Source of the DNA: Janthinobacterium silvisoli
GTDB lineage: Bacteria; Pseudomonadota; Gammaproteobacteria; Burkholderiales; Burkholderiaceae_D
Reading direction: 5' to 3'
Assembly (NCBI RefSeq): GCF_014200725.1
Contig: NZ_JACHCL010000006.1
Coordinates: 62,001-126,000 of the forward strand
DNA length: 64,000 nt
Shown here piece by piece: positions 1 through 64,000 of the stretch. Positions within the stretch are counted from its first letter, which is position 1; every line of letters starts with the position of its first letter. A program made the position numbers and the translations under genes. Under the pieces are notes generated by a model that did not search any database, was not told the DNA's origin, and worked only from the letters and a program-made list of their open reading frames with translations.

Positions 1-16
1 ACCATTGGAGCAAGCC

Positions 17-1462
17 ATGCCGCCACTCGATCATACCGCTACACCATCGAACGTACGTCCGCTGCGCCAGATCCGCCAATTGCCGGGGCCTCGGGCCCTG
101 CCCTTTATCGGCAATAGCCTGCAAGTCAAACTGCCGCGCATCCACCTCGATATGGAAGGCTGGGCACGGCGCTATGGTCCCTTCGTGCGCGCCTGGTTTG
201 GTCCGCAATTGATGCTGGTGGTCTCCGATAGCGAGGCAATAACCGCCATATTGCGCGACCGCCCCGATGGTTTTCGCCGGCCGCTCAGCAGCGTTATCGT
301 GGCCGAAGAAATGGGTAGCCAGCCTGGCGTGTTCCTGGCTGAAGGCGCCGCCTGGCGCAACCAGCGGCGCATGGTCATGGCCGGCATGGCGCCCGGCGCG
401 ATCAAGGCGTATTTTCCCTCGCTGGTGACGGTGGCGCAGCGCCTGCAGCGTCGCTGGGCAAGTGCGGCCACGCGCGGCCAGGCCATCAACCTCGATGACG
501 ATTTAAAGCGCTACACGGTCGACATCATCGCCGGCCTGGCCTTCGGCACCAAGGTCAATACCCTGGAAGCGGGCGACGACGTGATCCAGCGCCACCTGGA
601 TGCCATTTTGCCTGCCGTGGCGCGGCGCAGCCTGTCGCTTGTGCCCTACTGGCGCTACGTCAAGCTGCCGCGCGACCACCGCCTGGACCGTGACATGGCG
701 GCCCTGAAGCTGGCGATAGCCGATCTGATAGCACAGGCACGGACCCGCATGGCGCAAGACCCGTCGCGCCGCGAGCGTCCGCCCAATCTGCTCGAAGCGA
801 TGATAGTGGCCGCCGATGAAAAAGACAGCGGCGTCAACGATGGCAATGTGGCGGGCAATGTGCTGACCATCCTGCTGGCAGGTGAAGACACGACGGCCAA
901 TACGATTTCATGGATGCTGTATCTGTTGCAGCGCAATCCGCAAGCCTTGGCCAAGGCGCGCGCAGAAGTGCGCAGCCTGGCGCCCGATGTTTCCGCATTC
1001 ACGATCGAGCAAATGGATAGCCTGGACTATCTGGGCGCCTGCGCCAGCGAAGCGATGCGCTTGAAACCGGTGGCGCCGTATATTCCACTCGAAGCGCTGC
1101 GCGACACCGTCATCGCCGACATCGCCATCCCGGCCGGCACCATGATCTGCTGCCTGATGCGCCACGATACGGTATCCGATACGCACTTTGCTGACGCGCA
1201 AGCATTCAAGCCCGAGCGATGGCTGGCCGAGGGCGAACAGGAAACCAACAATAAACGGGCGGCCATGCCTTTCGGTTCGGGCCTGCGCACCTGTCCCGGC
1301 CGCTATCTGGCCTTGCTGGAAATCAAGATCGCGATGGCCATGCTGCTGGGCAGTTTCGACATCGCCGGGGTCGATACGCCCGATGGTGGCGAGGCGCAGG
1401 AATTGATGGGCTTTGTGATGTCACCGATCGGCCTGTCGATGCGGCTGCAGAAGCCGCAGTGA
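17..1462 (+). CDS. Cytochrome P450
   Basis: Haem-thiolate monooxygenase of 481 residues; substrate and redox partner cannot be told from sequence. The I-helix oxygen-activation motif AGEDTT lies near residue 288, the K-helix ExxR (EAMR) near 345-348, and the haem-binding FGSGLRTCPGR motif places the axial cysteine near residue 426. Length is normal for a full P450. I chose the ATG at 17 because a GGAG ribosome-binding site sits six bases upstream; a TTG at 5 is in frame but has no such signal. No N-terminal membrane anchor is evident, so it is probably soluble. No ferredoxin or reductase gene is adjacent. Family assignment is firm. Confidence 0.93.
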   Translation: MPPLDHTATPSNVRPLRQIRQLPGPRALPFIGNSLQVKLPRIHLDMEGWARRYGPFVRAWFGPQLMLVVSDSEAITAILRDRPDGFRRPLSSVIVAEEMGSQPGVFLAEGAAWRNQRRMVMAGMAPGAIKAYFPSLVTVAQRLQRRWASAATRGQAINLDDDLKRYTVDIIAGLAFGTKVNTLEAGDDVIQRHLDAILPAVARRSLSLVPYWRYVKLPRDHRLDRDMAALKLAIADLIAQARTRMAQDPSRRERPPNLLEAMIVAADEKDSGVNDGNVAGNVLTILLAGEDTTANTISWMLYLLQRNPQALAKARAEVRSLAPDVSAFTIEQMDSLDYLGACASEAMRLKPVAPYIPLEALRDTVIADIAIPAGTMICCLMRHDTVSDTHFADAQAFKPERWLAEGEQETNNKRAAMPFGSGLRTCPGRYLALLEIKIAMAMLLGSFDIAGVDTPDGGEAQELMGFVMSPIGLSMRLQKPQ

Positions 1463-1497
1463 TACCATGGGGGAATTACACTTTATGTACTTTCTCC

Positions 1498-1959
1498 ATG
1501 CAAATCCATCTTGAATCGCCACAACAAGCCGATGTCTTAGCCCTGATCGCCGAACTGGACGCCTACCAGCAAAGCCTGTATCCGGCCGAGTCTGTGTACT
1601 CGCTGGACCTGGCCTCATTGCCAACGGACACCCTGCTGTTTGCTGTCGCGCGCGATGGTCAAGGCGTGGCGCGCGCCTGCGGCGCCATCGTCGTCACGCC
1701 TGAATTTGGTGAAATCAAGCGCATGTATGTGCACCCGGACAGCCGCGGCCTGGGCCTGGCCAAGCGTCTGCTGGCCTTGCTGGAAGACAAGGCGCTGGCG
1801 CGTGGCTGCCGTTTGCTGACACTGGAAACGGGCATTCACCAGCCTGAAGCCATCGCCCTGTATGCCCGGCACGGCTACCAGCGGCGCGGACCCTACGGCG
1901 ACTATCCGGACGATCCGTTCAGTGTCTTCATGGAAAAACCTCTGGCGCTGGCAGCATGA
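1498..1959 (+). CDS. GNAT-family N-acetyltransferase
   Basis: Predicted acetyl-CoA-dependent N-acetyltransferase, 153 residues. Motif A is visible as MYVHPDSRGLGLAKRLL, with the RGLGLA loop that binds the CoA pyrophosphate, followed by the motif B strand/helix (LETGIHQPEAIALYARHGY) typical of the fold. The reading frame opens upstream at a GTG inside the P450 stop, but the ATG at 1498 gives a normal GNAT N-terminus (MQIHLESPQQADVLAL). Its stop overlaps the next gene by 4 bases (ATGA), so the two are probably translated together. Acceptor substrate unknown. Confidence 0.88.
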   Translation: MQIHLESPQQADVLALIAELDAYQQSLYPAESVYSLDLASLPTDTLLFAVARDGQGVARACGAIVVTPEFGEIKRMYVHPDSRGLGLAKRLLALLEDKALARGCRLLTLETGIHQPEAIALYARHGYQRRGPYGDYPDDPFSVFMEKPLALAA

Positions 1960-2315
1960 GTACGCCTGCTGACAGCCTGCTCGACATCCGCACCCGCCTG
2001 CGCAGCTTCGCCGATGAGCGTGACTGGGACCAGTTCCATACGCCAAAGAACCTGGCCATGGCACTGTCGGTGGAAGTGGCGGAACTGGTGGAACATTACC
2101 AGTGGCTGCCAACCGGTGCCGACGCGGAACTGGACGAGGCGAAACGCACGGGCATACGCCATGAACTGGCCGATGTGCTGATGTACCTGGTGCGCCTGGC
2201 CGACAAGAGCGGCGTCGACCTGCATGCGGCCGTGCTGGAAAAGATGGAACTCAATCGCTTGAAATACCCGGCCGAGCAGGTGCGCGGTGACGCCCGCAAA
2301 TCGACCGAATACTGA
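1956..2315 (+). CDS. MazG-like nucleotide pyrophosphohydrolase
   Basis: All-alpha NTP pyrophosphohydrolase of 119 residues, resembling the MazG/RS21-C6 (dCTPase) group that hydrolyses non-canonical or surplus (d)NTPs to NMP and PPi. The metal-binding acidic helices are visible as EVAELVEHYQW (ExxE type) and ELADVLMYLVRLAD (ExxD type). Single-domain size fits the short house-cleaning enzymes rather than two-domain MazG. It starts inside the stop of the GNAT gene with a 4-base overlap. Nucleotide preference cannot be read from sequence. Confidence 0.85.
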   Translation: MSTPADSLLDIRTRLRSFADERDWDQFHTPKNLAMALSVEVAELVEHYQWLPTGADAELDEAKRTGIRHELADVLMYLVRLADKSGVDLHAAVLEKMELNRLKYPAEQVRGDARKSTEY

Positions 2316-2369
2316 GCTGCCGGCATCATTCGTGCGTGGCGGCTGGGCGAAACAGCGTAGCATGGCCCC

Positions 2370-3167
2370 ATGCGCGCCCTCCTTTCACTGCTATTTGGCT
2401 CACTGCTCCACAGCACGATTGCGCTGGCGCAAACTGCGCCCACGCAACAAGTACAGCAAGTCAAGGTGGACGCCACGCGCGACCCGGTCGACAAGTCCTA
2501 CCGCAAGATGATGTTGGGAGTGGACCGCTTTGAGCGCGACCATGCGCTGGCGCCGCAAGCCAGCCTGCGCTTTCGTCTGCTGCCGCGCCAGCCCGACATG
2601 GACATGCGCGGCGTACAGTTGCGCATCGCCGGCGACACCGTCAGCGTGCCGCTGCCCCTGGCTGCCGACAATAGTTTTGCGCCCGTGCGCAATCAACAGG
2701 CCTTGCGCGAAGACGCCGTATTGCTCGCCAACCGCAAGGCCAGCACCATGAGCTGGCGTGCGCAAGTGATCACGCCGGGCTTGCCGCCCGATACGCGGCG
2801 CCTGGGCGACTTGCGCCTGGAATGCCGCGCCGGCATGGATTCGGGCTTGATCTCGAATGACCCGCAAATCATCGCCTGGCTGTCGAGCATGCTGTACAGC
2901 ACCGACAAGGTGTGTAACCAGCCCGATGGCAACTACCTGTTTTTCGCGGACCGGCCCCTGTTCGGCGTCACGTTGGTGCATGGCGAGCGCAGGCTCGCAT
3001 TGCCCTTCAAAATGCTGTACGCGGGCGGCGAACAGACACCCGCGTCGCTGCCCTATTGCGATTGCCAGGTCTTGTTGGACCACAGCTATTACGCCCCCCT
3101 GTGGGACGCCAGCTGGCCCGACGACAGCTTGCTGGAATTGCACTATATGGACGAGGTGGCGCCATGA
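2370..3167 (+). CDS. Secreted protein of unknown function
   Basis: A 265-residue protein with an N-terminal signal peptide (hydrophobic stretch LLSLLFGSLLHSTIALA, probable cleavage near residue 20). The mature part has no motif I recognise; it contains scattered cysteines (for example LECRAG, KVCNQPDGN, YCDCQV) that could form disulfides, consistent with a periplasmic location. Its stop overlaps the ATG of the following lipoprotein gene (ATGA), suggesting a two-gene envelope unit. No function is proposed. Confidence 0.7.
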   Translation: MRALLSLLFGSLLHSTIALAQTAPTQQVQQVKVDATRDPVDKSYRKMMLGVDRFERDHALAPQASLRFRLLPRQPDMDMRGVQLRIAGDTVSVPLPLAADNSFAPVRNQQALREDAVLLANRKASTMSWRAQVITPGLPPDTRRLGDLRLECRAGMDSGLISNDPQIIAWLSSMLYSTDKVCNQPDGNYLFFADRPLFGVTLVHGERRLALPFKMLYAGGEQTPASLPYCDCQVLLDHSYYAPLWDASWPDDSLLELHYMDEVAP

Positions 3168-3469
3168 AGTGGCTGAGTCTATTGCTGTTAGTCACGCTCA
3201 CCGCCTGCTCGGGCACGCGCGCCTTGCAGGCGAGCAAAAATGTGCCGTACGCAACGTTGGAACAGACGGTGCAGATAGGCGCCAGCAAGCAGCAGGTGCG
3301 CACGGCCCTGGGCGACAGCACGACCATTCGTTTCGATAGCGGTAATGAAGTGTGGATGTACACCTACCCGACGCAATCCGGTGCGCAGGGCGAGTTTGTG
3401 ATTTTGTTTGGGGAAGATGGGGTGGTGAAGCAGGTGCGCAGCGGGGAAGTGTATCAGGCGGGGAAATAA
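3164..3469 (+). CDS. Small lipoprotein with SmpA/OmlA-like fold
   Basis: A 101-residue predicted lipoprotein. The signal peptide MKWLSLLLLVTLTAC ends in a lipobox (L-T-A-C), so the cysteine near residue 15 would be lipidated. The mature part reads VQIGASKQQVRTALGDST followed by VWMYTYP and GEFVILFGEDGVVKQV, the pattern of the SmpA/OmlA (BamE-like) domain: a G-x-S-K-x-x-V-x-x-x-L-G helix followed by beta strands. The ATG at 3164 overlaps the stop of the preceding secreted-protein gene, so the two are likely cotranslated. It may be an OmlA-like lipoprotein rather than BamE itself. Confidence 0.75.
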   Translation: MKWLSLLLLVTLTACSGTRALQASKNVPYATLEQTVQIGASKQQVRTALGDSTTIRFDSGNEVWMYTYPTQSGAQGEFVILFGEDGVVKQVRSGEVYQAGK

Positions 3470-3505
3470 CTGTGGGGTCAGACGGGGACGCCGAGTTCCG
3501 ACGGG

Positions 3506-3532
3506 GCGATACGTTCGAATGGAACGTATCGC
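3506..3532. terminator. Perfect inverted repeat between convergent genes
   Basis: Two 11-base arms (GCGATACGTTC and its exact complement) flank a 5-base loop in the 89-bp space between the convergent lipoprotein and chemoreceptor genes. It has no clear T-run on either side, so termination is inferred from position. The flanking sequence GGGGTCAGACGGGG resembles GTCAGA-containing intergenic repeats that I recall from betaproteobacteria. Confidence 0.45.
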
Positions 3533-3558
3533 GTTCACGAAGTGACTGGCCTTTCTAA

Positions 3559-5208
3559 TTACCTCGCCTTAAGCAAAGCCCGCGTCCCCACACCAACCCC
3601 ACGCCCAACACCCGCACTCTTGCGCTTCGGTGAAGATTTCAATTTAAAGATGCCGATCGACTTGGCCACGCTGTCAGTGCGCTGCGCCAGGTTGGTGGCC
3701 GCTGCCGCCGCTTCTTCCACCAGCGCAGCGTTTTGCTGGGTGATGCCATCCATGTGGATCACGGCTTGGTTGACCTGGCCGATGCCCTGGTTCTGCTCGC
3801 GCGTGGTCGAGGAAATCTCGTCCATGACTTCCGTCACGCGGGCCACGGAGGCGATCACTTCCGTCATGGTCGCGCCCGCATTGCTGGTCAGCTCGGTGCC
3901 CGCATTGACGGTGGCGATCGAATGGTCGATCAGGTGCTTGACTTCCTTGGCAGCCGTGGCCGAGCGCTGGGCCAGGCTGCGCACTTCACCGGCCACCACC
4001 GCGAAGCCGCGGCCATGCTCACCGGCGCGCGCCGCTTCGACGGCGGCGTTCAAGGCCAGGATATTGGTCTGGAAAGCGATGCCGTCGATCAAGCCGATGA
4101 TGTCGAGAATCTTGCGCGAGGAACTGCTGATCTCATCCATGGTGGTGACCACTTCCGTCACGATGGTACCGCCCTTGGCCGCGATGCCCGATGCTTGTTG
4201 CGCCAGGTCATTGGCCATGGCCACGTGCTCGGCGCTGTTTTGCACGGTCGAGGTCAGCTCTTCCATGCTGGCTGCCGTCTGTTCCAGGCTGGACGCCTGC
4301 GACTCCGTACGGCTGGACAGGTCCATATTGCCAGTGGCAATTTCCGCCGTGGTGATGCGGATATCCTCGAAATTGGCGCGCACATCGCCGATGATGCTGT
4401 GCAAGTTGATATTTGTCTGGCGCAAGGCCGCCATCAATTGACCCATATCATCGTCGCGCACGTGCTCGATGGTGCCCGTCAAGTCGCCACCGGCCATCTT
4501 GCGCGCCACCGTGATGGCATCGTTCAAGGGTGCTGCCAGCGAATTGTGCAAGTGCGACCAGAAATACAGGGCCAGCGCCACGCCTACGGCAGCCGCACCG
4601 CTGAGCCAGCTGCGCGTGGCCGTGCTGGTATCGCCATCAATATTCCACACGGCGCAACCGAGGATGACCAGGATCAGGCCAAAGATCACGCAATGCAAGG
4701 CAATATCCTGCGGCAGGCTCAGCTTGCGCCATTCGACCAGCCTGGCAGCCCAGCCTTGGCGCACGAGTCGGCCATTGCGGATCGCCAGATTGGCCGTATT
4801 ACCCTCTTTAAAACCCTTGTACAGGGCTGCCGCCTCGTTGATCTGCTCGCGCGTGGGCTTGGTGCGCACGGACATATAGCCGATCGGGCGGCCGTTTTCA
4901 ATCACGGGGGTGATATTGGCCAGCACCCAATAGAAATCGCCATTCTTGCAGCGGTTCTTGACCATGCCCGTCCACGGCATGCCATTCTTGATGGTTTCCC
5001 ACAGGTCGGCAAAGGCTTCGGCCGGCATATCGGGGTGGCGCAAAATGTTCTGGGGTGCACCCAGCAATTCCATTTCTGAAAATCCGCTGACTTCAATGAA
5101 ATACTGATTCGCATAATTAATGTTTCCCTGTAAATCCGTAGTGGAAACAATCGTCATGCCTTCATTTAATACGTATTCATTTTGCGTAATAGGCGTGTTG
5201 ACCCGCAT
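3559..5208 (-). CDS. Aer-like methyl-accepting chemotaxis protein with PAS domain
   Basis: A 549-residue transducer. The N-terminal PAS domain (about residues 10-130; VSTTDLQGNINYANQYFIEVSGFSE, FYWVLANITPV) is cytoplasmic as in the aerotaxis receptor Aer. Two closely spaced hydrophobic segments follow (around residues 165-220), then a HAMP-like linker and the MCP signalling domain, whose hairpin tip is visible as GIAFQTNILALNAAVEAARAGEHGRGFAVVAGEVRSLAQRS. The start at 5208 was chosen because GAGGAG lies 5-6 bases upstream; an upstream in-frame start lacks this. It probably senses redox or energy state and signals to CheA/CheW. No other chemotaxis gene is in the window. Confidence 0.92.
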   Translation of the reverse strand: MRVNTPITQNEYVLNEGMTIVSTTDLQGNINYANQYFIEVSGFSEMELLGAPQNILRHPDMPAEAFADLWETIKNGMPWTGMVKNRCKNGDFYWVLANITPVIENGRPIGYMSVRTKPTREQINEAAALYKGFKEGNTANLAIRNGRLVRQGWAARLVEWRKLSLPQDIALHCVIFGLILVILGCAVWNIDGDTSTATRSWLSGAAAVGVALALYFWSHLHNSLAAPLNDAITVARKMAGGDLTGTIEHVRDDDMGQLMAALRQTNINLHSIIGDVRANFEDIRITTAEIATGNMDLSSRTESQASSLEQTAASMEELTSTVQNSAEHVAMANDLAQQASGIAAKGGTIVTEVVTTMDEISSSSRKILDIIGLIDGIAFQTNILALNAAVEAARAGEHGRGFAVVAGEVRSLAQRSATAAKEVKHLIDHSIATVNAGTELTSNAGATMTEVIASVARVTEVMDEISSTTREQNQGIGQVNQAVIHMDGITQQNAALVEEAAAAATNLAQRTDSVAKSIGIFKLKSSPKRKSAGVGRGVGVGTRALLKAR

Positions 5209-5570
5209 TGTCGCTCCTCTATTTTTCTCGACTAGCATAACAAAAACATAAAAACAATATACCACATCAAGCACCTGCCAGATGCTGCCGCAGAGGATAT
5301 GACGCCCATCAAACAATATAATAAAAGTTAATTTCGCTATCTTTTAATATTTACTTTAATTCAATTTAATTGACTTTATTAAAATGAAAATAAATGACTG
5401 AGTTTTAGTATCGGAATTATTTAAATATTATTTATCGTTCAAGTCATTGTTAAATCAGGGAAAAGCGCAGGGTAAAAGATGGAGCATGCGGACGCATACG
5501 GAATCGGTATGGGGCTGTCTTCAGCAATGGTAACGGAAGATGGAGAAGTGTTTCTTGCGGGAAAATAAAT
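5209..5570. other. AT-rich intergenic region upstream of the chemoreceptor
   Basis: About 360 bases with no convincing gene, strikingly AT-rich between roughly 5310 and 5450 compared with its GC-rich surroundings. It must contain the promoter of the chemoreceptor (transcribed leftward). I could not fit a clean sigma-28 or sigma-70 promoter. Confidence 0.6.
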
Positions 5571-5592
5571 ACCTGGCGTGATCACGCCAGGT
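5571..5592 (-). terminator. Rho-independent terminator of the RNA helicase gene
   Basis: A perfect 22-base palindrome (arms ACCTGGCGTGA and complement). Read on the minus strand it is followed at once by ATTTATTTT, a T-rich tract, and it lies about 60 bases past the helicase stop codon. Confidence 0.75.
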
Positions 5593-5600
5593 ACACAGTT

Positions 5601-5640
5601 GTCTCGAATCCGAGACACAGGCGCCGGGGAGACGCCTGTG
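5601..5640. repeat. Two further stem-loops in the helicase 3' region
   Basis: GTCTCG-AATC-CGAGAC (5601-5616) and CACAGGCG-nine bases-CGCCTGTG (5616-5640) lie back to back between the helicase stop and its terminator. Together with the palindrome they make three consecutive stems in 70 bases, perhaps protecting the 3' end of the transcript. Confidence 0.5.
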
Positions 5641-5649
5641 AGGCTGCTG

Positions 5650-7785
5650 TTACTTGAACTTGCGCGGCGCCTTGTGACGCGGTGGCTCAGGCTTGCGCTC
5701 CGTGGTGCCGTCATCGAGGCTGATACGCAGTTTCTGGCCCGAGACGACGACCGTTTTCAGGTGGTCGAGGATCTCCGGTGGCATGCCTTCCGGCATATCC
5801 AGGATGCTGAAGTTGTCATAGATATCGATACGGCCGATCAGCTTGGCTTCCAGATTTGCTTCGTTGGCGATGGCGCCCACGATGTTGCTTGGCGTTACAG
5901 CGTGTTGACGGCCCACTTCGATGCGGTACGCCGTCACGCCTGGACGTGAACGTTCTTTCTTCGGTGCCCGTGGCGCGGCGTCAAACGCTGCGTCCGGTGC
6001 GGCGGCTGGCGCAGCCTTGGCGGCCTTGCGCGGGCTCGCTGGCGCCAGGTCCGGTGCGTCGCCGTCACGGCTGATGCGCAACTGCTGACCTGCAACCCAG
6101 ACGGATTTCAGCTGATCCAGCAATTCTTTCGGCATGCTATCGGGCAAATCGAGGACGCTGTAATCGTCATAAATTTCGATGCGGCCGATATTTTTCGAAT
6201 CGATGCCCGCTTCATTGGCGATGGCGCCCACGATGTTGCCAGGCTTTACGCCATGCTGATGGCCCACTTCGATGCGGAAAGTTTGCATGCCGGCGTCAGC
6301 AGGACGCGAGATGCGTTCCTTTTTCGGGAAGGCTGGACGCTCGCTGCGCTCGCCACGTTCAAAGCGGTCGTTACGCTCAAAGCGGTCATTGCGCTCAGGA
6401 CGGTCAAAACGGTCTTGGCGTACTGGACGGTCGTCTTGCCAGGTGCTTTGCTCGCGCTGCTTGTTCTTGTCCAGCAGCAAGGGCACATTGCCGCGTGCCA
6501 TCTTCGCCAGGGCGGCGGCGATTTCGATGGCAGGAATGTTTTGCTCGCGCTCGTAGTCTTCGATCAGCGACTGGAATTGTTCCAGTTCACCCAAGGCCAG
6601 GGTTTCCGTGATCTGTTCCTTGAACTTGGCGATACGCACGTCATTGACAGCCTGAATGGTCGGCAATTCCAGCATGCCGATCGGCTGGCGCGTGGCGCGT
6701 TCTATGGATTTGAGCAAGTTCTTTTCACGCGGGGTGATGAACAAAATCGCTTCGCCGCTGCGGCCGGCGCGGCCGGTGCGGCCGATACGGTGGGTATAGC
6801 TTTCCGGATCGTGCGGCACGTCATAGTTGACCACGTGGCTGATGCGCTCGACGTCCAGGCCACGGGCGGCCACGTCGGTCGCCACCAGGATGTCGATCTT
6901 GCCGTCTTTCAACTGCTGGATCGTACGCTCGCGCTGGGCTTGCTGGATATCGCCATTGATGGCAGCCGCCGAGAAACCGCGTGCCTGCAGCTTGCCAGCC
7001 AGCTCTTCCGTGCCCAGCTTGGTGCGGGCAAAGATGATCATGCCGTCAAACGCTTCCGCTTCCAGGATACGGGTCAGTGCATCGAGCTTGTGCATGCCCG
7101 ACACCAGCCAGTAGCGCTGGCGGATATTGTCGGCCGTACCGGTCTTGGCAGCGACCGTGACTTCGGCCGGCTGGTTCAGATAGGTGGTGGCAATGCGTTT
7201 GATGACGGACGGCATGGTGGCCGAGAACAGGGCCGTTTGATGGCCTTCCGGCGTTTCTTGCAAGATGCGTTCAACATCGTCGATAAAGCCCATGCGCAGC
7301 ATTTCATCGGCTTCGTCCAGCACCAGGGTTTTCAGCTTGGACAGGTCCAGCGAACCTTTGTCCAGGTGATCGATGACGCGGCCTGGCGTGCCGACAACGA
7401 CGTGCACGCCACGGCGCAGCGCCGACAATTGCGGACCATAGCTTTGGCCGCCGTAGATCGGCAGCACGTGGAAACCAGGGATGTGGGCGGCGTAGACCTG
7501 GAACGCTTCAGCGACCTGGATCGCCAGTTCGCGCGTCGGGGCCAGCACCAGGGCTTGCGGTGAGCTTTGTTTCAGATCGATGCGCGACAGGATAGGCAAG
7601 GCGAAGGCAGCGGTTTTACCGGTACCCGTTTGCGCCTGGCCCAGCACGTCGCGGTTGGCGAGCAATAATGGAATCGTGGCCGCCTGGATAGGCGACGGTG
7701 TTTCGTAACCGACATCCTTGAGCGCGCGAACCAGCGGCTCGCTCAGGTTAAGGTCGGAAAATAAGGAAATTGGTGTATCAGACAT
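5650..7785 (-). CDS. deaD: DEAD-box ATP-dependent RNA helicase (DeaD/CsdA type) with two DbpA-like domains
   Basis: A 711-residue RNA helicase, probably acting in ribosome assembly and cold-shock RNA remodelling. The motifs are complete: AQTGTGKT (51-58), PTRELA, TPGR, DEAD (157-160), SAT, ATDVAARGLD and HRIGRTGRAGR. A repetitive Arg/Asp/Glu-rich linker (RFDRPERNDRFERNDRFERGERSERP region) precedes two separate DbpA-type RNA-binding domains, about residues 500-573 and 617-690. They are clearly related to each other (both contain NIVGAIANEA, GRI-IYD and SGQKLRIS/AGQQLRIS-like segments). E. coli CsdA has one such domain, so the duplication is notable. I chose the MSDTPISLF start at 7785; an upstream TTG is in frame but less likely. 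Confidence 0.93.
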   Translation of the reverse strand: MSDTPISLFSDLNLSEPLVRALKDVGYETPSPIQAATIPLLLANRDVLGQAQTGTGKTAAFALPILSRIDLKQSSPQALVLAPTRELAIQVAEAFQVYAAHIPGFHVLPIYGGQSYGPQLSALRRGVHVVVGTPGRVIDHLDKGSLDLSKLKTLVLDEADEMLRMGFIDDVERILQETPEGHQTALFSATMPSVIKRIATTYLNQPAEVTVAAKTGTADNIRQRYWLVSGMHKLDALTRILEAEAFDGMIIFARTKLGTEELAGKLQARGFSAAAINGDIQQAQRERTIQQLKDGKIDILVATDVAARGLDVERISHVVNYDVPHDPESYTHRIGRTGRAGRSGEAILFITPREKNLLKSIERATRQPIGMLELPTIQAVNDVRIAKFKEQITETLALGELEQFQSLIEDYEREQNIPAIEIAAALAKMARGNVPLLLDKNKQREQSTWQDDRPVRQDRFDRPERNDRFERNDRFERGERSERPAFPKKERISRPADAGMQTFRIEVGHQHGVKPGNIVGAIANEAGIDSKNIGRIEIYDDYSVLDLPDSMPKELLDQLKSVWVAGQQLRISRDGDAPDLAPASPRKAAKAAPAAAPDAAFDAAPRAPKKERSRPGVTAYRIEVGRQHAVTPSNIVGAIANEANLEAKLIGRIDIYDNFSILDMPEGMPPEILDHLKTVVVSGQKLRISLDDGTTERKPEPPRHKAPRKFK

Positions 7786-7885
7786 GAAATCACTCACAAG
7801 TTCGCTCGAATCGCCCAATGCGAAAGAGTGTATCCTCTAGTTTACTCTTTACTGGAGCATACCGGGTGGATGCCAGCCGGATAAC

Positions 7886-7921
7886 GCCGTTTTTTGCGTC
7901 TTAAAACGCAGAAAAATCGGC
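7886..7921 (-). promoter_or_regulatory. Long imperfect hairpin in the helicase 5' leader
   Basis: GCCG, a T-run and TGCGT pair with ACGCA, an A-run and CGGC, with one-base bulges and a loop near 7900-7905. It lies about 100 bases upstream of the helicase start, between that gene and the hydrolase gene. No U-tract follows on either strand, so a leader structure is more likely than a terminator. Long structured leaders are known for cold-shock helicase mRNAs; the link here is inference. Confidence 0.4.
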
Positions 7922-8000
7922 GATCCGCACGTAATTGGTGCAATATCGTGTCAATATTGAATCTTTTGCAAGATATTTGGCAAACCTGCCGGCCCGGACA

Positions 8001-8864
8001 TTACGTTGCGCCAGGGTTGGACAAAAAAGCCAGCAAGTCCTGGTTCAATCTATCCTTGTGTGTGGTTGCCAGGCCATGCGGGGCGCCCGCATACACCAGC
8101 AGCTTGCTGCCAATAATCAATTCCGCAGTGCGCCTGGCTGAGGCGGCAATCGGCACGATCTGGTCATCGTCGCCATGGATCACCAGGGTCGGCACGTCAA
8201 ACCTGGCCAGGTCCGGCGTGAAATCCGTTTCAGAAAATTGCTTGATGCACAAGTAAGCGGCCGGCATGCCCGCCTGCATGCCTTGCCGCCAGAAACTGTC
8301 GCGCACGCCTTGCGACACCTGGGCGCCGGGCCGGTTGTAGCCATAAAACGCCTCGCTCAAATCGCGGAAGAACTGGCTGCGGTCCTTGTGCACGCCAGCG
8401 CGGATATCGTCGAAGGCCGATAGCGGCAAGCCCACCGGGTTGCTGTCCGTCTTCAGCATCAATGGCGGCACGGCACCCACCAGCACCGCGCCAGCCAAAC
8501 GGTCCGTACCGTGGCGGCCGATATAGCGCGCCACTTCGCCACCACCCGTGGAATGCCCGACCAGAGTAGCGCCCTGCAAGTCCAGCGCATCGATCAGGGT
8601 GGCCAGGTCGTCGGCATAGGTATCCATGGTATTGCCCTGGAAAGGCTGGCTGGAACGGCCATGGCCACGCCGGTCATGCGCGATGACGCGGTAGCCGTGC
8701 TCAGCGAGGAAAAACATCTGGTCTTCCCAGGCGTCGGACGACAAGGGCCAGCCGTGGCTGAAGACGACGGGCGCGCCACTGCCCCAGTCCTTGTAGTAAA
8801 TCAAGCTACCGTCGGCGGTCTGCACGGTATTGCCGGAATGATGGTGGCTCTCTGCTGCGCTCAT
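8001..8864 (-). CDS. Alpha/beta hydrolase (non-haem chloroperoxidase/arylesterase-like)
   Basis: A 287-residue alpha/beta-hydrolase. The catalytic triad can be placed as Ser105 in the nucleophile elbow GHSTGG, Asp234 in GDDDQIVP, and His263 in [17 protein letters not shown] carries the oxyanion-hole segment. These motifs match cofactor-free chloroperoxidases and esterases, enzymes that hydrolyse esters and can act as perhydrolases. The start at 8864 follows a GGGAG site; the long upstream extension in frame is Arg-rich and unlikely to be coding. No signal peptide, so cytoplasmic. Natural substrate unknown. Confidence 0.9.
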
Positions 8865-9036
8865 GGTGACACTCCCTGTGCTGGGGCCAGCCGGCTGGCG
8901 GCCAGCCTGCATTGTGGCCCGGATCGTTGCAGCCGCGCCGCACGCCTCGCGCCGCCGCTTGCGGTAGAGTAAGATTGCCGCTGATGCCAGACCTTGATCC
9001 CGGCATCGCCTTCCCGTTTTCACTTTTGGAGTCTTC

Positions 9037-10665
9037 ATGCGTTCTTCCCTTGCCCTCGCTGCCGGCATCGCTTTACTCAGCAGTTACGCCCATGCCCAGT
9101 CCCTGCCCGTCGTCGCCGAGGCGCCGCTGCGCGCCCATCTATCATTCCTGGCGGACGACTTGCTGGAGGGCCGTGGCACGGGCCAGCGCGGCGGCGACCT
9201 GGCGGTGCGCTACCTGGAAACCCAGGCAGCCCTGATCGGCCTGCAACCATTGAAAGATGGCACCTATCGCCAGGGTTTGAAGATCGTTGGCAGCAAGGCC
9301 TTGCCTGACAGTACGGTCAGCTTCACGGCTGGCGGCAAGACTTTCTCGCCCGTGGTTGGCAAGGGCATCGTGTATGGCGCTTCGAATGGCCAGGAAAAAG
9401 TGGTCTTCGACGCATCGGTGGTGTTTGTCGGCTACGGCATCCGCGCGCCCGAAGAGCAATGGGATGACTTCAAGGGCATCGACGTCAAGGGCAAGCTGCT
9501 GGTGATGATGGTCAACGACCCGCAACCGACGGCGGCCGAGCCGAACCGCTTTGCCGGCAAGTCGCTCACGTATTATGGCCGCTGGGTCTACAAATACGAG
9601 GAAGCGCTGCGCCAGGGTGCGGCTGGGGTATTGCTGATCCACACCACGGAATCGGCGTCCTACCCATGGAGTGTGCCTGCAAACGGCTTCAGCCATGAAC
9701 GCTTCAACCTGGCAGGCGCCGGCAATGCCTTCGAAGGCTGGCTGCAGGAAGACACGGCCCGCGAACTGTTCCAGGCGGCCGGCCAGGACCTGGACGCCCT
9801 GCGCACCAAGGCCGAAACGCGCGAATTCCAGCCCGTCGCCCTGAACGCCACCGTGCAAGTCAAGCTCGACAGCAAGATCCGCAGCATCGAGCAATTCAAT
9901 GTGGCCGGCATCGTGCCGGGCACCGATCCGAAGCTGAAAGACGAAGCGGTGATTTATTCAGCCCACTGGGATCACCTGGGCATCGATGAAGGCGGCCAGG
10001 CGCGCGGCGACAAGACTGACCACATTTATAACGGCGCAGTCGACAACGCCTCGGGCGCGGCGGCCTTGCTGGCCATGGCGCAAGTAGCCGTGAAGCAACC
10101 GGCGCGCCGCACGCAAATCTTCCTGTGGCCGGCCGGCGAAGAAACCGGCATGCTGGGCAGCACGGCCTGGGTACGCTCGCCGCTGTGGCCGCTGGACAAA
10201 ACCGCTGCCGACCTGAATCTGGACAGCATGAACTTTGTCGGCAAGACGCGCGACATCGGCGTGGCCGGTGCCGAGCGCAGCAGCCTGTATGCCAGCGCCG
10301 GCAAGGTCGCCAAGCGCATGGGCCTGCGCCTGGCGCCAGCGATTCCCGATTTGTCGGGCGCTTACTTCCGTGCCGACCATTTCAGCTTTGCCAAGGCTGG
10401 TGTGCCCGCCTTCAACGTGGGCTCGGCCGTGTTCTCCGGCGACGGTTACTTTGATTTCGTAAAAGATCCGAAAGCATCTAGCGAGCGCATGGTGGCCTTC
10501 AAGAAGGTATATCACCAGGTGACCGATGAATACAATCCCGCTTGGGATTTGTCGGGCATGGTGCAGCAGGCGCAATTTACCCTGAACCTCGGTTATGAAG
10601 TGGCCAACGACAAGACCATGCCGACCTGGAACAAGGGTGAGGCGTTTGGCAAGGTGAAGCGCTAA
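9037..10665 (+). CDS. Secreted M28-family zinc aminopeptidase
   Basis: A 542-residue exported metallopeptidase. The signal peptide [20 protein letters not shown] is cut near residue 20. A protease-associated (PA) insert lies roughly between residues 110 and 260. The cocatalytic zinc ligands are visible as His310 (SAHWDHLG), Asp336 (GAVDNASG), Glu368/Glu369 (AGEETGMLG), Asp396 (LNLDSMN) and His448 (FRADHFS). A GGAG site precedes the ATG. It should remove N-terminal residues from peptides in the periplasm or outside the cell. It ends in a strong bidirectional terminator shared with the convergent SRPBCC gene. Confidence 0.93.
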
Positions 10666-10703
10666 AACAACAAGGGCAGCTCCAGGAGCTGCCCTTGTTG
10701 TTT
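10665..10703. terminator. Bidirectional terminator, 19-bp perfect stem
   Basis: Arms of 19 bases (10665-10683 and 10685-10703) are exact complements around a single central A. The outer ends are AAACAACAA / TTGTTGTTT, so each strand has a T-rich 3' flank. The structure touches the stop codons of both convergent genes. Confidence 0.85.
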
Positions 10704-11118
10704 AGATTGCCATAATGCGCTTGAGGTCAACGAAGGCCGTTTCATACAAATGTTGAAATGCGGCGATCATGACGTCTTCCACGCCTTCGGCTGCGTCAAA
10801 TTCGCTGGACCATTCGGCCACGCACGAGGCTGCGCCCGGTTCGCCGGTAACGCGCAGGGTGGAGCGGTAATTCTTGACGGGAATCGGTCCCGATACGATG
10901 GTGTAGCTATAACTCTTGTCTGCTTCGCTGAAGCTTTGCAGACGTTCGGCGATGATGGCGCCGTCCGTGGTCTTCAAGCGGCGCACCCGGCCGCCCTGCT
11001 CCGCCAAACTGGTCTTGATCGAGCTTGACCATTCAGCCAGCGACTGGAAGCCGCCAATAAAATCCCACACTCTTTCGGCGCTTGCCGCCAATGTCACAGA
11101 AACAATTACTTGGGCCAT
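10702..11118 (-). CDS. SRPBCC-fold protein (polyketide cyclase/dehydrase-like)
   Basis: A 138-residue single-domain protein of the START/Bet v1-like SRPBCC superfamily. It begins MAQVIVSVTLAASAERVWDFIGGFQSLAEWSSSI, the usual strand-helix start with the tryptophan-containing helices, and ends in a long C-terminal helix (VMIAAFQHLYETAFVDLKRIM). Members bind hydrophobic ligands in a deep cavity; the ligand here is unknown. Cytoplasmic. It stands alone between the M28 peptidase and dienelactone hydrolase genes. Confidence 0.82.
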   Translation of the reverse strand: MAQVIVSVTLAASAERVWDFIGGFQSLAEWSSSIKTSLAEQGGRVRRLKTTDGAIIAERLQSFSEADKSYSYTIVSGPIPVKNYRSTLRVTGEPGAASCVAEWSSEFDAAEGVEDVMIAAFQHLYETAFVDLKRIMAI

Positions 11119-11198
11119 CTTTAATTCAACATCCTAGTCTGGGTTTGCGGGGCGCTTTTACGTAGCGCCGTGCCCGCCTGCCGGGGAGGCCCGGCACA

Positions 11199-11215
11199 GG
11201 CGCTATTGTAGCGCC
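11199..11215 (-). terminator. Short hairpin downstream of dienelactone hydrolase gene
   Basis: A 7-bp perfect stem GGCGCTA/TAGCGCC with a 3-base loop lies about 57 bases past the stop of the leftward hydrolase gene. It lacks a T-run, so termination is tentative. Confidence 0.3.
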
Positions 11216-11271
11216 CGTGCGGCTTTGCTGCTCAAGGGACAGCGCTTGCTGCCCGCTTTTTCAACAATCGA

Positions 11272-11970
11272 TTACAGGTTTTCCGACAGGAAGATCAGCG
11301 AATTGCCATGCGCCTGGGTGGCTGCGCGCTGGTGGTAGCTGGAGCGGTGGGTGCAGTTGAAACCGTGCTCCGCGCCCGGATAGATATGGATTTCCACCTC
11401 TTCACGGTCTTCAAAGCGCTGGGCGATCTGTTGCACGGCTTCTGGCGGAATATGGCTGTCCTGGCCGCCGAAATGCATCAGCAGCGGCACCTTGATCTGG
11501 TCTGCCAGGCTCAGCTGGTTCTGGATGCCGCCGCCATAATAGGCGATCGCTGCATCGACAAGGCCGGCAGCAGCCGTGCGGTAGGACAAACGGCCGCCGA
11601 AGCAATAGCCGATCGAGGCGATCTTGCCTTCCACTTCAGGGCGCGCGCGCAGAGCGGCAACGGTGGCCGTGATGTCTTCCAGTGCGTGCTCATTGTCAGT
11701 AGCCTGCATCAGTTCGAGGGCGCGTTTCCAGCCCGCTTCCTCGTAGCCCAGCTCGATGTGCGCGCCTTCGCGCCAGAACAGGTCCGGCACCAGCACCACG
11801 TAGCCATCGGCGGCGTACTGGTCAGCCACGGCGCGGATATGCTCGTTGACGCCAAAAATTTCCTGCAACAGGATGATGCCGGGGCCTTTGCCGATATGCG
11901 GCACGGCCAGGTAAGCCTGGAAGCTGCCATTCGGGCTGGCGATGTCGATCCACTGCGAAGTTGTGCTCAT
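11272..11970 (-). CDS. Dienelactone hydrolase family protein
   Basis: A 232-residue alpha/beta-hydrolase with the dienelactone hydrolase cysteine nucleophile. The triad can be placed at Cys123 (GYCFGG), Asp171 (GGQDSHIP) and His202 (GAEHGFNC); Glu36 in LLQEIFG is the conserved residue that primes the cysteine. Classical members hydrolyse dienelactone in chlorocatechol degradation, but many homologues act on other substrates, and no ring-cleavage genes are nearby. No signal peptide is present, so it is cytoplasmic. Confidence 0.92.
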   Translation of the reverse strand: MSTTSQWIDIASPNGSFQAYLAVPHIGKGPGIILLQEIFGVNEHIRAVADQYAADGYVVLVPDLFWREGAHIELGYEEAGWKRALELMQATDNEHALEDITATVAALRARPEVEGKIASIGYCFGGRLSYRTAAAGLVDAAIAYYGGGIQNQLSLADQIKVPLLMHFGGQDSHIPPEAVQQIAQRFEDREEVEIHIYPGAEHGFNCTHRSSYHQRAATQAHGNSLIFLSENL

Positions 11971-12070
11971 AGGGTGTCCATTCAGGTGAGGGAAGAATGC
12001 ATAACGCGGAAAGCATGTTACTGCGTTTTTTCCGAGTCTGCGCTGCCCGCCCTTTTAGCTTGATGGCTTG

Positions 12071-15028
12071 TTAATACATCTCTCGCAAATAAATCACCGG
12101 CCCCGATTTATAGACGCCGAAAACGGCGCGGCCGATGGTGCTGGGCAGATAAGGAAAGCCGCCCACCGATACATCGACACTGCCCGCCAGACCAGGCGCC
12201 AGCAACACCAGTTGCCCATTCGGCAGCGGCAAGACACCCGTGCTGACGGTGTACGTACCCTGCGCCGCCTTGACGGCGCCATTGCAGCTATTGCCGCTGG
12301 ACGCCAAACCTTTGCTGCAATTGACCAGGATCACCGCCGCCTGGGTAAAACTGCTGACGCTGTCCGAGGTAGTGGTTTTCCAGCCGCCATCCCAGTACTG
12401 CACTTGCACCGGCAAGCGGATAGGCAAGCGCTCCGAACCATAGCTATTGGGCACCATGATGCGGCCCGTCACCACCGTCAGCTTCGCTTCCACACCGCCC
12501 CCGCCCGAAGGAAACGCAGGCGCTGAAACCGAGGATGAACTCACCCCCATGCCATTCGAATACGTGGTGGTGGCGCGAAACAGCACGTCCGTGGGCGGCG
12601 CCAGCGCTGTAGTGCCAGCGGGCACGGCATAAGCACCAGGAAAACGGTAAGCGATTTGTGTGTTGGCAATGCCCGCCGTAAAGCTGGCTGGCGCGATGCC
12701 GGTCACCGTATTTTGTGCGGTGCTGCCATCGGTCAAGCGGCTGCCACTGGGGTTGCTTGGTGGAAAAGCCATCGTGCCGCTGGCCGCATCGTAGCCTTGC
12801 AAATTCACCTTGGCCGTCAAGCTGCTGTCGCGCCCGTCGTAATTGGCGGTGGTGCCGTTAAGCGCATTTTGCGCCGTGATCCGCAAGTTCAATGGCTGGC
12901 CGGAATACACAAAACCCGCTGGCGAGCCGACGCAGTTCAAGGGCGACTGGCATGCCATGGGCGGCGTACCGACAGTTTCGGTGATGAAATGGTGGGGAAT
13001 AAACTGCACGTTGGCGCTATTGCCGGTGGCCGGTAAAGCGGCGCCCTGGTAAGCGCTCAAGTTGGCCGTAAATTGGATAGTGCCCGTTTCCGGCCAGCTC
13101 AGGCCACTGGCCGTGCCCACGCCATTGCCATTGTTTGCAAACAGCACACTGCCCACGACGGGAGGATTATTGTTACCCGAAAAAACTGGCGACACCAACA
13201 GACGGTCCAGGCTCACCGCCTGCGTGACCGATTCGTGGCCAAAATTGGCTGTCACCTTGTTCAACGCATTCAAGGCGGACACATTGATGACGGTGGCTGG
13301 CGACACGGGCGTCACGGCCAGGCCCGAGCGCTGCGGCGTGGCGATGGCGCTGAAGGCAAAACTTTTCGGCGCCACGATGACATTGCCGCTGCCCGTCATC
13401 GTCAAGCCGCTATCGCTGCCGCTGGTGGAAGCATAGGTGGCGCTCAAGCCCAGGGTGCCCACGTCCGCATACAGCATCGATGGCGTGGCGACGCCATTGG
13501 CGTTGAATGCCAGGCTGACAGGCGCACCGGCCCCGCTACAGGCGCTGCCGGCATTGACACCGAGCGGTATCAGATTGCCATTCGCATCCCTGATGCGCGC
13601 AGGCAAGGTTCCTGAAGACGGGTCGGCATAACTGCACTTCAAGGTGATCGTCTTGTTCTGTCCGGCAAACAGGGGCACGCAGGCATTCGGATTCGACGAC
13701 GACGCTTGCAGGGCGCTGATGCTGATGGCGGCCGTACCGTCGTCCTGTTCAGCATAACGGGGCGCGCCACTGACCTGCAAGGCGCTGCTGACAAAAGCCA
13801 TCCTGCAATTCGTCGTGCTGTTGTCCACGCTGCTCTTGCACACCAGCGCGCCAGTGGTGGCCGGCGTACTGCTCAGCCCTATCAAGACATTGCTGGCAGG
13901 CGTGGTCTGCGACACGCTGGAGGTGGCAATGCCCGTCGCCGGCGTGCTGGCATTGATTTGCGCCGTGGCGCCGCCGGGCGTCAGCGTCACTTGGGCGGCG
14001 CCCGTATAGACAGTGCTGCACGCCGCATCGGCGCAAGCCGTCACGGTGACGGGTGCAGGCGAGCACGTCAGCGCCGTGGGCGGATGCGTGATCTGGAAAT
14101 GGTCGGGCCCGGCCTGGGTGCCGGCGCCGCATTTCGGTCCCAATGGGTCGGTGTAGGCATAACCGCTGTTATTCGTCACGCAGCTGCAGGGGTTGGCTGG
14201 CGTATAGGCTTTGCAAGTGATGGTTTGCTGTACCCGGCCCTGCCAGCCCAGGGTGATATGGTCGACCAGGGCATTGCCGGTGATGTAAGCGTTCGAATCA
14301 TTGAGGGTGACGTTGCCGCCCTCCACATTGCCCTTGATGTTATTACCAGAAGCAATCGTCAAGGAATTCAAGGCCTTCACATTGCCCGTGACGGACAGGC
14401 TGGATGCCTGCAGGTTGACGGTGGGCGCGGTCAGGTTGCCCTTGACCTGGCTGCCCGAACCGACAGTGATGGCAGTGACCGCCGTGATATCGCCCGTGAT
14501 CTGGCTATTGGCCGCCAGGATGTTGACGGTGTCGCCGCTGATCGGCCCCTTGATGGTGGAACCGGAAGCGATACTCACCTGGCCCGTGGCGCTGATGCTG
14601 CCCGTCACATTGACATTATTCGAGCCCATGTTGATGCTGGCTGCGGAAATATTCGCGCTGATGGTCTGCGCCTGTGCGCCCATGCTGAAGGTGTAGCCCG
14701 GCGCCGCCAGGCTACCACCCGATATCCTCAGGTTATTGGGATTGACGTTGGTGATATCGAAGTTGCCCTTGACCGTCAAGGCGGCGCTGCCGCTCATCGT
14801 CAAGCCCTGGTTATAGGTGATCGTCAATGCACTGTTGACGGTAACGGCCGCGCCGCTGGCTATCACGATGGCGTCGGTATCGGCCAGTGATAATGATGCG
14901 CAAGTGTATTGCGAGCCGCTACGGCTGCAACCGGTCACATCGGTGCCATTGAAATTGAGCGTTGCAGCCTGGACCAGGCCGGTCCACAGCAAGAAGAATA
15001 AGCCGGCAAGAAAAGTGTATATGCGCAC
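12071..15028 (-). CDS. MshQ-like (DUF6701) surface/pilus-associated protein
   Basis: A 985-residue exported protein. A signal peptide (IYTFLAGLFFLLWTGLVQA) is followed by about 250 residues of repetitive, Ser/Asn/Gly-rich sequence built from short strands (repeating x-ITVGSGSQVKGN-like and SITGN-like units), suggesting a beta-solenoid. The rest matches the DUF6701 region of MSHA biogenesis protein MshQ, ending in GRAVFGVYKSGPVIYLREMY, a very typical MshQ C-terminus. The start is a GTG at 15028; no upstream ATG is available in frame. In other bacteria mshQ sits at the end of an MSHA pilus operon, but none of those genes is adjacent. Probably a secreted adhesin-like protein. Confidence 0.8.
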   Translation of the reverse strand: MRIYTFLAGLFFLLWTGLVQAATLNFNGTDVTGCSRSGSQYTCASLSLADTDAIVIASGAAVTVNSALTITYNQGLTMSGSAALTVKGNFDITNVNPNNLRISGGSLAAPGYTFSMGAQAQTISANISAASINMGSNNVNVTGSISATGQVSIASGSTIKGPISGDTVNILAANSQITGDITAVTAITVGSGSQVKGNLTAPTVNLQASSLSVTGNVKALNSLTIASGNNIKGNVEGGNVTLNDSNAYITGNALVDHITLGWQGRVQQTITCKAYTPANPCSCVTNNSGYAYTDPLGPKCGAGTQAGPDHFQITHPPTALTCSPAPVTVTACADAACSTVYTGAAQVTLTPGGATAQINASTPATGIATSSVSQTTPASNVLIGLSSTPATTGALVCKSSVDNSTTNCRMAFVSSALQVSGAPRYAEQDDGTAAISISALQASSSNPNACVPLFAGQNKTITLKCSYADPSSGTLPARIRDANGNLIPLGVNAGSACSGAGAPVSLAFNANGVATPSMLYADVGTLGLSATYASTSGSDSGLTMTGSGNVIVAPKSFAFSAIATPQRSGLAVTPVSPATVINVSALNALNKVTANFGHESVTQAVSLDRLLVSPVFSGNNNPPVVGSVLFANNGNGVGTASGLSWPETGTIQFTANLSAYQGAALPATGNSANVQFIPHHFITETVGTPPMACQSPLNCVGSPAGFVYSGQPLNLRITAQNALNGTTANYDGRDSSLTAKVNLQGYDAASGTMAFPPSNPSGSRLTDGSTAQNTVTGIAPASFTAGIANTQIAYRFPGAYAVPAGTTALAPPTDVLFRATTTYSNGMGVSSSSVSAPAFPSGGGGVEAKLTVVTGRIMVPNSYGSERLPIRLPVQVQYWDGGWKTTTSDSVSSFTQAAVILVNCSKGLASSGNSCNGAVKAAQGTYTVSTGVLPLPNGQLVLLAPGLAGSVDVSVGGFPYLPSTIGRAVFGVYKSGPVIYLREMY

Positions 15029-15143
15029 GGTATCGGGAAATCTGATGAGTGGGAGGGCAAAACGCCGGTAGAGTATTCCATGCTAATCTACGGCCTCGCT
15101 GTTGTTGCATTATGGCAGTATTTTTTACCCTCGCGCATATCGC

Positions 15144-16151
15144 ATGATCAAGCAAACCCCCACTGACACGCCGCTGCGCACCGTCGACATCATCGTTTAT
15201 CCCGGTTTCAAGGCGCTCGAAGCTATCGGCGCCATGAAGGTGTTTGACTACGCCAACACCCATTTGCGCCTGCGTCAGTTAGCTGGCGGCTATGACGTGC
15301 AAATCGTCTCGACCACCGTTGGACCTGTCGAGTCCGATACTTTGATGTCTCTGCACGCCAGCAAAGCTTTGGATAGCACCCGCCTGCCGGACCTGGCCGT
15401 GATCGTCGGCTGCCACAACGTGGAAGAGGTGTTGCAGGAACTGCCCGCCATCGCAACCTGGGTGACCGAGGCGGCGCCCCGCATCCCTACCCTGGCTGCC
15501 TTGTGCACGGGCTGCTTTTTCCTGGCCGAGGCCGGTATTCTGGACGGAAAGAGTGCCGCCACACACTGGAGCGCGGTAGACAGCCTGCGCCAGCGCTACC
15601 CGCAGATCAAGGTGAATGCCGATGCGATTTTTGTGCGCGAGGGAAACTTGTGGACCTCGGCCGGCGTCACGGCAGGCATCGACCTGGCCCTGGCGCTGGT
15701 GGAAGACCATTTCAGCCGCGATATCGCGCTGGAAGTGGCGCGCGACCTGGTGGTGTATCTGAAACGGCCAGGCGGCCAGTCGCAATTTTCCGTGCACCTG
15801 GCCAGCCAGATGACGACGCACCCGGGCATGCGCCAGTTGCAGGGCTGGATCATGGAACATTTGGCCCAGCCGTTGACGATACCGCTGCTGGCGGCCAGGC
15901 TGGCCATGAGCGAGCGCAATTTCACGCGCGTATTCCAGCGCGAGACCGGCGCCAGCCCCACGGAATTTATCGAAACGGCGCGCTTCGAAGTGGCGCGCCG
16001 CCTGCTGGAAGATAACGTCACGTCACTGAAACAGGTGGCCGCGCAGACGGGTTTGCACAGCGAAGAACGCTTGCGCCGGCTATTCCACAAGAAACTCGGC
16101 ATTACCCCACGCGATTACCGCGAACGCTTTTCCAGTACCAGGCGGGAATAA
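15144..16151 (+). CDS. GlxA-family transcriptional regulator (DJ-1/PfpI + AraC)
   Basis: A 335-residue regulator. The N-terminal DJ-1/PfpI-like domain (about 10-200) carries the nucleophile-elbow region LAALCTGCFFLAEAG. The C-terminal AraC domain (about 225-325) has two helix-turn-helix units, ending RLRRLFHKKLGITPRDYRERF, the usual AraC signature. Proteins of this layout usually activate genes for quaternary amine or related nitrogen metabolism; the target here is unknown. I preferred the ATG at 15144 (MIKQTPTDTP) over an in-frame start at 15102. It is divergent from the mshQ-like gene. Confidence 0.9.
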   Translation: MIKQTPTDTPLRTVDIIVYPGFKALEAIGAMKVFDYANTHLRLRQLAGGYDVQIVSTTVGPVESDTLMSLHASKALDSTRLPDLAVIVGCHNVEEVLQELPAIATWVTEAAPRIPTLAALCTGCFFLAEAGILDGKSAATHWSAVDSLRQRYPQIKVNADAIFVREGNLWTSAGVTAGIDLALALVEDHFSRDIALEVARDLVVYLKRPGGQSQFSVHLASQMTTHPGMRQLQGWIMEHLAQPLTIPLLAARLAMSERNFTRVFQRETGASPTEFIETARFEVARRLLEDNVTSLKQVAAQTGLHSEERLRRLFHKKLGITPRDYRERFSSTRRE

Positions 16152-16155
16152 GCAG

Positions 16156-16194
16156 TTTTTAGCGCAACTTTTTAGCGTAACTTTTTACTGCGAA
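16156..16194. repeat. Tandem 13-bp repeat, about 2.5-3 copies
   Basis: TTTTTAGCGCAAC, TTTTTAGCGTAAC and a degenerate TTTTTACTGCGAAC follow one another. The repeat spans the junction of the convergent regulator and small membrane protein genes and encodes the basic C-terminus of the latter. Confidence 0.6.
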
Positions 16195-16405
16195 CCTGGC
16201 GCGTCGCCAGTTGCCGGCGATGCAAGGCCAGCGGCGTAAACATCAGGGCCGACAGCAGGAAAGTGGCCAGCAGCGCCAGCCAGATGGCAGGCGTCGCCAG
16301 GATGGCGGCGCCGCTGAACCAGAAGGCGATCAGGGAACCGGCTGCAGCGGCCGCAAAGAGGGGCAGCATGCGGCGCAAGGTGGAAAGATAGGCAGTGGCA
16401 AACAT
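16172..16405 (-). CDS. Small two-helix membrane protein
   Basis: A 77-residue protein with two hydrophobic segments (LPLFAAAAAGSLIAFWFSGAAIL and PAIWLALLATFLLSALMFTPLAL) and a very basic C-terminus (RRQLATRQVRSKKLR), which predicts an inner-membrane hairpin with a cytoplasmic tail. The ATG at 16405 follows a GGGAG ribosome-binding site. No family recognised. Convergent with the GlxA-type regulator. Confidence 0.65.
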   Translation of the reverse strand: MFATAYLSTLRRMLPLFAAAAAGSLIAFWFSGAAILATPAIWLALLATFLLSALMFTPLALHRRQLATRQVRSKKLR

Positions 16406-16530
16406 CGTAGACTCCCGCGGCAACGTTCACAATATGAAAACCATATATGGACACTAGCAGGGGCGGCGGCCAAAGTACAGCAGACCGCCCCGCATAGCCG
16501 CGCAAGTGTTGCGCGCTTCGTACAATAGAA

Positions 16531-17637
16531 CTAGTACAGCACCACCGAGCGGATCGATTCGCCGCTCTTCATCAAGTCAAAACCTTCATTGATGCGCTCA
16601 AGCGGCAAGCGGTGGGTGATCAGGTCATCGATGTTGAGTTTGCCTTCCATATACCAGTCGACGATCTTCGGCACATCCGTGCGTCCACGCGCGCCGCCGA
16701 ATGCCGAGCCGCGCCATTCACGTCCCGTAACCAGCTGGAATGGCCGCGTGGAAATTTCCTGGCCAGCGGCCGCCACGCCGATGATGAACGATTTGCCCCA
16801 GCCCTTGTGCGTGCACTCAAGCGCCTGGCGCATCAGGGTCGTGTTGCCCACGCATTCAAACGAGTAATCGGCGCCGCCATCGGTCAGTTGCACGATAGCA
16901 TCGACGACATTTTCCACTTCGTTCGGGTTGATGAAATGCGTCATGCCGAACTTGCGGGCGATTTCCTGGCGCGCCGGGTTGATATCGATACCGATAATCT
17001 TGTCGGCGCCCACCATCTTGGCCGCCTGGATCACGTTCAGGCCGATGCCGCCCAGGCCGAACACGGCCACATTGGCGCCTGCCTCGACCTTGGCCGAAAA
17101 CAGCACCGCGCCCACGCCGGTGGTCACGCCGCAACCGATGTAGCAGACCTTGTCGAAAGGCGCATCGGAACGGATTTTCGCCAGCGCGATTTCCGGCACC
17201 ACGATGTAATTCGAAAAGGTCGAGGTGCCCATGTAGTGGAACAGCGGCTTGCCATCGAGCGAAAAGCGGCTGGTGGCGTCCGGCATCAGGCCACGGCCCT
17301 GCGTGGAGCGGATCGCCTGGCACAGATTGGTTTTTTGCGACAGGCAGAATTTGCACTGGCGGCATTCCGGCGTGTACAAAGGAATCACGTGATCATCCTT
17401 TTTCAAGGTCGTCACACCAGGCCCTACATCGACCACCACGCCCGCGCCTTCATGGCCCAGGATGGCAGGGAACAAGCCTTCCGGGTCGGCGCCCGACAAG
17501 GTGTAGTAATCCGTGTGGCAAATGCCGGTGGCTTTCAGCTCGACCAGCACTTCGCCTGCGCGCGGGCCGGCCAGGTCCACTTCTTCGATGGTCAAGGGCG
17601 CGCCCGCCTTCCATGCCACGGCTGCTTTGGTTTTCAT
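16531..17637 (-). CDS. frmA: S-(hydroxymethyl)glutathione dehydrogenase (class III alcohol dehydrogenase)
   Basis: A 368-residue zinc-dependent dehydrogenase that oxidises S-hydroxymethylglutathione with NAD in formaldehyde detoxification; class III enzymes also reduce S-nitrosoglutathione. Catalytic zinc ligands are Cys40 (GICHTD), His62-Glu63 (GHEGAG) and the cysteine in YIGCGVTTG. The structural zinc is held by Cys92, 95, 98 and 106 (CRQCKFCLSQKTNLC). The NAD-binding loop GLGGIGLNVIQ is intact. AGGAG precedes the ATG. No frmR or frmB (S-formylglutathione hydrolase) gene is adjacent. Confidence 0.96.
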   Translation of the reverse strand: MKTKAAVAWKAGAPLTIEEVDLAGPRAGEVLVELKATGICHTDYYTLSGADPEGLFPAILGHEGAGVVVDVGPGVTTLKKDDHVIPLYTPECRQCKFCLSQKTNLCQAIRSTQGRGLMPDATSRFSLDGKPLFHYMGTSTFSNYIVVPEIALAKIRSDAPFDKVCYIGCGVTTGVGAVLFSAKVEAGANVAVFGLGGIGLNVIQAAKMVGADKIIGIDINPARQEIARKFGMTHFINPNEVENVVDAIVQLTDGGADYSFECVGNTTLMRQALECTHKGWGKSFIIGVAAAGQEISTRPFQLVTGREWRGSAFGGARGRTDVPKIVDWYMEGKLNIDDLITHRLPLERINEGFDLMKSGESIRSVVLY

Positions 17638-17910
17638 CTACAACTCCTGCTCGGTTTCGAAAAGGGCCATTATCGGTCGCCTTCCCGCCCTGCACAGGCG
17701 CGCAGGCCGCGATTGTCTGAAAACGCGGCGCAGTTGTCCGATGCTGCGCACGGTGCAGCAGCGCACGGACGTGCTCGCTTATCGGATTTAGGCTGCACAG
17801 GCTATATGTTCGTTTGCGCTGCCTCAACTTTAGCGGCTAAAAAACGCGCACCCTGAACACGGCACACTTTCTTTCGAGTCGCCATTCTGTCCTTCCTGCA
17901 GGAGACTGAT

Positions 17911-19116
17911 ATGCGCAAGCAATTTTCCTTGAGTTCCCAAAGCTGGCCTTGCCTGCTACTGGTTTGCTGCCTCGGCTTGCTGGCCGCTTGCGGTGGCGGA
18001 CATCACGACCACCCTCCGGGCACGGGGCCCACGCCCACGCCGCTGGCGCTTGCCCTGCAACCGGTCGCCAGCGGCTTGAGTTCCCCCATCTTCCTCACGG
18101 CGCCGCCAGGCGATAGCCGTCTGTTCATCGTCGAACGTCAAGGCCGCATCCGTATCGTCGACCATGGCAATCTGCTGACCACGCCCTTCCTCGACATCAG
18201 CGCGTTGACCACCAATGATGGCGAACGGGGGCTGCTGTCGATCGCCTTTCACCCGCAATACGCCAGCAATGGCTATTTCTTTATCTATTACACGAATTTG
18301 GCCGGCGATATCGTCATCGAACGGCGGCAGGTGTCGGCCGGTAACGCCAACCTGGCCGATCCTTTATCCGCACTGACCATACTTACCATCGCTCACCCCA
18401 CATTCAACAACCACTACGGCGGCCTGCTCAGTTTTGGCCCGGACGGCTATCTGTATGCGGGCACGGGCGATGGGGGCAGCGGCGGCGATCCGCCCGGCAA
18501 TGCACAAAATACGAATGTGCTGTTAGGAAAACTGCTGCGCATCGATGTCAACAACAGTAGCGTGGCCCAGCCTTACGCCATTCCGGCTGGTAATCCCTTC
18601 GCCGGATCGGCTGGCCAGCGCGGCGAAATCTGGGCCTATGGCTTGCGCAATCCATGGCGCTACGCCTTCGACGTGCCGGCCCAGCTGTTGTATATCGCTG
18701 ACGTGGGGCAAGCCAGGGTGGAAGAGGTCGATGTCAGCCCGGTGGGCCAGGCTGGCAACAACTATGGCTGGAACATCATGGAAGGCAACTTGTGCTACAA
18801 CAGCAGCACATGCAGCCAGGCGGGGCTGGTCTTGCCCGTGATCACCTATGGTCATGACAGCGCGGGTGGCTGCTCGATCACGGGAGGTTATGTGTACCGC
18901 GGCACGGCCTTGCCGGAATTGACAGGGCAATACCTGTATTCCGATTATTGCAACGGCTGGCTGAAAAGCTTTAGCTACAGCAATGGCACGGCATCGCCAG
19001 TGACGGACTGGGGCATCACGAATGTGGGCAATATTTTATCTTTTGGCCAAGATGCCCAGAACGAGCTATATATGCTCAGTGGTACGGGTACGGTTTACCG
19101 GATTGCGCGCAAGTAA
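17911..19116 (+). CDS. PQQ-dependent sugar dehydrogenase (GSDH family) lipoprotein
   Basis: A 401-residue exported protein. The signal peptide ends in a lipobox (LLAACGGG), so it is probably lipid-anchored; a His/Pro/Gly-rich linker (GGGHHDHPPGTGPTPTP) follows. The mature domain has glucose/sorbosone dehydrogenase beta-propeller motifs: LFIVERQGRIRIVD, DGERGLLSIAFHPQY, NHYGGLLSFGPDGYLYAGTGDGGSGGDP, GEIWAYGLRNPWRYAFD and NYGWNIMEG. Such proteins bind PQQ and oxidise sugars, or are structural homologues of unknown activity. GGAG lies ahead of the ATG. It is divergent from frmA across a 273-bp gap. Confidence 0.88.
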   Translation: MRKQFSLSSQSWPCLLLVCCLGLLAACGGGHHDHPPGTGPTPTPLALALQPVASGLSSPIFLTAPPGDSRLFIVERQGRIRIVDHGNLLTTPFLDISALTTNDGERGLLSIAFHPQYASNGYFFIYYTNLAGDIVIERRQVSAGNANLADPLSALTILTIAHPTFNNHYGGLLSFGPDGYLYAGTGDGGSGGDPPGNAQNTNVLLGKLLRIDVNNSSVAQPYAIPAGNPFAGSAGQRGEIWAYGLRNPWRYAFDVPAQLLYIADVGQARVEEVDVSPVGQAGNNYGWNIMEGNLCYNSSTCSQAGLVLPVITYGHDSAGGCSITGGYVYRGTALPELTGQYLYSDYCNGWLKSFSYSNGTASPVTDWGITNVGNILSFGQDAQNELYMLSGTGTVYRIARK

Positions 19117-19219
19117 ATGGTAGGGATGGCATGCGCCAGGGTGTTTTTCGATGGAATTCGTGGAACCGGCTAAAATTAACTTTTTAGCCGCGCTTTGCGC
19201 ACTAGCTCAAGAGAATACT

Positions 19220-19663
19220 ATGGCCCGTTTGAAACTTGAATTTCCTGAAGACCAATACTGCTATTCGTCGCAATTGACTGTACGCACGACGGACATCAAC
19301 GCAGGCAATCATCTCGGCAACGATTCCATGATTTCCATGATTTCCGAAGCCCGCGCGCGCTTTCTGTTTGAATTTGGCGTGCGCGATATCGAAGCGGACG
19401 GCACCGGCATTATCGTCACCGACCTGGCCACCACCTATCGCGCCGAAGCCCATGCGCGCGACCAGCTGCTATTTGAAGTGGGCGTCATGGACTTCAATAA
19501 ATATGGCGGCGACATTACTTTCCGCATCACGCGCCCACGCGACAATACCCTGATCGCCATGGCCAAGTCAGGCTTTGTGTTTTTCAACTACAAGCTCAGC
19601 CAGGTGGTGCCGATGCCGGAAGATTTCGGCAGCAAGTTTCCACAGGTGAACTGGGTCGATTAA
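19220..19663 (+). CDS. Hotdog-fold acyl-CoA thioesterase
   Basis: A 147-residue protein of the 4-hydroxybenzoyl-CoA thioesterase type. The motif TVRTTDINAGNHLGNDSMISMISEARARFLFEFG matches the active-site strand-helix of this family (D-x-N-x-x-G-H). It should hydrolyse acyl-CoA esters; chain-length preference is unknown. The ATG at 19220 was chosen because the frame upstream reads through promoter-like sequence. Convergent with the DUF3016 gene. Cytoplasmic. Confidence 0.82.
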   Translation: MARLKLEFPEDQYCYSSQLTVRTTDINAGNHLGNDSMISMISEARARFLFEFGVRDIEADGTGIIVTDLATTYRAEAHARDQLLFEVGVMDFNKYGGDITFRITRPRDNTLIAMAKSGFVFFNYKLSQVVPMPEDFGSKFPQVNWVD

Positions 19664-19703
19664 AACCGCAGGCCTTGGCCAGATGGCGCGCCTGGCAGCC
19701 AGA

Positions 19704-20201
19704 CTACCGCTTTGCCTGGGCATCGATGCCGAAGGTATTGGTGAACCAGTCATCGATCATCAATTTTTCATAGCGCAAGCGGTCACCGCTGGAATAACGG
19801 TTGATGCGGCTCAGGTATGACATGTCGGACAAGGACGAGTCGGCGCTGCTGATCACCTTGCCATTCTGTTCCAGCACATAATGCAGGCGTATACGCGGCC
19901 AGTCGACACGGCCATTCATGACGCGGATATCGCTGATACCGCGCAGGCGTGGATCTTCCCGGCCGGCCAGGTCGATATCAGTAATGTTGATCTGCAGGTT
20001 TTGGCCTGCCGGCAGTTTCTTGCCCAGTTGCTCGAAATGCGCCGTCAAGTCTTTCAAGACGCTGTCACGCTGGCTTTGGTCAAAAGGCAAGTCAGTAAAT
20101 TGATCAGGCTTGTCATACTGCACCTGCGTATCGGCCCAGGCAGCGCTGGTGGCCAGCAAGACCATGCCCGCGAACAGGGTGCGCGTCAACTTCTTGTTCA
20201 T
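19704..20201 (-). CDS. DUF3016 periplasmic protein
   Basis: A 165-residue protein with a signal peptide (MNKKLTRTLFAGMVLLATSAAWA) and a mature part characteristic of DUF3016: VQYDKPDQFTDLPFD near the start, then NITDIDLAGRED, RVDWPRIRLHYVLEQNGKV and DMSYLSRINRYSSGDRLRYEKLMIDDWF. Function is unknown. The start at 20201 follows AAGGGA; an extension upstream is in frame but precedes the signal peptide. Confidence 0.85.
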   Translation of the reverse strand: MNKKLTRTLFAGMVLLATSAAWADTQVQYDKPDQFTDLPFDQSQRDSVLKDLTAHFEQLGKKLPAGQNLQINITDIDLAGREDPRLRGISDIRVMNGRVDWPRIRLHYVLEQNGKVISSADSSLSDMSYLSRINRYSSGDRLRYEKLMIDDWFTNTFGIDAQAKR

Positions 20202-20633
20202 GATGATCCCTTTCAAGGAATTCGGTGGCACGCATGCCACCTCAGTTCTTTAAACTACGCTTTACTATAAACGCATCTTCCCCATCTTTTTGCAAAATTC
20301 ATACCTTGTTACGATCTTTCTGGTCAGCTTACACAATTTCCCACACACACGCTTTTTTACAGTTTCATTAGCAATATTAATCAAAATAAAGTATTGTCTT
20401 GAAAATATAGTTGCCTAAGCGATAAAATAAAAATGCTGTCAAATCAAGGTTTTTAAACTCAGCCTTACATGCAGCAGGACATGCATTATTGCCTGTTGTT
20501 AATACTTAGCTGTCAGTCTACAATCGACAAAATGCGCCCGAAAAACGCGCAACGCCGGTAGTGGCGCACAGGAATTCCTGGCGCAGGGCGTCTTGCATTG
20601 CGTCAGTTATGCCTTTTAGCGGAACTCGCCCTC
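20202..20633. other. AT-rich divergent intergenic region
   Basis: About 430 bases between the leftward DUF3016 gene and the rightward HD-GYP gene, notably AT-rich from 20270 to 20520. It contains one good promoter (20496-20524) and, by position, the DUF3016 promoter. I see no gene in it. Confidence 0.6.
20496..20524 (+). promoter_or_regulatory. Sigma-70 promoter for the HD-GYP regulator
   Basis: TTGTTA (20496-20501) and TACAAT (20519-20524) are separated by exactly 17 bases, close to the -35/-10 consensus. Transcription would begin near 20531, about 100 bases before the ATG. Confidence 0.55.
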
Positions 20634-22139
20634 ATGTCTTTTTTGTCTTCAGCATCGCCCAAGTTACCTCCCTGGAAAGTCTTGCTCGTCGATGACGAAC
20701 CGGACATCCATGACATCACTGAACTGACACTGAGCCGCTTCCGCCTGGAAGGCCGCGCTCTCAGCTTCCTGCACGCCTACAGCGGAGCAGAAGCCAAGCA
20801 GGTGCTGGCACGCGAAAACGATATTGCGCTGGTGTTTCTCGACGTGGTGATGGAGCGCGAAGACAGCGGCCTGGAAGTGGCGCGCTGGATGCGCGAAGAG
20901 CTGGGCAACCGCTTTACGCGCATCGTGCTGCGCACCGGACAACCCGGCCAGGCGCCCGAGGAGCGTGTGATCGTCAATTACGACATCAACGACTACAAGG
21001 AAAAAACCGAGCTCGACCGCACCAAGCTGTTCACCACCACCTTTGCCGCCCTGCGCGCCTACCGCGACATCATGAAGGTCGAGGAAGCGCGCCTGGCCCA
21101 GCTCAATTACCGCGAAGGCCTGGAGCGCGTCATCGCCGCTTCCGCCCACATCTTCAAGCAGCGTAATCTGCGCGACTTCGCCAGCGGCCTGCTGCAGCAA
21201 GTCGTCGCCCTGCTGCGCCTGGAAACGAGCATGCTGCTGCGCCTGCGCGGCGCCAGCGCGATTACGGGCGAGCAAGACTATGAAATCCTCGCGCAGATCG
21301 GCGATACGGACGACGGCATCCTCAGCCCTGCCCTGCTGTCGCAGCTGGACGATGCCAAGAGCAATAAAATCTCGCGCCTGCAAGGCGATACCTATGTCGG
21401 CTACTTTCCTAACAGCAGCGGCAAGGCGTCCTTGCTGGTGCTCAAGGGCGTGGAAGAAATTTCCGACCTCGACGCGCAGCTGCTGGAAGTGTTTTGTTCG
21501 GGCGTGGCGATCGCCTTCGACAATATCCTGCTGACCCAGGAAATCACCGATACCCAGGCGGAATTGATCCTGCGCCTGGGCGACGTGGTCGAATCGCGTT
21601 CTCACGAAGGCGGCAACCACGTGCGCCGCATGGCCGAAGTGTGCCAGCTGCTGGCGCAGGCGTCCGGCATGTCCGACGAAGAAACCATGGTGCTGCGCCA
21701 CGCGGCACCGATGCACGACATTGGCAAGATTTCCACGCCCGACGCGGTGCTGCTGAAACCGGGCAAGCTTGATGCCGCCGAATGGGAAATCATGAAACAG
21801 CATCCGACGGTGGGCATGTCCATCCTCGACGGCTCGCAGCGCCCGCTGTTGAAGGCAGCCGCCGTGATCGCCCACCAGCACCATGAAAAATTCGACGGCA
21901 GCGGCTACCCGCAGGGCTTGGCCGGCGAACACATCCACAAATACGCGCGCATCGCCGCCGTCGCCGACGTGTTCGACGCACTGATGCACAAACGTTGCTA
22001 CAAGGATGCCTGGCCCTTGGAAAGAGTCGTCAGCTACCTGCGCGAAGTCAGCGGGAGCCACCTGGACCCGCAATATGTGGAATTGCTGATAGCCAATCTG
22101 GATCAGGCCTTGGCGCTGAATCAACGCTTCCCGGACTAG
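20634..22139 (+). CDS. Response regulator with DUF3369 and HD-GYP phosphodiesterase domains
   Basis: A 501-residue cyclic-di-GMP phosphodiesterase controlled by phosphorylation. The receiver domain (15-145) has the acidic pair Asp20/Asp21 and phosphoacceptor Asp70 (LVFLDVVM). The middle, about 170-310, is a GAF-like DUF3369 sensor. The C-terminal HD-GYP domain is complete: HD at His361-Asp362 (MHDIGKI) and HHEKFDGSGYPQGL at 416-429. It should hydrolyse c-di-GMP and so favour motility over biofilm. A sigma-70 promoter lies upstream. The ATG at 20634 is preferred to an in-frame TTG. The partner kinase may be elsewhere. Confidence 0.94.
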   Translation: MSFLSSASPKLPPWKVLLVDDEPDIHDITELTLSRFRLEGRALSFLHAYSGAEAKQVLARENDIALVFLDVVMEREDSGLEVARWMREELGNRFTRIVLRTGQPGQAPEERVIVNYDINDYKEKTELDRTKLFTTTFAALRAYRDIMKVEEARLAQLNYREGLERVIAASAHIFKQRNLRDFASGLLQQVVALLRLETSMLLRLRGASAITGEQDYEILAQIGDTDDGILSPALLSQLDDAKSNKISRLQGDTYVGYFPNSSGKASLLVLKGVEEISDLDAQLLEVFCSGVAIAFDNILLTQEITDTQAELILRLGDVVESRSHEGGNHVRRMAEVCQLLAQASGMSDEETMVLRHAAPMHDIGKISTPDAVLLKPGKLDAAEWEIMKQHPTVGMSILDGSQRPLLKAAAVIAHQHHEKFDGSGYPQGLAGEHIHKYARIAAVADVFDALMHKRCYKDAWPLERVVSYLREVSGSHLDPQYVELLIANLDQALALNQRFPD

Positions 22140-22552
22140 CCGGGACTGCCCGGATACGTAAGCCAGGCGCAGCACGGGCAATGCAGCCACGGCTGATCTC
22201 GTCACGCACAGCTTGCAAAAGTGGAGGGAATCGGCGAACGTCGGCAATTGGCCAAGAGGCAGTTTGAACGCTGTTGCGTCCCTTGGTTGTAGGCGTTGTG
22301 CCGTTCTTGGCGGATGCTTTGACAGTACAAAAAAGCGCAAGGCCGCGTGGCTCTCGTCTTTCATGCGATCCGTTTTGCACGCATTTCACAGACTGCATTC
22401 GAACTGGGTATGCGGGCAGTTCATTCTGCACCGTCAATCCGGAAGACTCCGCTTTGTGATGATGACGCTGCTTACGGCCAGAAGCCGACGCTCCTAACGA
22501 CAGTTTAAACTTTTGACTCATTCACTGACCACCCTGATCGGACCACACTACT
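22140..22552. other. 413-bp stretch without a convincing gene
   Basis: No open frame here has a ribosome-binding site or recognisable protein. A short stem (CCCGG-actag-CCGGG, 22130-22144) overlaps the end of the HD-GYP gene and could help termination. Base and codon composition is more even than in neighbouring genes, which suggests decayed or imported sequence. Confidence 0.45.
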
Positions 22553-23794
22553 ATGTTCTTCCGTCTCGCCTTCCTTGCCGCCACCCTGACGCTCGGCGTC
22601 GCCGATTCGGCCGTCGCCGATACCGCCGTCCTTGAAAAACTCACAGCTAACCGGCTCGCTATCACTGTTGACAAAGGCACGTTATCGGGACCCGGTGCGG
22701 CACTGCTGCTGCAGGCTTCGCGCCAGGCGCAGTACGTTCTCCTCGGCGAGGATCACGGTGTCGCCGAGATCGCCCAGTTCTCATCCGCCTACTTCAATGC
22801 CTTGCCCCCTGCCGGCTTCACGACCTTGGTAGCTGAAAATGGTCCAGCCGTGACGAGCGCGCTCGAAGGGATGCTCAAGGGCGCCGACGCGGTTACTGCT
22901 ATCGCCAGATTCAACGCCACCTATCCGGACTCCGTTGCTTTCTACACCATGCGCCAGGAAGCAGAGATGCTGGCCGGCTTTGCCGTGGCCGCAGGACCGC
23001 GCTTCGAGCAGTGGGGCATCGATCAGGAATTCGTGGGTGCGGCCAAATACCTGATCAACCTGATGCTGGCCCAGCCGGTTAATCCGGCCGCCCGCGCGAA
23101 GCTGGAAGCCTTGCGTCAAATGGAAGCTGTCGCGTCTCAAAAGGCGGCAGCCACCGGCAATCCCTTTGAGTACTTCATGCTATCGGCCTCAACCGAGGAA
23201 CTGACCTCGTTGCGCCCGCTACTTGCTGGCCCCAAAGAGAAAACCGCGCTAGGCCTGCTCGATGCATTGCTGGCCACCCGCGCCATCTATCAGAAAAGCG
23301 CCTCTCAAGTGCCCGGCGATCGCGACCTATCCAACCGCTTACGTTTGACGCTGTTAAAGCGGACCCTGGAAACCCGGCTCGGCATGCAAGAGCAAAAACT
23401 GGTGGTCAAGGTCGGCGCAAATCACGCATACAAGGGTATTAATCCACTCAACAATCGTGACATTGGCAACTTTCTGGCTGAACGCGCCGAAGGCCACGGC
23501 CATACCTCGCTGCACCTGATCGTGCTGGCGGCGAAGGGTACGCAACTGAGATTCGCGGGCGCGGGCAAGCCATATCAGCCGGCACCAATCGAACTTGACA
23601 GCTCGGCCTTCAAGCTGCTGGCCAGTGCAGGCGCCACCGACGGCAGTTGGTCTCTATTTGATCTGCGGTCACTGCGGCCAGGCTCGCGCAAACTGGCGGG
23701 GGGCGACATTGAAATGTTTAACCTGATCAACGGCTACGACTTTGCCCTGATGATCCCCGAAGGCAGCGCTTCTGCGCAGCTCGTGACACCGTAG
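22553..23794 (+). CDS. Secreted EreA/ChaN-like protein of unknown function
   Basis: A 413-residue protein with a signal peptide (MFFRLAFLAATLTLGVADSAVA). The mature part has YVLLGEDHGVAEIAQF, then FTTLVAENGP, and late KVGANHAYKG. This arrangement of G-E-x-H, a following strand ending in E, and a C-terminal conserved His resembles erythromycin-esterase-like and ChaN/TIKI-type domains. The exact family is uncertain and I do not claim antibiotic resistance. The ribosome-binding site is weak. Codon use is less GC-biased than in neighbours, hinting at transfer. Confidence 0.6.
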   Translation: MFFRLAFLAATLTLGVADSAVADTAVLEKLTANRLAITVDKGTLSGPGAALLLQASRQAQYVLLGEDHGVAEIAQFSSAYFNALPPAGFTTLVAENGPAVTSALEGMLKGADAVTAIARFNATYPDSVAFYTMRQEAEMLAGFAVAAGPRFEQWGIDQEFVGAAKYLINLMLAQPVNPAARAKLEALRQMEAVASQKAAATGNPFEYFMLSASTEELTSLRPLLAGPKEKTALGLLDALLATRAIYQKSASQVPGDRDLSNRLRLTLLKRTLETRLGMQEQKLVVKVGANHAYKGINPLNNRDIGNFLAERAEGHGHTSLHLIVLAAKGTQLRFAGAGKPYQPAPIELDSSAFKLLASAGATDGSWSLFDLRSLRPGSRKLAGGDIEMFNLINGYDFALMIPEGSASAQLVTP

Positions 23795-23836
23795 AAGGAG
23801 TGGAGGGCATCTCAATAATTTCAATAAAAAGGTTCT

Positions 23837-24009
23837 ATGAGCGATTCACCCGACAAAAAACATGGCAAATTCATAGGCGTTGGCATTTGTTTAGGAATAG
23901 CGATTGGATGTGGAATTGGCGTCGCGATCGGCAATCTTGCTTAGGCATTGGTCCGGGGATCGCAATTGGAGTTGTTATCGGCGCCTTAATGTCGAAGTCC
24001 CGGCGCTAA
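23837..24009 (+). pseudogene. Frameshifted glycine-zipper membrane microprotein
   Basis: An ATG at 23837, seven bases after AAAAAGG, opens MSDSPDKKHGKFIGVGICLG and continues as IAIGCGIGVAIGNLA before a TAG at 23942. In the next frame, starting at 23941, the sequence continues seamlessly as LGIGPGIAIGVVIGALMSKSRR to TAA at 24009. Together these give a 57-residue protein with two GxxxG-rich helices and a basic end, a common pattern of small bacterial membrane proteins. One base appears lost near 23939-23942 (TT where TTT would restore the frame). It could be a real frameshift, an assembly error, or programmed frameshifting. Confidence 0.6.
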
Positions 24010-24234
24010 TAGCCAAGTGCCCCTGGCCGATACGCATACCAGCAAAACATGCTTTGGCCCAAGACGTCAAGCTGGGTGCTACGGGCCAAGCGGGCCTGAA
24101 AAATGTCGAGGGCAAGGCGCGGCGACGCAGACAGTACGCATGTACGGCAAGGAAGCTGCAACGCTGCCATCGGCACTGTCTCTGGCCCACATCTCAGGCC
24201 CGCGTCTCCGGCCCGCTGTTCAGGCTCCAAAATT

Positions 24235-26178
24235 TCAAGCACTCTTGGGTTCTAAAGGAAATCTGATCTTGTAGTGCAAGCCCATCCCCGGTGCGCTGAC
24301 GACTTTTACCGTGCCGCCCAGCGGACCCGTCACCAGGTTGTACAGGATGTGCGCGCCCAGGCCGCTGCCGCCGGAACCCCTTTTGGTCGTGAAGAAGGGA
24401 TCGAACAGCTGGCCAAGGGTAGCGCTGTCCATGCCCAGGCCGTCGTCGCTGTAATCGAGCGCCAGCATGTCGCCCTCGCTCCGGGCGCTGAGCGTGATCT
24501 TGCCCGGTTCGCCTTCCGCAAAACCATGTACCAGTGAATTGACCACCATATTGGTGACGATTTGCGAGACGGCGCCCGGATAGCTGCGCAAGTGCAACTC
24601 GGTAGCGCAATCGATCTCCACCGTCACGGGCTTGCCTTTCAGCTTGGGCTGCAGCGACAGCAGCACTTCATCGAGATATTTGCGCAAGTTAAAACTGCGC
24701 AGCTCGTCCGACGACTGGTCCACCGCCACCTGTTTAAAGCTGCGCACCAGCGCGGCCGCGCGCTGGGTATTGGTGGTCATGATGCGCAGGGTCTGGTCGA
24801 TGATGCCAAAAAATTGCTGCAAGCCATCTTCATCAAGCTGGCCGGCCGCCAGGTCTTCACGCGTCAGTTTCAGCTCTTGCACCAGATGGCTGGTAGCCGT
24901 CACGCAGATGCCCAGCGGGGTATTGATTTCATGGGCGACACCGGCCACCAGACGGCCCAGCGAAGCAAGTTTTTCCTGGCGCACCAGTTCCGATTGCGCT
25001 TCCTTGAGTGCGCTCAAGGCGCTGTTCAGCGCGGCATTCTGTTCTTCCAGCGCTTCCTTGGCCTGGCGCATGGCCACGTCAGCTTGCATGCGCGCAATCG
25101 CCACCGCCACGTGGCTGGCCATAAAGGCCAGCACGTCCAGTTCGGCCTGGCCATACACGACGGAGGCGTCATAGCTTTGCACGATGATCACGCCATAAGC
25201 ACGCTCGCCCAGCAGCATGGGCGCGCCCATCCAGCTGGCGATGCCCACATTGCCCAAGGGTTCATTCATCTCGCCGCTGGCCACCAGTGCTGCATAGCTG
25301 TCTGCATCCAACAGGCAAGCTTGGCGGCGCGCCAGGATATAGGAACTCATGCCGATGCCGTAATGGAAGCGCTTGACAGGCGCCTGCGCATCTTTTTCAT
25401 CGACAAAATACGGAATCGTGATGTCCTTGCTGTCCGGGTGATACAAGGCGATCAGGAAGTTTTTCGCCGTCACCAGTTCGCTGATGATGAGATGCAGGCG
25501 TGCATACAGGGTGCCGGCGTCCGAGGCCTGCGCCGATAGATTCGCGATTTCATACAGCGCATGCTGCAGGTTTTCCGCGCGCCGCCGTTCAGCCACTTCA
25601 TGCGCCAGCAGGGCCGTGCGCTCCTGCACCGCTTTTTCCAGCCGGTCCATGCTTTGCATGCCTTGCAGCGCGCTCGACACATGGGTCGCGATCAGCGCAA
25701 ACAGGGCCTGGTCTTCATCGCTGAAACGGTGCTCGGCGGTATAACTCTGGATCACGATGGCGCCCAGCGCCTGGTGCTGCTGGTCCAGCAGCGGACAGCC
25801 TATCCAGTGCTCGGCGGCCGTGCCACCACCCCAGGAGCCGCCATCGATGGCGCGCATGGCTTCGTCGCCGGCCGACATCACCAGTTGCTTGCGGTTCACG
25901 ATCACCCATGCCGTGGGCGACTGCGCGGCGCTGGCCAGGCGCACGCCGGCATCCGGCAACGGCGAGGCGTCGAATTCGTCGACAAAATACGGAAAGCGCA
26001 CCAGGCCATCGTCATGGTCGCTCAAGGCCACATAAAAATTGGCCGCATACATGATGCGTCCCAGCGCCGCGTGCACGGCTTGCAGGAATTCTGAGATATC
26101 GCTGCACGTGCTGGAGCGCTGCCCGATTTCCAGCAAAACAGTTTGAACGGCTTCGAGGCGGCTGAGACGGCTTTCCAT
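24235..26178 (-). CDS. GAF-GAF sensor histidine kinase
   Basis: A 647-residue soluble kinase. Two GAF domains (about 20-175 and 205-365) share PYFVDE and IV-QSY segments and are probably duplicated. A coiled coil (370-405) leads to the HisKA-type dimerisation helix with phosphoacceptor His416 (VAGVAHEINTPLG). The ATPase domain has the N box (VTNMVVNSLVHGF), G1 (DYSDDGLGMD), F box (FDPFFTTK) and G2 (GGSGLGAHI). No membrane segment is seen, so it senses a cytoplasmic signal. No response regulator is adjacent; the HD-GYP regulator at 20.6 kb is on the opposite strand and is only a speculative partner. Confidence 0.93.
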   Translation of the reverse strand: MESRLSRLEAVQTVLLEIGQRSSTCSDISEFLQAVHAALGRIMYAANFYVALSDHDDGLVRFPYFVDEFDASPLPDAGVRLASAAQSPTAWVIVNRKQLVMSAGDEAMRAIDGGSWGGGTAAEHWIGCPLLDQQHQALGAIVIQSYTAEHRFSDEDQALFALIATHVSSALQGMQSMDRLEKAVQERTALLAHEVAERRRAENLQHALYEIANLSAQASDAGTLYARLHLIISELVTAKNFLIALYHPDSKDITIPYFVDEKDAQAPVKRFHYGIGMSSYILARRQACLLDADSYAALVASGEMNEPLGNVGIASWMGAPMLLGERAYGVIIVQSYDASVVYGQAELDVLAFMASHVAVAIARMQADVAMRQAKEALEEQNAALNSALSALKEAQSELVRQEKLASLGRLVAGVAHEINTPLGICVTATSHLVQELKLTREDLAAGQLDEDGLQQFFGIIDQTLRIMTTNTQRAAALVRSFKQVAVDQSSDELRSFNLRKYLDEVLLSLQPKLKGKPVTVEIDCATELHLRSYPGAVSQIVTNMVVNSLVHGFAEGEPGKITLSARSEGDMLALDYSDDGLGMDSATLGQLFDPFFTTKRGSGGSGLGAHILYNLVTGPLGGTVKVVSAPGMGLHYKIRFPLEPKSA

Positions 26179-26374
26179 GCTGATCCTTGTACTGACTTGT
26201 TTGCCTGCTTATATTGCTTTATGTACACATATTGAGCGCATAGTAGCAGTTCAATTCCCGCTTGGCACCACTAAAAGGCAAGTCCTGACAATTACTATGC
26301 GCACACATTTGCCAGCCAGGCCAGACAGTGGCAGACTAGGCACCCTCTAACGACCAGCCCCACTTCCTTCCCCC

Positions 26375-27928
26375 ATGACCGCACCGCGCCGCTCTTCGCT
26401 CCGCCCTTACACCCTCGCCGGCTTGCTGCTGTTTGCCGCCTTGGGCATGCCGCCGCTGTGCGCAGCGCCGCCGGCCCGCCCGCCTGCGGCAGAAACGGCC
26501 GATGGCGGACGCTATTTCGGTCCGCTGGTCGACGGCAAGATGCAAGGCCAGGGCCGGCTGGAATACGCCAGCGGCGCCTACTATGAAGGCGGATTCGAAC
26601 GGGGCGTGTTTTCCGGCCAGGGCCATTTACGGCAAAGCTCGGGCGTGGACTATGTGGGCGCCTTCCTGCAGGGCGCCTTCGATGGCGAGGGGCGCTACAC
26701 CTCGCCCAAGGGAGAGGTCTATACGGGCAGCTTCAGCAAGGGCAGTTTCGAGGGCAGCGGCAGTTTCGAGAGCGCCGATGGCGGCAGCTTCGTGGGCACC
26801 TTCAAGAACTGGAGACCGCATGGCGCAGGCAAACTCACCGACACCGACGGCACCGTCTTCGAAGGCCAGTTCGTGCAAGGCCAGCCGCTGGGCAAGGTCA
26901 CCGTCACCACCAAAGACGGCATCCATTACGAAGGGCCGCTGAAAGACTGGAAATTCGAAGGTACAGGCTTGCTGCGCACGGCCGATGGCGATGAATACCG
27001 GGGCGGCTTCAAAAATGGCGTATTCGATGGCAAGGGCGTGCTGCGCTACGCCACGGCGCAAGCCGATGGCCGCAAGGAAGACAGCGGCAACTGGACCGAA
27101 GGCCAGCTCGACGACCCGGCCGGCGACCGTCTCACGCGCGACAATGTGGAACTGGCCCTGTATAGCCAGCACAGCTTGCTCGAGCAGGCGCTGGGCAAGC
27201 TGAAAGCGCGCGATCCGGCGAAAAAAATCAATCTGTATCTGCTGGGCGTGGCAGGCGACGGTTCGCAGGAAGTCTTCCACCGCGAAACCAATTATGTGCA
27301 GCGCCAGTTCGACCGCGATTACGGCACGGCAGGCCGCTCCCTGATGCTGGTCAACAGCCGCAACACGGTGGCCAAGCAGCCGATGGCCACCATCACCAGC
27401 ATCCGGTCCAGCCTGGACGCCATCGCCGGCAAGATGGACAAGAACAACGATATTTTGTTCCTCTTCCTCACCAGCCATGGTTCGCCCGAACATGAACTGT
27501 CGCTGGCGCAAAATGGCATGGACTTGCGCAGCCTGCCCGCACAAGAGCTGGCGGACATGCTGAAAAAGACCGGCATCCGCTGGAAAGTGGTGCTGGTGTC
27601 GGCCTGCTATGCGGGCGGCTTCATCGATGCCCTGAAGGATGACCATACCCTGGTGATCACGGCGGCGCGGCGCGACCGCACCTCGTTCGGCTGCGACGAC
27701 CAGAACGAATTCACCTACTTCAGCGAAGCGTATTTCAAGGATGCCCTGCCCCACAGCGCCAGCTTTGGCGAAGCGTTCGACAAGGCCAGGGTGCTGGTCA
27801 ACGCGCGCGAAGAAACGGAATTCCAGGAAAATGGCGTGGTGGCGCCGGAAGACCATTCCGAACCGCAGATCTACCGGGGCAAGGCCATCGAAGCGCAATT
27901 GCAAGCGTGGCGCGCACAGCTGCGCTAG
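26375..27928 (+). CDS. Secreted MORN-repeat protein with C13 (legumain/caspase-like) peptidase domain
   Basis: A 517-residue protein with three parts. A signal peptide (YTLAGLLLFAALGMPPLCA) is followed by about eight to nine MORN repeats, roughly residues 45-240, of the form Y-x-G-x-F-x-x-G-x-x-x-G-x-G (for example YYEGGFERGVFSGQG, YTGSFSKGSFEGSG, YRGGFKNGVFDGKG). The C-terminal half (270-500) is a clan CD cysteine peptidase of C13 type: His368 in FLTSHGSPEH and Cys411 in LVSACYAGGF form the dyad. MORN repeats often bind membranes or organise protein assemblies. It is 28 bases ahead of czcI on the same strand, though a role in metal resistance is not implied. Substrate unknown. Confidence 0.88.
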   Translation: MTAPRRSSLRPYTLAGLLLFAALGMPPLCAAPPARPPAAETADGGRYFGPLVDGKMQGQGRLEYASGAYYEGGFERGVFSGQGHLRQSSGVDYVGAFLQGAFDGEGRYTSPKGEVYTGSFSKGSFEGSGSFESADGGSFVGTFKNWRPHGAGKLTDTDGTVFEGQFVQGQPLGKVTVTTKDGIHYEGPLKDWKFEGTGLLRTADGDEYRGGFKNGVFDGKGVLRYATAQADGRKEDSGNWTEGQLDDPAGDRLTRDNVELALYSQHSLLEQALGKLKARDPAKKINLYLLGVAGDGSQEVFHRETNYVQRQFDRDYGTAGRSLMLVNSRNTVAKQPMATITSIRSSLDAIAGKMDKNNDILFLFLTSHGSPEHELSLAQNGMDLRSLPAQELADMLKKTGIRWKVVLVSACYAGGFIDALKDDHTLVITAARRDRTSFGCDDQNEFTYFSEAYFKDALPHSASFGEAFDKARVLVNAREETEFQENGVVAPEDHSEPQIYRGKAIEAQLQAWRAQLR

Positions 27929-27956
27929 CGCGAACTTGGGTACAATACGCTCACCG

Positions 27957-28310
27957 ATGAAAAAATTCTTCCTGCTCCTGCTGCTGTTCGTGCTTCCGCT
28001 CCAGATGTCCTGGGCAGCGGCGAGCGCCTATTGCCAACATGAAGAAGGCAAGGCGGCCCAGCATCTGGGCCATCATAGCCACCAACACAAAGCGGAGGCA
28101 GACAAGCAGGCATCGGCGGACAAACAAGCCAAGGGCCAGCCGCATAGCGACTGCAATGTCTGCCATGGCATCGGCCACGCCTGGCTGCCCGCCAGCACCA
28201 GCATGCCCGTGCTGGACACGGCTTCGAAGGCCATCGCCAGCGCATCTCCCCTCTACATCTCGCATATCCCGGACGGACCCAAGCGGCCCGACTGGTCTCC
28301 GGTCGCCTAG
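27957..28310 (+). CDS. czcI: CzcI-like small periplasmic metal-resistance protein
   Basis: A 117-residue protein with a signal peptide (MKKFFLLLLLFVLPLQMSWA) and a His-rich mature part (HLGHHSHQHK) plus CNVCHGIGH, fitting metal binding in the periplasm. Its position immediately before czcC, czcB and czcA matches CzcI, a regulator-like accessory protein of cobalt-zinc-cadmium efflux operons. A TACAAT -10-like box at 27941 lies only 10 bases before the ATG, without a good -35, so the promoter is uncertain. Confidence 0.83.
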   Translation: MKKFFLLLLLFVLPLQMSWAAASAYCQHEEGKAAQHLGHHSHQHKAEADKQASADKQAKGQPHSDCNVCHGIGHAWLPASTSMPVLDTASKAIASASPLYISHIPDGPKRPDWSPVA

Positions 28311-28312
28311 AC

Positions 28313-28386
28313 CGACGGGACATCCTTCACTCTGGCGCCAGCAAACCACGCTGATACAGCGTAGTAGGGCTATGCGCGTCCCGTCG
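28313..28386 (+). promoter_or_regulatory. Nested inverted repeat between czcI and czcC
   Basis: A 9-bp outer stem, CGACGGGAC (28313-28321) with GTCCCGTCG (28378-28386), encloses a second hairpin ACGCTG-ata-CAGCGT (28348-28362). It fills most of the 105-bp space between czcI and czcC and could be an attenuator, processing site or repressor-binding site. Confidence 0.45.
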
Positions 28387-28415
28387 AATTCCTTTGCTGT
28401 TATCTGGAGAATTCG

Positions 28416-29648
28416 ATGTACCGGACTATTTTTTTACTGGCCGCCGGCTTGCTTGCCGGCGCGCATGTGCATGCGCAAGAAGCTGCGCAAGAACCCGCAG
28501 TACCACTGACCTTGGCGGCCGCGCAAGCCTTGGCGGTCGGCAACAATCCCACCCTGTCGGCCGCCCGCCATGAACTGCAAGCCCAGGGCGGCGCCCTGCA
28601 ACAGGCGCAAACCTTGCCCAATCCCGAACTGCAAACCCTGGTCGAAGATACCCGCCGGGCTACGCGCAGTACCACCGTGCAGCTGAACCAGCTGATCGAA
28701 CTCGGTGGCAAGCGTGGCGCCCGCACCCAGGTGGCGCAGCGGGGGCAGGAGGTGGCCGAGGCTGCGCTGGCGATGCAGCAGGCCGATACGCGCGCGGCTG
28801 TCACAAAAGCCTTTATCGACGTGCTGGCCGCCCAGGAAGGCTTGCGGCTGGCCGATAGTGCGCAAGCGCTGGCCGCCCGCGCCAGCGACATCACGGCGCG
28901 CCGGGTCACGGCCGGCAAGGCTTCCCCTGTCGAGGAAACGCGCGCCCGCGTGGCCGAAGCGAGCGTCAGGCTGGAGCTGAATCTGGCGCGCGGCGCGCTG
29001 GCTAGCGCCCGCAAGCGTCTGGCCGCCCTGTGGGGCAATCCCGCGCCCCGCTTCAGCGTAGCCGAAGGCCGGCTGGACGACTTGCCGCCCTTGCCAGCCA
29101 GCAGCGAACTGGCGACGCGCCTGCAGCACGCGCCTGCCCTGCGCCAGGCGCGCAGTACCTTGGCGCAGCGCCAAGCCATGCTCGACGTGGAACAGCGCCG
29201 GGCCACGCCCGATATCACTGTCAGCGTAGGCATGAAGCGCTCGGAAGAGCTGGGACGCAGCCAGGCGATTATCGGCTTGTCCGTGCCGCTGCCGCTGTTT
29301 GACCGCAATGCAGGCAATAAACTGGAAGCCCTGCGCCGCAGCGACAAGGCCAGCGATGAGGTAGCGGCCACCACCCTGGATGTGCAGACGGCGCTGGCCG
29401 ATGCCCGCGAGCGCCTGTCCACGGCCCGGCTCGACGTGGAAAGCTTGCGCCGCGACATCTTGCCCGGCGCACAAAGCGCCTATGACGCGGCAACCAAGGG
29501 TTTCGAGTTTGGCAAATTCGCCTTTCTCGATGTGCTCGACGCCCAACGCACCTTGCTGCAAGCCAAAAACCAGACCCTGCGCGCCCTGACTGAAGCGCAA
29601 CAGGCCGCCGCCGAAATTGAACGCCTGCTCGGCGCGCCCGCCCTTTAA
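28416..29648 (+). CDS. czcC: TolC-family outer-membrane channel of heavy-metal efflux
   Basis: A 410-residue outer-membrane factor with a signal peptide (FLLAAGLLAGAHVHA). The mature protein has the two repeats of long heptad helices typical of the TolC/CzcC family (for example LAAAQALAVGNNPTLSAARHELQAQGGALQQA and the related second half with VPLPLFDRNAGN). It forms the exit duct of the CzcCBA pump across the outer membrane. An in-phase GGAG (TCTGGAGAATTCG) precedes the ATG. It is followed after 11 bases by czcB. Confidence 0.93.
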   Translation: MYRTIFLLAAGLLAGAHVHAQEAAQEPAVPLTLAAAQALAVGNNPTLSAARHELQAQGGALQQAQTLPNPELQTLVEDTRRATRSTTVQLNQLIELGGKRGARTQVAQRGQEVAEAALAMQQADTRAAVTKAFIDVLAAQEGLRLADSAQALAARASDITARRVTAGKASPVEETRARVAEASVRLELNLARGALASARKRLAALWGNPAPRFSVAEGRLDDLPPLPASSELATRLQHAPALRQARSTLAQRQAMLDVEQRRATPDITVSVGMKRSEELGRSQAIIGLSVPLPLFDRNAGNKLEALRRSDKASDEVAATTLDVQTALADARERLSTARLDVESLRRDILPGAQSAYDAATKGFEFGKFAFLDVLDAQRTLLQAKNQTLRALTEAQQAAAEIERLLGAPAL

Positions 29649-29659
29649 GGAACACATTC

Positions 29660-30868
29660 ATGAAGACAAATCTCAATAAAAAACAAACCATTGCCATCGC
29701 CGCCATCGCCGCAGCCGGCATCGTGCTGGGCGCCTTGATACTGGGAACAGGCGGTAGCAAAGAAACACCGCCGGCCCCCAAAGCGCAGGAACAAGCGGCC
29801 AAGAAAGATGATCACGGCCACGGCCACGAAGAGGTGGAAGGCAGGCTCGAATTGACTGCTGCGCAAATCCAGGCGGCCGGCGTGACTATCGCCGAAGCGG
29901 GCCCGGCGCGCATCAAGACTACCGTATCGCTGCCCGGAGAAATCCGTTTCAATGAAGACCGTACGGCCCATGTCGTGCCGCGTCTGGCTGGCGTGGTGGA
30001 AGCCGTGCAGGCTGACTTGGGGCAGTTGGTGAAGAAGGGACAGGTACTGGCGGTGATCGCCAGCACGGAATTGTCGGAACAGCGCAGCAGCTTGCTATCG
30101 GCGCAGCGGCGTTTGTCGCTGGCCCGCTCCACCTACGAGCGCGAAGAAAAACTGTGGCATGAAAAGATCTCGGCCGAGCAGGATTATCTGCAGGCGCAGC
30201 AAGCGTGGCGCGAAGCGGAAATTGCCGTGCAGAATGCGGGCCAGAAACTCAATGCGCTGGGCGCCACGGGCGGCGGCAAGGGGCCGCTGAACCGCTATGA
30301 AATCCGCGCACCGTTCGATGGCATGGTGCTGGAAAAGCATATTGCGCTCGGTGAAGCAGTCAAGGAAGACGCGAATATCTTCGTCATTTCCGACCTGTCC
30401 AGCGTGTGGGCGGAAATCGCCGTGCCGGCCAAAGACCTGGCCACCGTGCGCGTGGGCGGCAAGGCTGAAGTGAAGGCGTCGGCCTTCGACGCCAGCGCGA
30501 AAGGCGTCATCACCTATGTCGGCGCGCTGATCGGCGAACAGACGCGCACGGCCAAGGCCCGCATCACCCTGTCCAACCCGGACATGGCCTGGCGCCCCGG
30601 CCTGTTCGTGACGGTGGCGGTGGTGTCTGGCGAAGCGGACGCGGCCGTCACGATAGCGAGCGAGGCGATCCAGAGCGTGGAAGACAAGCCCACGGTGTTC
30701 GTCCAGATCAAGCAAGGTTTCCAGGCCACCCCCGTGAAGCTGGGACGCAGCGACGGCAAGCTGACGGAAATCACCCAGGGTCTCTCCACCGGCACGCCGT
30801 ACGCGGCGCAAGGCAGCTTTGTCTTGAAGTCCGAGCTGGGCAAGGATGCCGCCGGTCATGAACATTAA
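29660..30868 (+). CDS. czcB: Periplasmic adaptor (membrane-fusion) subunit of heavy-metal efflux
   Basis: A 402-residue adaptor joining the RND pump to the outer-membrane channel. An N-terminal transmembrane/signal segment (TIAIAAIAAAGIVLGALILG) is followed by a His-rich tail (DDHGHGHEE, residues 50-58) and a closing AGHEH at the C-terminus, both likely metal-binding. The lipoyl halves (VVEAVQADLGQLVKKGQVLAVI and APFDGMVLEKHIALGEAVKE) bracket an alpha-helical hairpin. It lies between czcC and czcA in the expected order. Confidence 0.95.
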   Translation: MKTNLNKKQTIAIAAIAAAGIVLGALILGTGGSKETPPAPKAQEQAAKKDDHGHGHEEVEGRLELTAAQIQAAGVTIAEAGPARIKTTVSLPGEIRFNEDRTAHVVPRLAGVVEAVQADLGQLVKKGQVLAVIASTELSEQRSSLLSAQRRLSLARSTYEREEKLWHEKISAEQDYLQAQQAWREAEIAVQNAGQKLNALGATGGGKGPLNRYEIRAPFDGMVLEKHIALGEAVKEDANIFVISDLSSVWAEIAVPAKDLATVRVGGKAEVKASAFDASAKGVITYVGALIGEQTRTAKARITLSNPDMAWRPGLFVTVAVVSGEADAAVTIASEAIQSVEDKPTVFVQIKQGFQATPVKLGRSDGKLTEITQGLSTGTPYAAQGSFVLKSELGKDAAGHEH

Positions 30869-30900
30869 AAACATCGTCAAGTTAAAACGAGGAAACCATC

Positions 30901-33900
30901 ATGTTTGAACGCTTGATACGCTTCGCCATCGCGCAGCGCTGGCTGGTGATGCTGGCCGTGGCCGCCATGGCTGGCCTGGGTATTTACAGCTATCAAAAGC
31001 TGCCCATCGACGCCGTGCCCGATATCACCAATGTACAGGTGCAAATCAATACCCAGGCCAGCGGCTATTCACCGCTGGAAACCGAGCAGCGCATTACCTT
31101 CCCTATCGAGACGGCCATGGCCGGCTTGCCTAACCTGGAACAGACCCGTTCGCTGTCGCGCTACGGGCTGTCGCAAATCACGGTGATTTTTAAAGATGGC
31201 ACGAATATCTATTTCGCGCGCCAGATGATCAATGAACGCCTGCAAGAAGCCAGGGAAAGCTTGCCCTCCGGCATCACGCCGAAGATGGGTCCCGTCTCCA
31301 CCGGCCTCGGTGAAATCTATCTGTGGACGGTGGAAACCGAGCCCGGCGCGAAAAAGCCGGATGGCACGACCTACACGCCGACGGACTTGCGCGAAATCCA
31401 GGACTGGATCATCAAGCCGCAATTGCGCAATGTCACGGGTGTGACGGAAATCAATGCCATCGGCGGTTATGCCAAGCAATACCAGGTGGCGCCCAGCCCG
31501 GAAAAACTGGCTGCCTACGGCATCAGCCTGCAAGAGCTGGTGACGGCGCTCGAACGCAATAACAGCAATGTGGGCGCCGGCTATATCGAGCGCAAGGGCG
31601 AGCAATTGCTGATACGGGCGCCGGGGCAAGTGGCGTCGAAAAGCGATATCGGCAATATCGTGGTGGCCAATGTGCAAGGCGTGGCGATCCGCATCCGCGA
31701 CGTGGCCGAAGTGCTGATCGGACGCGAACTGCGCACGGGCGCCGCCACGGAAAACGGCCGCGAAGTGGTGCTGGGCACGGTCTTTATGCTGATCGGCGAA
31801 AACAGCCGCGCCGTCTCGCAGGCGGTGGATAAAAAGATGGTGGAAATCAACCGCAGCTTGCCCGCGGGCGTGCATGCCGTCACCGTGTATGACCGCACGG
31901 TACTGGTCGACAAGGCCATCAATACGGTGAAGAAAAACCTGCTGGAAGGCGCGGTGCTGGTGATCGCCGTGTTGTTCCTTTTCCTGGGCAATATCCGCGC
32001 CGCCGTCATCACGGCCATGGTGATACCGCTGGCCATGCTGTTCACGTTTACGGGCATGGTGCAATACCACGTCAGCGCCAACCTGATGAGTTTGGGCGCG
32101 CTGGACTTCGGCATCATCATCGATGGCGCCGTGGTGATCGTGGAAAACTGCGTGCGCCGTCTTGCTCACGCGCAAGAAAAACATGGCCGTCCCCTGACCT
32201 TGCAGGAACGCTTTCATGAAGTGTTTGCGGCCTCGCAGGAAGCGCGCCGTCCGCTGCTGTATGGCCAGCTGATCATCATGGTGGTTTACCTGCCCATTTT
32301 CGCACTGACGGGTGTGGAAGGACGCATGTTTACGCCGATGGCCCTGACGGTGGTCATCGCCCTGCTGGGCGCCATGTTGCTGTCGATTACTTTCATTCCC
32401 GCCGCCGTGGCATTGTTCATCGGCAAGAAAGTGGCGGAAAAGGAAAACGCCCTGATGCGTGCCGCCAAACGCTGGTATGCACCGGCGCTGGACAAGGTGA
32501 TGGCCAACACGCCGGTGGTACTGACGTTTGCTACCGTCGCCGTACTGCTGTCGGGCTTGCTGGCCACGCGCATGGGCAGCGAATTCGTGCCCAGCCTGAA
32601 CGAGGGCGATATCGCCATCCAGGCCTTGCGCATTCCCGGTACCAGCCTCACGCAATCGCTGGCCATGCAGCAGCAGCTGGAAACGAAGCTGATGGCGAAT
32701 CACAAGGAAATCGCCCGCGTGTTTGCCCGCACGGGGACAGCCGAAATCGCCTCGGACCCGATGCCGCCGAATATTTCCGATGGCTACATCATGCTCAAGC
32801 CGCGTGAGCAGTGGCCGCAGCCGAAAAAGTCGCGTGAGCAATTGCTGGCAGAAATCGAAGCCACGGCCAACAGTCTGCCGGGCAATAACTACGAGTTTTC
32901 GCAACCGATACAGCTGCGTTTCAATGAACTCATTTCCGGTGTGCGCAGCGACGTGGCCGTGAAACTGTTTGGCGACGATATGGCGATACTCGACAGCACG
33001 GCGGCGAAGATCGCCAGCGTGCTGGGTGGCATTTCCGGTGCGGCTGAAGTGAAAGTGGAGCAAACCACGGGGCTGCCCATGCTGACGGTGCAGATCGACC
33101 GCGAGCAGACGGCGCGCTACGGGCTCAACATTGCAGACGTGCAATCGGCGATTGCGACGGCCATCGGCGGCCAGGAAGCGGGCACCGTATTCCAGGGCGA
33201 CCGGCGTTTCGATATCGTGGTGCGCCTGCCGGAAAACCTGCGCAGCGACCTGGAGCAATTGCAGCGATTGCCGATCGCCCTGCCCCAGGAAACCAGCACG
33301 GAAGCACGCGCGCGCTTTATTCCACTGGGCGAAGTGGCCAGCCTGCAGATGGCGCCCGGGCCGAACCAGATCAGCCGCGAAGATGGCAAGCGCCGCATCG
33401 TCATCAGCGCCAATGTGCGCGGGCGCGATATCGGCTCGTTTGTTGCCGAAGCGGAACAGCAACTGCAGGCGCAGGTGAAGATTCCAGCCGGCTACTGGAC
33501 CAGCTGGGGCGGCCAGTTCGAGCAATTGCAGTCGGCCACAAAACGGCTGCAACTGGTGGTGCCGGTGGCGCTGGGCCTGGTGTTTGTCTTGCTGTTTGCC
33601 ATGTTTGGCAATGTGAAGGATGGCTTGCTGGTGTTTAGCGGTATCCCGTTCGCCTTGACGGGCGGCATTATCGCGCTGTGGCTGCGCGATATCCCCATGT
33701 CGATCTCGGCGGCAGTGGGCTTTATTGCACTGTCGGGCGTGGCCGTGCTCAATGGCCTGGTGATGATCGCCTTTATCCGCCAGTTGCGTGAACAGGGGCT
33801 GGGCTTGCAAGATGCCATCCGCGAAGGGGCGATCACCCGCCTGCGCCCCGTACTGATGACGGCGCTGGTGGCCTCGCTGGGCTTCGTGCCGATGGCGATC

Positions 33901-34041
33901 GCCACTGGCACGGGCGCCGAAGTACAGCGCCCGCTGGCCACCGTGGTGATCGGCGGCATATTGTCATCTACCGTGCTGACCTTGCTGGTGCTGCCGCTGC
34001 TGTACCGGCTGGCTTATCGCAAGCAAGGCAAAGAAACTTAG
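30901..34041 (+). CDS. czcA: Heavy-metal efflux RND pump CzcA
   Basis: A 1046-residue proton-driven cation exporter of the HME-RND class. Twelve membrane segments and two large periplasmic loops follow the RND plan. In the fourth segment DFGIIIDGAVVIVEN carries Asp402, Asp408 and Glu415, the same residue numbers as the proton-relay acids described for Cupriavidus metallidurans CzcA, which supports a divalent-cation (Co, Zn, Cd) pump over a Cu/Ag pump. The N-terminus (MFERLIRFAIAQRWLVMLAV) is typical. Its stop overlaps the convergent gene on the other strand. No two-component czcRS genes are seen nearby. Confidence 0.96.
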   Translation: MFERLIRFAIAQRWLVMLAVAAMAGLGIYSYQKLPIDAVPDITNVQVQINTQASGYSPLETEQRITFPIETAMAGLPNLEQTRSLSRYGLSQITVIFKDGTNIYFARQMINERLQEARESLPSGITPKMGPVSTGLGEIYLWTVETEPGAKKPDGTTYTPTDLREIQDWIIKPQLRNVTGVTEINAIGGYAKQYQVAPSPEKLAAYGISLQELVTALERNNSNVGAGYIERKGEQLLIRAPGQVASKSDIGNIVVANVQGVAIRIRDVAEVLIGRELRTGAATENGREVVLGTVFMLIGENSRAVSQAVDKKMVEINRSLPAGVHAVTVYDRTVLVDKAINTVKKNLLEGAVLVIAVLFLFLGNIRAAVITAMVIPLAMLFTFTGMVQYHVSANLMSLGALDFGIIIDGAVVIVENCVRRLAHAQEKHGRPLTLQERFHEVFAASQEARRPLLYGQLIIMVVYLPIFALTGVEGRMFTPMALTVVIALLGAMLLSITFIPAAVALFIGKKVAEKENALMRAAKRWYAPALDKVMANTPVVLTFATVAVLLSGLLATRMGSEFVPSLNEGDIAIQALRIPGTSLTQSLAMQQQLETKLMANHKEIARVFARTGTAEIASDPMPPNISDGYIMLKPREQWPQPKKSREQLLAEIEATANSLPGNNYEFSQPIQLRFNELISGVRSDVAVKLFGDDMAILDSTAAKIASVLGGISGAAEVKVEQTTGLPMLTVQIDREQTARYGLNIADVQSAIATAIGGQEAGTVFQGDRRFDIVVRLPENLRSDLEQLQRLPIALPQETSTEARARFIPLGEVASLQMAPGPNQISREDGKRRIVISANVRGRDIGSFVAEAEQQLQAQVKIPAGYWTSWGGQFEQLQSATKRLQLVVPVALGLVFVLLFAMFGNVKDGLLVFSGIPFALTGGIIALWLRDIPMSISAAVGFIALSGVAVLNGLVMIAFIRQLREQGLGLQDAIREGAITRLRPVLMTALVASLGFVPMAIATGTGAEVQRPLATVVIGGILSSTVLTLLVLPLLYRLAYRKQGKET

Positions 34042-34550
34042 TTAGGTTTCCTGTAGCCGCCTTCGATCCAGTTAGCCGCTGCCGTGGCGTTGAATTTGAA
34101 GGCGGCCGAGGTACGTACCTTGGCAATCTGCTCGCCATCGGCGTCGTAGGCGCTCAGTTCGGCATAGGGGTGGTCTTCGTCGGGCACGATGTCGAACATC
34201 ACCTTGACCTGGCCGTCGTCGGTGGCCACATACAGGCTCTTGTGTAATTGCGCGTGCAGCTGCTGCTCATGGCGGCGCAGCACTTCCGACGCCGTCTTGA
34301 CCAGCGTATTGAAGGCGTTGACGTCGAGCGGCTTCGGATTTTTCTTGTCGCGGCCCATGGTCCACGGCCCCACCAGGGCCGGTTCAGGTTCGCCATCCTT
34401 GATCATGGCCACGGCCCAGCCTTCATCTTCCTCATTCTTGATCACACGGGCTGTCCAGCCATTGCCCACCCACAGGCGCGGCTCCTGGATCGGGGCGTCA
34501 TTGTCTGGTTCGGAAGCGGGGTCGGGGAAGGTGGAAAACTCGGTGCTCAT
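34038..34550 (-). CDS. Conserved cytoplasmic protein of unknown function
   Basis: A 170-residue soluble, acidic protein (for example EPDNDAPIQEPRLWVGNGWTARVI, EEDEGWAVAMIKDGEPEPALVGPWTMGRDKKNPKPLD). No signal peptide, membrane segment or catalytic motif is apparent. Overlaps the end of czcA by 4 bases tail to tail. I do not recognise a family. Confidence 0.72.
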   Translation of the reverse strand: MSTEFSTFPDPASEPDNDAPIQEPRLWVGNGWTARVIKNEEDEGWAVAMIKDGEPEPALVGPWTMGRDKKNPKPLDVNAFNTLVKTASEVLRRHEQQLHAQLHKSLYVATDDGQVKVMFDIVPDEDHPYAELSAYDADGEQIAKVRTSAAFKFNATAAANWIEGGYRKPN

Positions 34551-34930
34551 GGCGATGCTCGTTCGATGGTTGGGGCTAGCATGATAGTCGAAAACGCCGT
34601 TGCATGATGGCCTTCTTTGCGCCTGTTCCGCGCGGCAAAGACGATGGCCATGGCATCGCCCTATAGGCGAACTCAGCAGAAATGCAAGCTATCAATTTAG
34701 TAGGCAAATTCTAATAATACGGCTTTGATATTTCTCAATACAACCTATTATTACATCGCAATATAGTTGTGTTTTTTGAATTCAAATATTGCATTTAATA
34801 ATGCTTGATTGCAAGCAACCATCAACCCGCGACGCCCCTCGACCCCGTACGCCGCACGGTCTGCATGTCCACCAGCACCAGGCATCTCCCGTGAAAAAAG
34901 CAGCGTACATATCAACTAGAGGGAATAAAA
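34551..34930. other. 380-bp divergent intergenic region with a large imperfect hairpin
   Basis: ATGGCC-t-TCTTTGC (34607-34620) pairs with GCAAAGA-cgat-GGCCAT (34635-34651), a 13-bp two-part stem near the start of the leftward gene. The part from 34680 to 34800 is AT-rich and probably carries the PEP-CTERM gene promoter (a weak TTGATA at 34725). No gene is seen. Confidence 0.45.
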
Positions 34931-35560
34931 ATGAAACTACTCGCTACCATGGCTTTCGCCACGCTGGCCGTCGCTGGAACGGCCAGTGCCGTTCCTGTCT
35001 TTACGGCGGGCGGCACCACTGTCGCCGGTCAAGGATTGGTGTCGTCCGTTGCGGGCGCCACCACCATCGACTTCAACAGCGGCATCCTGCCCGCCAACTA
35101 CACGGATGGCTCGCTGTTTACGGGAACGGACGGCAACCATGCCGCGCCCCCCGGCGACACCAGCTTGTATCTGTCGGCCGGTATTTCTTCCGATCAGCAC
35201 ACCCCCGTGACCGCGACCTTTAACGGTGGCCTCAGCTATTTCGGGTTTTATATGGGCTCGCCGGACACCTACAATAGCGTCACCTACACCTTTGCCGACC
35301 ACACCAGCACTACCTTGACGGGCACACAACTAGCCACCCTGGCCGGTGATTTGCCCAATGGTAACCAGGCGGTCGGCCTGTACGTGAATGCCTTTGCCGG
35401 CGCAGGATCGAAGATCACCTCGATCGCCTTTGCTTCTGGCCAAAACGCTTTCGAGACGGACAATCACGCCTTCATCAGCGCCGTACCGGAACCGGAAACT
35501 TATGGCATGCTGCTGGCCGGTCTGGGCATGATGGGTTTCATGCTGCGCCGCAAGAGCTGA
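34931..35560 (+). CDS. PEP-CTERM sorting-signal protein
   Basis: A 209-residue secreted protein. The N-terminal signal peptide (KLLATMAFATLAVAGTASA) precedes a Thr/Gly/Asn-rich, beta-strand body. The C-terminus reads VPEPETYGMLLAGLGMMGFMLRRKS: a PEP motif, a hydrophobic helix and a basic end, the tripartite signal recognised by exosortase (EpsH family). Such proteins are thought to be released to the exopolysaccharide matrix. No exosortase gene lies in this window. An AGAGGGA site precedes the ATG. Confidence 0.92.
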   Translation: MKLLATMAFATLAVAGTASAVPVFTAGGTTVAGQGLVSSVAGATTIDFNSGILPANYTDGSLFTGTDGNHAAPPGDTSLYLSAGISSDQHTPVTATFNGGLSYFGFYMGSPDTYNSVTYTFADHTSTTLTGTQLATLAGDLPNGNQAVGLYVNAFAGAGSKITSIAFASGQNAFETDNHAFISAVPEPETYGMLLAGLGMMGFMLRRKS

Positions 35561-35578
35561 CATCTTCTGCTGTCACGC

Positions 35579-35603
35579 ACAAAGCCCGCAATGCGGGCTT
35601 TGT
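35579..35603 (+). terminator. Rho-independent terminator of the PEP-CTERM gene
   Basis: Eleven-base arms ACAAAGCCCGC/GCGGGCTTTGT around AAT, 18 bases past the stop codon. The stem itself ends in TTTGTT. Confidence 0.75.
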
Positions 35604-35633
35604 TAACGCCAACCAAAAGGACCAGCAATGAAG

Positions 35634-35870
35634 CTAGCACATGTGCATGGCAGGATGCGCAGGCCAGGTCAGCGGCGGGCCGGGAGGTATCCAGCGCGGA
35701 TCAATGGCTGGCAGCGGCACGTGGTAATTGTAGGGATTGATGATGATCGGCGGGATGGCCGATGGCGCACCGACGGGCTCGGCGAAGGACTGCTGGGCGC
35801 TACGTTGGCGCGTAGTATCATGGTCATGCAGGGATAACGATTGATCCCCGGTATCTGCAAACAAAAGCAT
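35634..35870 (-). CDS. Small proline-rich protein
   Basis: A 78-residue protein rich in Pro and Ile, containing AIPPIIINPYNYHVPLP and PRWIPPGPPLTWPAHPAMHMC. No signal peptide or known family. It is credible as a gene because a perfect AAGGAGG ribosome-binding site lies five bases ahead of the ATG. It is on the opposite strand from the PEP-CTERM gene. A second small Pro-rich gene with the same strong site occurs at 47.4 kb. Confidence 0.55.
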   Translation of the reverse strand: MLLFADTGDQSLSLHDHDTTRQRSAQQSFAEPVGAPSAIPPIIINPYNYHVPLPAIDPRWIPPGPPLTWPAHPAMHMC

Positions 35871-36079
35871 GTTGCCCTCCTTGCTAGACTGAGGTATTCA
35901 GTATAGGACGGCTGACGTATATTTCAAGAAAAGAAATCTTGTTGATCAACAGGACAAGCAGGCCAGTCCGCTTTCCATACCGCGAAAATGACCGTCTGTC
36001 GCACGCCGCTGGCAGCCATGACGGTGGGCCATTACAGTGTGACCATGCTACACAAGAACACTACCCACTGAGGCCTGCC

Positions 36080-36442
36080 ATGAAAAAAATTCTCACCTTC
36101 GTCTTTATCGTCATCCTTGCTTGTCTGCTCCTCGACAAGATTAGCGGCAACAACATGACGATGGAAATCAATGGCAATGACGTCGATGGCCCGCTGGAGT
36201 TTCTGTTTGGCATGATTTTCGCTGGCGGCGGCTTGCTGATCGCCCTGGTCGCGATAATCTGCGCTGCGGTGATGGTGGGCCTGGTGATGGCCGGGGTGGG
36301 GGTGCTGATGGTCGCCATCGTGGCAGGCTGTATCGCGCTGGGACTGCTCTTCAGCGCACCGTTCATGGTGCCGCTGCTGATTCCTATCGCCATCATCTGG
36401 GTTCTGGTCAGCCGTAACCGCAAGCACAGCAAATCCAACTAA
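36080..36442 (+). CDS. Small multi-helix membrane protein
   Basis: A 120-residue protein with an N-terminal hydrophobic segment (ILTFVFIVILACLLLD), then a hydrophilic loop with GNNMTMEINGNDVDGP, and two or three further hydrophobic helices rich in Gly/Val/Ala, closing with the basic SRNRKHSKSN. GAGG precedes the ATG at 36080, which I prefer to the longer in-frame extension. No family recognised. Convergent with the diguanylate cyclase gene. Confidence 0.7.
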   Translation: MKKILTFVFIVILACLLLDKISGNNMTMEINGNDVDGPLEFLFGMIFAGGGLLIALVAIICAAVMVGLVMAGVGVLMVAIVAGCIALGLLFSAPFMVPLLIPIAIIWVLVSRNRKHSKSN

Positions 36443-36459
36443 AGCCCCTACGCCGGCGC

Positions 36460-39400
36460 CTAGCGGGTCATGAACTGGCTCAGCACGCCGTCGGCGCCAC
36501 CATCGTTCTGTTCTATCCGGTTGCGCCCACCCCGCTTGGCGCGGTACAGGGCTTCATCGGCCCGCGCCAGCACCGCGTCGCAATCGGCATCCGTGCCCGC
36601 CATTGCCGCCATGCCAATGCTGACCGTGCTGTTGATGCGCACGCCACCATCGGTCGTCAAGACGCCGTCGGCCACGCGGCGGCGCAAGCGCTCTGCAAAC
36701 ACGGCGGCCGCCGCCAGGTCAGTGCCGGGCAGCAAAATGGCGAACTCTTCACCACCCACCCGGCCAGGCACGTCGACCTTGCGCAGCTCCTGGCACATGA
36801 GCGTTCCCAGGTGGCGCAGCACGGCGTCGCCCACCGCGTGGCCATGTTCGTCGTTGACCCGTTTGAAATGGTCGAGATCAAGCATCAGCACCGTGGCACA
36901 ACTGGCCAGTTCGCGCTGCAGCCTGGCATGCTCATTTTCCAGCGCCGCCATGAAGTGACGCCGGTTCGGCAAACCGGTCAGAAAGTCGGTGGTGGCCAGT
37001 TGCAGCAATTCCGCATTCATCCGCTTGCGCTCGGTAATGTCCAGCGACGACACCATCACGAAGTCCAGGCTATCGACATGGCCCGGCATCACCAGCAAGC
37101 TCAATTCATTTTGCCGCACCGCGCCATCGAGGCGCACAAAACTGCCTTCGCATTCAAACAGATGGGCGCCGCCGGACAGCGCCAGCAAGGCATCGCCAAA
37201 GCAGCTCATCGCGTCGTCATCGAAATTTTGCGCCAGGCTCAGTGCCCCGCGCCGCTGGTCGTCCAGATTGGCGCGCACTTGTGCCAGCGCGGCGCCATTC
37301 GCATCGATGATGCGCACCAGGCCAGCCAGGCGTTTCAGTTCGCCCGGATGGGCTTGCCAATACGCGGCCAGATCGCCTACGCCCGACTGCAGCAGGGTAT
37401 CGAGCGCATCGCGCACGGCCGACCAGTCCTGTTCCCACAAGGCCACCGGCGCATGGTCGTACAGGCTGCGGAAACGCGCTTCTCCCGCGCGCAGGGCCAT
37501 TGCCACATGGGCTTGCTCGATCGCCATGCCGGCCAGATGCGCCGCCTCGCCCAGGCGCGCCAGATGGGTGGCGCCGGGCAACATGGGCTGGCGATGGTAG
37601 GCCATCAGCACGCCCAGCACCTTGCCCGAACCACTGCGCACGGGCTCGGCCCAGCACGACTGCAAGCGGGCGCGCCAGGCCAGCTCCATCGCGCCCGGGG
37701 GCCCGCCATCGGCCTGCAAGTTGCCCACGGCAATACGCTGGCCGCTGCGTACGGCTTGCGCCGCGATACCATGCACGCCGATCAGAGTATCGAGGTCATG
37801 CCCATGGCTGGACAGGTTGAAAAAAGCCGGCAGGCTGGGCGCAGCGCCCAGCACCAGGCGGTGGCGGCTATCATCGAGCAGCAAGATGCTGCACAGCATG
37901 GCCGGATGATCAGCCTGCACGCCCAGCACCACGCTCTCCAGCAACCTTTCCAGCGGCGCGCCCGTGGCCAGCATTTCCAGTACCTGGCGCCGCGTCGTTT
38001 CGCGCCGCTCCAGCTGGTTGCGCTCGCTGATATCGCGGAAAGTCCACAGCCGCGCACGGTCATTACCGAGCTGCATGCTGCGCACATATTGTTCGATCAC
38101 CCTGCCATCACGCAGGTGCAGCACGTCGCGCCGCTCACGGTGTCCCTGCGGCGCATCGCTACGCGCGCCCAGGAAAGGCGCGGCCTGCTCCAGCTGCCCT
38201 TCCACATGGCGCACCAGTGCCTCGCCGTCCGCCTGCCAGTCGAGCGCATCGGGTACCTGCCACAAGTCGCGAAAGCGCCGGTTCGATGTAAAAATGTGGC
38301 CCGCCAGGTTATCGACCAGGATACCGTCGATGGTGGCATCGAGGATATTGCGCAGCATCGCCTGGCTGCGCTGCGCCGCTTCCGCCATCGCCAGCACGCT
38401 GGCCTGGCCCTGCGCCAGCTGCACCGCCATCTCGCTGGCGCGGGCCAGCGCCAGCCTGGCCCGCGACCGGCTGGCCGCCAGCAGCCAGGTGGATAGCGCC
38501 AGCAGCAAGCTGATCATTACACCAGCCGCCGCCACCGCGCGCGGCCGGGCCAGCTCATCGCCGCCGAAGCCGGGCATGGCCCGCACGCGCAAAGTCCAGG
38601 CATGGCCGGCAATGGTGATCAGGCGCGTCGATACCAGCGTGCCGGACGCCTGCGCCGACAGCGTTCCCGGCAGACTGTCGTACATCAGCGCTGCGTCGGC
38701 AAGCTGCGGGCCATCGTAGATTTCCAGGTCCAGCAGGCGCGACGCTTCACCACCCACGCCCGCCATCAGATCGTGCATGCGGAATGGCGCAAATACCCAG
38801 GCCCGCAAGGCGCTGCGGCGCTGCTGCACGTCGGCAAGCGCCAGGCCATGGGCATACACAGGCAAGATGATCAGGAAACCGGAGACCTCCTTGTGATAGC
38901 CATCCTGTACCAGGTGGATCTTGCCCGTCATGGCCGCCTGCCCCGTGTCGCGCGCCTGCTCCAGCGCCGCACGCCGCACCGGCTCGGACAGGATGTCATA
39001 ACCAAACGCCAGCAAATTGCTGTCGCTGACAGGTTCCAGATAGGTAACTGGCGCGTGCGCGGAACGCTCGCCGGGCGGATGGATGACATAGTCAGGGTAG
39101 CCTTCGGCGCGCATCTGCGCTTCATGCCGGGCGCGCGCCGACCCGTTCACCAGCGGCAGATAGCCGATGCCGTGGATGCCGGGAAAATGCAGGTCTACCT
39201 GCTGCTGCGCAAGGTAAGTATGGAATTCTTCACGCGTGACTTCCTGCGAGCTGGCGTACAAACCCTGCACGCCGTGCAGCACCTGGATATAGGTCTGCAT
39301 CCGGCCAGCGATATTGCCCGCCAGCTCACGCACGCGAAAATCGAAATCGGCTTGCACTTGCTGCCGGCTCACTTCGCTGGCATTGCGCCAGGCGCCGTAC

Positions 39401-39504
39401 GTGAGTCCCAGGCACAGGAGAAATACCAGTGCGGCCAGCAGGCGCGGCCCCACCCAGTCCGACACCGGCTTGGAGAACCACGACGAAAACGTGCGTGTAT
39501 GCAT
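36460..39504 (-). CDS. CHASE-PAS-GAF diguanylate cyclase
   Basis: A large membrane-bound sensor cyclase of 1014 residues if started at the ATG at 39504 (MHTRTFSSW); a further ATG lies in frame at 39591. After one membrane segment comes a periplasmic CHASE domain (FHTYLAQQQVDLHFPGIHGIGYLPLV), a second membrane segment (AAAGVMISLLLALSTWLLAA), a PAS-like region (MLRNILDATIDGILVDNLAGHIFTSNRRFRDLW), a GAF region, a second PAS-like region, and a C-terminal GGDEF domain. The active-site loop is GGEEF (917-921) and the allosteric I-site RKVD precedes it by five residues, so it should make c-di-GMP and be feedback-inhibited. No EAL domain. Confidence 0.92.
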   Translation of the reverse strand: MHTRTFSSWFSKPVSDWVGPRLLAALVFLLCLGLTYGAWRNASEVSRQQVQADFDFRVRELAGNIAGRMQTYIQVLHGVQGLYASSQEVTREEFHTYLAQQQVDLHFPGIHGIGYLPLVNGSARARHEAQMRAEGYPDYVIHPPGERSAHAPVTYLEPVSDSNLLAFGYDILSEPVRRAALEQARDTGQAAMTGKIHLVQDGYHKEVSGFLIILPVYAHGLALADVQQRRSALRAWVFAPFRMHDLMAGVGGEASRLLDLEIYDGPQLADAALMYDSLPGTLSAQASGTLVSTRLITIAGHAWTLRVRAMPGFGGDELARPRAVAAAGVMISLLLALSTWLLAASRSRARLALARASEMAVQLAQGQASVLAMAEAAQRSQAMLRNILDATIDGILVDNLAGHIFTSNRRFRDLWQVPDALDWQADGEALVRHVEGQLEQAAPFLGARSDAPQGHRERRDVLHLRDGRVIEQYVRSMQLGNDRARLWTFRDISERNQLERRETTRRQVLEMLATGAPLERLLESVVLGVQADHPAMLCSILLLDDSRHRLVLGAAPSLPAFFNLSSHGHDLDTLIGVHGIAAQAVRSGQRIAVGNLQADGGPPGAMELAWRARLQSCWAEPVRSGSGKVLGVLMAYHRQPMLPGATHLARLGEAAHLAGMAIEQAHVAMALRAGEARFRSLYDHAPVALWEQDWSAVRDALDTLLQSGVGDLAAYWQAHPGELKRLAGLVRIIDANGAALAQVRANLDDQRRGALSLAQNFDDDAMSCFGDALLALSGGAHLFECEGSFVRLDGAVRQNELSLLVMPGHVDSLDFVMVSSLDITERKRMNAELLQLATTDFLTGLPNRRHFMAALENEHARLQRELASCATVLMLDLDHFKRVNDEHGHAVGDAVLRHLGTLMCQELRKVDVPGRVGGEEFAILLPGTDLAAAAVFAERLRRRVADGVLTTDGGVRINSTVSIGMAAMAGTDADCDAVLARADEALYRAKRGGRNRIEQNDGGADGVLSQFMTR

Positions 39505-39725
39505 GAGGGCCAGGAAAAACAGTCGATAGCTCGGCAATCTGGGGCTGCGGCGAGCCTGGCTGCGGCTTGCAGCCTCATCGGCAACGACCATCAGTCGCCG
39601 ATAAAAATGATACTACGTTACAGACGGCGGGCTGGCAACCACGCCATATGTATCAAAAAGACCACATAATCCTGCACAACGCGGGAGCAAAGAATCGCGC
39701 TGCGGGAGCGGTGCGCACAGTAGTT

Positions 39726-39744
39726 GGCCGGGCTATACCCGGCC
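39726..39744 (-). terminator. Hairpin downstream of queC
   Basis: GGCCGGG-ctata-CCCGGCC lies about 23 bases past the queC stop. The stem is strong and GC-rich but no T-run follows on the minus strand. Confidence 0.4.
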
Positions 39745-39766
39745 TTTACAAGAAGATAGAGACTAC

Positions 39767-40480
39767 TTACTTGACAGCCTTGCGCGCCGCATATTGCTGA
39801 TAACCGTTGGCGCGCAGCGCGCAGGCGGGGCAAGTGCCGCAGCCATAACCCCAGTCATGCAGTTCACCGCGCTCGCCCAGATAGCAGGTGTGCGTGCCGC
39901 TGCGGATCAGATCGACCAGCGGCTGGCCGCCCAGGTCTTCGGCCAGGTCCCAGCTTTGCGCCTTGTCTAGCCACATCAGCGGCGTTTCCAGCTTCAACCG
40001 CGTATCCATGCCCAGGTTCAGCGCCACTTGCAGCGCCTTCATCGTGTCGTCGCGGCAATCCGGGTAACCGGAGAAATCCGTCTCGCACATGCCGCCGACC
40101 AGCACCGTCAAGCCGCGGCGATACGCCACGGTGGCCGCCACCGTCATGAACAGCAGGTTACGGCCAGGCACGAAAGTATTCGGCAAGCCATTTGCCTGCA
40201 TCACGATTTCCACATTCTGCGTCATCGCCGTATCGGAAATGGCGGAAATCAGCGACAGGTCTATCATATGGTCTTCGCCAAGCCGGCTGTTCCACTCGGG
40301 CGACTGCTCGCGCATCTGCTGCAGCAAGCCGGGACGCACGGTCAGCTCGATCGCATGGCGCTGGCCATAGTCAAAGCCGATGGTTTCCACGCGGCTATAG
40401 TGTTTCAAGGCCCAGGCCAGGCAGGTGGTGGAGTCTTGCCCACCGCTAAAGAGCACCAGTGCGGAGTCGGTTGCTAGCAT
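39767..40480 (-). CDS. queC: 7-cyano-7-deazaguanine (preQ0) synthase
   Basis: A 237-residue enzyme that converts 7-carboxy-7-deazaguanine with ammonia and ATP to preQ0 in the queuosine tRNA-modification pathway. The PP-loop [16 protein letters not shown] is at residues 8-23, the HAIEL segment follows, and the C-terminal zinc site is CYLGERG...[10 protein letters not shown]. Length is normal. An AAGGA-like site precedes the ATG. queD, queE and queF are not in the window. Confidence 0.96.
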
Positions 40481-40514
40481 AATCTTTATTCCTTCTGTTT
40501 ATCTGTTGCAATAG

Positions 40515-40541
40515 TGCGCAGGGAAACATGTTCCCTGCGCA
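40515..40541 (-). promoter_or_regulatory. Stem-loop in the queC leader / divergent intergenic region
   Basis: TGCGCAGGGAA and its exact complement flank the loop ACATG, 35 bases upstream of queC and 76 bases upstream of tamA. It could be an operator or a leader structure. It does not match the preQ1 riboswitch pattern. Confidence 0.4.
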
Positions 40542-40616
40542 AAAGATACTTATTCGTCCGCCATCAATTTACCTAATCCGGTAACATGCAGTCAGCATTT
40601 ACTCATCTGGAGCACC

Positions 40617-42623
40617 ATGTTTTCTGCACGATCACCAGGACATATAGCGGCCGACAAGGCGATACGACCACGAATTTTGGCACAACTGGTGACAAAAGTA
40701 ATGGGACAACTGACGCTGGCCGTCGCAGGCGGCGCCATCCTGATGTTTCCAATGAGCTATGCCCAGGCGCAAACGGCACAGGAAACGCCTGCGGACGATG
40801 CGACAGCCGGGCAGCCGGCCGCCGAAGTAGCCGCCGAAACAACAGCGCCTGCCCTGCAATACGACGTCAAGGTGAATGCACCGGGCGACCTCGATGAGCT
40901 ACTGGAAAAAAACCTGGAACTGGAACGTTTCCGCGGCAACCCGCGCATGGACCGCGAACAATTGCAGCGCCTGGTCCGTGATGCGCCCGAGCAAGTCAAG
41001 AACCTGGTGGCTACGGCCGGCTTTTACACGCCCACCGTCAAGGTACGGGTTGATACCACCGGTAGCAAGCCGGTCGTCATCGTCGATGTGGAACCAGGGC
41101 AGCCCGTCACCATCGACAAGGTCGAGCTGGAATTGCGTGGTTTCGACTCCACGCCGCCGCTGGCCGCCAGCGAACCGTACGATACTGAAGCGCTCAAACG
41201 CAGCTGGGCCTTGAAAACGGGCGAGGTGTTCCGCCAGTCGGACTGGGAATCGGCCAAGCGTGCCCTGCTGCGCGAAGTGGTGCAGACGCGCTACCCGCGC
41301 GCCCAGCTGCTCGACACACAAGCCGTGGTCGATCCCGACACGCACAAGGTGTCCTTGCTGGTAGTGCTGGACAGCGGCCCCGAGCTGCGCTTTGGCGAGC
41401 TGCGCATCGAGGGCTTGAAGCGCTATCCGGAAAACATCATCACCAATCTGAACAAGATACACGCCGGCGACTATTACAGCGAGACGGCCTTGCAAGCCTA
41501 CCAGGCCGCCTTGCAGGATACGGGCTACTTTGCCAGCGTGGAAGTGAGCGCCGACATGAGCAGCATCCTCAGCGAACAGATCGAGGCAGGCCAGGCCAGC
41601 CAGGAGGGCGCCGAGGCGCCTGCCGGCGCGCCAGCAGCCAAGCCCGTGTATCGCGGACCGGCGCCGCAATTGCCGCTGGTGGTGCGCGTCACGGAAAACA
41701 AGCAGCAAAACGTCAGCGCCGGTATCGGTTTCAGTACCAATACGGGTAACCGGGTCCAGCTCAACTATGACAATCTGAACGTCTGGGGCACGCGTTTCAA
41801 GAGCGCGATCACGATGGAAACCAAGAAGCAGGCGGCGCACACCAACTTCTATCTGCCCACCACCGCGCGCGGCTATAGCGACAGCGTGGGCGCCTCGTTC
41901 GAGCGCAGCGATATTTCCAACGAGATCACGGCCGTGTCGGCCATCTCGGCCAAACGCAACTGGGGCGGCACCAACCTGGAACGCAGCCTGACCTTCGAAT
42001 TCCTCAAGGAAGACAAGACGGTGGTGGGCCTGGAACAAACGCGCAGCAAGAGCTTGCCGCTGACCTATTCCATTACCAAGCGCGACCTCGACAGCCTGCT
42101 GTTCCCCACCCGCGGCTACGTCATCAATGCCCAGGTGGGTGGCGCGCTGTTGCCCGTGCTCACAGACGAGCGCTTCGTGCGCGTGGCCGCCAAGACGGTC
42201 TGGTACCGTCCGCTCGGCGAAAAAGGCGAAGTCATCCTGCGCGGCGAAATGGGCGCGCTGGGCTCGAAAGATAAAAAAGGCGTGCCGGCCGTCTATCTGT
42301 TCCGTGCCGGCGGCGACCAGTCCGTGCGCGGCTATGCCTACCAGGAACTGGGCGTCAAGGAAGGCGACGCTACTGTCGGTGGCCGCTACATGGCCACCGC
42401 CAGTGCCGAATACCAATACTGGTTCTTGCCGAAATGGGCGATTGCCACCTTTTATGACGCCGGTAATTCGGCCGATACAGTCAAAGGCGCACTGACGCCG
42501 AAATCCGGTTACGGCCTGGGCGGACGCTACAAGAGTCCTGTCGGCCCCATCAACGTTGACGTGGCCTATGGCCACGCCGTCCACGCCTATCGTTTGCACT
42601 TTTCCCTGGGATTCACTTTCTGA
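40617..42623 (+). CDS. tamA: Translocation and assembly module subunit TamA (Omp85 family)
   Basis: A 668-residue outer-membrane protein. A long N-terminus ends in a signal-like segment (LTLAVAGGAILMFPMSYAQA, about 29-51), followed by POTRA-like domains (about 60-340) and a 16-strand beta-barrel. The Omp85 signature FRAGGDQSVRGYAYQELG and the barrel end LHFSLGFTF, with a terminal aromatic, are present. It works with TamB to insert autotransporters and other outer-membrane proteins, or in lipid transport. A TGGAGC site precedes the ATG; an internal ATG at about residue 29 would give a more usual signal peptide. The stop overlaps tamB. Confidence 0.93.
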   Translation: MFSARSPGHIAADKAIRPRILAQLVTKVMGQLTLAVAGGAILMFPMSYAQAQTAQETPADDATAGQPAAEVAAETTAPALQYDVKVNAPGDLDELLEKNLELERFRGNPRMDREQLQRLVRDAPEQVKNLVATAGFYTPTVKVRVDTTGSKPVVIVDVEPGQPVTIDKVELELRGFDSTPPLAASEPYDTEALKRSWALKTGEVFRQSDWESAKRALLREVVQTRYPRAQLLDTQAVVDPDTHKVSLLVVLDSGPELRFGELRIEGLKRYPENIITNLNKIHAGDYYSETALQAYQAALQDTGYFASVEVSADMSSILSEQIEAGQASQEGAEAPAGAPAAKPVYRGPAPQLPLVVRVTENKQQNVSAGIGFSTNTGNRVQLNYDNLNVWGTRFKSAITMETKKQAAHTNFYLPTTARGYSDSVGASFERSDISNEITAVSAISAKRNWGGTNLERSLTFEFLKEDKTVVGLEQTRSKSLPLTYSITKRDLDSLLFPTRGYVINAQVGGALLPVLTDERFVRVAAKTVWYRPLGEKGEVILRGEMGALGSKDKKGVPAVYLFRAGGDQSVRGYAYQELGVKEGDATVGGRYMATASAEYQYWFLPKWAIATFYDAGNSADTVKGALTPKSGYGLGGRYKSPVGPINVDVAYGHAVHAYRLHFSLGFTF

Positions 42624-45600
42624 TGTCTGAAATCACTACCGAGTCTCCCGATACTCCCGGCACCCCGCCGCCAGCGAAAAAACCGCGCCGCTGGCCCCGT
42701 TACCTGGCCATCGGCATGGCTAGCCTGGCCATACTGCTGGGCGCCGCCTTCTGGTTCCTGGGCCGGGAATCGACCTTGCAGCTGCTGGTGCAAAAAGTGG
42801 CCAGCGCCAGCGGCGGCGAAATCGAAGTGAGCGGCGTGTCCGGCTCGCTGTACAACCGCATGCACCTGGGCCATGTCAGCTACCGCAGCAAGACGCAACA
42901 CATCACGGCCGAGAATATCGACATCAACTGGTCGCCGTTCCAGTATTTCTCGGAAGGCATCGCCATCAGCGAATTGCATGTGGCCAGCCTGTCCGTGGAA
43001 AGCACGGGCCCGTCCGACGAACCAGCCACCATGCCCACCAGCCTGGCATCGCCATTCAAGGTCGGCATCAGCGATGCGCGCCTGGACAAGCTGACCCTGG
43101 TCAGCGCGGGCGGCAACACGGTGCTGGAAAAAATTCACCTCACCTTGTCGGGCGACAAGAATGAATGGCGCTTGAGCGATGCCTCCGTCAGCACGCCGTT
43201 TGGCCTGGCCAAGGCGGACGCCACCATCGGCGCCACGCAGCCATTCAAACTGAAGGGCACGGCCAGCCTGACCCAGCTCAACCCGGCTACCGGCGAAAAA
43301 CCGGCCGCCGTGGCCCTGCAACTGGGCGGCGACTTGAATCTGCTCAATATCACGGCCAAGGGCAGCGCCGGGCCCGCCACGGCGGATGCGCGGCTGGCAC
43401 TGGCGCCGTTCGACCCGGTGATCATCCTGCGTTCGGCCAATATCCAGGGCCGCAACATCAACCCCGGCCAGTTTGACGCCACCCTGCCGCAAGCGGACCT
43501 GAGCCTGGACCTGGACGCTGCCATCGGCGACAAGCAAACTGTCTCCGGTAAATTGTCGGTGCTGAATCACGCCACGCCAGGGCCGATCGATCAGCACAAA
43601 TTGCCGCTGCGCCAGCTCGATGCGCACCTGGGCGGCACCCTGACAGCCACCACGCTGGAATCGGCGCTGATCGACCTGGCTGCTGCCGGTAAATTTACCG
43701 GTAGCGGCAAGCTGGACCGCGAGGCCGCCGATGGCCCGATCGGCAGCGCGCACCTGTCCTTGCATACGGACAGCATCAATTTGCAACATGTGTACAGCAG
43801 CATCAACAGCACCAAAATCGTGGGCGACATCGTGTTGGACAGCGACGGCAAGACACAAACCCTGCGCGCCAAACTGGGCGAAGCCAAGCTGCGCCTGGAC
43901 CTGGAAGCGAGCATGGCGGACTCCCTGGTGCAACTGAGCAAGGCAACCTTGCAAGCGGGCAAGAGCCAAATCAACGCCACCGGCCAGATCAGTCTCAAGG
44001 ATGAACAAGCCTTCAAGGCGGTGGCCAGCGCCAGCCGTTTGAACCCGGCCGATTTTGGCGCCTTCCCCGTGGCTGACCTGAACCTCGATGTGCGGGCGAA
44101 TGGCCACGTTGCGCCGCAATGGCTGGCCAATGCGGACTTTACCGTGCGCCCCAGCAAGTTGCTGGACCAGCCTTTGTCCGGCAAGGGCAAGCTGACGGCC
44201 GATGCCCAGCACTTCAGCGGCATCGATGTGGCACTGGCGCTGGGCAAGAACACCATCGCGGCCAAGGGCAACTTTGGCGGCGCCGGTGAAAAACTGAACT
44301 GGAATGTCGATGCGCGGCAACTGTCCGCCGTGCAGAGCGACTTGCTCGGTGCAATCATTGCCAGCGGCGTCGTGCAAGGCAGCTTGCAGCAGCCGCGCAG
44401 CACCTTTGTGGCCGATGCCAAAGGACTGGGCTTGACCAGCGGCAAGCGCCCCGTGGCCGACAGTCTGATCCACGCCAGCGGCGAAGTGGGGCTGACAGGA
44501 CCGAAGAAGGAAGCCGAGCTGAAAGTGGCCGGCAGCGTGGAAAAAATCAACCCGGCCGCGTTTGGCGCCCTGCCGGTCGGCAATATCAACGCCAGTTTTG
44601 ATGGCAGCGGCCGCCTGACCAGCGACTGGAAAGTCGCCCTGAACCTGGCCTTGCGCGAATCGACCTTGCAAAACGCGCCGCTGGCCGGCTACGCCAAATT
44701 GTCGGCCAATGCCAAAAGAGTCGACAACGCCGACGTGGAATTGCGCCTGGGACCGAACAGCCTGCTGGCCAAGGGCGCGCTGGGTGGCGCCACCGACAAG
44801 CTGGACTGGAAACTCGATGCGCCGCAATTGTCCACTCTGGGCCCGCGCTTTGCCGGCGTGCTGCGCGCCTCCGGTTCCGTTTCCGGCAAGATGGAAGCGC
44901 CCGCTGCGCAACTGTCGCTCGATGGCAAGGACTTGACCTTCTTTGGCGACCAGCAATTGAAAACCGTCAAAGGCAGCGCCAGCGTGGGCGCCGGCCAGGG
45001 CGCACAAGACGCCATGGCCAGCGACCTGGAAATTACCGGCTATAGCACGCCCACCTTCAAGCTGGCTGGCGCGCGTTTGAAATCGACAGGTACGCGCGGC
45101 AGCCACACCATCAACCTGGCGGCGCGCAATGACGATTTCGACGCCAGCGTGCAAATCCACGGCAGCCAGAGCGGCGCCAACTGGACGGGCAGCATCGACA
45201 GCCTGCAAAACAAGGGCCGTTATGCGCTGGTCTTGCAAGCACCGGTGCCCGTGCGCGTGGCTGGCCCGGCCGGCAGCGGCGTGGCGGGACTGGGCCAGCC
45301 GGAACAGATTTCCGTCGGCAACACCGTCATCAAATTGCCAGCCGGCAGCATCACCATGCAAAACCTGAACAAGGACGGCGCCCGCTGGACCAGTTCGGGC
45401 CAGGCGGCCGGCGTGGCGTTGACGTATCTGTCGCAAGTCATTCCTGCACTGCAAGCGAACACCCGCAGCGACCTGACCCTGGGCGCGCAATGGTCGCTCG
45501 ACATGACGGCGGCGACTGCCAAGCAGAAAGAACCGGCCTTGGCAGGCATGCTGCATGTGTACCGCGAAAAAGGCGATGTGACGGTGGGCGTGGATGCGCC

Positions 45601-47038
45601 GCTGGCACTGGGCCTGCGCACCCTCGATGCGCGGGTCGATATCGCCAACCAGCAGTTGCGCCTGCAAGTCAAACTCGACGGCGCGCGCGCAGGCCAGAGC
45701 GATATCAATGCCACCGTGCGCATGCTCGATGGACGTATCAGCAATGACAGTGCGCTCAGCCTGACGGGCACCACCAGCATCGCCTCGCTGTCCTGGCTGG
45801 CGCCGCTGACGGGACAGCCGGGCCTGGAACTGGGTGGCGGCGTGACGGTGGCCCTGACAGGCAGCGGCACCATCGGCGCGCCGAAATTGAATGGCGATAT
45901 CAACGGCAGCAAGCTGCTGGTGAGCTGGGCCGACCAGGGCTTGAAGCTGCGCAATGGCGTGCTGCAAGCCAAGCTGGCTGGCGACCAGTTGCAATTGCAG
46001 CGCCTGAGCTTTGACGGCGGCGACGGCAAGGTGCAGGCAGACGGCTGGGTGCGTTTTGCAAATGGCGAAGCCAGCCTGGAATTGAAATTGATGGCCGACC
46101 GCCTGCAAGCGTTGTCGCGTCCCGACCGCACCCTGGTCTTGTCGGGTAATAGCACCCTGGTGCGCAATGACAAGCGTTTCAGTTTCGACGGCAAGTTCAA
46201 GGCCAACCGCGCCCTGATCGAACTGGCGCCGCAAGACACGCCCACGCAAAGCAATGACGTCGTCGTGCTGGGCAAGAAAACCGCGGCCAGCAAGGAAGCG
46301 CCTTCATTACCCCTGAATATCGACCTGGAGTTTGACCTGGGCAACGCCTTCCATTTGCGCGGCATGGGACTGGACGCCGACCTGGAAGGCAATGTGCGCG
46401 CCCGCGTGCTGAACCGCGCCGCGCCGCGCGTGACGGGCAGCATCCGGGTCGCCAGCGGCGTGTATGCCGCTTACGGCCAGAAACTGTCGATCGACCGGGG
46501 CGTGATCAATTTCACGGGCGCCTACGACAACCCGGCCTTGAATATCCTGGCCGTGCGCAAGCGTCCGGAAGGCGATACCTTGTCGGAAACCAACGTCGAA
46601 GCAGGCGTGGAAGTGCGCGGTACGGCCCAGGCGCCGACCGCCAAGCTGGTGTCCACGCCGAACGTGTCCGACAGCGACAAGCTGGCCTGGCTGATCCTCG
46701 GCCACGGTGCGGAAGCGGCGGCCGGCGATGAAATGGCCTTGCTGACGACCGCTGCCGGCGCCCTGTTCGGCGGCACGGGCGGCGGCCTGCAAGGCAAGCT
46801 GGCCAGCTCGCTGGGCCTCGATGAAGTAGGCTTGTCGCAAGCCCAGGGCCTGGAAAGCACGGTCGTCACGGTCGGCAAGCGCTTGTCGTCGCGCGCCTAC
46901 CTGACGTTCGAGCAAGGCACCAGCACGGCCAGCAGCCTGGTCAAGCTGCGCTACAAACTGGACCGCCGCTTCACCCTGCAATTCCAGACCGGCACCAATA
47001 ATGCGCTGGACGTGTTGTATACGTGGGCGTTTGATTAA
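42623..47038 (+). CDS. tamB: Translocation and assembly module subunit TamB
   Basis: A 1471-residue inner-membrane-anchored protein. A single membrane segment (WPRYLAIGMASLAILLGAAFWFL) is followed by a very long region of repeating beta strands that forms a periplasm-spanning AsmA-like groove. The conserved C-terminal DUF490/TamB domain ends in LSSRAYLTFEQGTSTASSLVKLRYKLDRRFTLQFQTG. Its start overlaps the tamA stop (TGATG), so the two are cotranslated. It contacts TamA in the outer membrane. The length is somewhat above E. coli TamB. Confidence 0.95.
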   Translation: MSEITTESPDTPGTPPPAKKPRRWPRYLAIGMASLAILLGAAFWFLGRESTLQLLVQKVASASGGEIEVSGVSGSLYNRMHLGHVSYRSKTQHITAENIDINWSPFQYFSEGIAISELHVASLSVESTGPSDEPATMPTSLASPFKVGISDARLDKLTLVSAGGNTVLEKIHLTLSGDKNEWRLSDASVSTPFGLAKADATIGATQPFKLKGTASLTQLNPATGEKPAAVALQLGGDLNLLNITAKGSAGPATADARLALAPFDPVIILRSANIQGRNINPGQFDATLPQADLSLDLDAAIGDKQTVSGKLSVLNHATPGPIDQHKLPLRQLDAHLGGTLTATTLESALIDLAAAGKFTGSGKLDREAADGPIGSAHLSLHTDSINLQHVYSSINSTKIVGDIVLDSDGKTQTLRAKLGEAKLRLDLEASMADSLVQLSKATLQAGKSQINATGQISLKDEQAFKAVASASRLNPADFGAFPVADLNLDVRANGHVAPQWLANADFTVRPSKLLDQPLSGKGKLTADAQHFSGIDVALALGKNTIAAKGNFGGAGEKLNWNVDARQLSAVQSDLLGAIIASGVVQGSLQQPRSTFVADAKGLGLTSGKRPVADSLIHASGEVGLTGPKKEAELKVAGSVEKINPAAFGALPVGNINASFDGSGRLTSDWKVALNLALRESTLQNAPLAGYAKLSANAKRVDNADVELRLGPNSLLAKGALGGATDKLDWKLDAPQLSTLGPRFAGVLRASGSVSGKMEAPAAQLSLDGKDLTFFGDQQLKTVKGSASVGAGQGAQDAMASDLEITGYSTPTFKLAGARLKSTGTRGSHTINLAARNDDFDASVQIHGSQSGANWTGSIDSLQNKGRYALVLQAPVPVRVAGPAGSGVAGLGQPEQISVGNTVIKLPAGSITMQNLNKDGARWTSSGQAAGVALTYLSQVIPALQANTRSDLTLGAQWSLDMTAATAKQKEPALAGMLHVYREKGDVTVGVDAPLALGLRTLDARVDIANQQLRLQVKLDGARAGQSDINATVRMLDGRISNDSALSLTGTTSIASLSWLAPLTGQPGLELGGGVTVALTGSGTIGAPKLNGDINGSKLLVSWADQGLKLRNGVLQAKLAGDQLQLQRLSFDGGDGKVQADGWVRFANGEASLELKLMADRLQALSRPDRTLVLSGNSTLVRNDKRFSFDGKFKANRALIELAPQDTPTQSNDVVVLGKKTAASKEAPSLPLNIDLEFDLGNAFHLRGMGLDADLEGNVRARVLNRAAPRVTGSIRVASGVYAAYGQKLSIDRGVINFTGAYDNPALNILAVRKRPEGDTLSETNVEAGVEVRGTAQAPTAKLVSTPNVSDSDKLAWLILGHGAEAAAGDEMALLTTAAGALFGGTGGGLQGKLASSLGLDEVGLSQAQGLESTVVTVGKRLSSRAYLTFEQGTSTASSLVKLRYKLDRRFTLQFQTGTNNALDVLYTWAFD

Positions 47039-47061
47039 TTTAAAAGACAAGCACCGACAAC

Positions 47062-47083
47062 AAAGGGCGCCTCGGCGCCCTTT
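47062..47083 (+). terminator. Terminator of the tam operon
   Basis: AAAGGGCGCC-tc-GGCGCCCTTT forms a 10-bp stem 23 bases past tamB and runs into TCTTT. On the minus strand TTTGTTG follows, so it can also serve the convergent gene. Confidence 0.8.
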
Positions 47084-47105
47084 TCTTTACTTGCTTCAAA
47101 CAGCC

Positions 47106-47345
47106 TTACTCAGCTACATCCAGGCCGCGCTCTATCATGCCTTCGACATAGGCGCTCAGATACTGTTCCAGCGCCGGGCCGGACAGTACGTTGGCTGTCA
47201 GTGCGCCGTGCGGCGAGCCTTTCAGTACGCCGTCGTGGTACACGCGCGCGATCCAGCCCACGTCCGCTCCGGGCGTGTAATCGATTTCGTAGTCAAACGA
47301 CTCTCCGCTGACTTTGCGCGTATAAACTTCCTTGATAATTGCCAT
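47106..47345 (-). CDS. Small protein of unknown function
   Basis: A 79-residue soluble protein (MAIIKEVYTRKVSGESFDYEIDYTPGADVGWIARVYHDGVLKGSPHG...). It looks like a compact beta-rich fold with a helical C-terminus. An AAGAAAGG-type site lies about 10 bases before the ATG. Convergent with tamB. Not recognised. Confidence 0.62.
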   Translation of the reverse strand: MAIIKEVYTRKVSGESFDYEIDYTPGADVGWIARVYHDGVLKGSPHGALTANVLSGPALEQYLSAYVEGMIERGLDVAE

Positions 47346-47369
47346 CTAAAACAGCCTTTCTTGACGAGA

Positions 47370-47540
47370 TTAACTGGGGTGCGGATCGGGTACGGGATCG
47401 TCCTGCGGCACCGGATGCACGGGACCGGGATGGTGGCCTGGCGACGTGTCTGGCGCCCATGCGGGTTCATGAGCAGGTTGGGGCTCATCGGCAGGCGCCG
47501 GATCGGGCGCGCGGTGGGCATCGATAGCGATGGCTGGCAT
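47370..47540 (-). CDS. Small proline-rich protein
   Basis: A 56-residue, Pro/Asp/His-rich peptide (PDPAPADEPQPAHEP, PGPVHPVPQDDPVPDPHPS) without a signal peptide. An exact AAGGAGG site lies six bases ahead of the ATG at 47540, as in the other small Pro-rich gene at 35.6 kb, and supports translation. It would be intrinsically disordered. Downstream the 79-residue gene lies on the same strand, 24 bases away, so the two may be cotranscribed. Confidence 0.5.
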   Translation of the reverse strand: MPAIAIDAHRAPDPAPADEPQPAHEPAWAPDTSPGHHPGPVHPVPQDDPVPDPHPS

Positions 47541-47597
47541 GGCTGGCCTCCTTGACGGCAAAGGAAGACCATACCACGCAATGCCCACCTGTTGCCT

Positions 47598-50099
47598 TTA
47601 TTTCACGGCTTGCCTGACTTCCGTTTCAGTCGGCTTGGCGTTCTTTACATATTTCTCCAGCCAGTTGTTGCTTTCATACAGCATCTGCATGATCGATTCG
47701 CGTGCGCGGTAGGCGTGGCTTTCATTGGGCAACATGACCAGGCGCGCCGTGCCGCCCAAGCCTTTCACGGCCTGGAACATGCGCTCGCTCTGGATCGGGA
47801 AGGTGCCGGAGTTGTTGTCCTGCTCGCCATGGATCATCAACAGCGCATCCTTGATCTTGTCCGCATAGTTAAATGGCGACATGGCTTGATAGACATCCTG
47901 CGCCTTCCAGAACGAGCGGTCTTCCGCCTGGAAGCCGAATGGCGTCAACGTGCGGTTGTAGGCGCCGCTGCGGGCGATACCGGCACGGAACAGCCGCGTG
48001 TGCGCCAGCAGGTTGCCCGTCATGAATGCACCATACGAGTGGCCGCCGATGGCGATGCGGTTACGGTCGCTCACGCCACGCTTGACCACCTCGTTGACCG
48101 CCGCTTCGGCGTCAGCCACCAGCTGCGTCAGATACGTGTCGTTCGGTTCCTGCTCGCCATTGCCGACGATGGGGAACGATGGATTATCCAGCACGGCATA
48201 ACCCATCGACAAAAAGGCCGCCGGGCCCCAGTAGCTGACGGCATTGAATTTAAACGGCGAGCCCTTGGTCTGGCTGGCGGCGCTGGCCGATTTGAATTCC
48301 TGCGGGTAAGCCCACATCAGGGTCGGCAGCGGGCCGTCGCGCTTGACGTCATAGCCAGGCGGCAGCATCAGGGTAGCGGTCAAGTCCACGCCATCGGCGC
48401 GCTTGTAGCGTATCAACTCTTTCTGCACCTCTTTCAATTGCGGCAGCGGATGCGGGAAATGCGTCAGCGCCGTCAATTGGGCCGCGCCCTGCTGCTTCAG
48501 GTTGCGCACATAATAGTTCGGCTGTTCCGTTGGCGCTTCGCGCGTGGACAGCAAACGGCTGCCGTCTTCATCAAGCACGGCCACCACGTTTTCATAATAC
48601 GGCGCGGTGCTCTGAAACAGGCGCTCGGTTTTTTTCGTCGTCAGGTTGAAGCGGTCGATGAAGGGGCGATCGCCTTCGCTCGAAGCCCCCTGGCCGTCGA
48701 GCAGGATGGAGTTGTCGGCAGCGATCAGCAGGCGCGGCAAACCAGCCGCGTCAGCACGCATCACAGGCTGGCCCGGATCGTTGTAGCGGTCTTCCAGCGA
48801 ACGGGACGACAACAACTCGGCTGGCGTAGCTGGCTGGTCTGGCGTGATTTTCCATTGCTTCACAACCCGCGTCTTGTACCAGCCTTCCGTCAATAGCGCC
48901 AGGTCGCCCCGGCCCCAGGCCACGCCCAGATAGCGCGAAGCCAGCTTGGCCAGCACAGCAGGTTTCACCGTGAACGGCGCCGCCTGCGTGTAGACGATAT
49001 CGCGGATATCAGCCGCCTTGGCCGGATCGCCGCCATCCTGCGCTTCGGCCCAGACCAGGGTAGCTGGTGCATCAACGCGCCACGTCACGTCGCGTACGCC
49101 GACAGACACGGCGTCATTGCCGGGTGGCAGGCCCTCTTCCAGCGGCAAGGTCGCCACCGTATGGGTGACCTTGCCGGCCAGGTCGCGCACTTCGATCTTG
49201 TGGCCGAAATCATAGGCCGGTACGATGTAGGAATACGGGCGCACGATGCTGGTCGTCAGCAAGTTCTTGCCATCAGGCGAGCTCGATACGCGCGAGAACT
49301 GGCCAGGCTGGCCCACCAGGCGCTGCTTGCCTGTCACGTCGAGCAAGGCCAGCTGCACGGTGATGTAGTGTTCAAACAGTTTCGCGTCTTCTTCGTTCTT
49401 CAGCAGATCGGGATAGGTGCGCAATTGCTTCACGCCACCGCCCGGATTGCTATCCTGCGTGGCAGGCCCCGTCGGTATGCCGGACGGCTGCGGCGCGGCA
49501 CCCAGCTTGGCCGGTTTCAGCTGCACCAGCAAAGTTTTGCTGTCTGGCAGCCAGGAAAAACCCCGGCCATACACAGCCGACAAAGGCTGGCTGCCCAGCT
49601 TGCGCGCCACTTTCGTTTGCACGTCGAGCAGCCACAGTTCCACGCCGGACTCTTTGACACCCTTGGCCGGATCGGCATAGGCGATATGCGTAAACGCCAG
49701 GTAATGCTGGTCAGGCGACCAGGCCAGATCGGCGATGCGCGGCGTTGCCGGCAAGCCGCTGACCTTGATCTCTTTCTGCGTATCGATGTCGAGCAGGCCC
49801 AGGCCCGTGTAGAAGCTGAAACGGCTGGACGAATAGGTGCGTGGATTGATGCGCAGGCCGGCCAGCTTCAGTTCCGGCTGCGCCACTTCGCGGATGCTGG
49901 GCAATGACGGCGTCGGCAGCACGGCCGCCAGGTTGCGTTTCGGGCTCAGGCTCAAGGTTGGTGCACGCGGTGCGTCAACGATGGCTTGCAGGGGAGCGGG
50001 AGGCAGTTGATAACCGCTATCTTGCGCCATCGCCATTGAAGACGAGGCCAATAAGCCAACAGTGATAGGCAGTAACGGCAGCGGCGAACGTGTAGACAT
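47598..50099 (-). CDS. S9-family prolyl oligopeptidase-like serine peptidase (glutamyl endopeptidase type)
   Basis: An 833-residue exported peptidase. A signal peptide (PLLPITVGLLASSSMAMA) is followed by a beta-propeller domain (about 40-560) and a C-terminal alpha/beta-hydrolase domain. The nucleophile Ser688 lies in GGHSYGAFMTGNLLAHT, the pattern of S9D glutamyl endopeptidases; the His sits in LPNESHAYRARESI, and an Asp in HGEQDNNSG. GGAG precedes the ATG at 50099; an in-frame ATG lies upstream. Probably degrades peptides in the periplasm. Confidence 0.93.
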   Translation of the reverse strand: MSTRSPLPLLPITVGLLASSSMAMAQDSGYQLPPAPLQAIVDAPRAPTLSLSPKRNLAAVLPTPSLPSIREVAQPELKLAGLRINPRTYSSSRFSFYTGLGLLDIDTQKEIKVSGLPATPRIADLAWSPDQHYLAFTHIAYADPAKGVKESGVELWLLDVQTKVARKLGSQPLSAVYGRGFSWLPDSKTLLVQLKPAKLGAAPQPSGIPTGPATQDSNPGGGVKQLRTYPDLLKNEEDAKLFEHYITVQLALLDVTGKQRLVGQPGQFSRVSSSPDGKNLLTTSIVRPYSYIVPAYDFGHKIEVRDLAGKVTHTVATLPLEEGLPPGNDAVSVGVRDVTWRVDAPATLVWAEAQDGGDPAKAADIRDIVYTQAAPFTVKPAVLAKLASRYLGVAWGRGDLALLTEGWYKTRVVKQWKITPDQPATPAELLSSRSLEDRYNDPGQPVMRADAAGLPRLLIAADNSILLDGQGASSEGDRPFIDRFNLTTKKTERLFQSTAPYYENVVAVLDEDGSRLLSTREAPTEQPNYYVRNLKQQGAAQLTALTHFPHPLPQLKEVQKELIRYKRADGVDLTATLMLPPGYDVKRDGPLPTLMWAYPQEFKSASAASQTKGSPFKFNAVSYWGPAAFLSMGYAVLDNPSFPIVGNGEQEPNDTYLTQLVADAEAAVNEVVKRGVSDRNRIAIGGHSYGAFMTGNLLAHTRLFRAGIARSGAYNRTLTPFGFQAEDRSFWKAQDVYQAMSPFNYADKIKDALLMIHGEQDNNSGTFPIQSERMFQAVKGLGGTARLVMLPNESHAYRARESIMQMLYESNNWLEKYVKNAKPTETEVRQAVK

Positions 50100-50302
50100 G
50101 GAACTCCAGGAATGGTGATTGATCAATAAGAGTGGTCAATAAAGATGCTGCACCGCGCCGCTCCTGGCGGCACTGTGGGACAGAGCATATTGATGACATG
50201 GCATGAAAATGTCAATAAGCAACTTTTTCCGCCTGCGCGGCAACGCCGCAGGGACAGTGATCTGGCTTACAATCGCTGTTTTATCCGCACCCGAACGCAT
50301 CC

Positions 50303-50821
50303 ATGGAAACCACCACCCTTGCCCTGCTCTGCCTTGCACCGCTGCTCGTCTGGCGCATTTATTCACGCCTGAAAAAACTGGTGGCGCGCCAGCAATCGCA
50401 TCTGTGGCGCCACTGGCTGGTGGCGATCGGTTTTCCCGTGCTGATTTTATTCCTGGCAACGACGACCAAATTCGACATCCTGCCCCTGTCCAGCCTGGGT
50501 GCGGGCGTGCTGGCCGGCGGTTGGCTGGGCGTGCTGGGCCTGAAGCTGACCCGCTTCGAACAGGTCGGCAAACATTTCTTTTTCACCCAGCACCGCTACC
50601 TGGCCCTGGCGATCACCATGCTGTTCGTCGCCCGCCTGCTGTACCGCGGCATGGAAATCTACCTGAACACGCGCCTGGCGGTGCCCGTACCGCCACCGCC
50701 TTTCGGCCAAAGCCCGCTGACCATGGCTGCCTATGGCTTGTTTACCGGCTACTACGCTACCTATGCATGGGGCTTGATTCGCTGGAGGAAGCGCAACCAG
50801 ACTTTGCAGAGCTCTGAATAA
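50303..50821 (+). CDS. Integral membrane protein of unknown function
   Basis: A 172-residue protein with about four membrane segments (ALLCLAPLLVWRIY, WLVAIGFPVLILFLATT, LGAGVLAGGWLGVLGL and YLALAITMLFVARLLYRGMEIYL) and a further C-terminal hydrophobic stretch. The overall pattern recalls DUF1453/CcdC-like membrane proteins, but I am not certain. It is divergent from the S9 peptidase gene. The ribosome-binding site is weak. Confidence 0.7.
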   Translation: METTTLALLCLAPLLVWRIYSRLKKLVARQQSHLWRHWLVAIGFPVLILFLATTTKFDILPLSSLGAGVLAGGWLGVLGLKLTRFEQVGKHFFFTQHRYLALAITMLFVARLLYRGMEIYLNTRLAVPVPPPPFGQSPLTMAAYGLFTGYYATYAWGLIRWRKRNQTLQSSE

Positions 50822-50831
50822 CTAGAAAAAA

Positions 50832-51638
50832 CTAGAACAGCTCGCACAAGCCGACGCATTCCGTCATCGCCAGCGGCCTACGTATTATCAGCAGCGCTGC
50901 TGCCAGGGAAGGATCAAGGTCGGCATCAGCGCCGGCTATACTGTTTAGCAAGAACTGACGCAGGAACGGCGGCATCAGGCGGGCATGCGCTACGGCATGC
51001 TCTGCCGCCGCCTCCAGCAGCACTTTCTTTTGTTGCACGTTCCAATGAGGTCCGTTAACAGACTGCACCACGCCGCTATAAGCCACGATCGAGCTTTTGA
51101 CGAAGTCGCGTACACGCAAAGATTGGCTAACGCTCATCTCCTGTGTTTGCCTGGGAACGAACTCGGCTTCCATCAAGCCGATCAGATGCGCATTGCAATG
51201 CAGGCCAAACGCAATGAAGGCACTGATTTCATCGCCAAAGTCTTCTAACAGTGCGGCTTGTAGCTGCTCTGGCTGCGTGCCGGCAAATGGCCGGGGATGC
51301 TTGACATGGAAGTCGTAATACATTTTGGCGAGGTCATTGACCTGATCGCAAATGGCCGTACTCTGCGCTACATTTTTCAGCGCGGTATCAGACGCCTGGT
51401 AAAAAATCTGTCCATCCGTCAGGCGTGCAAACAAGGCAGCCACATCAGGATCGTACATGCGCGGCATCCGGCCTTGCTCCATTGCCGCCGACGCCAGGGC
51501 ACGAAACCGGGCGCTATCGTCCTGATAATCTCTCAAACTATCTGCCCAGGCGGCTGGCGCAATGAACGCAGCCACAAGACAAAGCAGGCGACCGATGCGG
51601 CGCACCGGCAAAGCAATCAATTCATTCATGGCATCCAT
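50832..51638 (-). CDS. Secreted alpha-helical protein of unknown function
   Basis: A 268-residue protein started at the ATG at 51638 (MDAMNELIALPVRR), with a signal peptide ending LVAAFIAPAAWA. The mature part is largely helical with no motif I recognise. The frame stays open for a further 64 codons upstream, through an 8-C run, but that segment is unlikely to be coding. An alternative ATG is at 51629. Confidence 0.62.
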   Translation of the reverse strand: MDAMNELIALPVRRIGRLLCLVAAFIAPAAWADSLRDYQDDSARFRALASAAMEQGRMPRMYDPDVAALFARLTDGQIFYQASDTALKNVAQSTAICDQVNDLAKMYYDFHVKHPRPFAGTQPEQLQAALLEDFGDEISAFIAFGLHCNAHLIGLMEAEFVPRQTQEMSVSQSLRVRDFVKSSIVAYSGVVQSVNGPHWNVQQKKVLLEAAAEHAVAHARLMPPFLRQFLLNSIAGADADLDPSLAAALLIIRRPLAMTECVGLCELF

Positions 51639-51957
51639 CTTTAATCGAAACAAGACATAGCAACTCAGGCTGCCCGATGCAGCCGGAACGGGTGGGCCGC
51701 CATATAGAACAGGCCCAGCGATTACCCTGGCAGACGATGGCAAAGCTGCCCCCCCCAGTTTAATCGGCAGCATCAATATGCCGGTCGCCAACACCGGTGA
51801 GATAAAGAATAATTTTGCCAGACACAGCAAGAAAAACGATCAGGCTGCAACAGCCCAGGCTACGCTTCAAAGTGTGCAATGGTGGGATTGGTGCCAAGGA
51901 AGTTAAATAATTTGCAATTATGGATTAAATATATCCACAGGGCAATAAAATCATCTT
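51639..51957. other. 319-bp intergenic stretch with an 8-C homopolymer
   Basis: No gene with a supporting start. Eight consecutive C residues lie at 51749-51756 and an AT-rich section at 51895-51945. The run sits in the upstream open extension of the secreted-protein gene, so length changes would shift that frame. Confidence 0.4.
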
Positions 51958-52536
51958 CTAGCGGATGATCGTCAGTCGAGGCCAGCGCTGCACATCATAT
52001 TTCTCGACTAGTCGCCTGGCGTAACCGTCCGCACTAATGCGTACTGGATTGTGCCGTACCAACATATTGAATAAATCATCCAGACCATACGGTGCGATAA
52101 TATTAATATTGCCGTTAGCTTCCAGATAAACACCAACCGCCGTCGCATAGTCCGGCCAGGAAGCAATGGCATCCTCCAGCGACAGCAAGGGCGATACGGC
52201 ATAGCCGAAATAGGCTTCGAACCACAAATGTACGCCAGCCTGATTGCACACTTCCCACGGCATTCCAGGCGAGAGCATTTCCAGGCGTTCACGCAACTGT
52301 GTTTCACACTGCGGCTGTAGATTGCCAGCATCAAAATAGGCAACATCAATATCGCTGAGGGCCGACGGTACTTCAAAGCCGTGCAAGGCATCCCACACCA
52401 GATTGCGCACGGCCCCCGCGCCGATGCAGCAGGAAGGCAGGTCTAATTGTGCAACGGCTTGCAAAGCCCGCATGAACCAGGGGGTATCGTTGACCAGACT
52501 GCGCAGGCGCTCGGCCAATGCTTCCTGGGTAGTCAA
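51958..52536 (-). CDS. Nucleotidyltransferase-fold family protein
   Basis: A 192-residue protein resembling the nucleotidyltransferase family PF06042. The motif GAGAVRNLVWDALHG followed by LSDIDVAYFD provides the strand and acidic pair (D-x-D) expected to bind metal. The start appears to be a TTG at 52536, three bases after the stop of the DUF4424 gene; no ATG is available near the N-terminus, so translation is probably coupled. GC content is lower than in neighbours. Substrate unknown. Confidence 0.75.
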   Translation of the reverse strand: MTTQEALAERLRSLVNDTPWFMRALQAVAQLDLPSCCIGAGAVRNLVWDALHGFEVPSALSDIDVAYFDAGNLQPQCETQLRERLEMLSPGMPWEVCNQAGVHLWFEAYFGYAVSPLLSLEDAIASWPDYATAVGVYLEANGNINIIAPYGLDDLFNMLVRHNPVRISADGYARRLVEKYDVQRWPRLTIIR

Positions 52537-52539
52537 ACG

Positions 52540-53493
52540 TTATGGCCTGATAACAGGCGCCACGCCGCCATGCTGGCCCATGCCTGCGACATTACCAAAA
52601 TACACATCCAGATCCTGCCGGGGCCGGAAATGACGCAGCCTGACTTGCAAGGTAGTGGGATTGATCCTGGTAAATGTGCCGGGAAAGCACAGGCTGACCA
52701 ATTCGTCGGGCTTGCCCTTGATCAGGTTCAAGGTAAAGTCTTCGATGCCATTCTTCCAGGTGTTACCGGTCGTCAAAATATAAGAGACGGCCACGGCATT
52801 GACCACACCGTTCTCACCGGCCCTGGCGGCCAGGCGCTGCCAGGTTTTCTGGAAGCCCTGATCGGTGCAGTATTTCTTTTCAAACTCTTTGTCATCGCCC
52901 AGGTAAGTAGCGGCGCTACCAGCCGCGACAAACGGCGCATATTGGTGGCGCACCCATACGACTTTACCGGCGGGGAATTTCTGCTGCCACAGGTAAATGA
53001 CTTTCACCGTCCAGGCTGGCACCCATTCTTCGTCGTAGAGCTGGCCCAGCAGGCCCTCCTTGATCATGGCCGCGCGCTGGGACTCGCTCAAGGGCGCGAT
53101 CTTTTTATCGAATGGCGTGTGCGAGGGGAAGTAGGCAATTTGCGGGTCCGTCAAGCCCAGTGCACGCAAACGCGCCGTCACATCCTTGCCATCGACCTCG
53201 ACGGAGAACTGCTGCGGCTGGCCATAATACGTGGGTGAGCCGTGGTAGCCGGCCGCGTATTCGGGCAAGGGGAAGAAGATGGTTTCTTCCACATCCTTGC
53301 CTGACTCGTTCAGGAACTCGTAGTCCACCTTGATCAAATCGGCGCTCACGCTGAGCACTTCCTTTTTCATGGCCACGGCGTCCGTCTTGCCAAACACGAT
53401 GCCGCCCGCGCTTTGGGCGGCGATACCGTCGTTGGCCAAGGCTGGCGCGGCAAACAGCAACGCCAGTGTGGCCACCAAGGTGCGCACGCCCAT
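52540..53493 (-). CDS. DUF4424 secreted protein
   Basis: A 317-residue exported protein (signal peptide TLVATLALLFAAPALA). The mature part matches DUF4424: VDYEFLNESGKDVEETIFFPLPEYAAGYHG, PFDKKIAPLSESQ, and FPAGKVVWVRHQYAPFVAAGS. Function unknown. Its ATG at 53493 lies inside the SMC stop (TGATG), so it is translationally coupled to a cytoplasmic condensin-like gene even though it is exported, an odd pairing. Confidence 0.82.
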   Translation of the reverse strand: MGVRTLVATLALLFAAPALANDGIAAQSAGGIVFGKTDAVAMKKEVLSVSADLIKVDYEFLNESGKDVEETIFFPLPEYAAGYHGSPTYYGQPQQFSVEVDGKDVTARLRALGLTDPQIAYFPSHTPFDKKIAPLSESQRAAMIKEGLLGQLYDEEWVPAWTVKVIYLWQQKFPAGKVVWVRHQYAPFVAAGSAATYLGDDKEFEKKYCTDQGFQKTWQRLAARAGENGVVNAVAVSYILTTGNTWKNGIEDFTLNLIKGKPDELVSLCFPGTFTRINPTTLQVRLRHFRPRQDLDVYFGNVAGMGQHGGVAPVIRP

Positions 53494-56324
53494 CAGGCGG
53501 CCTTGCCCGATGCCGGCTCCTGGCGGCGCTGCAAGACGAAAATCGGCTGCGCCCATTGCGTATCCTTTTTCTTCTTGCTGGTGATCAGGGTCAGCTCCGA
53601 CGGGTCATACACATCCGTATTGTGCGTCAGCGGCGTGGTCATCAGATACTGCGCTTCCGTATTTTTCAGGAACTCGCCCACCAGCTGGATGTTGCGGATG
53701 TCGAGGTGGGCAAACGGTTCGTCGATAAAGACAAAGCCGCCGGAACCATCTTCCGACTTCAGCAAACCGATCAGCAGCACCAAGGATTTCATGACTTGCT
53801 GGCCGCCCGATGCCTCGCCATCGTTCATGCCGATCACGCCCTTGCCATCGAACTTGAAGCGCACGTGCAAGCCTGCCTGCGACAGCTGCACATCGTCGTT
53901 TTCCAGGCGTACGGGGTCGGCATGCACTTCGATACCGGCCAGTTCGCCCAGCTCCTTGATGTTCTTGCTGTAAGTCTTGATGGTGTAGCGCAAGCGCTCC
54001 ATATAAGCGCCACGGGCATTGCCGGTCGCTTCGATGGCGCGGTTGTTCTGGTAGCGGCGCTCATCGGTTTCCGACTGGCGGCCATGCAATTGGTCCGACA
54101 GGCGGTGATGCTGGTCGATCACGGTGGCGTCCAGCTCCCAGTCGTCGCGCGCCAGGCTGCTTTGCAGGCTGGCCACGCGCAGGTCGACTTGGTGCGAGTT
54201 TTGATGCTCGGCCACCAGCGCGGCGCGGCGCGACGGCCGGCGCCAGCTTTTCGGCAAGTGGCGCCAGGTGCGGCGCAAGGCCAGCAAGGCGCGTGCGTGT
54301 TCGGCGCGCTGCTCGATCTGCTTCTTGTAGCCCAGGCGCGAACCGGCTTCCGCTTCCGACAGGGCCAGGCGCGCGTTTTGCCACACGGTATCGGCACGCG
54401 TGCGCACCACGGTGGCGTTCTTGGTGAGATTTTGCAACTCACCCAGGCGGCTGCCCACCTCCAGGCGCTCTTCTTTCAAGGGCTTGGAATTGCGCAGCGC
54501 TTCGGCGAATTCTTCCTGGCGTGCGCTCAGTTCCTTGGCTGCGTCGACGCCGGCGATACGCGCCTTCAAGGCGCCCACTTCGGCTGCCAGTTTCGAAATC
54601 GCCAGGGTCAAGGTATCTTCCTGCGCTTCCAGGCCAGGCAGGGAGCGCAGCAGCGCTTCCAGGCGGCCGGTGCGGCCAGCCTGGCCAAACCGATAGCGCG
54701 AGGCTTCCACGAACAGCGAGCGCCCGCCGCGGCGTTCGCGGTGATACGCCTCGGGCGTAATCCACTCTTCATGGTTGCCCAGCTTGAAACCGGCTTCCAC
54801 GGAATCGACGCGGGCGATGCGCGACAATTGTTCGATCAGCCAGCTAGGCACGGGCGCGGAAAATTTGACGACCGCCAGCAGGCTTTCGTCTTTCGCCGTC
54901 GGCGCCGTGACCAGCTCGGGCACGATGAAGTGGCGATAGCGTTCTTTCTCGGCCAGACGATAGGCGGCGGCCGCATCCTTGGCCTTGTCCAGCAAGACGA
55001 CCGAAGCGTAACCACCGAGTACGCCTTCGACGGCGCCCTGCCAGCGGCTGTCCGTCACTTCGACGATATCGGACAGCATGGCGTGGGCGATGCCCGCGTC
55101 GCGCAGCGCACGGCGCATGCCGCGCACATTGTCCGGTTCCGGCATGGCCGTCTTGCCCTGCAGCGCGGCGATGGTCGCCTGCTCGCCGGCGATACGCGCC
55201 GACAAGGCATCGCGCTGCTGGCGTTGACGCAGCAAGTCCGCTTCCTTCTGTTCCAGCTGGGCCGCCACTTCGGCGATATCGCTGCCGGAGTCCGCCGCCA
55301 GCTTTTGCAGGCGTTCTTTTTGTTCCAGCAGGCTGTCGAGCGGCTTCAGTTTCGCATTGATCAGGGACAAACGGCTTTGCAGGCCGATCGATTCCTGTTC
55401 CAGCAGGGTTTCATTCATTTGCGCATCCGACAGCGCCTTCGCTTGCGCGGCCAGCGCATTGCGCTTTTCCGTCAGCTGCTGGTCGGCCTGGGCCATCGGC
55501 TTGCGCGTTTCACGCAACTGGCGGCTGGCGGTGGCGGCTTTTTCGCGCGCCTCGTGGTACTGCAAGCTGGGCAGCACTTCTTCGAGCAGGTTACGGCGCT
55601 CCTTGTGCAAGCCTTCCCATTGATGGTAATTGGCCACGCGCAGGCGCAAGCCTTCCAGATTGGTTTTCGACGCTTCCAGTTCCGTTTCGAAACGTTTCAG
55701 CTCTTCTTCCGTATCGCGCTGGTGGCGCTTGGCTTCATCGTAGGCGTCCAGCACTTCCTTGTCGCCAAACACCTGGAACACCAGGTCGAGCAGCTGGCGC
55801 GGCGCGTATTCGCACAATTTGTCCGTCTCGCCCTGCTCCAGCGCCAGCACTTTCGACATGGCCGGCGACAGACCGGCATTGGCCAGGCGCTTGCGGTAGT
55901 TTTCCACGCCCAGCCAGTCGTTGGCATCAGTGATGTCTTCGATCTGCACATTGCCCGGACGCATCAGATACTGGCGCTTCCAGTCGCCGCCATTCTTCTG
56001 GATCTGGCAAAACAAGGTCACTTCATCATCGCTGAAGAAGCCGGAGCTGCGGAACGGACGGTTCGACAGCTGCTTGCCCATATTCTTGTTGTCGACCACG
56101 GCGCGCAGCCAGGCCGTCTGCTGGCCCGAATGGCGCGCATAGTGCTTGTACGTGCGGCCCATCGAGCAGTCGAGGCCGAACAGGGTGCGCAGCGCGTCGA
56201 GCAAGGTGGTCTTGCCTGAACCGTTCTGGCCCGCGATGGTAATGATCTTCGCGTCGAGCGGAATATTCTTGATGCGCTGCCAGTAATCCCAGTGCACCAG
56301 TTCAAGTGATTTGATATGAAACAT
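53493..56324 (-). CDS. SMC-like ATPase of MksB/JetC type
   Basis: A 943-residue condensin-like ATPase. The head halves are at the two ends: Walker A GQNGSGKTT (32-40) and, at the C-terminus, a signature-like EASGGQQ (837-843) and Walker B FVFIDEPFAHLD with Asp868-Glu869. Between them are long coiled coils and a hinge-like segment (about 395-545; GIAHAMLSDIVEVTDSRWQGAVEGVLGG). It is shorter than typical MksB or MukB. The genes just upstream encode the kite- and kleisin-like partners, so it probably entraps DNA as part of a trimeric SMC complex. Residues 686-700 look locally frameshifted (see findings). Confidence 0.87.
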   Translation of the reverse strand: MFHIKSLELVHWDYWQRIKNIPLDAKIITIAGQNGSGKTTLLDALRTLFGLDCSMGRTYKHYARHSGQQTAWLRAVVDNKNMGKQLSNRPFRSSGFFSDDEVTLFCQIQKNGGDWKRQYLMRPGNVQIEDITDANDWLGVENYRKRLANAGLSPAMSKVLALEQGETDKLCEYAPRQLLDLVFQVFGDKEVLDAYDEAKRHQRDTEEELKRFETELEASKTNLEGLRLRVANYHQWEGLHKERRNLLEEVLPSLQYHEAREKAATASRQLRETRKPMAQADQQLTEKRNALAAQAKALSDAQMNETLLEQESIGLQSRLSLINAKLKPLDSLLEQKERLQKLAADSGSDIAEVAAQLEQKEADLLRQRQQRDALSARIAGEQATIAALQGKTAMPEPDNVRGMRRALRDAGIAHAMLSDIVEVTDSRWQGAVEGVLGGYASVVLLDKAKDAAAAYRLAEKERYRHFIVPELVTAPTAKDESLLAVVKFSAPVPSWLIEQLSRIARVDSVEAGFKLGNHEEWITPEAYHRERRGGRSLFVEASRYRFGQAGRTGRLEALLRSLPGLEAQEDTLTLAISKLAAEVGALKARIAGVDAAKELSARQEEFAEALRNSKPLKEERLEVGSRLGELQNLTKNATVVRTRADTVWQNARLALSEAEAGSRLGYKKQIEQRAEHARALLALRRTWRHLPKSWRRPSRRAALVAEHQNSHQVDLRVASLQSSLARDDWELDATVIDQHHRLSDQLHGRQSETDERRYQNNRAIEATGNARGAYMERLRYTIKTYSKNIKELGELAGIEVHADPVRLENDDVQLSQAGLHVRFKFDGKGVIGMNDGEASGGQQVMKSLVLLIGLLKSEDGSGGFVFIDEPFAHLDIRNIQLVGEFLKNTEAQYLMTTPLTHNTDVYDPSELTLITSKKKKDTQWAQPIFVLQRRQEPASGKAA

Positions 56325-56332
56325 GGGCGCTT

Positions 56333-57052
56333 TCAGTGAGGGATGTCGGACGAGGTGTCATCGTCGGTATCGACGGCGAGGTCGGCGTCCGCGTCGAGCA
56401 GCGGATCGCCGACTGCCACCAGGCGGGCCGGCGCGCGCTTGAACACGTCGGCCAGCGCGCCATTGATGATGCGTTCCTTGAGCACGTCGGTATCCATCAT
56501 CAGGTCCAGCAGCGGGCCTTCGAGCAGCACGTCGCCGCGCCGTTCGATAAAGCCCAGCTTGGCCAGCGTGCCCAGGTTCATGTCCATGCGCGTCTTCTTG
56601 CCCAGCTTGTCGCCGAAGTCCGACAGCAGCGCCTTGTAGGAAATGCCGATCGAGGTATCTTCCGCGCGCGGCAGCGGCTTTTCGGTGCCGAACATATCGT
56701 TCTGGTCATCGTCTGCATGCTGGTGCGTTTCCTGGCGTTCGCGCTTGGGCAGGATGATCTGCGCCCACAGCACCACCAGCAAGGCCACGCCATCGCGGGC
56801 CAGGCCAAAATTATTGTTTTGCCAGACATCGCGCGCGCCGAAAATCTTCGGTTCGATGGTGCGCGTCAGGGCCAGGGTCACATGGTCGGCGTAGACGTTG
56901 TCGAGCAGTTTCAGGCCGCAGGCGAGCAGGCGCGCATCGACTTCGGCGCGGAACAACTCGTCGGACAGCACGCGCTTGACCAGCTTCTCGTCGCGGCGCA
57001 GGGTTTGATGCGTGAGCAGGCGCGCAATCAGGATTTGGGAATCGTCATTCAT
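56333..57052 (-). CDS. Kite-like (MksE/JetB) subunit of SMC complex
   Basis: A 239-residue protein. Its N-terminal half (LIARLLTHQTLRRDEKLVKRVL, DVWQNNNFGLARDGVALLVVLWAQIILPKRE) resembles the winged-helix kite subunits MukE/MksE/JetB, and the C-terminal part has another winged-helix-like stretch (MNLGTLAKLGFIERRGDVLLEGPLLDLMMD) followed by an Asp-rich tail. It starts 8 bases inside the kleisin-like gene and ends 8 bases before the SMC gene, so all three are one operon. Assignment rests on position and pattern. Confidence 0.75.
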   Translation of the reverse strand: MNDDSQILIARLLTHQTLRRDEKLVKRVLSDELFRAEVDARLLACGLKLLDNVYADHVTLALTRTIEPKIFGARDVWQNNNFGLARDGVALLVVLWAQIILPKRERQETHQHADDDQNDMFGTEKPLPRAEDTSIGISYKALLSDFGDKLGKKTRMDMNLGTLAKLGFIERRGDVLLEGPLLDLMMDTDVLKERIINGALADVFKRAPARLVAVGDPLLDADADLAVDTDDDTSSDIPH

Positions 57053-58427
57053 CGGCTGGGCCGCTATCTAAATCAAGTGAAACATTCAGTGAAAGCGAGG
57101 CGATCGACATGGCTGCCACATGGGGGTCGGCCAGTTGGACCATCTCGTCGGTCGGTGTAAAGGTGATCGGCAAACGGGCCAGTTCGGCCGTCGCGCCCTG
57201 CAAGCTCGCTTCGGATACATCGCCCAAGAGCGGCAGCATCGAGGCGCGGTACGAGGCCACGGCAAAGCTGGCTGGCAGCAGCGAATCCTGCACCGGCACC
57301 GACTTCGGTCCCTCTTCGCCGATGCTGGGGAAATTGCCCAGGCTGGCGAAGTTCGACAGGCGTTCGAGCAAATCGTCGAGTTCGAGCTGCATGGCCGGGC
57401 CATCGCTGATGGTGGTCGGCGCATCTTCGCCGCTGGGCAAGCCCGTATTGGCCACGCCGGCCGCGCGCTCGGCCAACAATTCTGTTTCCGCCACGTCGAT
57501 CATTTCGGCTGGTGTCGAGAACAGCGGCACCACCGGCTGGTCGATGGCGCCTTCGGCCAGGCTCGCCAGGTCTTCATGCAACAGCAGCCAGCGCTTGATA
57601 TCGGTAGTCGACAAGCCCGACTGGCCCAGGTGCACGCGCTGGCGTTCGATCTGGTTCAGCGCGCGCGAGAACATGCCTTGCATATTAAGCAATTTACTTT
57701 GCGCGCGGCCGATCGCTTGCGCTGCCTTGTGGGTGGCGCCATCCGCGTTTTCATCCGACGTAATCGCCAGCAAGATTTCGGACCCTTTCTCTACCCAGTC
57801 GCACGCCATATTCCACTTCGCCTGCGCCGTGCGCAAGCGGAATTCGGAACCGGAAGCGATGGCGTCGGAAAATTCTTCCGTCAAATCCACCAGGCGCCCC
57901 AGCAAGTGCTGCAATTGCTCCACCGACACGCCGCCCACGGCTTGCGCGCCGGCCACCTGCGACAGCAAAAAGCCCATTTCAGCTTCATCTTCCGTCTGGC
58001 CCAGGCCCAGCAAGCTGTCGATGGCAGACAAGACATTGCGCGCCATCGGCGTCACGCGGTACACGCCCTGCTGTGCATCCCAGGCCAGCAACTGGTTGGA
58101 ACGCAAGCGCAGCAAGACCGTTTCCAGGCTTTCTGGCAACAGATACGCGAGTTTCTGGTTGATGTCGGCGCGCGTGTAAGCGGACGTGGCAACGTCGGCC
58201 GCCAGCTCGCGCAACACCAGCAAGCGCACCAGCACGCCGTCGAAACCGCCATGAAACAGGGCCGTAAACACTTGCAGCAGCGGCTGCGCCCGTTTCAAAT
58301 GGAATACCTGCTCGATTTCATCAGCTGAAATATTCGGCTGGAAATGCGCCTGCAAAGAATCGTGATGCTCTTGCTCTGTCTGATTTGCATCCGCAGCCAC
58401 GGCTGCACTTGCCATTATATCAATCAT
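57045..58427 (-). CDS. Kleisin-like (MksF/JetA) subunit of SMC complex
   Basis: A 460-residue, mostly helical protein. The N-terminal part (about 30-135) looks like a winged-helix domain (QPLLQVFTALFHGGFDGVLVRLLVLRELAADVATSAYTRADINQKLAYLLPESLETVLLRLRSNQLLAWDAQQGVYRVTPMARNVLSAID), followed by a long helical bundle and an acidic C-terminal region, the plan of MukF/MksF/JetA. It is the first gene of the operon. Starts ATG 58427 or ATG 58415; both have weak ribosome-binding sites. The JetA/MksF assignment is from gene order and fold pattern, not a search. Confidence 0.72.
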   Translation of the reverse strand: MIDIMASAAVAADANQTEQEHHDSLQAHFQPNISADEIEQVFHLKRAQPLLQVFTALFHGGFDGVLVRLLVLRELAADVATSAYTRADINQKLAYLLPESLETVLLRLRSNQLLAWDAQQGVYRVTPMARNVLSAIDSLLGLGQTEDEAEMGFLLSQVAGAQAVGGVSVEQLQHLLGRLVDLTEEFSDAIASGSEFRLRTAQAKWNMACDWVEKGSEILLAITSDENADGATHKAAQAIGRAQSKLLNMQGMFSRALNQIERQRVHLGQSGLSTTDIKRWLLLHEDLASLAEGAIDQPVVPLFSTPAEMIDVAETELLAERAAGVANTGLPSGEDAPTTISDGPAMQLELDDLLERLSNFASLGNFPSIGEEGPKSVPVQDSLLPASFAVASYRASMLPLLGDVSEASLQGATAELARLPITFTPTDEMVQLADPHVAAMSIASLSLNVSLDLDSGPADE

Positions 58428-58588
58428 TCTATTCCGGATGAGTGTTCAGCGGGCGGCGCAGCGGGCGAAAGCGGCGCTGCGGGGCGGGGGCGTCAGTATA
58501 TCAGTTCTGACATGCAATTCGACGCATGGGAGGGGCTAGCGCGGACAAGACGCAACGCCGTAGACATACAGCCTCACGCAGAGAGAAC

Positions 58589-58629
58589 TCAATCTGTGGC
58601 CAGAACTGCCGAGTCTGACCTCAGATTGA
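58589..58629. repeat. Inverted repeat between the SMC operon and DUF3108 pair
   Basis: TCAATCTG and CAGATTGA are exact complements 25 bases apart in the 212-bp gap between the kleisin-like gene and the DUF3108 gene. GAGTCTGACCTC lies between them. The DUF3108 pair ends just to its right, so it could act as their terminator. Confidence 0.35.
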
Positions 58630-58639
58630 TAGCAAGCAC

Positions 58640-59401
58640 TTACTTTTTAACGATCTTTTGCAAGGTCTGCTCGACATAATCGCCATCGACGTCGGCAAAC
58701 GTCACTTTCACGGGGTACCATTCCAGCGATGGCGCCAGCCACAGGTCTACCTGCTGGCCCTGCTTGTTCGGCGGCGGCGCCTTGATTAGATGCAAAGCCG
58801 TGACGTCGCCCTGGCCGGTAGCCACGGTTTCTTCCTTGATCACCTTGAAAGTCCATGGCTCGGCGTCGCGGCGGCCAGCCACAAAGAAGGTCCATTCGGA
58901 ACCGGGCACGAATTTTTCCGGTGCGGCGCGGGCCACGCTGACCAGTTGCCAGACGGTGCTGTTGCGGTCTTGCTCGCCGCCCTTGAGCGGGTAGCTGTCA
59001 TCGCCTTCGCTAAAGACGATGGTCTTGCTGTCGCGCTTGAAGGTGGTGGTCGCCGCATCCTGACGGAAACGCTTTTCCACGAATTGCGACGGCGCCAGGC
59101 CAAAATCATCGACCGCGCCATCGCTGCGCTGTTCCAGGATCTTGCCAAACAGGGCCACCTTGGTTTCCGCCAGCAGTGAATACTTGCCATCGCCGGCACG
59201 CCAGGCGCTGACCGACTCGCCTGCCAGGGCAATGCCGCGCTGCTTGGCCTTGATCGTGTAGCTCAGGTCGGCCGATGGCGCCAGCTTGAAGGCGCGCTTG
59301 ATCACGGGGTGGTCGACTGGTGCATCCGCCATGGCGGGCGCCATGGTCGCAGCCAGCAAACCGGCTGCCAGCAAATGTTTAAAAGGGGTCAAAGGTTTCA
59401 T
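58640..59401 (-). CDS. DUF3108 periplasmic protein
   Basis: A 253-residue exported protein (signal peptide HLLAAGLLAATMAPAMA). The mature part has DUF3108 features: SADLSYTIKAKQRGIALAGES, then KVALFGKILEQRSDGAVDDFGLAPSQFVEKR and a closing VDLWLAPSLEWYPVKVTF. Function unknown; the fold is thought to be a beta-barrel-like periplasmic domain. Its ATG overlaps the stop of the upstream DUF3108 gene (ATGA), and the two share the WLAPSLxWYPV motif, which indicates ancient duplication. Confidence 0.82.
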   Translation of the reverse strand: MKPLTPFKHLLAAGLLAATMAPAMADAPVDHPVIKRAFKLAPSADLSYTIKAKQRGIALAGESVSAWRAGDGKYSLLAETKVALFGKILEQRSDGAVDDFGLAPSQFVEKRFRQDAATTTFKRDSKTIVFSEGDDSYPLKGGEQDRNSTVWQLVSVARAAPEKFVPGSEWTFFVAGRRDAEPWTFKVIKEETVATGQGDVTALHLIKAPPPNKQGQQVDLWLAPSLEWYPVKVTFADVDGDYVEQTLQKIVKK

Positions 59402-60537
59402 TTATTTTCCTGTTGCATAGTTGTCGAGGGCGCAGCGACGGTAATTTTGGAGACGGTTTGCGTGGTCAGCGCGCCGCTCGCTTCAGTATTGCGTATTTGT
59501 ACCGGATACCATTGCAAGGACGGCGCCAGCCAGATATCGAGCTGCGACGAATACGAACCCGGTTTCGGTGGCCGGCTCAGATGCCAGGTCACCAGGCGGC
59601 CCATCTTCGTTTCAATCTCTTCCTCACCTACCAGCTTGAAGCGGAACACGGTTGCATCAGCCTCTTCGCCGACCAGGATATCGATATTGCCGGCCAGCTG
59701 ATTGACGTCGCCGCGGCCGATGGCGGCCAGCTGGAACGGCACGCTGGCCTTGTCCTGGGCCCCTGGCAGCCAGGGCACGGAAGCGGTGCTGGCCGAAAAC
59801 GTGATGGTTTTCTGTGCTGCATTGAAATGCGTGGCCGTCTGCGAACGGCCCTTGCGTTTTTCCGTCGCCGTGACGGGCACGATACCGCTGTCGTCAATGA
59901 TACCTGTACTGGTCAACACCAGCAGATTGATGCGTGTAATGAGCATGCTCAAGCCCACTTCCAGCTTCAATTGGTAGTTGTCCCCCTTATTTTGCCATGA
60001 CATGGCTGCCACGCCTGTCCATTTGGTGCCATCGGCGTCACGCCGGTCCACCTGCATGTCAAATTCGGCCGACGCGGGCACGTTGATCTTGTAGTGCAGC
60101 GGCGCAGCCGGTGGTGGTAGTGCCGGCGCGGGCGCCGGCTCAGGCGCAGCCGCCGCTTGTGGCGGCGCTGCCGGAATGACCGCTGCAGCTGGCGGCGCCA
60201 CGGGGCCTTCGGGCACATCGCTGGGCGGCGCCGTCAATTCAGCCGCCACGCTCGATGGCAGCGGTACTTCCAGCGGCGGCGGTGGTGGTGGCGGCCTTCG
60301 CTCGGCTTGCGGCTTGCGCCTCGGCGGCGGCGGCGGCGGTGCAGGCGCGACGGGCAAGGGCTTGGGTGGTGCGGCGATCAATTCCATGTCCACCACACGC
60401 GTAACGTCCTGCGCTGGACGTGTCATGCCAGCGTGCGAATTGAGCCAGTCGAGCGCCAGCACGTGCAGCAGCACGATCACGACGATAAAAACAACGGTGC
60501 GGCGGCGCGGCGGCGAAAAGAAAGGGGCGGGCGTCAT
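59398..60537 (-). CDS. Membrane-anchored, proline-rich DUF3108 protein (TonB-like N-terminus)
   Basis: A 379-residue protein. One N-terminal membrane helix (TVVFIVVIVLLHVLALDWL) is followed by a long proline-rich stretch (VAPAPPPPPPRRKPQAERR and PPPPPPPLEVPLP segments, about 60-165) and a C-terminal DUF3108 domain (about 175-379) ending WLAPSLQWYPVQI. The anchor plus proline-rich spacer resembles the layout of TonB, placing the C-terminal domain away from the inner membrane. The ATG at 60537 was preferred over an in-frame extension. It overlaps the second DUF3108 gene by 4 bases. Confidence 0.82.
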   Translation of the reverse strand: MTPAPFFSPPRRRTVVFIVVIVLLHVLALDWLNSHAGMTRPAQDVTRVVDMELIAAPPKPLPVAPAPPPPPPRRKPQAERRPPPPPPPLEVPLPSSVAAELTAPPSDVPEGPVAPPAAAVIPAAPPQAAAAPEPAPAPALPPPAAPLHYKINVPASAEFDMQVDRRDADGTKWTGVAAMSWQNKGDNYQLKLEVGLSMLITRINLLVLTSTGIIDDSGIVPVTATEKRKGRSQTATHFNAAQKTITFSASTASVPWLPGAQDKASVPFQLAAIGRGDVNQLAGNIDILVGEEADATVFRFKLVGEEEIETKMGRLVTWHLSRPPKPGSYSSQLDIWLAPSLQWYPVQIRNTEASGALTTQTVSKITVAAPSTTMQQENK

Positions 60538-60700
60538 GGCTGCTAGTGTAACGCCTCTTGCACTAATTCTGCCGCAGAGCGCCACGCTACAGATCAGCTT
60601 TTATGTAAGAAAATGTAGATGAAAAATGTACGCCAGATTGTGTCAGTTGCAAGCTGATATCTGCTAGGCTAAGGGTATAAACCTACCAGGAGACTACCGC

Positions 60701-61438
60701 ATGGACTACCCGCAAATGCCCCAGATGCCCGGTGCAGCAGTTGTGAGCGATACACTCGACTTCGTCAAAAACTTGTGGGGCAGCATGAGCGTGCCTGGCA
60801 TGGGGGTGCCCGGCATCACCGCGCCCACCCTGTCGGTGGAGGAACTGGACAAGAAAATCAATGACTTGAAGGCGGTCGAAGCCTGGCTGAACTTGAATAC
60901 CAGCATGCTGCGCGGCAGTATTCAGGCGCTGGAAGTGCAGCGCGGCACCATCGCCACCTTGAAATCGATGGGCGCTTCGCTGGCGGCAGCCATGAGCCAG
61001 CCTGACGCCAGCGAAAAGTCGCTGTTTGAATCGGCGCCCTACGCATCCGCCTTCTTCCAGCAGCCTGCGCCACCGGCGAGCGCCCCTGCAGCGGCGCCTG
61101 TACCAGCGCCAGCGCCCGAAGCAGCCCCGGCAGCTAGCGAGGCCAGCAGCCATGCAGCGGCCCAGCTGGCTAATCCAAATGCTTGGTGGAATTTATTGCA
61201 GGATCAATTCAAACAGGCCGTCTCGACCGCCATGTCGCCCGAAACACCCAGTAGTGCGGCGGGTTCGGGAGATAACGCCAAAGCACCGGCCAGCAAACGG
61301 GCCAAACCGGCAGAGTCAGGTACGGGCGCGAACATAGGAAGAAGCGCAGGGAAAAGCACCGTCAAGGCCAAGGCACCAGCCCGCAAGGCAACCGTGAAGC
61401 GCGCTGCGGCCAAGCCTGCGGCGACAAGCAAAAAGTAA
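60701..61438 (+). CDS. phaM: PhaM-type polyhydroxyalkanoate granule protein
   Basis: A 245-residue protein matching PhaM, which activates PHA synthase PhaC and links granules to the nucleoid. The diagnostic segment is LSVEELDKKINDLKAVEAWLNLNTSMLRGSIQALEVQRGTIATLKSMG (about residues 45-95). An Ala/Pro-rich linker and a Lys/Ala-rich C-terminus (KAKAPARKATVKRAAAKPAATSKK), like the DNA-binding tail of histone H1-type proteins, follow. GGAG lies ahead of the ATG. It implies this strain makes PHA; no phaC, phaA or phaB is in the window. Confidence 0.9.
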   Translation: MDYPQMPQMPGAAVVSDTLDFVKNLWGSMSVPGMGVPGITAPTLSVEELDKKINDLKAVEAWLNLNTSMLRGSIQALEVQRGTIATLKSMGASLAAAMSQPDASEKSLFESAPYASAFFQQPAPPASAPAAAPVPAPAPEAAPAASEASSHAAAQLANPNAWWNLLQDQFKQAVSTAMSPETPSSAAGSGDNAKAPASKRAKPAESGTGANIGRSAGKSTVKAKAPARKATVKRAAAKPAATSKK

Positions 61439-61483
61439 ATAGCAAACAGCTAGTCAGCAGGCAGTGCTGCCGTCAGCACATGG

Positions 61484-61699
61484 TCAGGCGATGCGGTGAA
61501 TGCGGATCGCCTCGATCAAATTGTCTGCCTGGCGTTTGACGTCACCGATGGTGATCAGGCCTTCGTCGGCCAGCGCCTTGGCATGCTCGTACGAGCTCTG
61601 GAATGTTTCCAGCGTGTCACCCTTGGCGGCTACCGGGCGTACCCAGGCGATGCTGCCGACTTTCATTTTTTTGTAGACTTCATTGACCACATCACGCAT
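61484..61699 (-). CDS. Small protein of unknown function
   Basis: A 71-residue protein (MRDVVNEVYKKMKVGSIAWVRPVAAKGDTLETFQSSYEHAKALADEGLITIGDVKRQADNLIEAIRIHRIA) with helices at both ends. I chose the ATG at 61699 because AAGGATG lies just upstream; the longer in-frame ORF would overlap the response-regulator gene by 62 bases. Not recognised. Confidence 0.6.
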   Translation of the reverse strand: MRDVVNEVYKKMKVGSIAWVRPVAAKGDTLETFQSSYEHAKALADEGLITIGDVKRQADNLIEAIRIHRIA

Positions 61700-61763
61700 A
61701 TTTTCATCCTTATTGTTATAAAGCAACTCCAGCGCGGGCAAGCCGACGCTGGCCCCTAGTTTA

Positions 61764-63494
61764 TCATCCGACACGGCCACGCACAGGTTTTGCGGATTTT
61801 TCCGCCACAGCCACGGCTTTTTCAAGCACCACGGCCTCCCCTTCTGGCGCGGGCGGCGGAGTCAGTTGCAACAGTTGCTCCATCAATTGGGCGAAACGTT
61901 GCTGTCCCGGTGCAATTTTGTCTACATATAACAACACTTCCATCGCCTCTTCGGAAAGCGCCTGCTGGTAGCCCCGCTGCTGCAAAAAGGACACGATGAT
62001 TTGCGCCGAGTTGAACAGGATGCGCAGATTATTCGGCAGTTTTTCACGCGCCGCGCGCATCCATTCGACCGCCTCGTTGAGCTTATCGGTTTTCCATAGC
62101 AGCACACCCTTGTTCATCAGATCCGACGCTTCCTTGCGTGCCGCATTGATCAGGCTAGCGCCCTCATCACCCATCTTCGCCTTGTCGAAGATCTTTTGTA
62201 CTTCATCCTGCACCACCTGGTTGTCATGGTTATTTTTGACCACATAGCACAGCAGGCCGGCCGGCGCATCCTTGACGCCGACGGCAAACAGCAAGGTGGC
62301 CAGCTCCATGCAGATGCTTTTTTCGGGCCGCACGGGGTCCTCGGCCAGCATCGCTTCAAGTTCATCACCGCACTTGCGCGCGCGCCGGTAGTCCCCGGTT
62401 TCGTGATGCACCATGCCTTCCGTGATCTTGGCCCGCAAGCCGATCTGCTCGGGCGGAAATTCGCGCTGCGCCAGCAACAGCCATTGCAGCGCTTCCTTGG
62501 CGACGTTTTTCATGCCGCAGACGCGCGCCAGGCCCAGATAGGCATCGGGCGTCTTCATGACAGAAAACTCGCCGATGGACACGCATTTGCGGAAGGCCTT
62601 TTCCGCCATCGGAACATTACCGATCTTCAGCGCCGCCAGTCCCAGGTTGCGCTGGCGCGGCACGGAATTGGGCGACAACCGGGCGGCTTTTTCCAGCACG
62701 CCGCAGGCTTCTTCATGCTGTCCCATCAACTGGTAGGCGACCGCCATCTGGTCGTAGGCGTCGATGTAATACTTGTTTTCAACGATCACGCCCTGGAAGA
62801 TCTGCCGCGCCGCCTCATGTTCGCCGTTGTTCATGCGGATCTTGCCCAGACCCGCCTTGGCCCAGCTGTAATCACGCTCGGCCAACACTTTTTCATACAC
62901 GGCACGGGCCTTTTCCGGCTCGCCGCTTTTCAGCAGCAAACTGGCCTTCATGCGCAGCAATTCCAGCTCGTGCAGCTTGTTCAATTCGATCTGCGCGTCG
63001 CACAGCCTGGCCGCCCGCAGATAATCCTTTTCCAGGCAAGCCTGGTCGATTTCGCGGAACACCTGCTTCTTGTGCCACACGCGGTTCAAACGCGTCAGCA
63101 GCACGCCTTCCGTGATCGGCTTGATCAAATAAGCATCGGGCTGGTGTTCGGCCGCGCCCATCACCGATTCCACGCTTTTTTCGGCCGACACCATCAGCCA
63201 CACGCTGGACGGCGCCGTCAGGTTGCGCACGCGCGTCTCTTCCAGCACTTGCTGGCCGTTCTTGCCCTCGCCCAGATTGTAATCGCACAGCACCACGTCG
63301 TAGCGCGTCTTGGCCAGCAGCTTCATGGCTTCGCCGCCGCTGGCCGCCTGGTCGATATGGCGCGCACCCAGGTTGCGCAGCGATTCACGCAGCAGGATGC
63401 GGATGCCGATGAAGTCGTCGACCAGCAGATAATGCTTGTCGGCCCAATCAGTGGACCCGGCCTCGATGGCGCTGCCCTTGTTTTCCGTCGTCAT
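61764..63494 (-). CDS. Response regulator with TPR-repeat output domain
   Basis: A 576-residue protein. The receiver domain (20-140) has Asp26/Asp27 and phosphoacceptor Asp71 (VVLCDYNLG), with the conserved Lys in AYLIKPI. The remainder (about 155-550) is helical and contains TPR-like repeats (AKAGLGKIRMNNGEHEAARQIF, YDQMAVAYQLMGQHEEACGVLEKAARLSPN and RNLGLAALKIGNVPMAEKAF). No DNA-binding or enzymatic output domain is seen, so it should act by phosphorylation-dependent protein binding. It lies directly behind a histidine kinase on the same strand, its probable partner. Confidence 0.88.
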   Translation of the reverse strand: MTTENKGSAIEAGSTDWADKHYLLVDDFIGIRILLRESLRNLGARHIDQAASGGEAMKLLAKTRYDVVLCDYNLGEGKNGQQVLEETRVRNLTAPSSVWLMVSAEKSVESVMGAAEHQPDAYLIKPITEGVLLTRLNRVWHKKQVFREIDQACLEKDYLRAARLCDAQIELNKLHELELLRMKASLLLKSGEPEKARAVYEKVLAERDYSWAKAGLGKIRMNNGEHEAARQIFQGVIVENKYYIDAYDQMAVAYQLMGQHEEACGVLEKAARLSPNSVPRQRNLGLAALKIGNVPMAEKAFRKCVSIGEFSVMKTPDAYLGLARVCGMKNVAKEALQWLLLAQREFPPEQIGLRAKITEGMVHHETGDYRRARKCGDELEAMLAEDPVRPEKSICMELATLLFAVGVKDAPAGLLCYVVKNNHDNQVVQDEVQKIFDKAKMGDEGASLINAARKEASDLMNKGVLLWKTDKLNEAVEWMRAAREKLPNNLRILFNSAQIIVSFLQQRGYQQALSEEAMEVLLYVDKIAPGQQRFAQLMEQLLQLTPPPAPEGEAVVLEKAVAVAEKSAKPVRGRVG

Positions 63495-63507
63495 GGTGAT
63501 AGCTCGC

Positions 63508-64000
63508 TCAGGGCAAACGCAGGATGAAGCAACCGCCGCCCAGGGCGCCGCCATTGGCCAGCGCGATGCTGCCGCTCTGGCCCCGGTACTTATGCATCTT
63601 GGCGACCTCGCTGGAAAAATACAGGCCCAGCCCGGTGCTATTGGTAGAAAAATCCACGCCTGCCTGCATGCCGTTCATGGCGGCGCTGCCTGCCTCGATC
63701 AGCGCCTGCGAATAGCCTTCGCCATTGTCTTCCACGCGCAATTCGAGCACCGCGTCCACCTCCCGCGCAGACAGGCGTATCGTGTCTTTGGTATAGCGGA
63801 TGGCGTTGTTGATGGCGTGCGCCAGCACGCCGATCACCAAATCTTCATCGAGCGTCCAGATCAGCTCAAGAGGGAAATCGGTTTCCAGCCGTATGCCCTT
63901 GGAGGCGAGCAGGATTTTTTCCTGGTCCACCACCTGCTCGACCACTTGCGCCACCAGTTGCGGCTGCACATCGAAGGGGTAGCCGGGCTTGCCTACTTCC
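63508..64000 (-). CDS. Histidine kinase, C-terminal part (truncated at window edge)
   Basis: Only the last 164 residues are in the window. They comprise the ATPase domain of a histidine kinase: N box VLAHAINNAIRYT, G1 VEDNGEGYS, and G2 TGLGLYFSSEV. The frame runs off the window end, so the sensory and dimerisation domains lie outside. The gene ends 14 bases before the response-regulator/TPR gene, indicating a two-component pair in one operon. Confidence 0.85.
   Translation of the reverse strand, partial: EVGKPGYPFDVQPQLVAQVVEQVVDQEKILLASKGIRLETDFPLELIWTLDEDLVIGVLAHAINNAIRYTKDTIRLSAREVDAVLELRVEDNGEGYSQALIEAGSAAMNGMQAGVDFSTNSTGLGLYFSSEVAKMHKYRGQSGSIALANGGALGGGCFILRLP

Follow-up and report, generated by a model that had tools for sequence, protein, structure and literature searches.

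The designation MksBEF is said to have been introduced by Petrushenko et al. in 2011. Regarding the ancestry of this group of complexes, one review proposes a Wadjet-like defence system as the forerunner of both MukBEF and MksBEF and calls their origin unresolved (PMC10586767). The locus considered here lies in a 64,000-nucleotide stretch of Janthinobacterium silvisoli DNA, hereafter the window, and is best read as belonging to a separate, mostly nuclease-less Wadjet/Mks-like lineage that would have a chromosomal role and perhaps a link to the replisome.

The locus is composed of five minus-strand genes, for which the coordinates, overlaps and start codons given in the preliminary description are correct. 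The first encodes a MukF/JetA-like kleisin of 460 aa (57045..58427) and overlaps by 8 nt the gene of a JetB/MukE-like kite of 239 aa (56333..57052), which is in turn separated by 8 nt from that of an SMC ATPase of 943 aa (53493..56324), all three being delimited as ORFs. The SMC stop codon overlaps the start of a DUF4424 gene as TGATG; read from this start, the latter encodes 317 aa (52540..53493), and an alternative longer ORF of 338 aa, the one matching Pfam DUF4424 at 1.4e-60, begins within the SMC gene. After the DUF4424 stop codon TAA, the three nucleotides CGT precede the TTG start of a nucleotidyltransferase gene (51958..52536; Pfam NTP_transf_6, 7.5e-52). Upstream of the kleisin gene lie two tandem genes assigned to DUF3108 by Pfam (58640-59401 and 59398-60585, minus strand). 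The kleisin-kite-SMC order and common strand recur in 31 of 32 further fetched loci, 29 of which belong to different families within the order or class and three to the window's own family, so that a chance arrangement can be dismissed; the sole exception is a 4.6-kb contig holding the kite alone.

That the third gene encodes an SMC ATPase, as initially proposed, is borne out by a match to Pfam SMC_N (50.8 bits for a cut-off of 40) and by intact ATPase motifs, namely the Walker A GQNGSGKT, the SGGQ signature and the Walker B FIDEP, together with a hinge region; the scores of SMC_hinge (18.7 bits) and of the MukB N-terminal family (15.2 bits) stay under their respective cut-offs of 22.5 and 23. 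Across 18 diverse members, the columns of these three motifs are invariant, except for the residue following the first G of Walker A. An apparent 2557-aa 'SMC fusion' in locus L146 turned out to be an artefact from a run of N. The best PADLOC matches of the SMC protein are JetC models, the top one at 3.6e-19, while seven reference JetC proteins, all but two of the nine JetC rows of the SMC tree, were scanned and each has a best JetC1 match at 1e-198 or lower. With hhalign, the SMC protein matches a set of seven JetC (99.9%, E 8.5e-35), the alignment running through the hinge. Besides, a separate Smc-like gene of 1185 aa is present elsewhere in the same genome, and the kleisin-kite-SMC set is for this reason probably a second condensin of the host.

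The locus could be considered an ordinary MksBEF like that of Pseudomonas, which reference models that are too narrow would miss. While the F-E-B order, an SMC length of 943 aa as in locus L210, the lack of a nuclease gene at this place and the hhalign match to three MksB rows (96.8%, E 2.3e-10) all agree with such a view, the match to JetC is stronger at equal row numbers (2e-20 for three JetC rows) and the Pfam MksE model misses the kite and finds nothing in the host genome. In addition, the SMC tree, built quickly, flagged for long branches and holding just three MksB rows, places the family as a clade of its own outside the MksB-JetC group, the family being supported at 97 and this group at 92, and we consider an ordinary MksBEF unlikely. 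The assignment can be refined accordingly to an SMC family that appears to group with neither the JetC nor the MksB proteins sampled.

For the two other subunits, neither kleisin nor kite has a Pfam, PADLOC or NCBIfam match at E<=1, Pfam DUF3375 and DUF4194 included, and hhalign gives no signal for the kleisin against sampled JetA and one MksF or for the kite against sampled JetB and MksE. The kleisin model, of low confidence (pLDDT of 56.8), predicts an N-terminal winged helix, a helical middle, a low-confidence linker and a small C-terminal winged helix; its top six Foldseek matches are MukBEF, MukE-MukF or MukF chains, the best with an E of 2.1e-3 and none at E<=0.001. The kite model, likewise of low confidence (pLDDT of 59.0), predicts two winged helices, a long connecting helix and a low-confidence loop; ranks 1-3 of its Foldseek search are occupied by JetABC chains, the best of them with an E of 5.1e-4, and ranks 4-11 by MAGE, Nse, MukBEF/MukE-MukF and ScpB entries. 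For all these matches, the TM-scores over the query range from 0.16 to 0.34. The kleisin-like and kite-like identities put forward in the preliminary description are supported by this fold ranking from low-confidence models, in which MukF-type and JetB/MukE-type structures come first, and the subunits are probably a MukF/JetA-type kleisin and a JetB/MukE-type kite.

The same description regarded the complex as a condensin devoid of the JetD nuclease, which stands for the host but not for the whole family. Within the window's genome, no JetD is matched by the JetD_C profile or by the A4 profile of the fourth, JetD-like gene, the latter profile scoring at most 28 candidates per genome. Across the carriers, the A4 profile reveals a divergent JetD-like TOPRIM gene directly behind the SMC gene in 13/64, and the absence of JetD is thus true of most but not all examined carriers. 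PADLOC JetD1 models match 6/6 of this JetD-like set, and hhalign of the set against a single canonical JetD gives no signal. The fourth gene varies in step with kleisin, kite and SMC, as judged by distance correlation with the exclusion of L228, where this gene is partial. In a quick tree subject to long-branch warnings, one lineage lacks the fourth gene while keeping the flanking genes found in the others, and sister loci differ at this very place. As forms with and without the JetD-like gene, including sister loci with the same flanks, stand on one tree, both the loss of the nuclease and the change of role become directly testable.

Regarding distribution, the kleisin is found in all but one of the 36 other same-genus genomes (35/36), and the gene trio is kept by the host genus as a near-universal chromosomal set. 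The kite is present in 62 of the 399 genomes drawn for the order, host genome included (398 were drawn for the phylum), and the lineage looks like one occurring mainly in the window's order. Among 72,556 plasmid records, two match the SMC, which is annotated in them as 'AAA family ATPase' or 'ATP-binding protein/hypothetical protein'; with such generic names and no curated model for kleisin or kite, current annotation may overlook the system. Between the window and six relatives, dN/dS amounts to 0.03-0.10 for the kleisin, 0.08-0.18 for the kite and 0.03-0.09 for the SMC, values indicating that the three genes are under strong purifying selection.

A function in plasmid or phage defence might nonetheless have been retained, with subunits sensing DNA shape like JetABC and either recruiting a nuclease from another locus or interfering without a cut. 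A nuclease-bearing form does exist in the family, as seen in the 13 carriers above, the top PADLOC matches of the SMC are JetC models, and a nuclease unlike JetD encoded elsewhere could serve the complex. Plasmids also use the host sliding clamp, with which the candidate clamp motif described below would be compatible in a defence system too. Against this stand the lack of a JetD-like match in the host genome, the strong purifying selection on the three genes and a near-constant presence in the genus unlike that of MksG, the spread of which is reported as patchy (PMC10123090); altogether, retained defence seems quite unlikely.

Residues 117-121 of the kite read QNDMF (56690..56704, minus strand; contig 118690-118704), a candidate clamp-binding motif sitting in the low-pLDDT loop of the low-confidence model. 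First spotted in the alignment and tested afterwards, it retains Q and F in all 125 aligned kites, 122 of which fit the pattern Q.[DSE][MLI]F, for an expectation of 0.26% per shuffled linker; such QxDMF-like letters are thus present in every kite aligned. The pattern is found in 0/7 JetB and 0/3 MksE and occurs in the SMC protein of one of the three MksB rows, which means that it is not exclusive to kites. The likeness to the clamp-binding proteins DnaE, RecB and CrfC resides in Q-x-[DS]-[LM]-F, whereas position 2 is mostly polar in kites, generally N, S or T. It is aliphatic in 5/125 only (QADMF in four, QADLF in one), and the kites mostly depart in this respect from the revised clamp-motif consensus, where position 2 is aliphatic (PMC13254535). 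In the host, a family search yields two DnaE-like frames, one of 1197 aa with QVSLF and one of 1066 aa without Q..[LMIF]F. A QADMF match in the host DNA, wrongly expected to be DnaE, belongs to an ORF on the plus strand, opposite a peptidase-like gene to which it is antisense; a QFDMF match likewise falls in an antisense ORF, here of an aminopeptidase-like gene, and a QQDMF match inside a 674-aa ORF. No report of a clamp-bound SMC complex was found in the literature searched by title or abstract opening. The letters of the kite resemble sliding-clamp-binding motifs, clamp binding itself being putative; the motif predicts binding to DnaN, which would connect such a condensin to replication.

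Concerning the two downstream genes, the preliminary description had coupled them to the condensin as possible partners, a proposal rejected on the neighbourhood surveys. In the best 80 of 186 matches, reduced to 77 loci by dropping L033, L052 and L061 (where the sequence past the SMC gene is shorter than 1 kb), DUF4424 comes immediately after the SMC gene in 18, namely in 18/21 loci named Janthinobacterium and 0/56 others with room, and the nucleotidyltransferase lies behind it in 10/77. This patchy association is confined to Janthinobacterium within these 77 loci, and a look at 31 further loci revealed neither gene (the DNA behind SMC is masked in one); L165, the contig of which lacks the SMC gene, was left out of this count and of the trees. 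Neighbour names such as obg, lysS or antitoxin-toxin were assigned by eye. The five genes acting as one functional unit, with DUF4424 and the nucleotidyltransferase working together with the condensin, would fit the tight junctions (TGATG and the 3-nt gap) but neither these counts nor the DUF4424 product itself, which carries a signal peptide as judged by eye and evolves faster than the condensin genes (dN/dS of 0.15-0.25); such a unit is highly improbable, and both genes are probably merely co-transcribed neighbours. Of note, among the same best 80 of 186 matches, DUF3108 is the steadier neighbour, found upstream of the kleisin in 77/80 loci at a distance of 5 to about 5,900 bases.

Taken as a whole, we favour, with a probability of roughly 0.7, an SMC complex with kleisin and kite that belongs to the Muk/Mks/Jet superclass and apparently stands as a separate lineage, with a chromosomal role, perhaps a link to the clamp, and a downstream pair of mere neighbours. 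The three subunits would assemble as such a complex, which may act on the chromosome by translocating DNA or extruding loops at the expense of ATP; this action is preferred to plasmid restriction because the cutting subunit is missing and the motor is kept. More weakly, QxDMF in the kite loop might anchor this machinery at the sliding clamp, a tether that would imply action on newly replicated DNA. A more specific scenario, where an own Wadjet/Mks-type lineage repeatedly lost an ancestral JetD-like nuclease in the Burkholderiales and kin, and where a clamp-binding kite makes it a replisome-tethered condensin, is tentative and we rather lean against it. If true, the conversion of a DNA-defence machine into a chromosome organiser would be seen directly.

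Compared with MukBEF, the resemblance is one of fold only, the top PDB matches of the kleisin model being MukBEF/MukF entries, whereas the MukF, MukE and MukB families are unmatched over cut-off and the host possesses an Smc-like gene. MksBEF of the Pseudomonas type shares the F-E-B order, the lack of a nuclease and the additional Smc gene in the genome, but differs in that Pfam MksE misses the kite and that the SMC falls outside the clade of the three MksB rows. As for Wadjet type I (JetABCD), the JetA and JetB models miss the kleisin and the kite, JetC1 is matched only weakly, and a JetD1-like TOPRIM gene behind SMC is shared only by the 13/64 carriers, with none matched in the host; yet the kleisin-kite-SMC order is the same, with subunit types drawn from low-confidence models, the fold matches of the kite are led by JetABC entries, and hhalign puts the SMC nearer to JetC than to MksB.

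The operon on the minus strand of the window has the arrangement given in the preliminary description, as borne out by the sequence: the genes of the 460-aa kleisin (57045-58427), the 239-aa kite (56333-57052) and the 943-aa SMC protein (53493-56324) meet in an 8-nt overlap or an 8-nt gap, the SMC gene overlaps the DUF4424 gene (52540-53493) as TGATG, and the nucleotidyltransferase gene (51958-52536) opens with a TTG start 3 nt past the DUF4424 stop. The window lies within contig C6 of a 5.9 Mb genome, whose best-scoring named relatives in the kite scan, its first 19 rows, are Janthinobacterium, with 86-92% identity in the best segment. Two adjoining DUF3108 genes (58640-60585), probably a tandem duplication, precede the operon, and a 332-aa protein with no Pfam match at E<=1 (50832-51830) is also found behind it in some Janthinobacterium loci.

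Regarding the subunits, the SMC protein passes Pfam SMC_N, and the Walker A, SGGQ and Walker B columns are kept in an alignment of 18 diverse members. At E<=1, neither Pfam nor PADLOC nor NCBIfam gives a match to the 460-aa or the 239-aa protein, and their profiles match nothing among PDB sequences at E<=10. AlphaFold2 models both proteins with low confidence (pLDDT 56.8 for the kleisin, 59.0 for the kite). In Foldseek against the PDB, the six top-ranked of 518 kleisin matches are all chains from entries for MukBEF, MukE-MukF or MukF (best E 2.1e-3, hence none at E<=0.001), and the kite model retrieves JetABC entry chains at ranks 1-3 (best E 5.1e-4; two matches at E<=0.001), followed at ranks 4-11 by MAGE, Nse, MukBEF/MukE-MukF and ScpB entries; the matches cited have TM-scores of 0.16-0.34 over the query, and the chains are taken as MukF and as JetB or MukE from their lengths and titles. 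The kite model shows two winged helices, and the kleisin model long helices with two winged helices, of which the C-terminal one is small. Ranking and secondary structure, from these low-confidence models, agree with the kleisin and kite roles. Since the host also has a Smc-like gene of 1185 aa, the three genes probably encode its second condensin. The preliminary reading as a condensin lacking JetD holds within the scope of these tests, with Foldseek-based roles and no adequate JetD-like match in the genome.

Of 36 other genomes in the genus, 35 carry the kleisin, in one case as no more than a fragment. With the own genome counted, the kite profile finds the family in 62/399 genomes of the order and in 6/398 of the phylum, the six belonging to one and the same class. 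A scan of 72,556 plasmid records gives two with the SMC and one with the kite, all from Variovorax and typed non-mobilizable. Order and strand of the three genes are unchanged in 31 of 32 further fetched loci, 29 of the 32 coming from other families and 3 from the window's own. Of 41 such loci that hold the complete trio, 22 have a gene read as obg upstream in the DNA retrieved, and among the best 80 of 186 kite-scan matches DUF3108 genes precede the kleisin in 77, the distance varying. We read this distribution as that of a settled set of chromosomal genes, not of a defence island.

Functional coupling to the DUF4424 and nucleotidyltransferase genes, also proposed at first, is unsupported. 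Among the best 80 of 186 matches, 77 loci extend 1 kb or more past the SMC gene; in 18 of these 77 the next gene is DUF4424, and all 18 are among the 21 loci named Janthinobacterium (it is not seen in L026 and L045, and in L049 it lies 1.46 kb off), against 0/56 not so named. The nucleotidyltransferase is behind in 10/77. Neither exceeds 40 bits in 31 further loci, one of which, L146, has masked sequence past the SMC gene. Between the window and six relatives, dN/dS is 0.03-0.10 for the kleisin, 0.08-0.18 for the kite, 0.03-0.09 for SMC and 0.15-0.25 for DUF4424; the nucleotidyltransferase gives 0.12 in two pairs in which dS is saturated. From survey and dN/dS, the downstream pair therefore has the look of an addition specific to the lineage and evolving at its own pace. 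The crystal structure of a Legionella DUF4424 member is a beta-sandwich, with a role only hypothesised by its authors (PMC3848476).

Weak JetD_C matches and a recurrent 393-425 aa neighbour behind the SMC gene led to a fourth gene in relatives, a divergent TOPRIM family. In six such proteins the VEN...F, CD..PAG and K.EQE letters are invariant; Pfam places one over cut-off for DUF2399 and JetD_C and another for DUF2399, with neither found in the remaining four, and PADLOC JetD1 models match all six (best E per protein 3.5e-10 to 2.3e-22). By analogy with Corynebacterium MksG, in which E236 and D279 are described as required for cutting (PMC10123090), the invariant E and D may be their equivalents. 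With at most 28 candidates scored per genome, a profile picks up the gene in 13 of the 64 genomes carrying the condensin; in 12, the fetched DNA shows it following the SMC gene, in one case truncated where the contig stops, and the coordinates of the 13th (G081) agree with that position. The other 51, the window's genome among them, give no adequate match, the DNA behind the SMC gene being masked in one (G274). Strong JetD_C matches (E <1e-48) lie away from the condensin locus in 8 carriers and are presumably ordinary Wadjet, which genomes G305, G255 (two matches), G068, G285, G113, G367 and G092 may thus have beside the condensin. In genome G167, the JetD-like gene lies in two pieces on two contigs (locus L228 on C59, and C171), one at a contig end.

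The 12 fourth-gene proteins taken form one clade, separate from 7 canonical JetD (100/100). Over 11 loci, the distances between pairs of them correlate with those of kleisin, kite and SMC (r 0.96, 0.95 and 0.95, inflated by four near-identical loci; Mantel p 0.0002 against SMC) and are equally deep (mean 0.55 vs 0.42-0.50); together this speaks for joint descent of all four genes. Presence of the fourth gene requires 5 changes on the three-gene tree of 55 loci. In L153 and L232 it sits between the SMC gene and a gene read as lysS, in L154, sister of the nuclease-bearing L152, lysS follows the SMC gene by 67 nt, and L148 is without it where its sister group has it, with downstream genes shared further on. 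In L232, two small genes, by eye an antitoxin-toxin pair, precede lysS, and a Pfam query behind the fourth gene matched an OB-fold (tRNA_anti-codon), probably lysS. We infer from these comparisons an armed ancestor, i.e. one with the fourth gene, and repeated loss. For the window's clade, with no armed member among the rows used, armed ancestry depends on the root, absence from the start being a possible alternative to loss; within the obg group, a single genus regaining the gene would cost less than numerous losses.

Besides, the kite loop between the winged helices, modelled with low confidence and variable, contains Q-x-D-M-F. Q and F are invariant in 125/125 aligned kites and Q.[DSE][MLI]F holds in 122/125. 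In the 44 kites from L135 on, Q117, D119, M120 and F121 are 86-100% conserved, the following G 75% and K125-P126 93-95%, against 27-55% at positions 111-116, 118, 123 and 124. The pattern occurs in 0 of 7 JetB and 0 of 3 MksE and arises in 0.26% of shuffled linkers. PMC13254535 describes the sliding-clamp motif as QL[S/D]LF, with the revised form Q-aliphatic-x-[L/M]-[F/L], and gives QADMF for E. coli Pol III; QVSLF is found in one of the host's two DnaE-like proteins, with no such match in the other. The kite motif is a possible clamp hook, a reading against which count its polar position 2 (N in 80/125, aliphatic, as A, in just 5/125) and its having been spotted before being tested. CrfC is described as a clamp-binding nucleoid-partition protein of E. 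coli (PMC6374313); titles and abstract openings in the literature searched, subscription papers being mostly outside it, report no clamp-bound SMC complex.

In comparison with known systems, hhalign gives neither kleisin nor kite a match to JetA, JetB, MksE or one MksF, and it aligns the SMC family through the hinge with 7 JetC (99.9%, E 8.5e-35), with 3 JetC at 2e-20 and with 3 MksB at 2.3e-10. Two loci, L220 and L224, are Wadjet of type I by PADLOC, with SMC proteins of 1217-1219 aa in a distinct subgroup within JetC1, and L225 (4728-10356) holds an SMC-like locus ordered SMC, kite-like and third gene, unlike the kleisin-kite-SMC order (MksE model 28.3 bits). In a quick tree of the family, JetC of Wadjet type I and MksB, rooted on the host Smc and with its rows labelled JetC2 being type I by PADLOC, the family is one clade (97*), with JetC and MksB on the other side (92). 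Because of long branches, its place outside JetC and MksB is provisional; what is new here is the separate lineage, should that place hold, together with its armed relatives and its kite motif.
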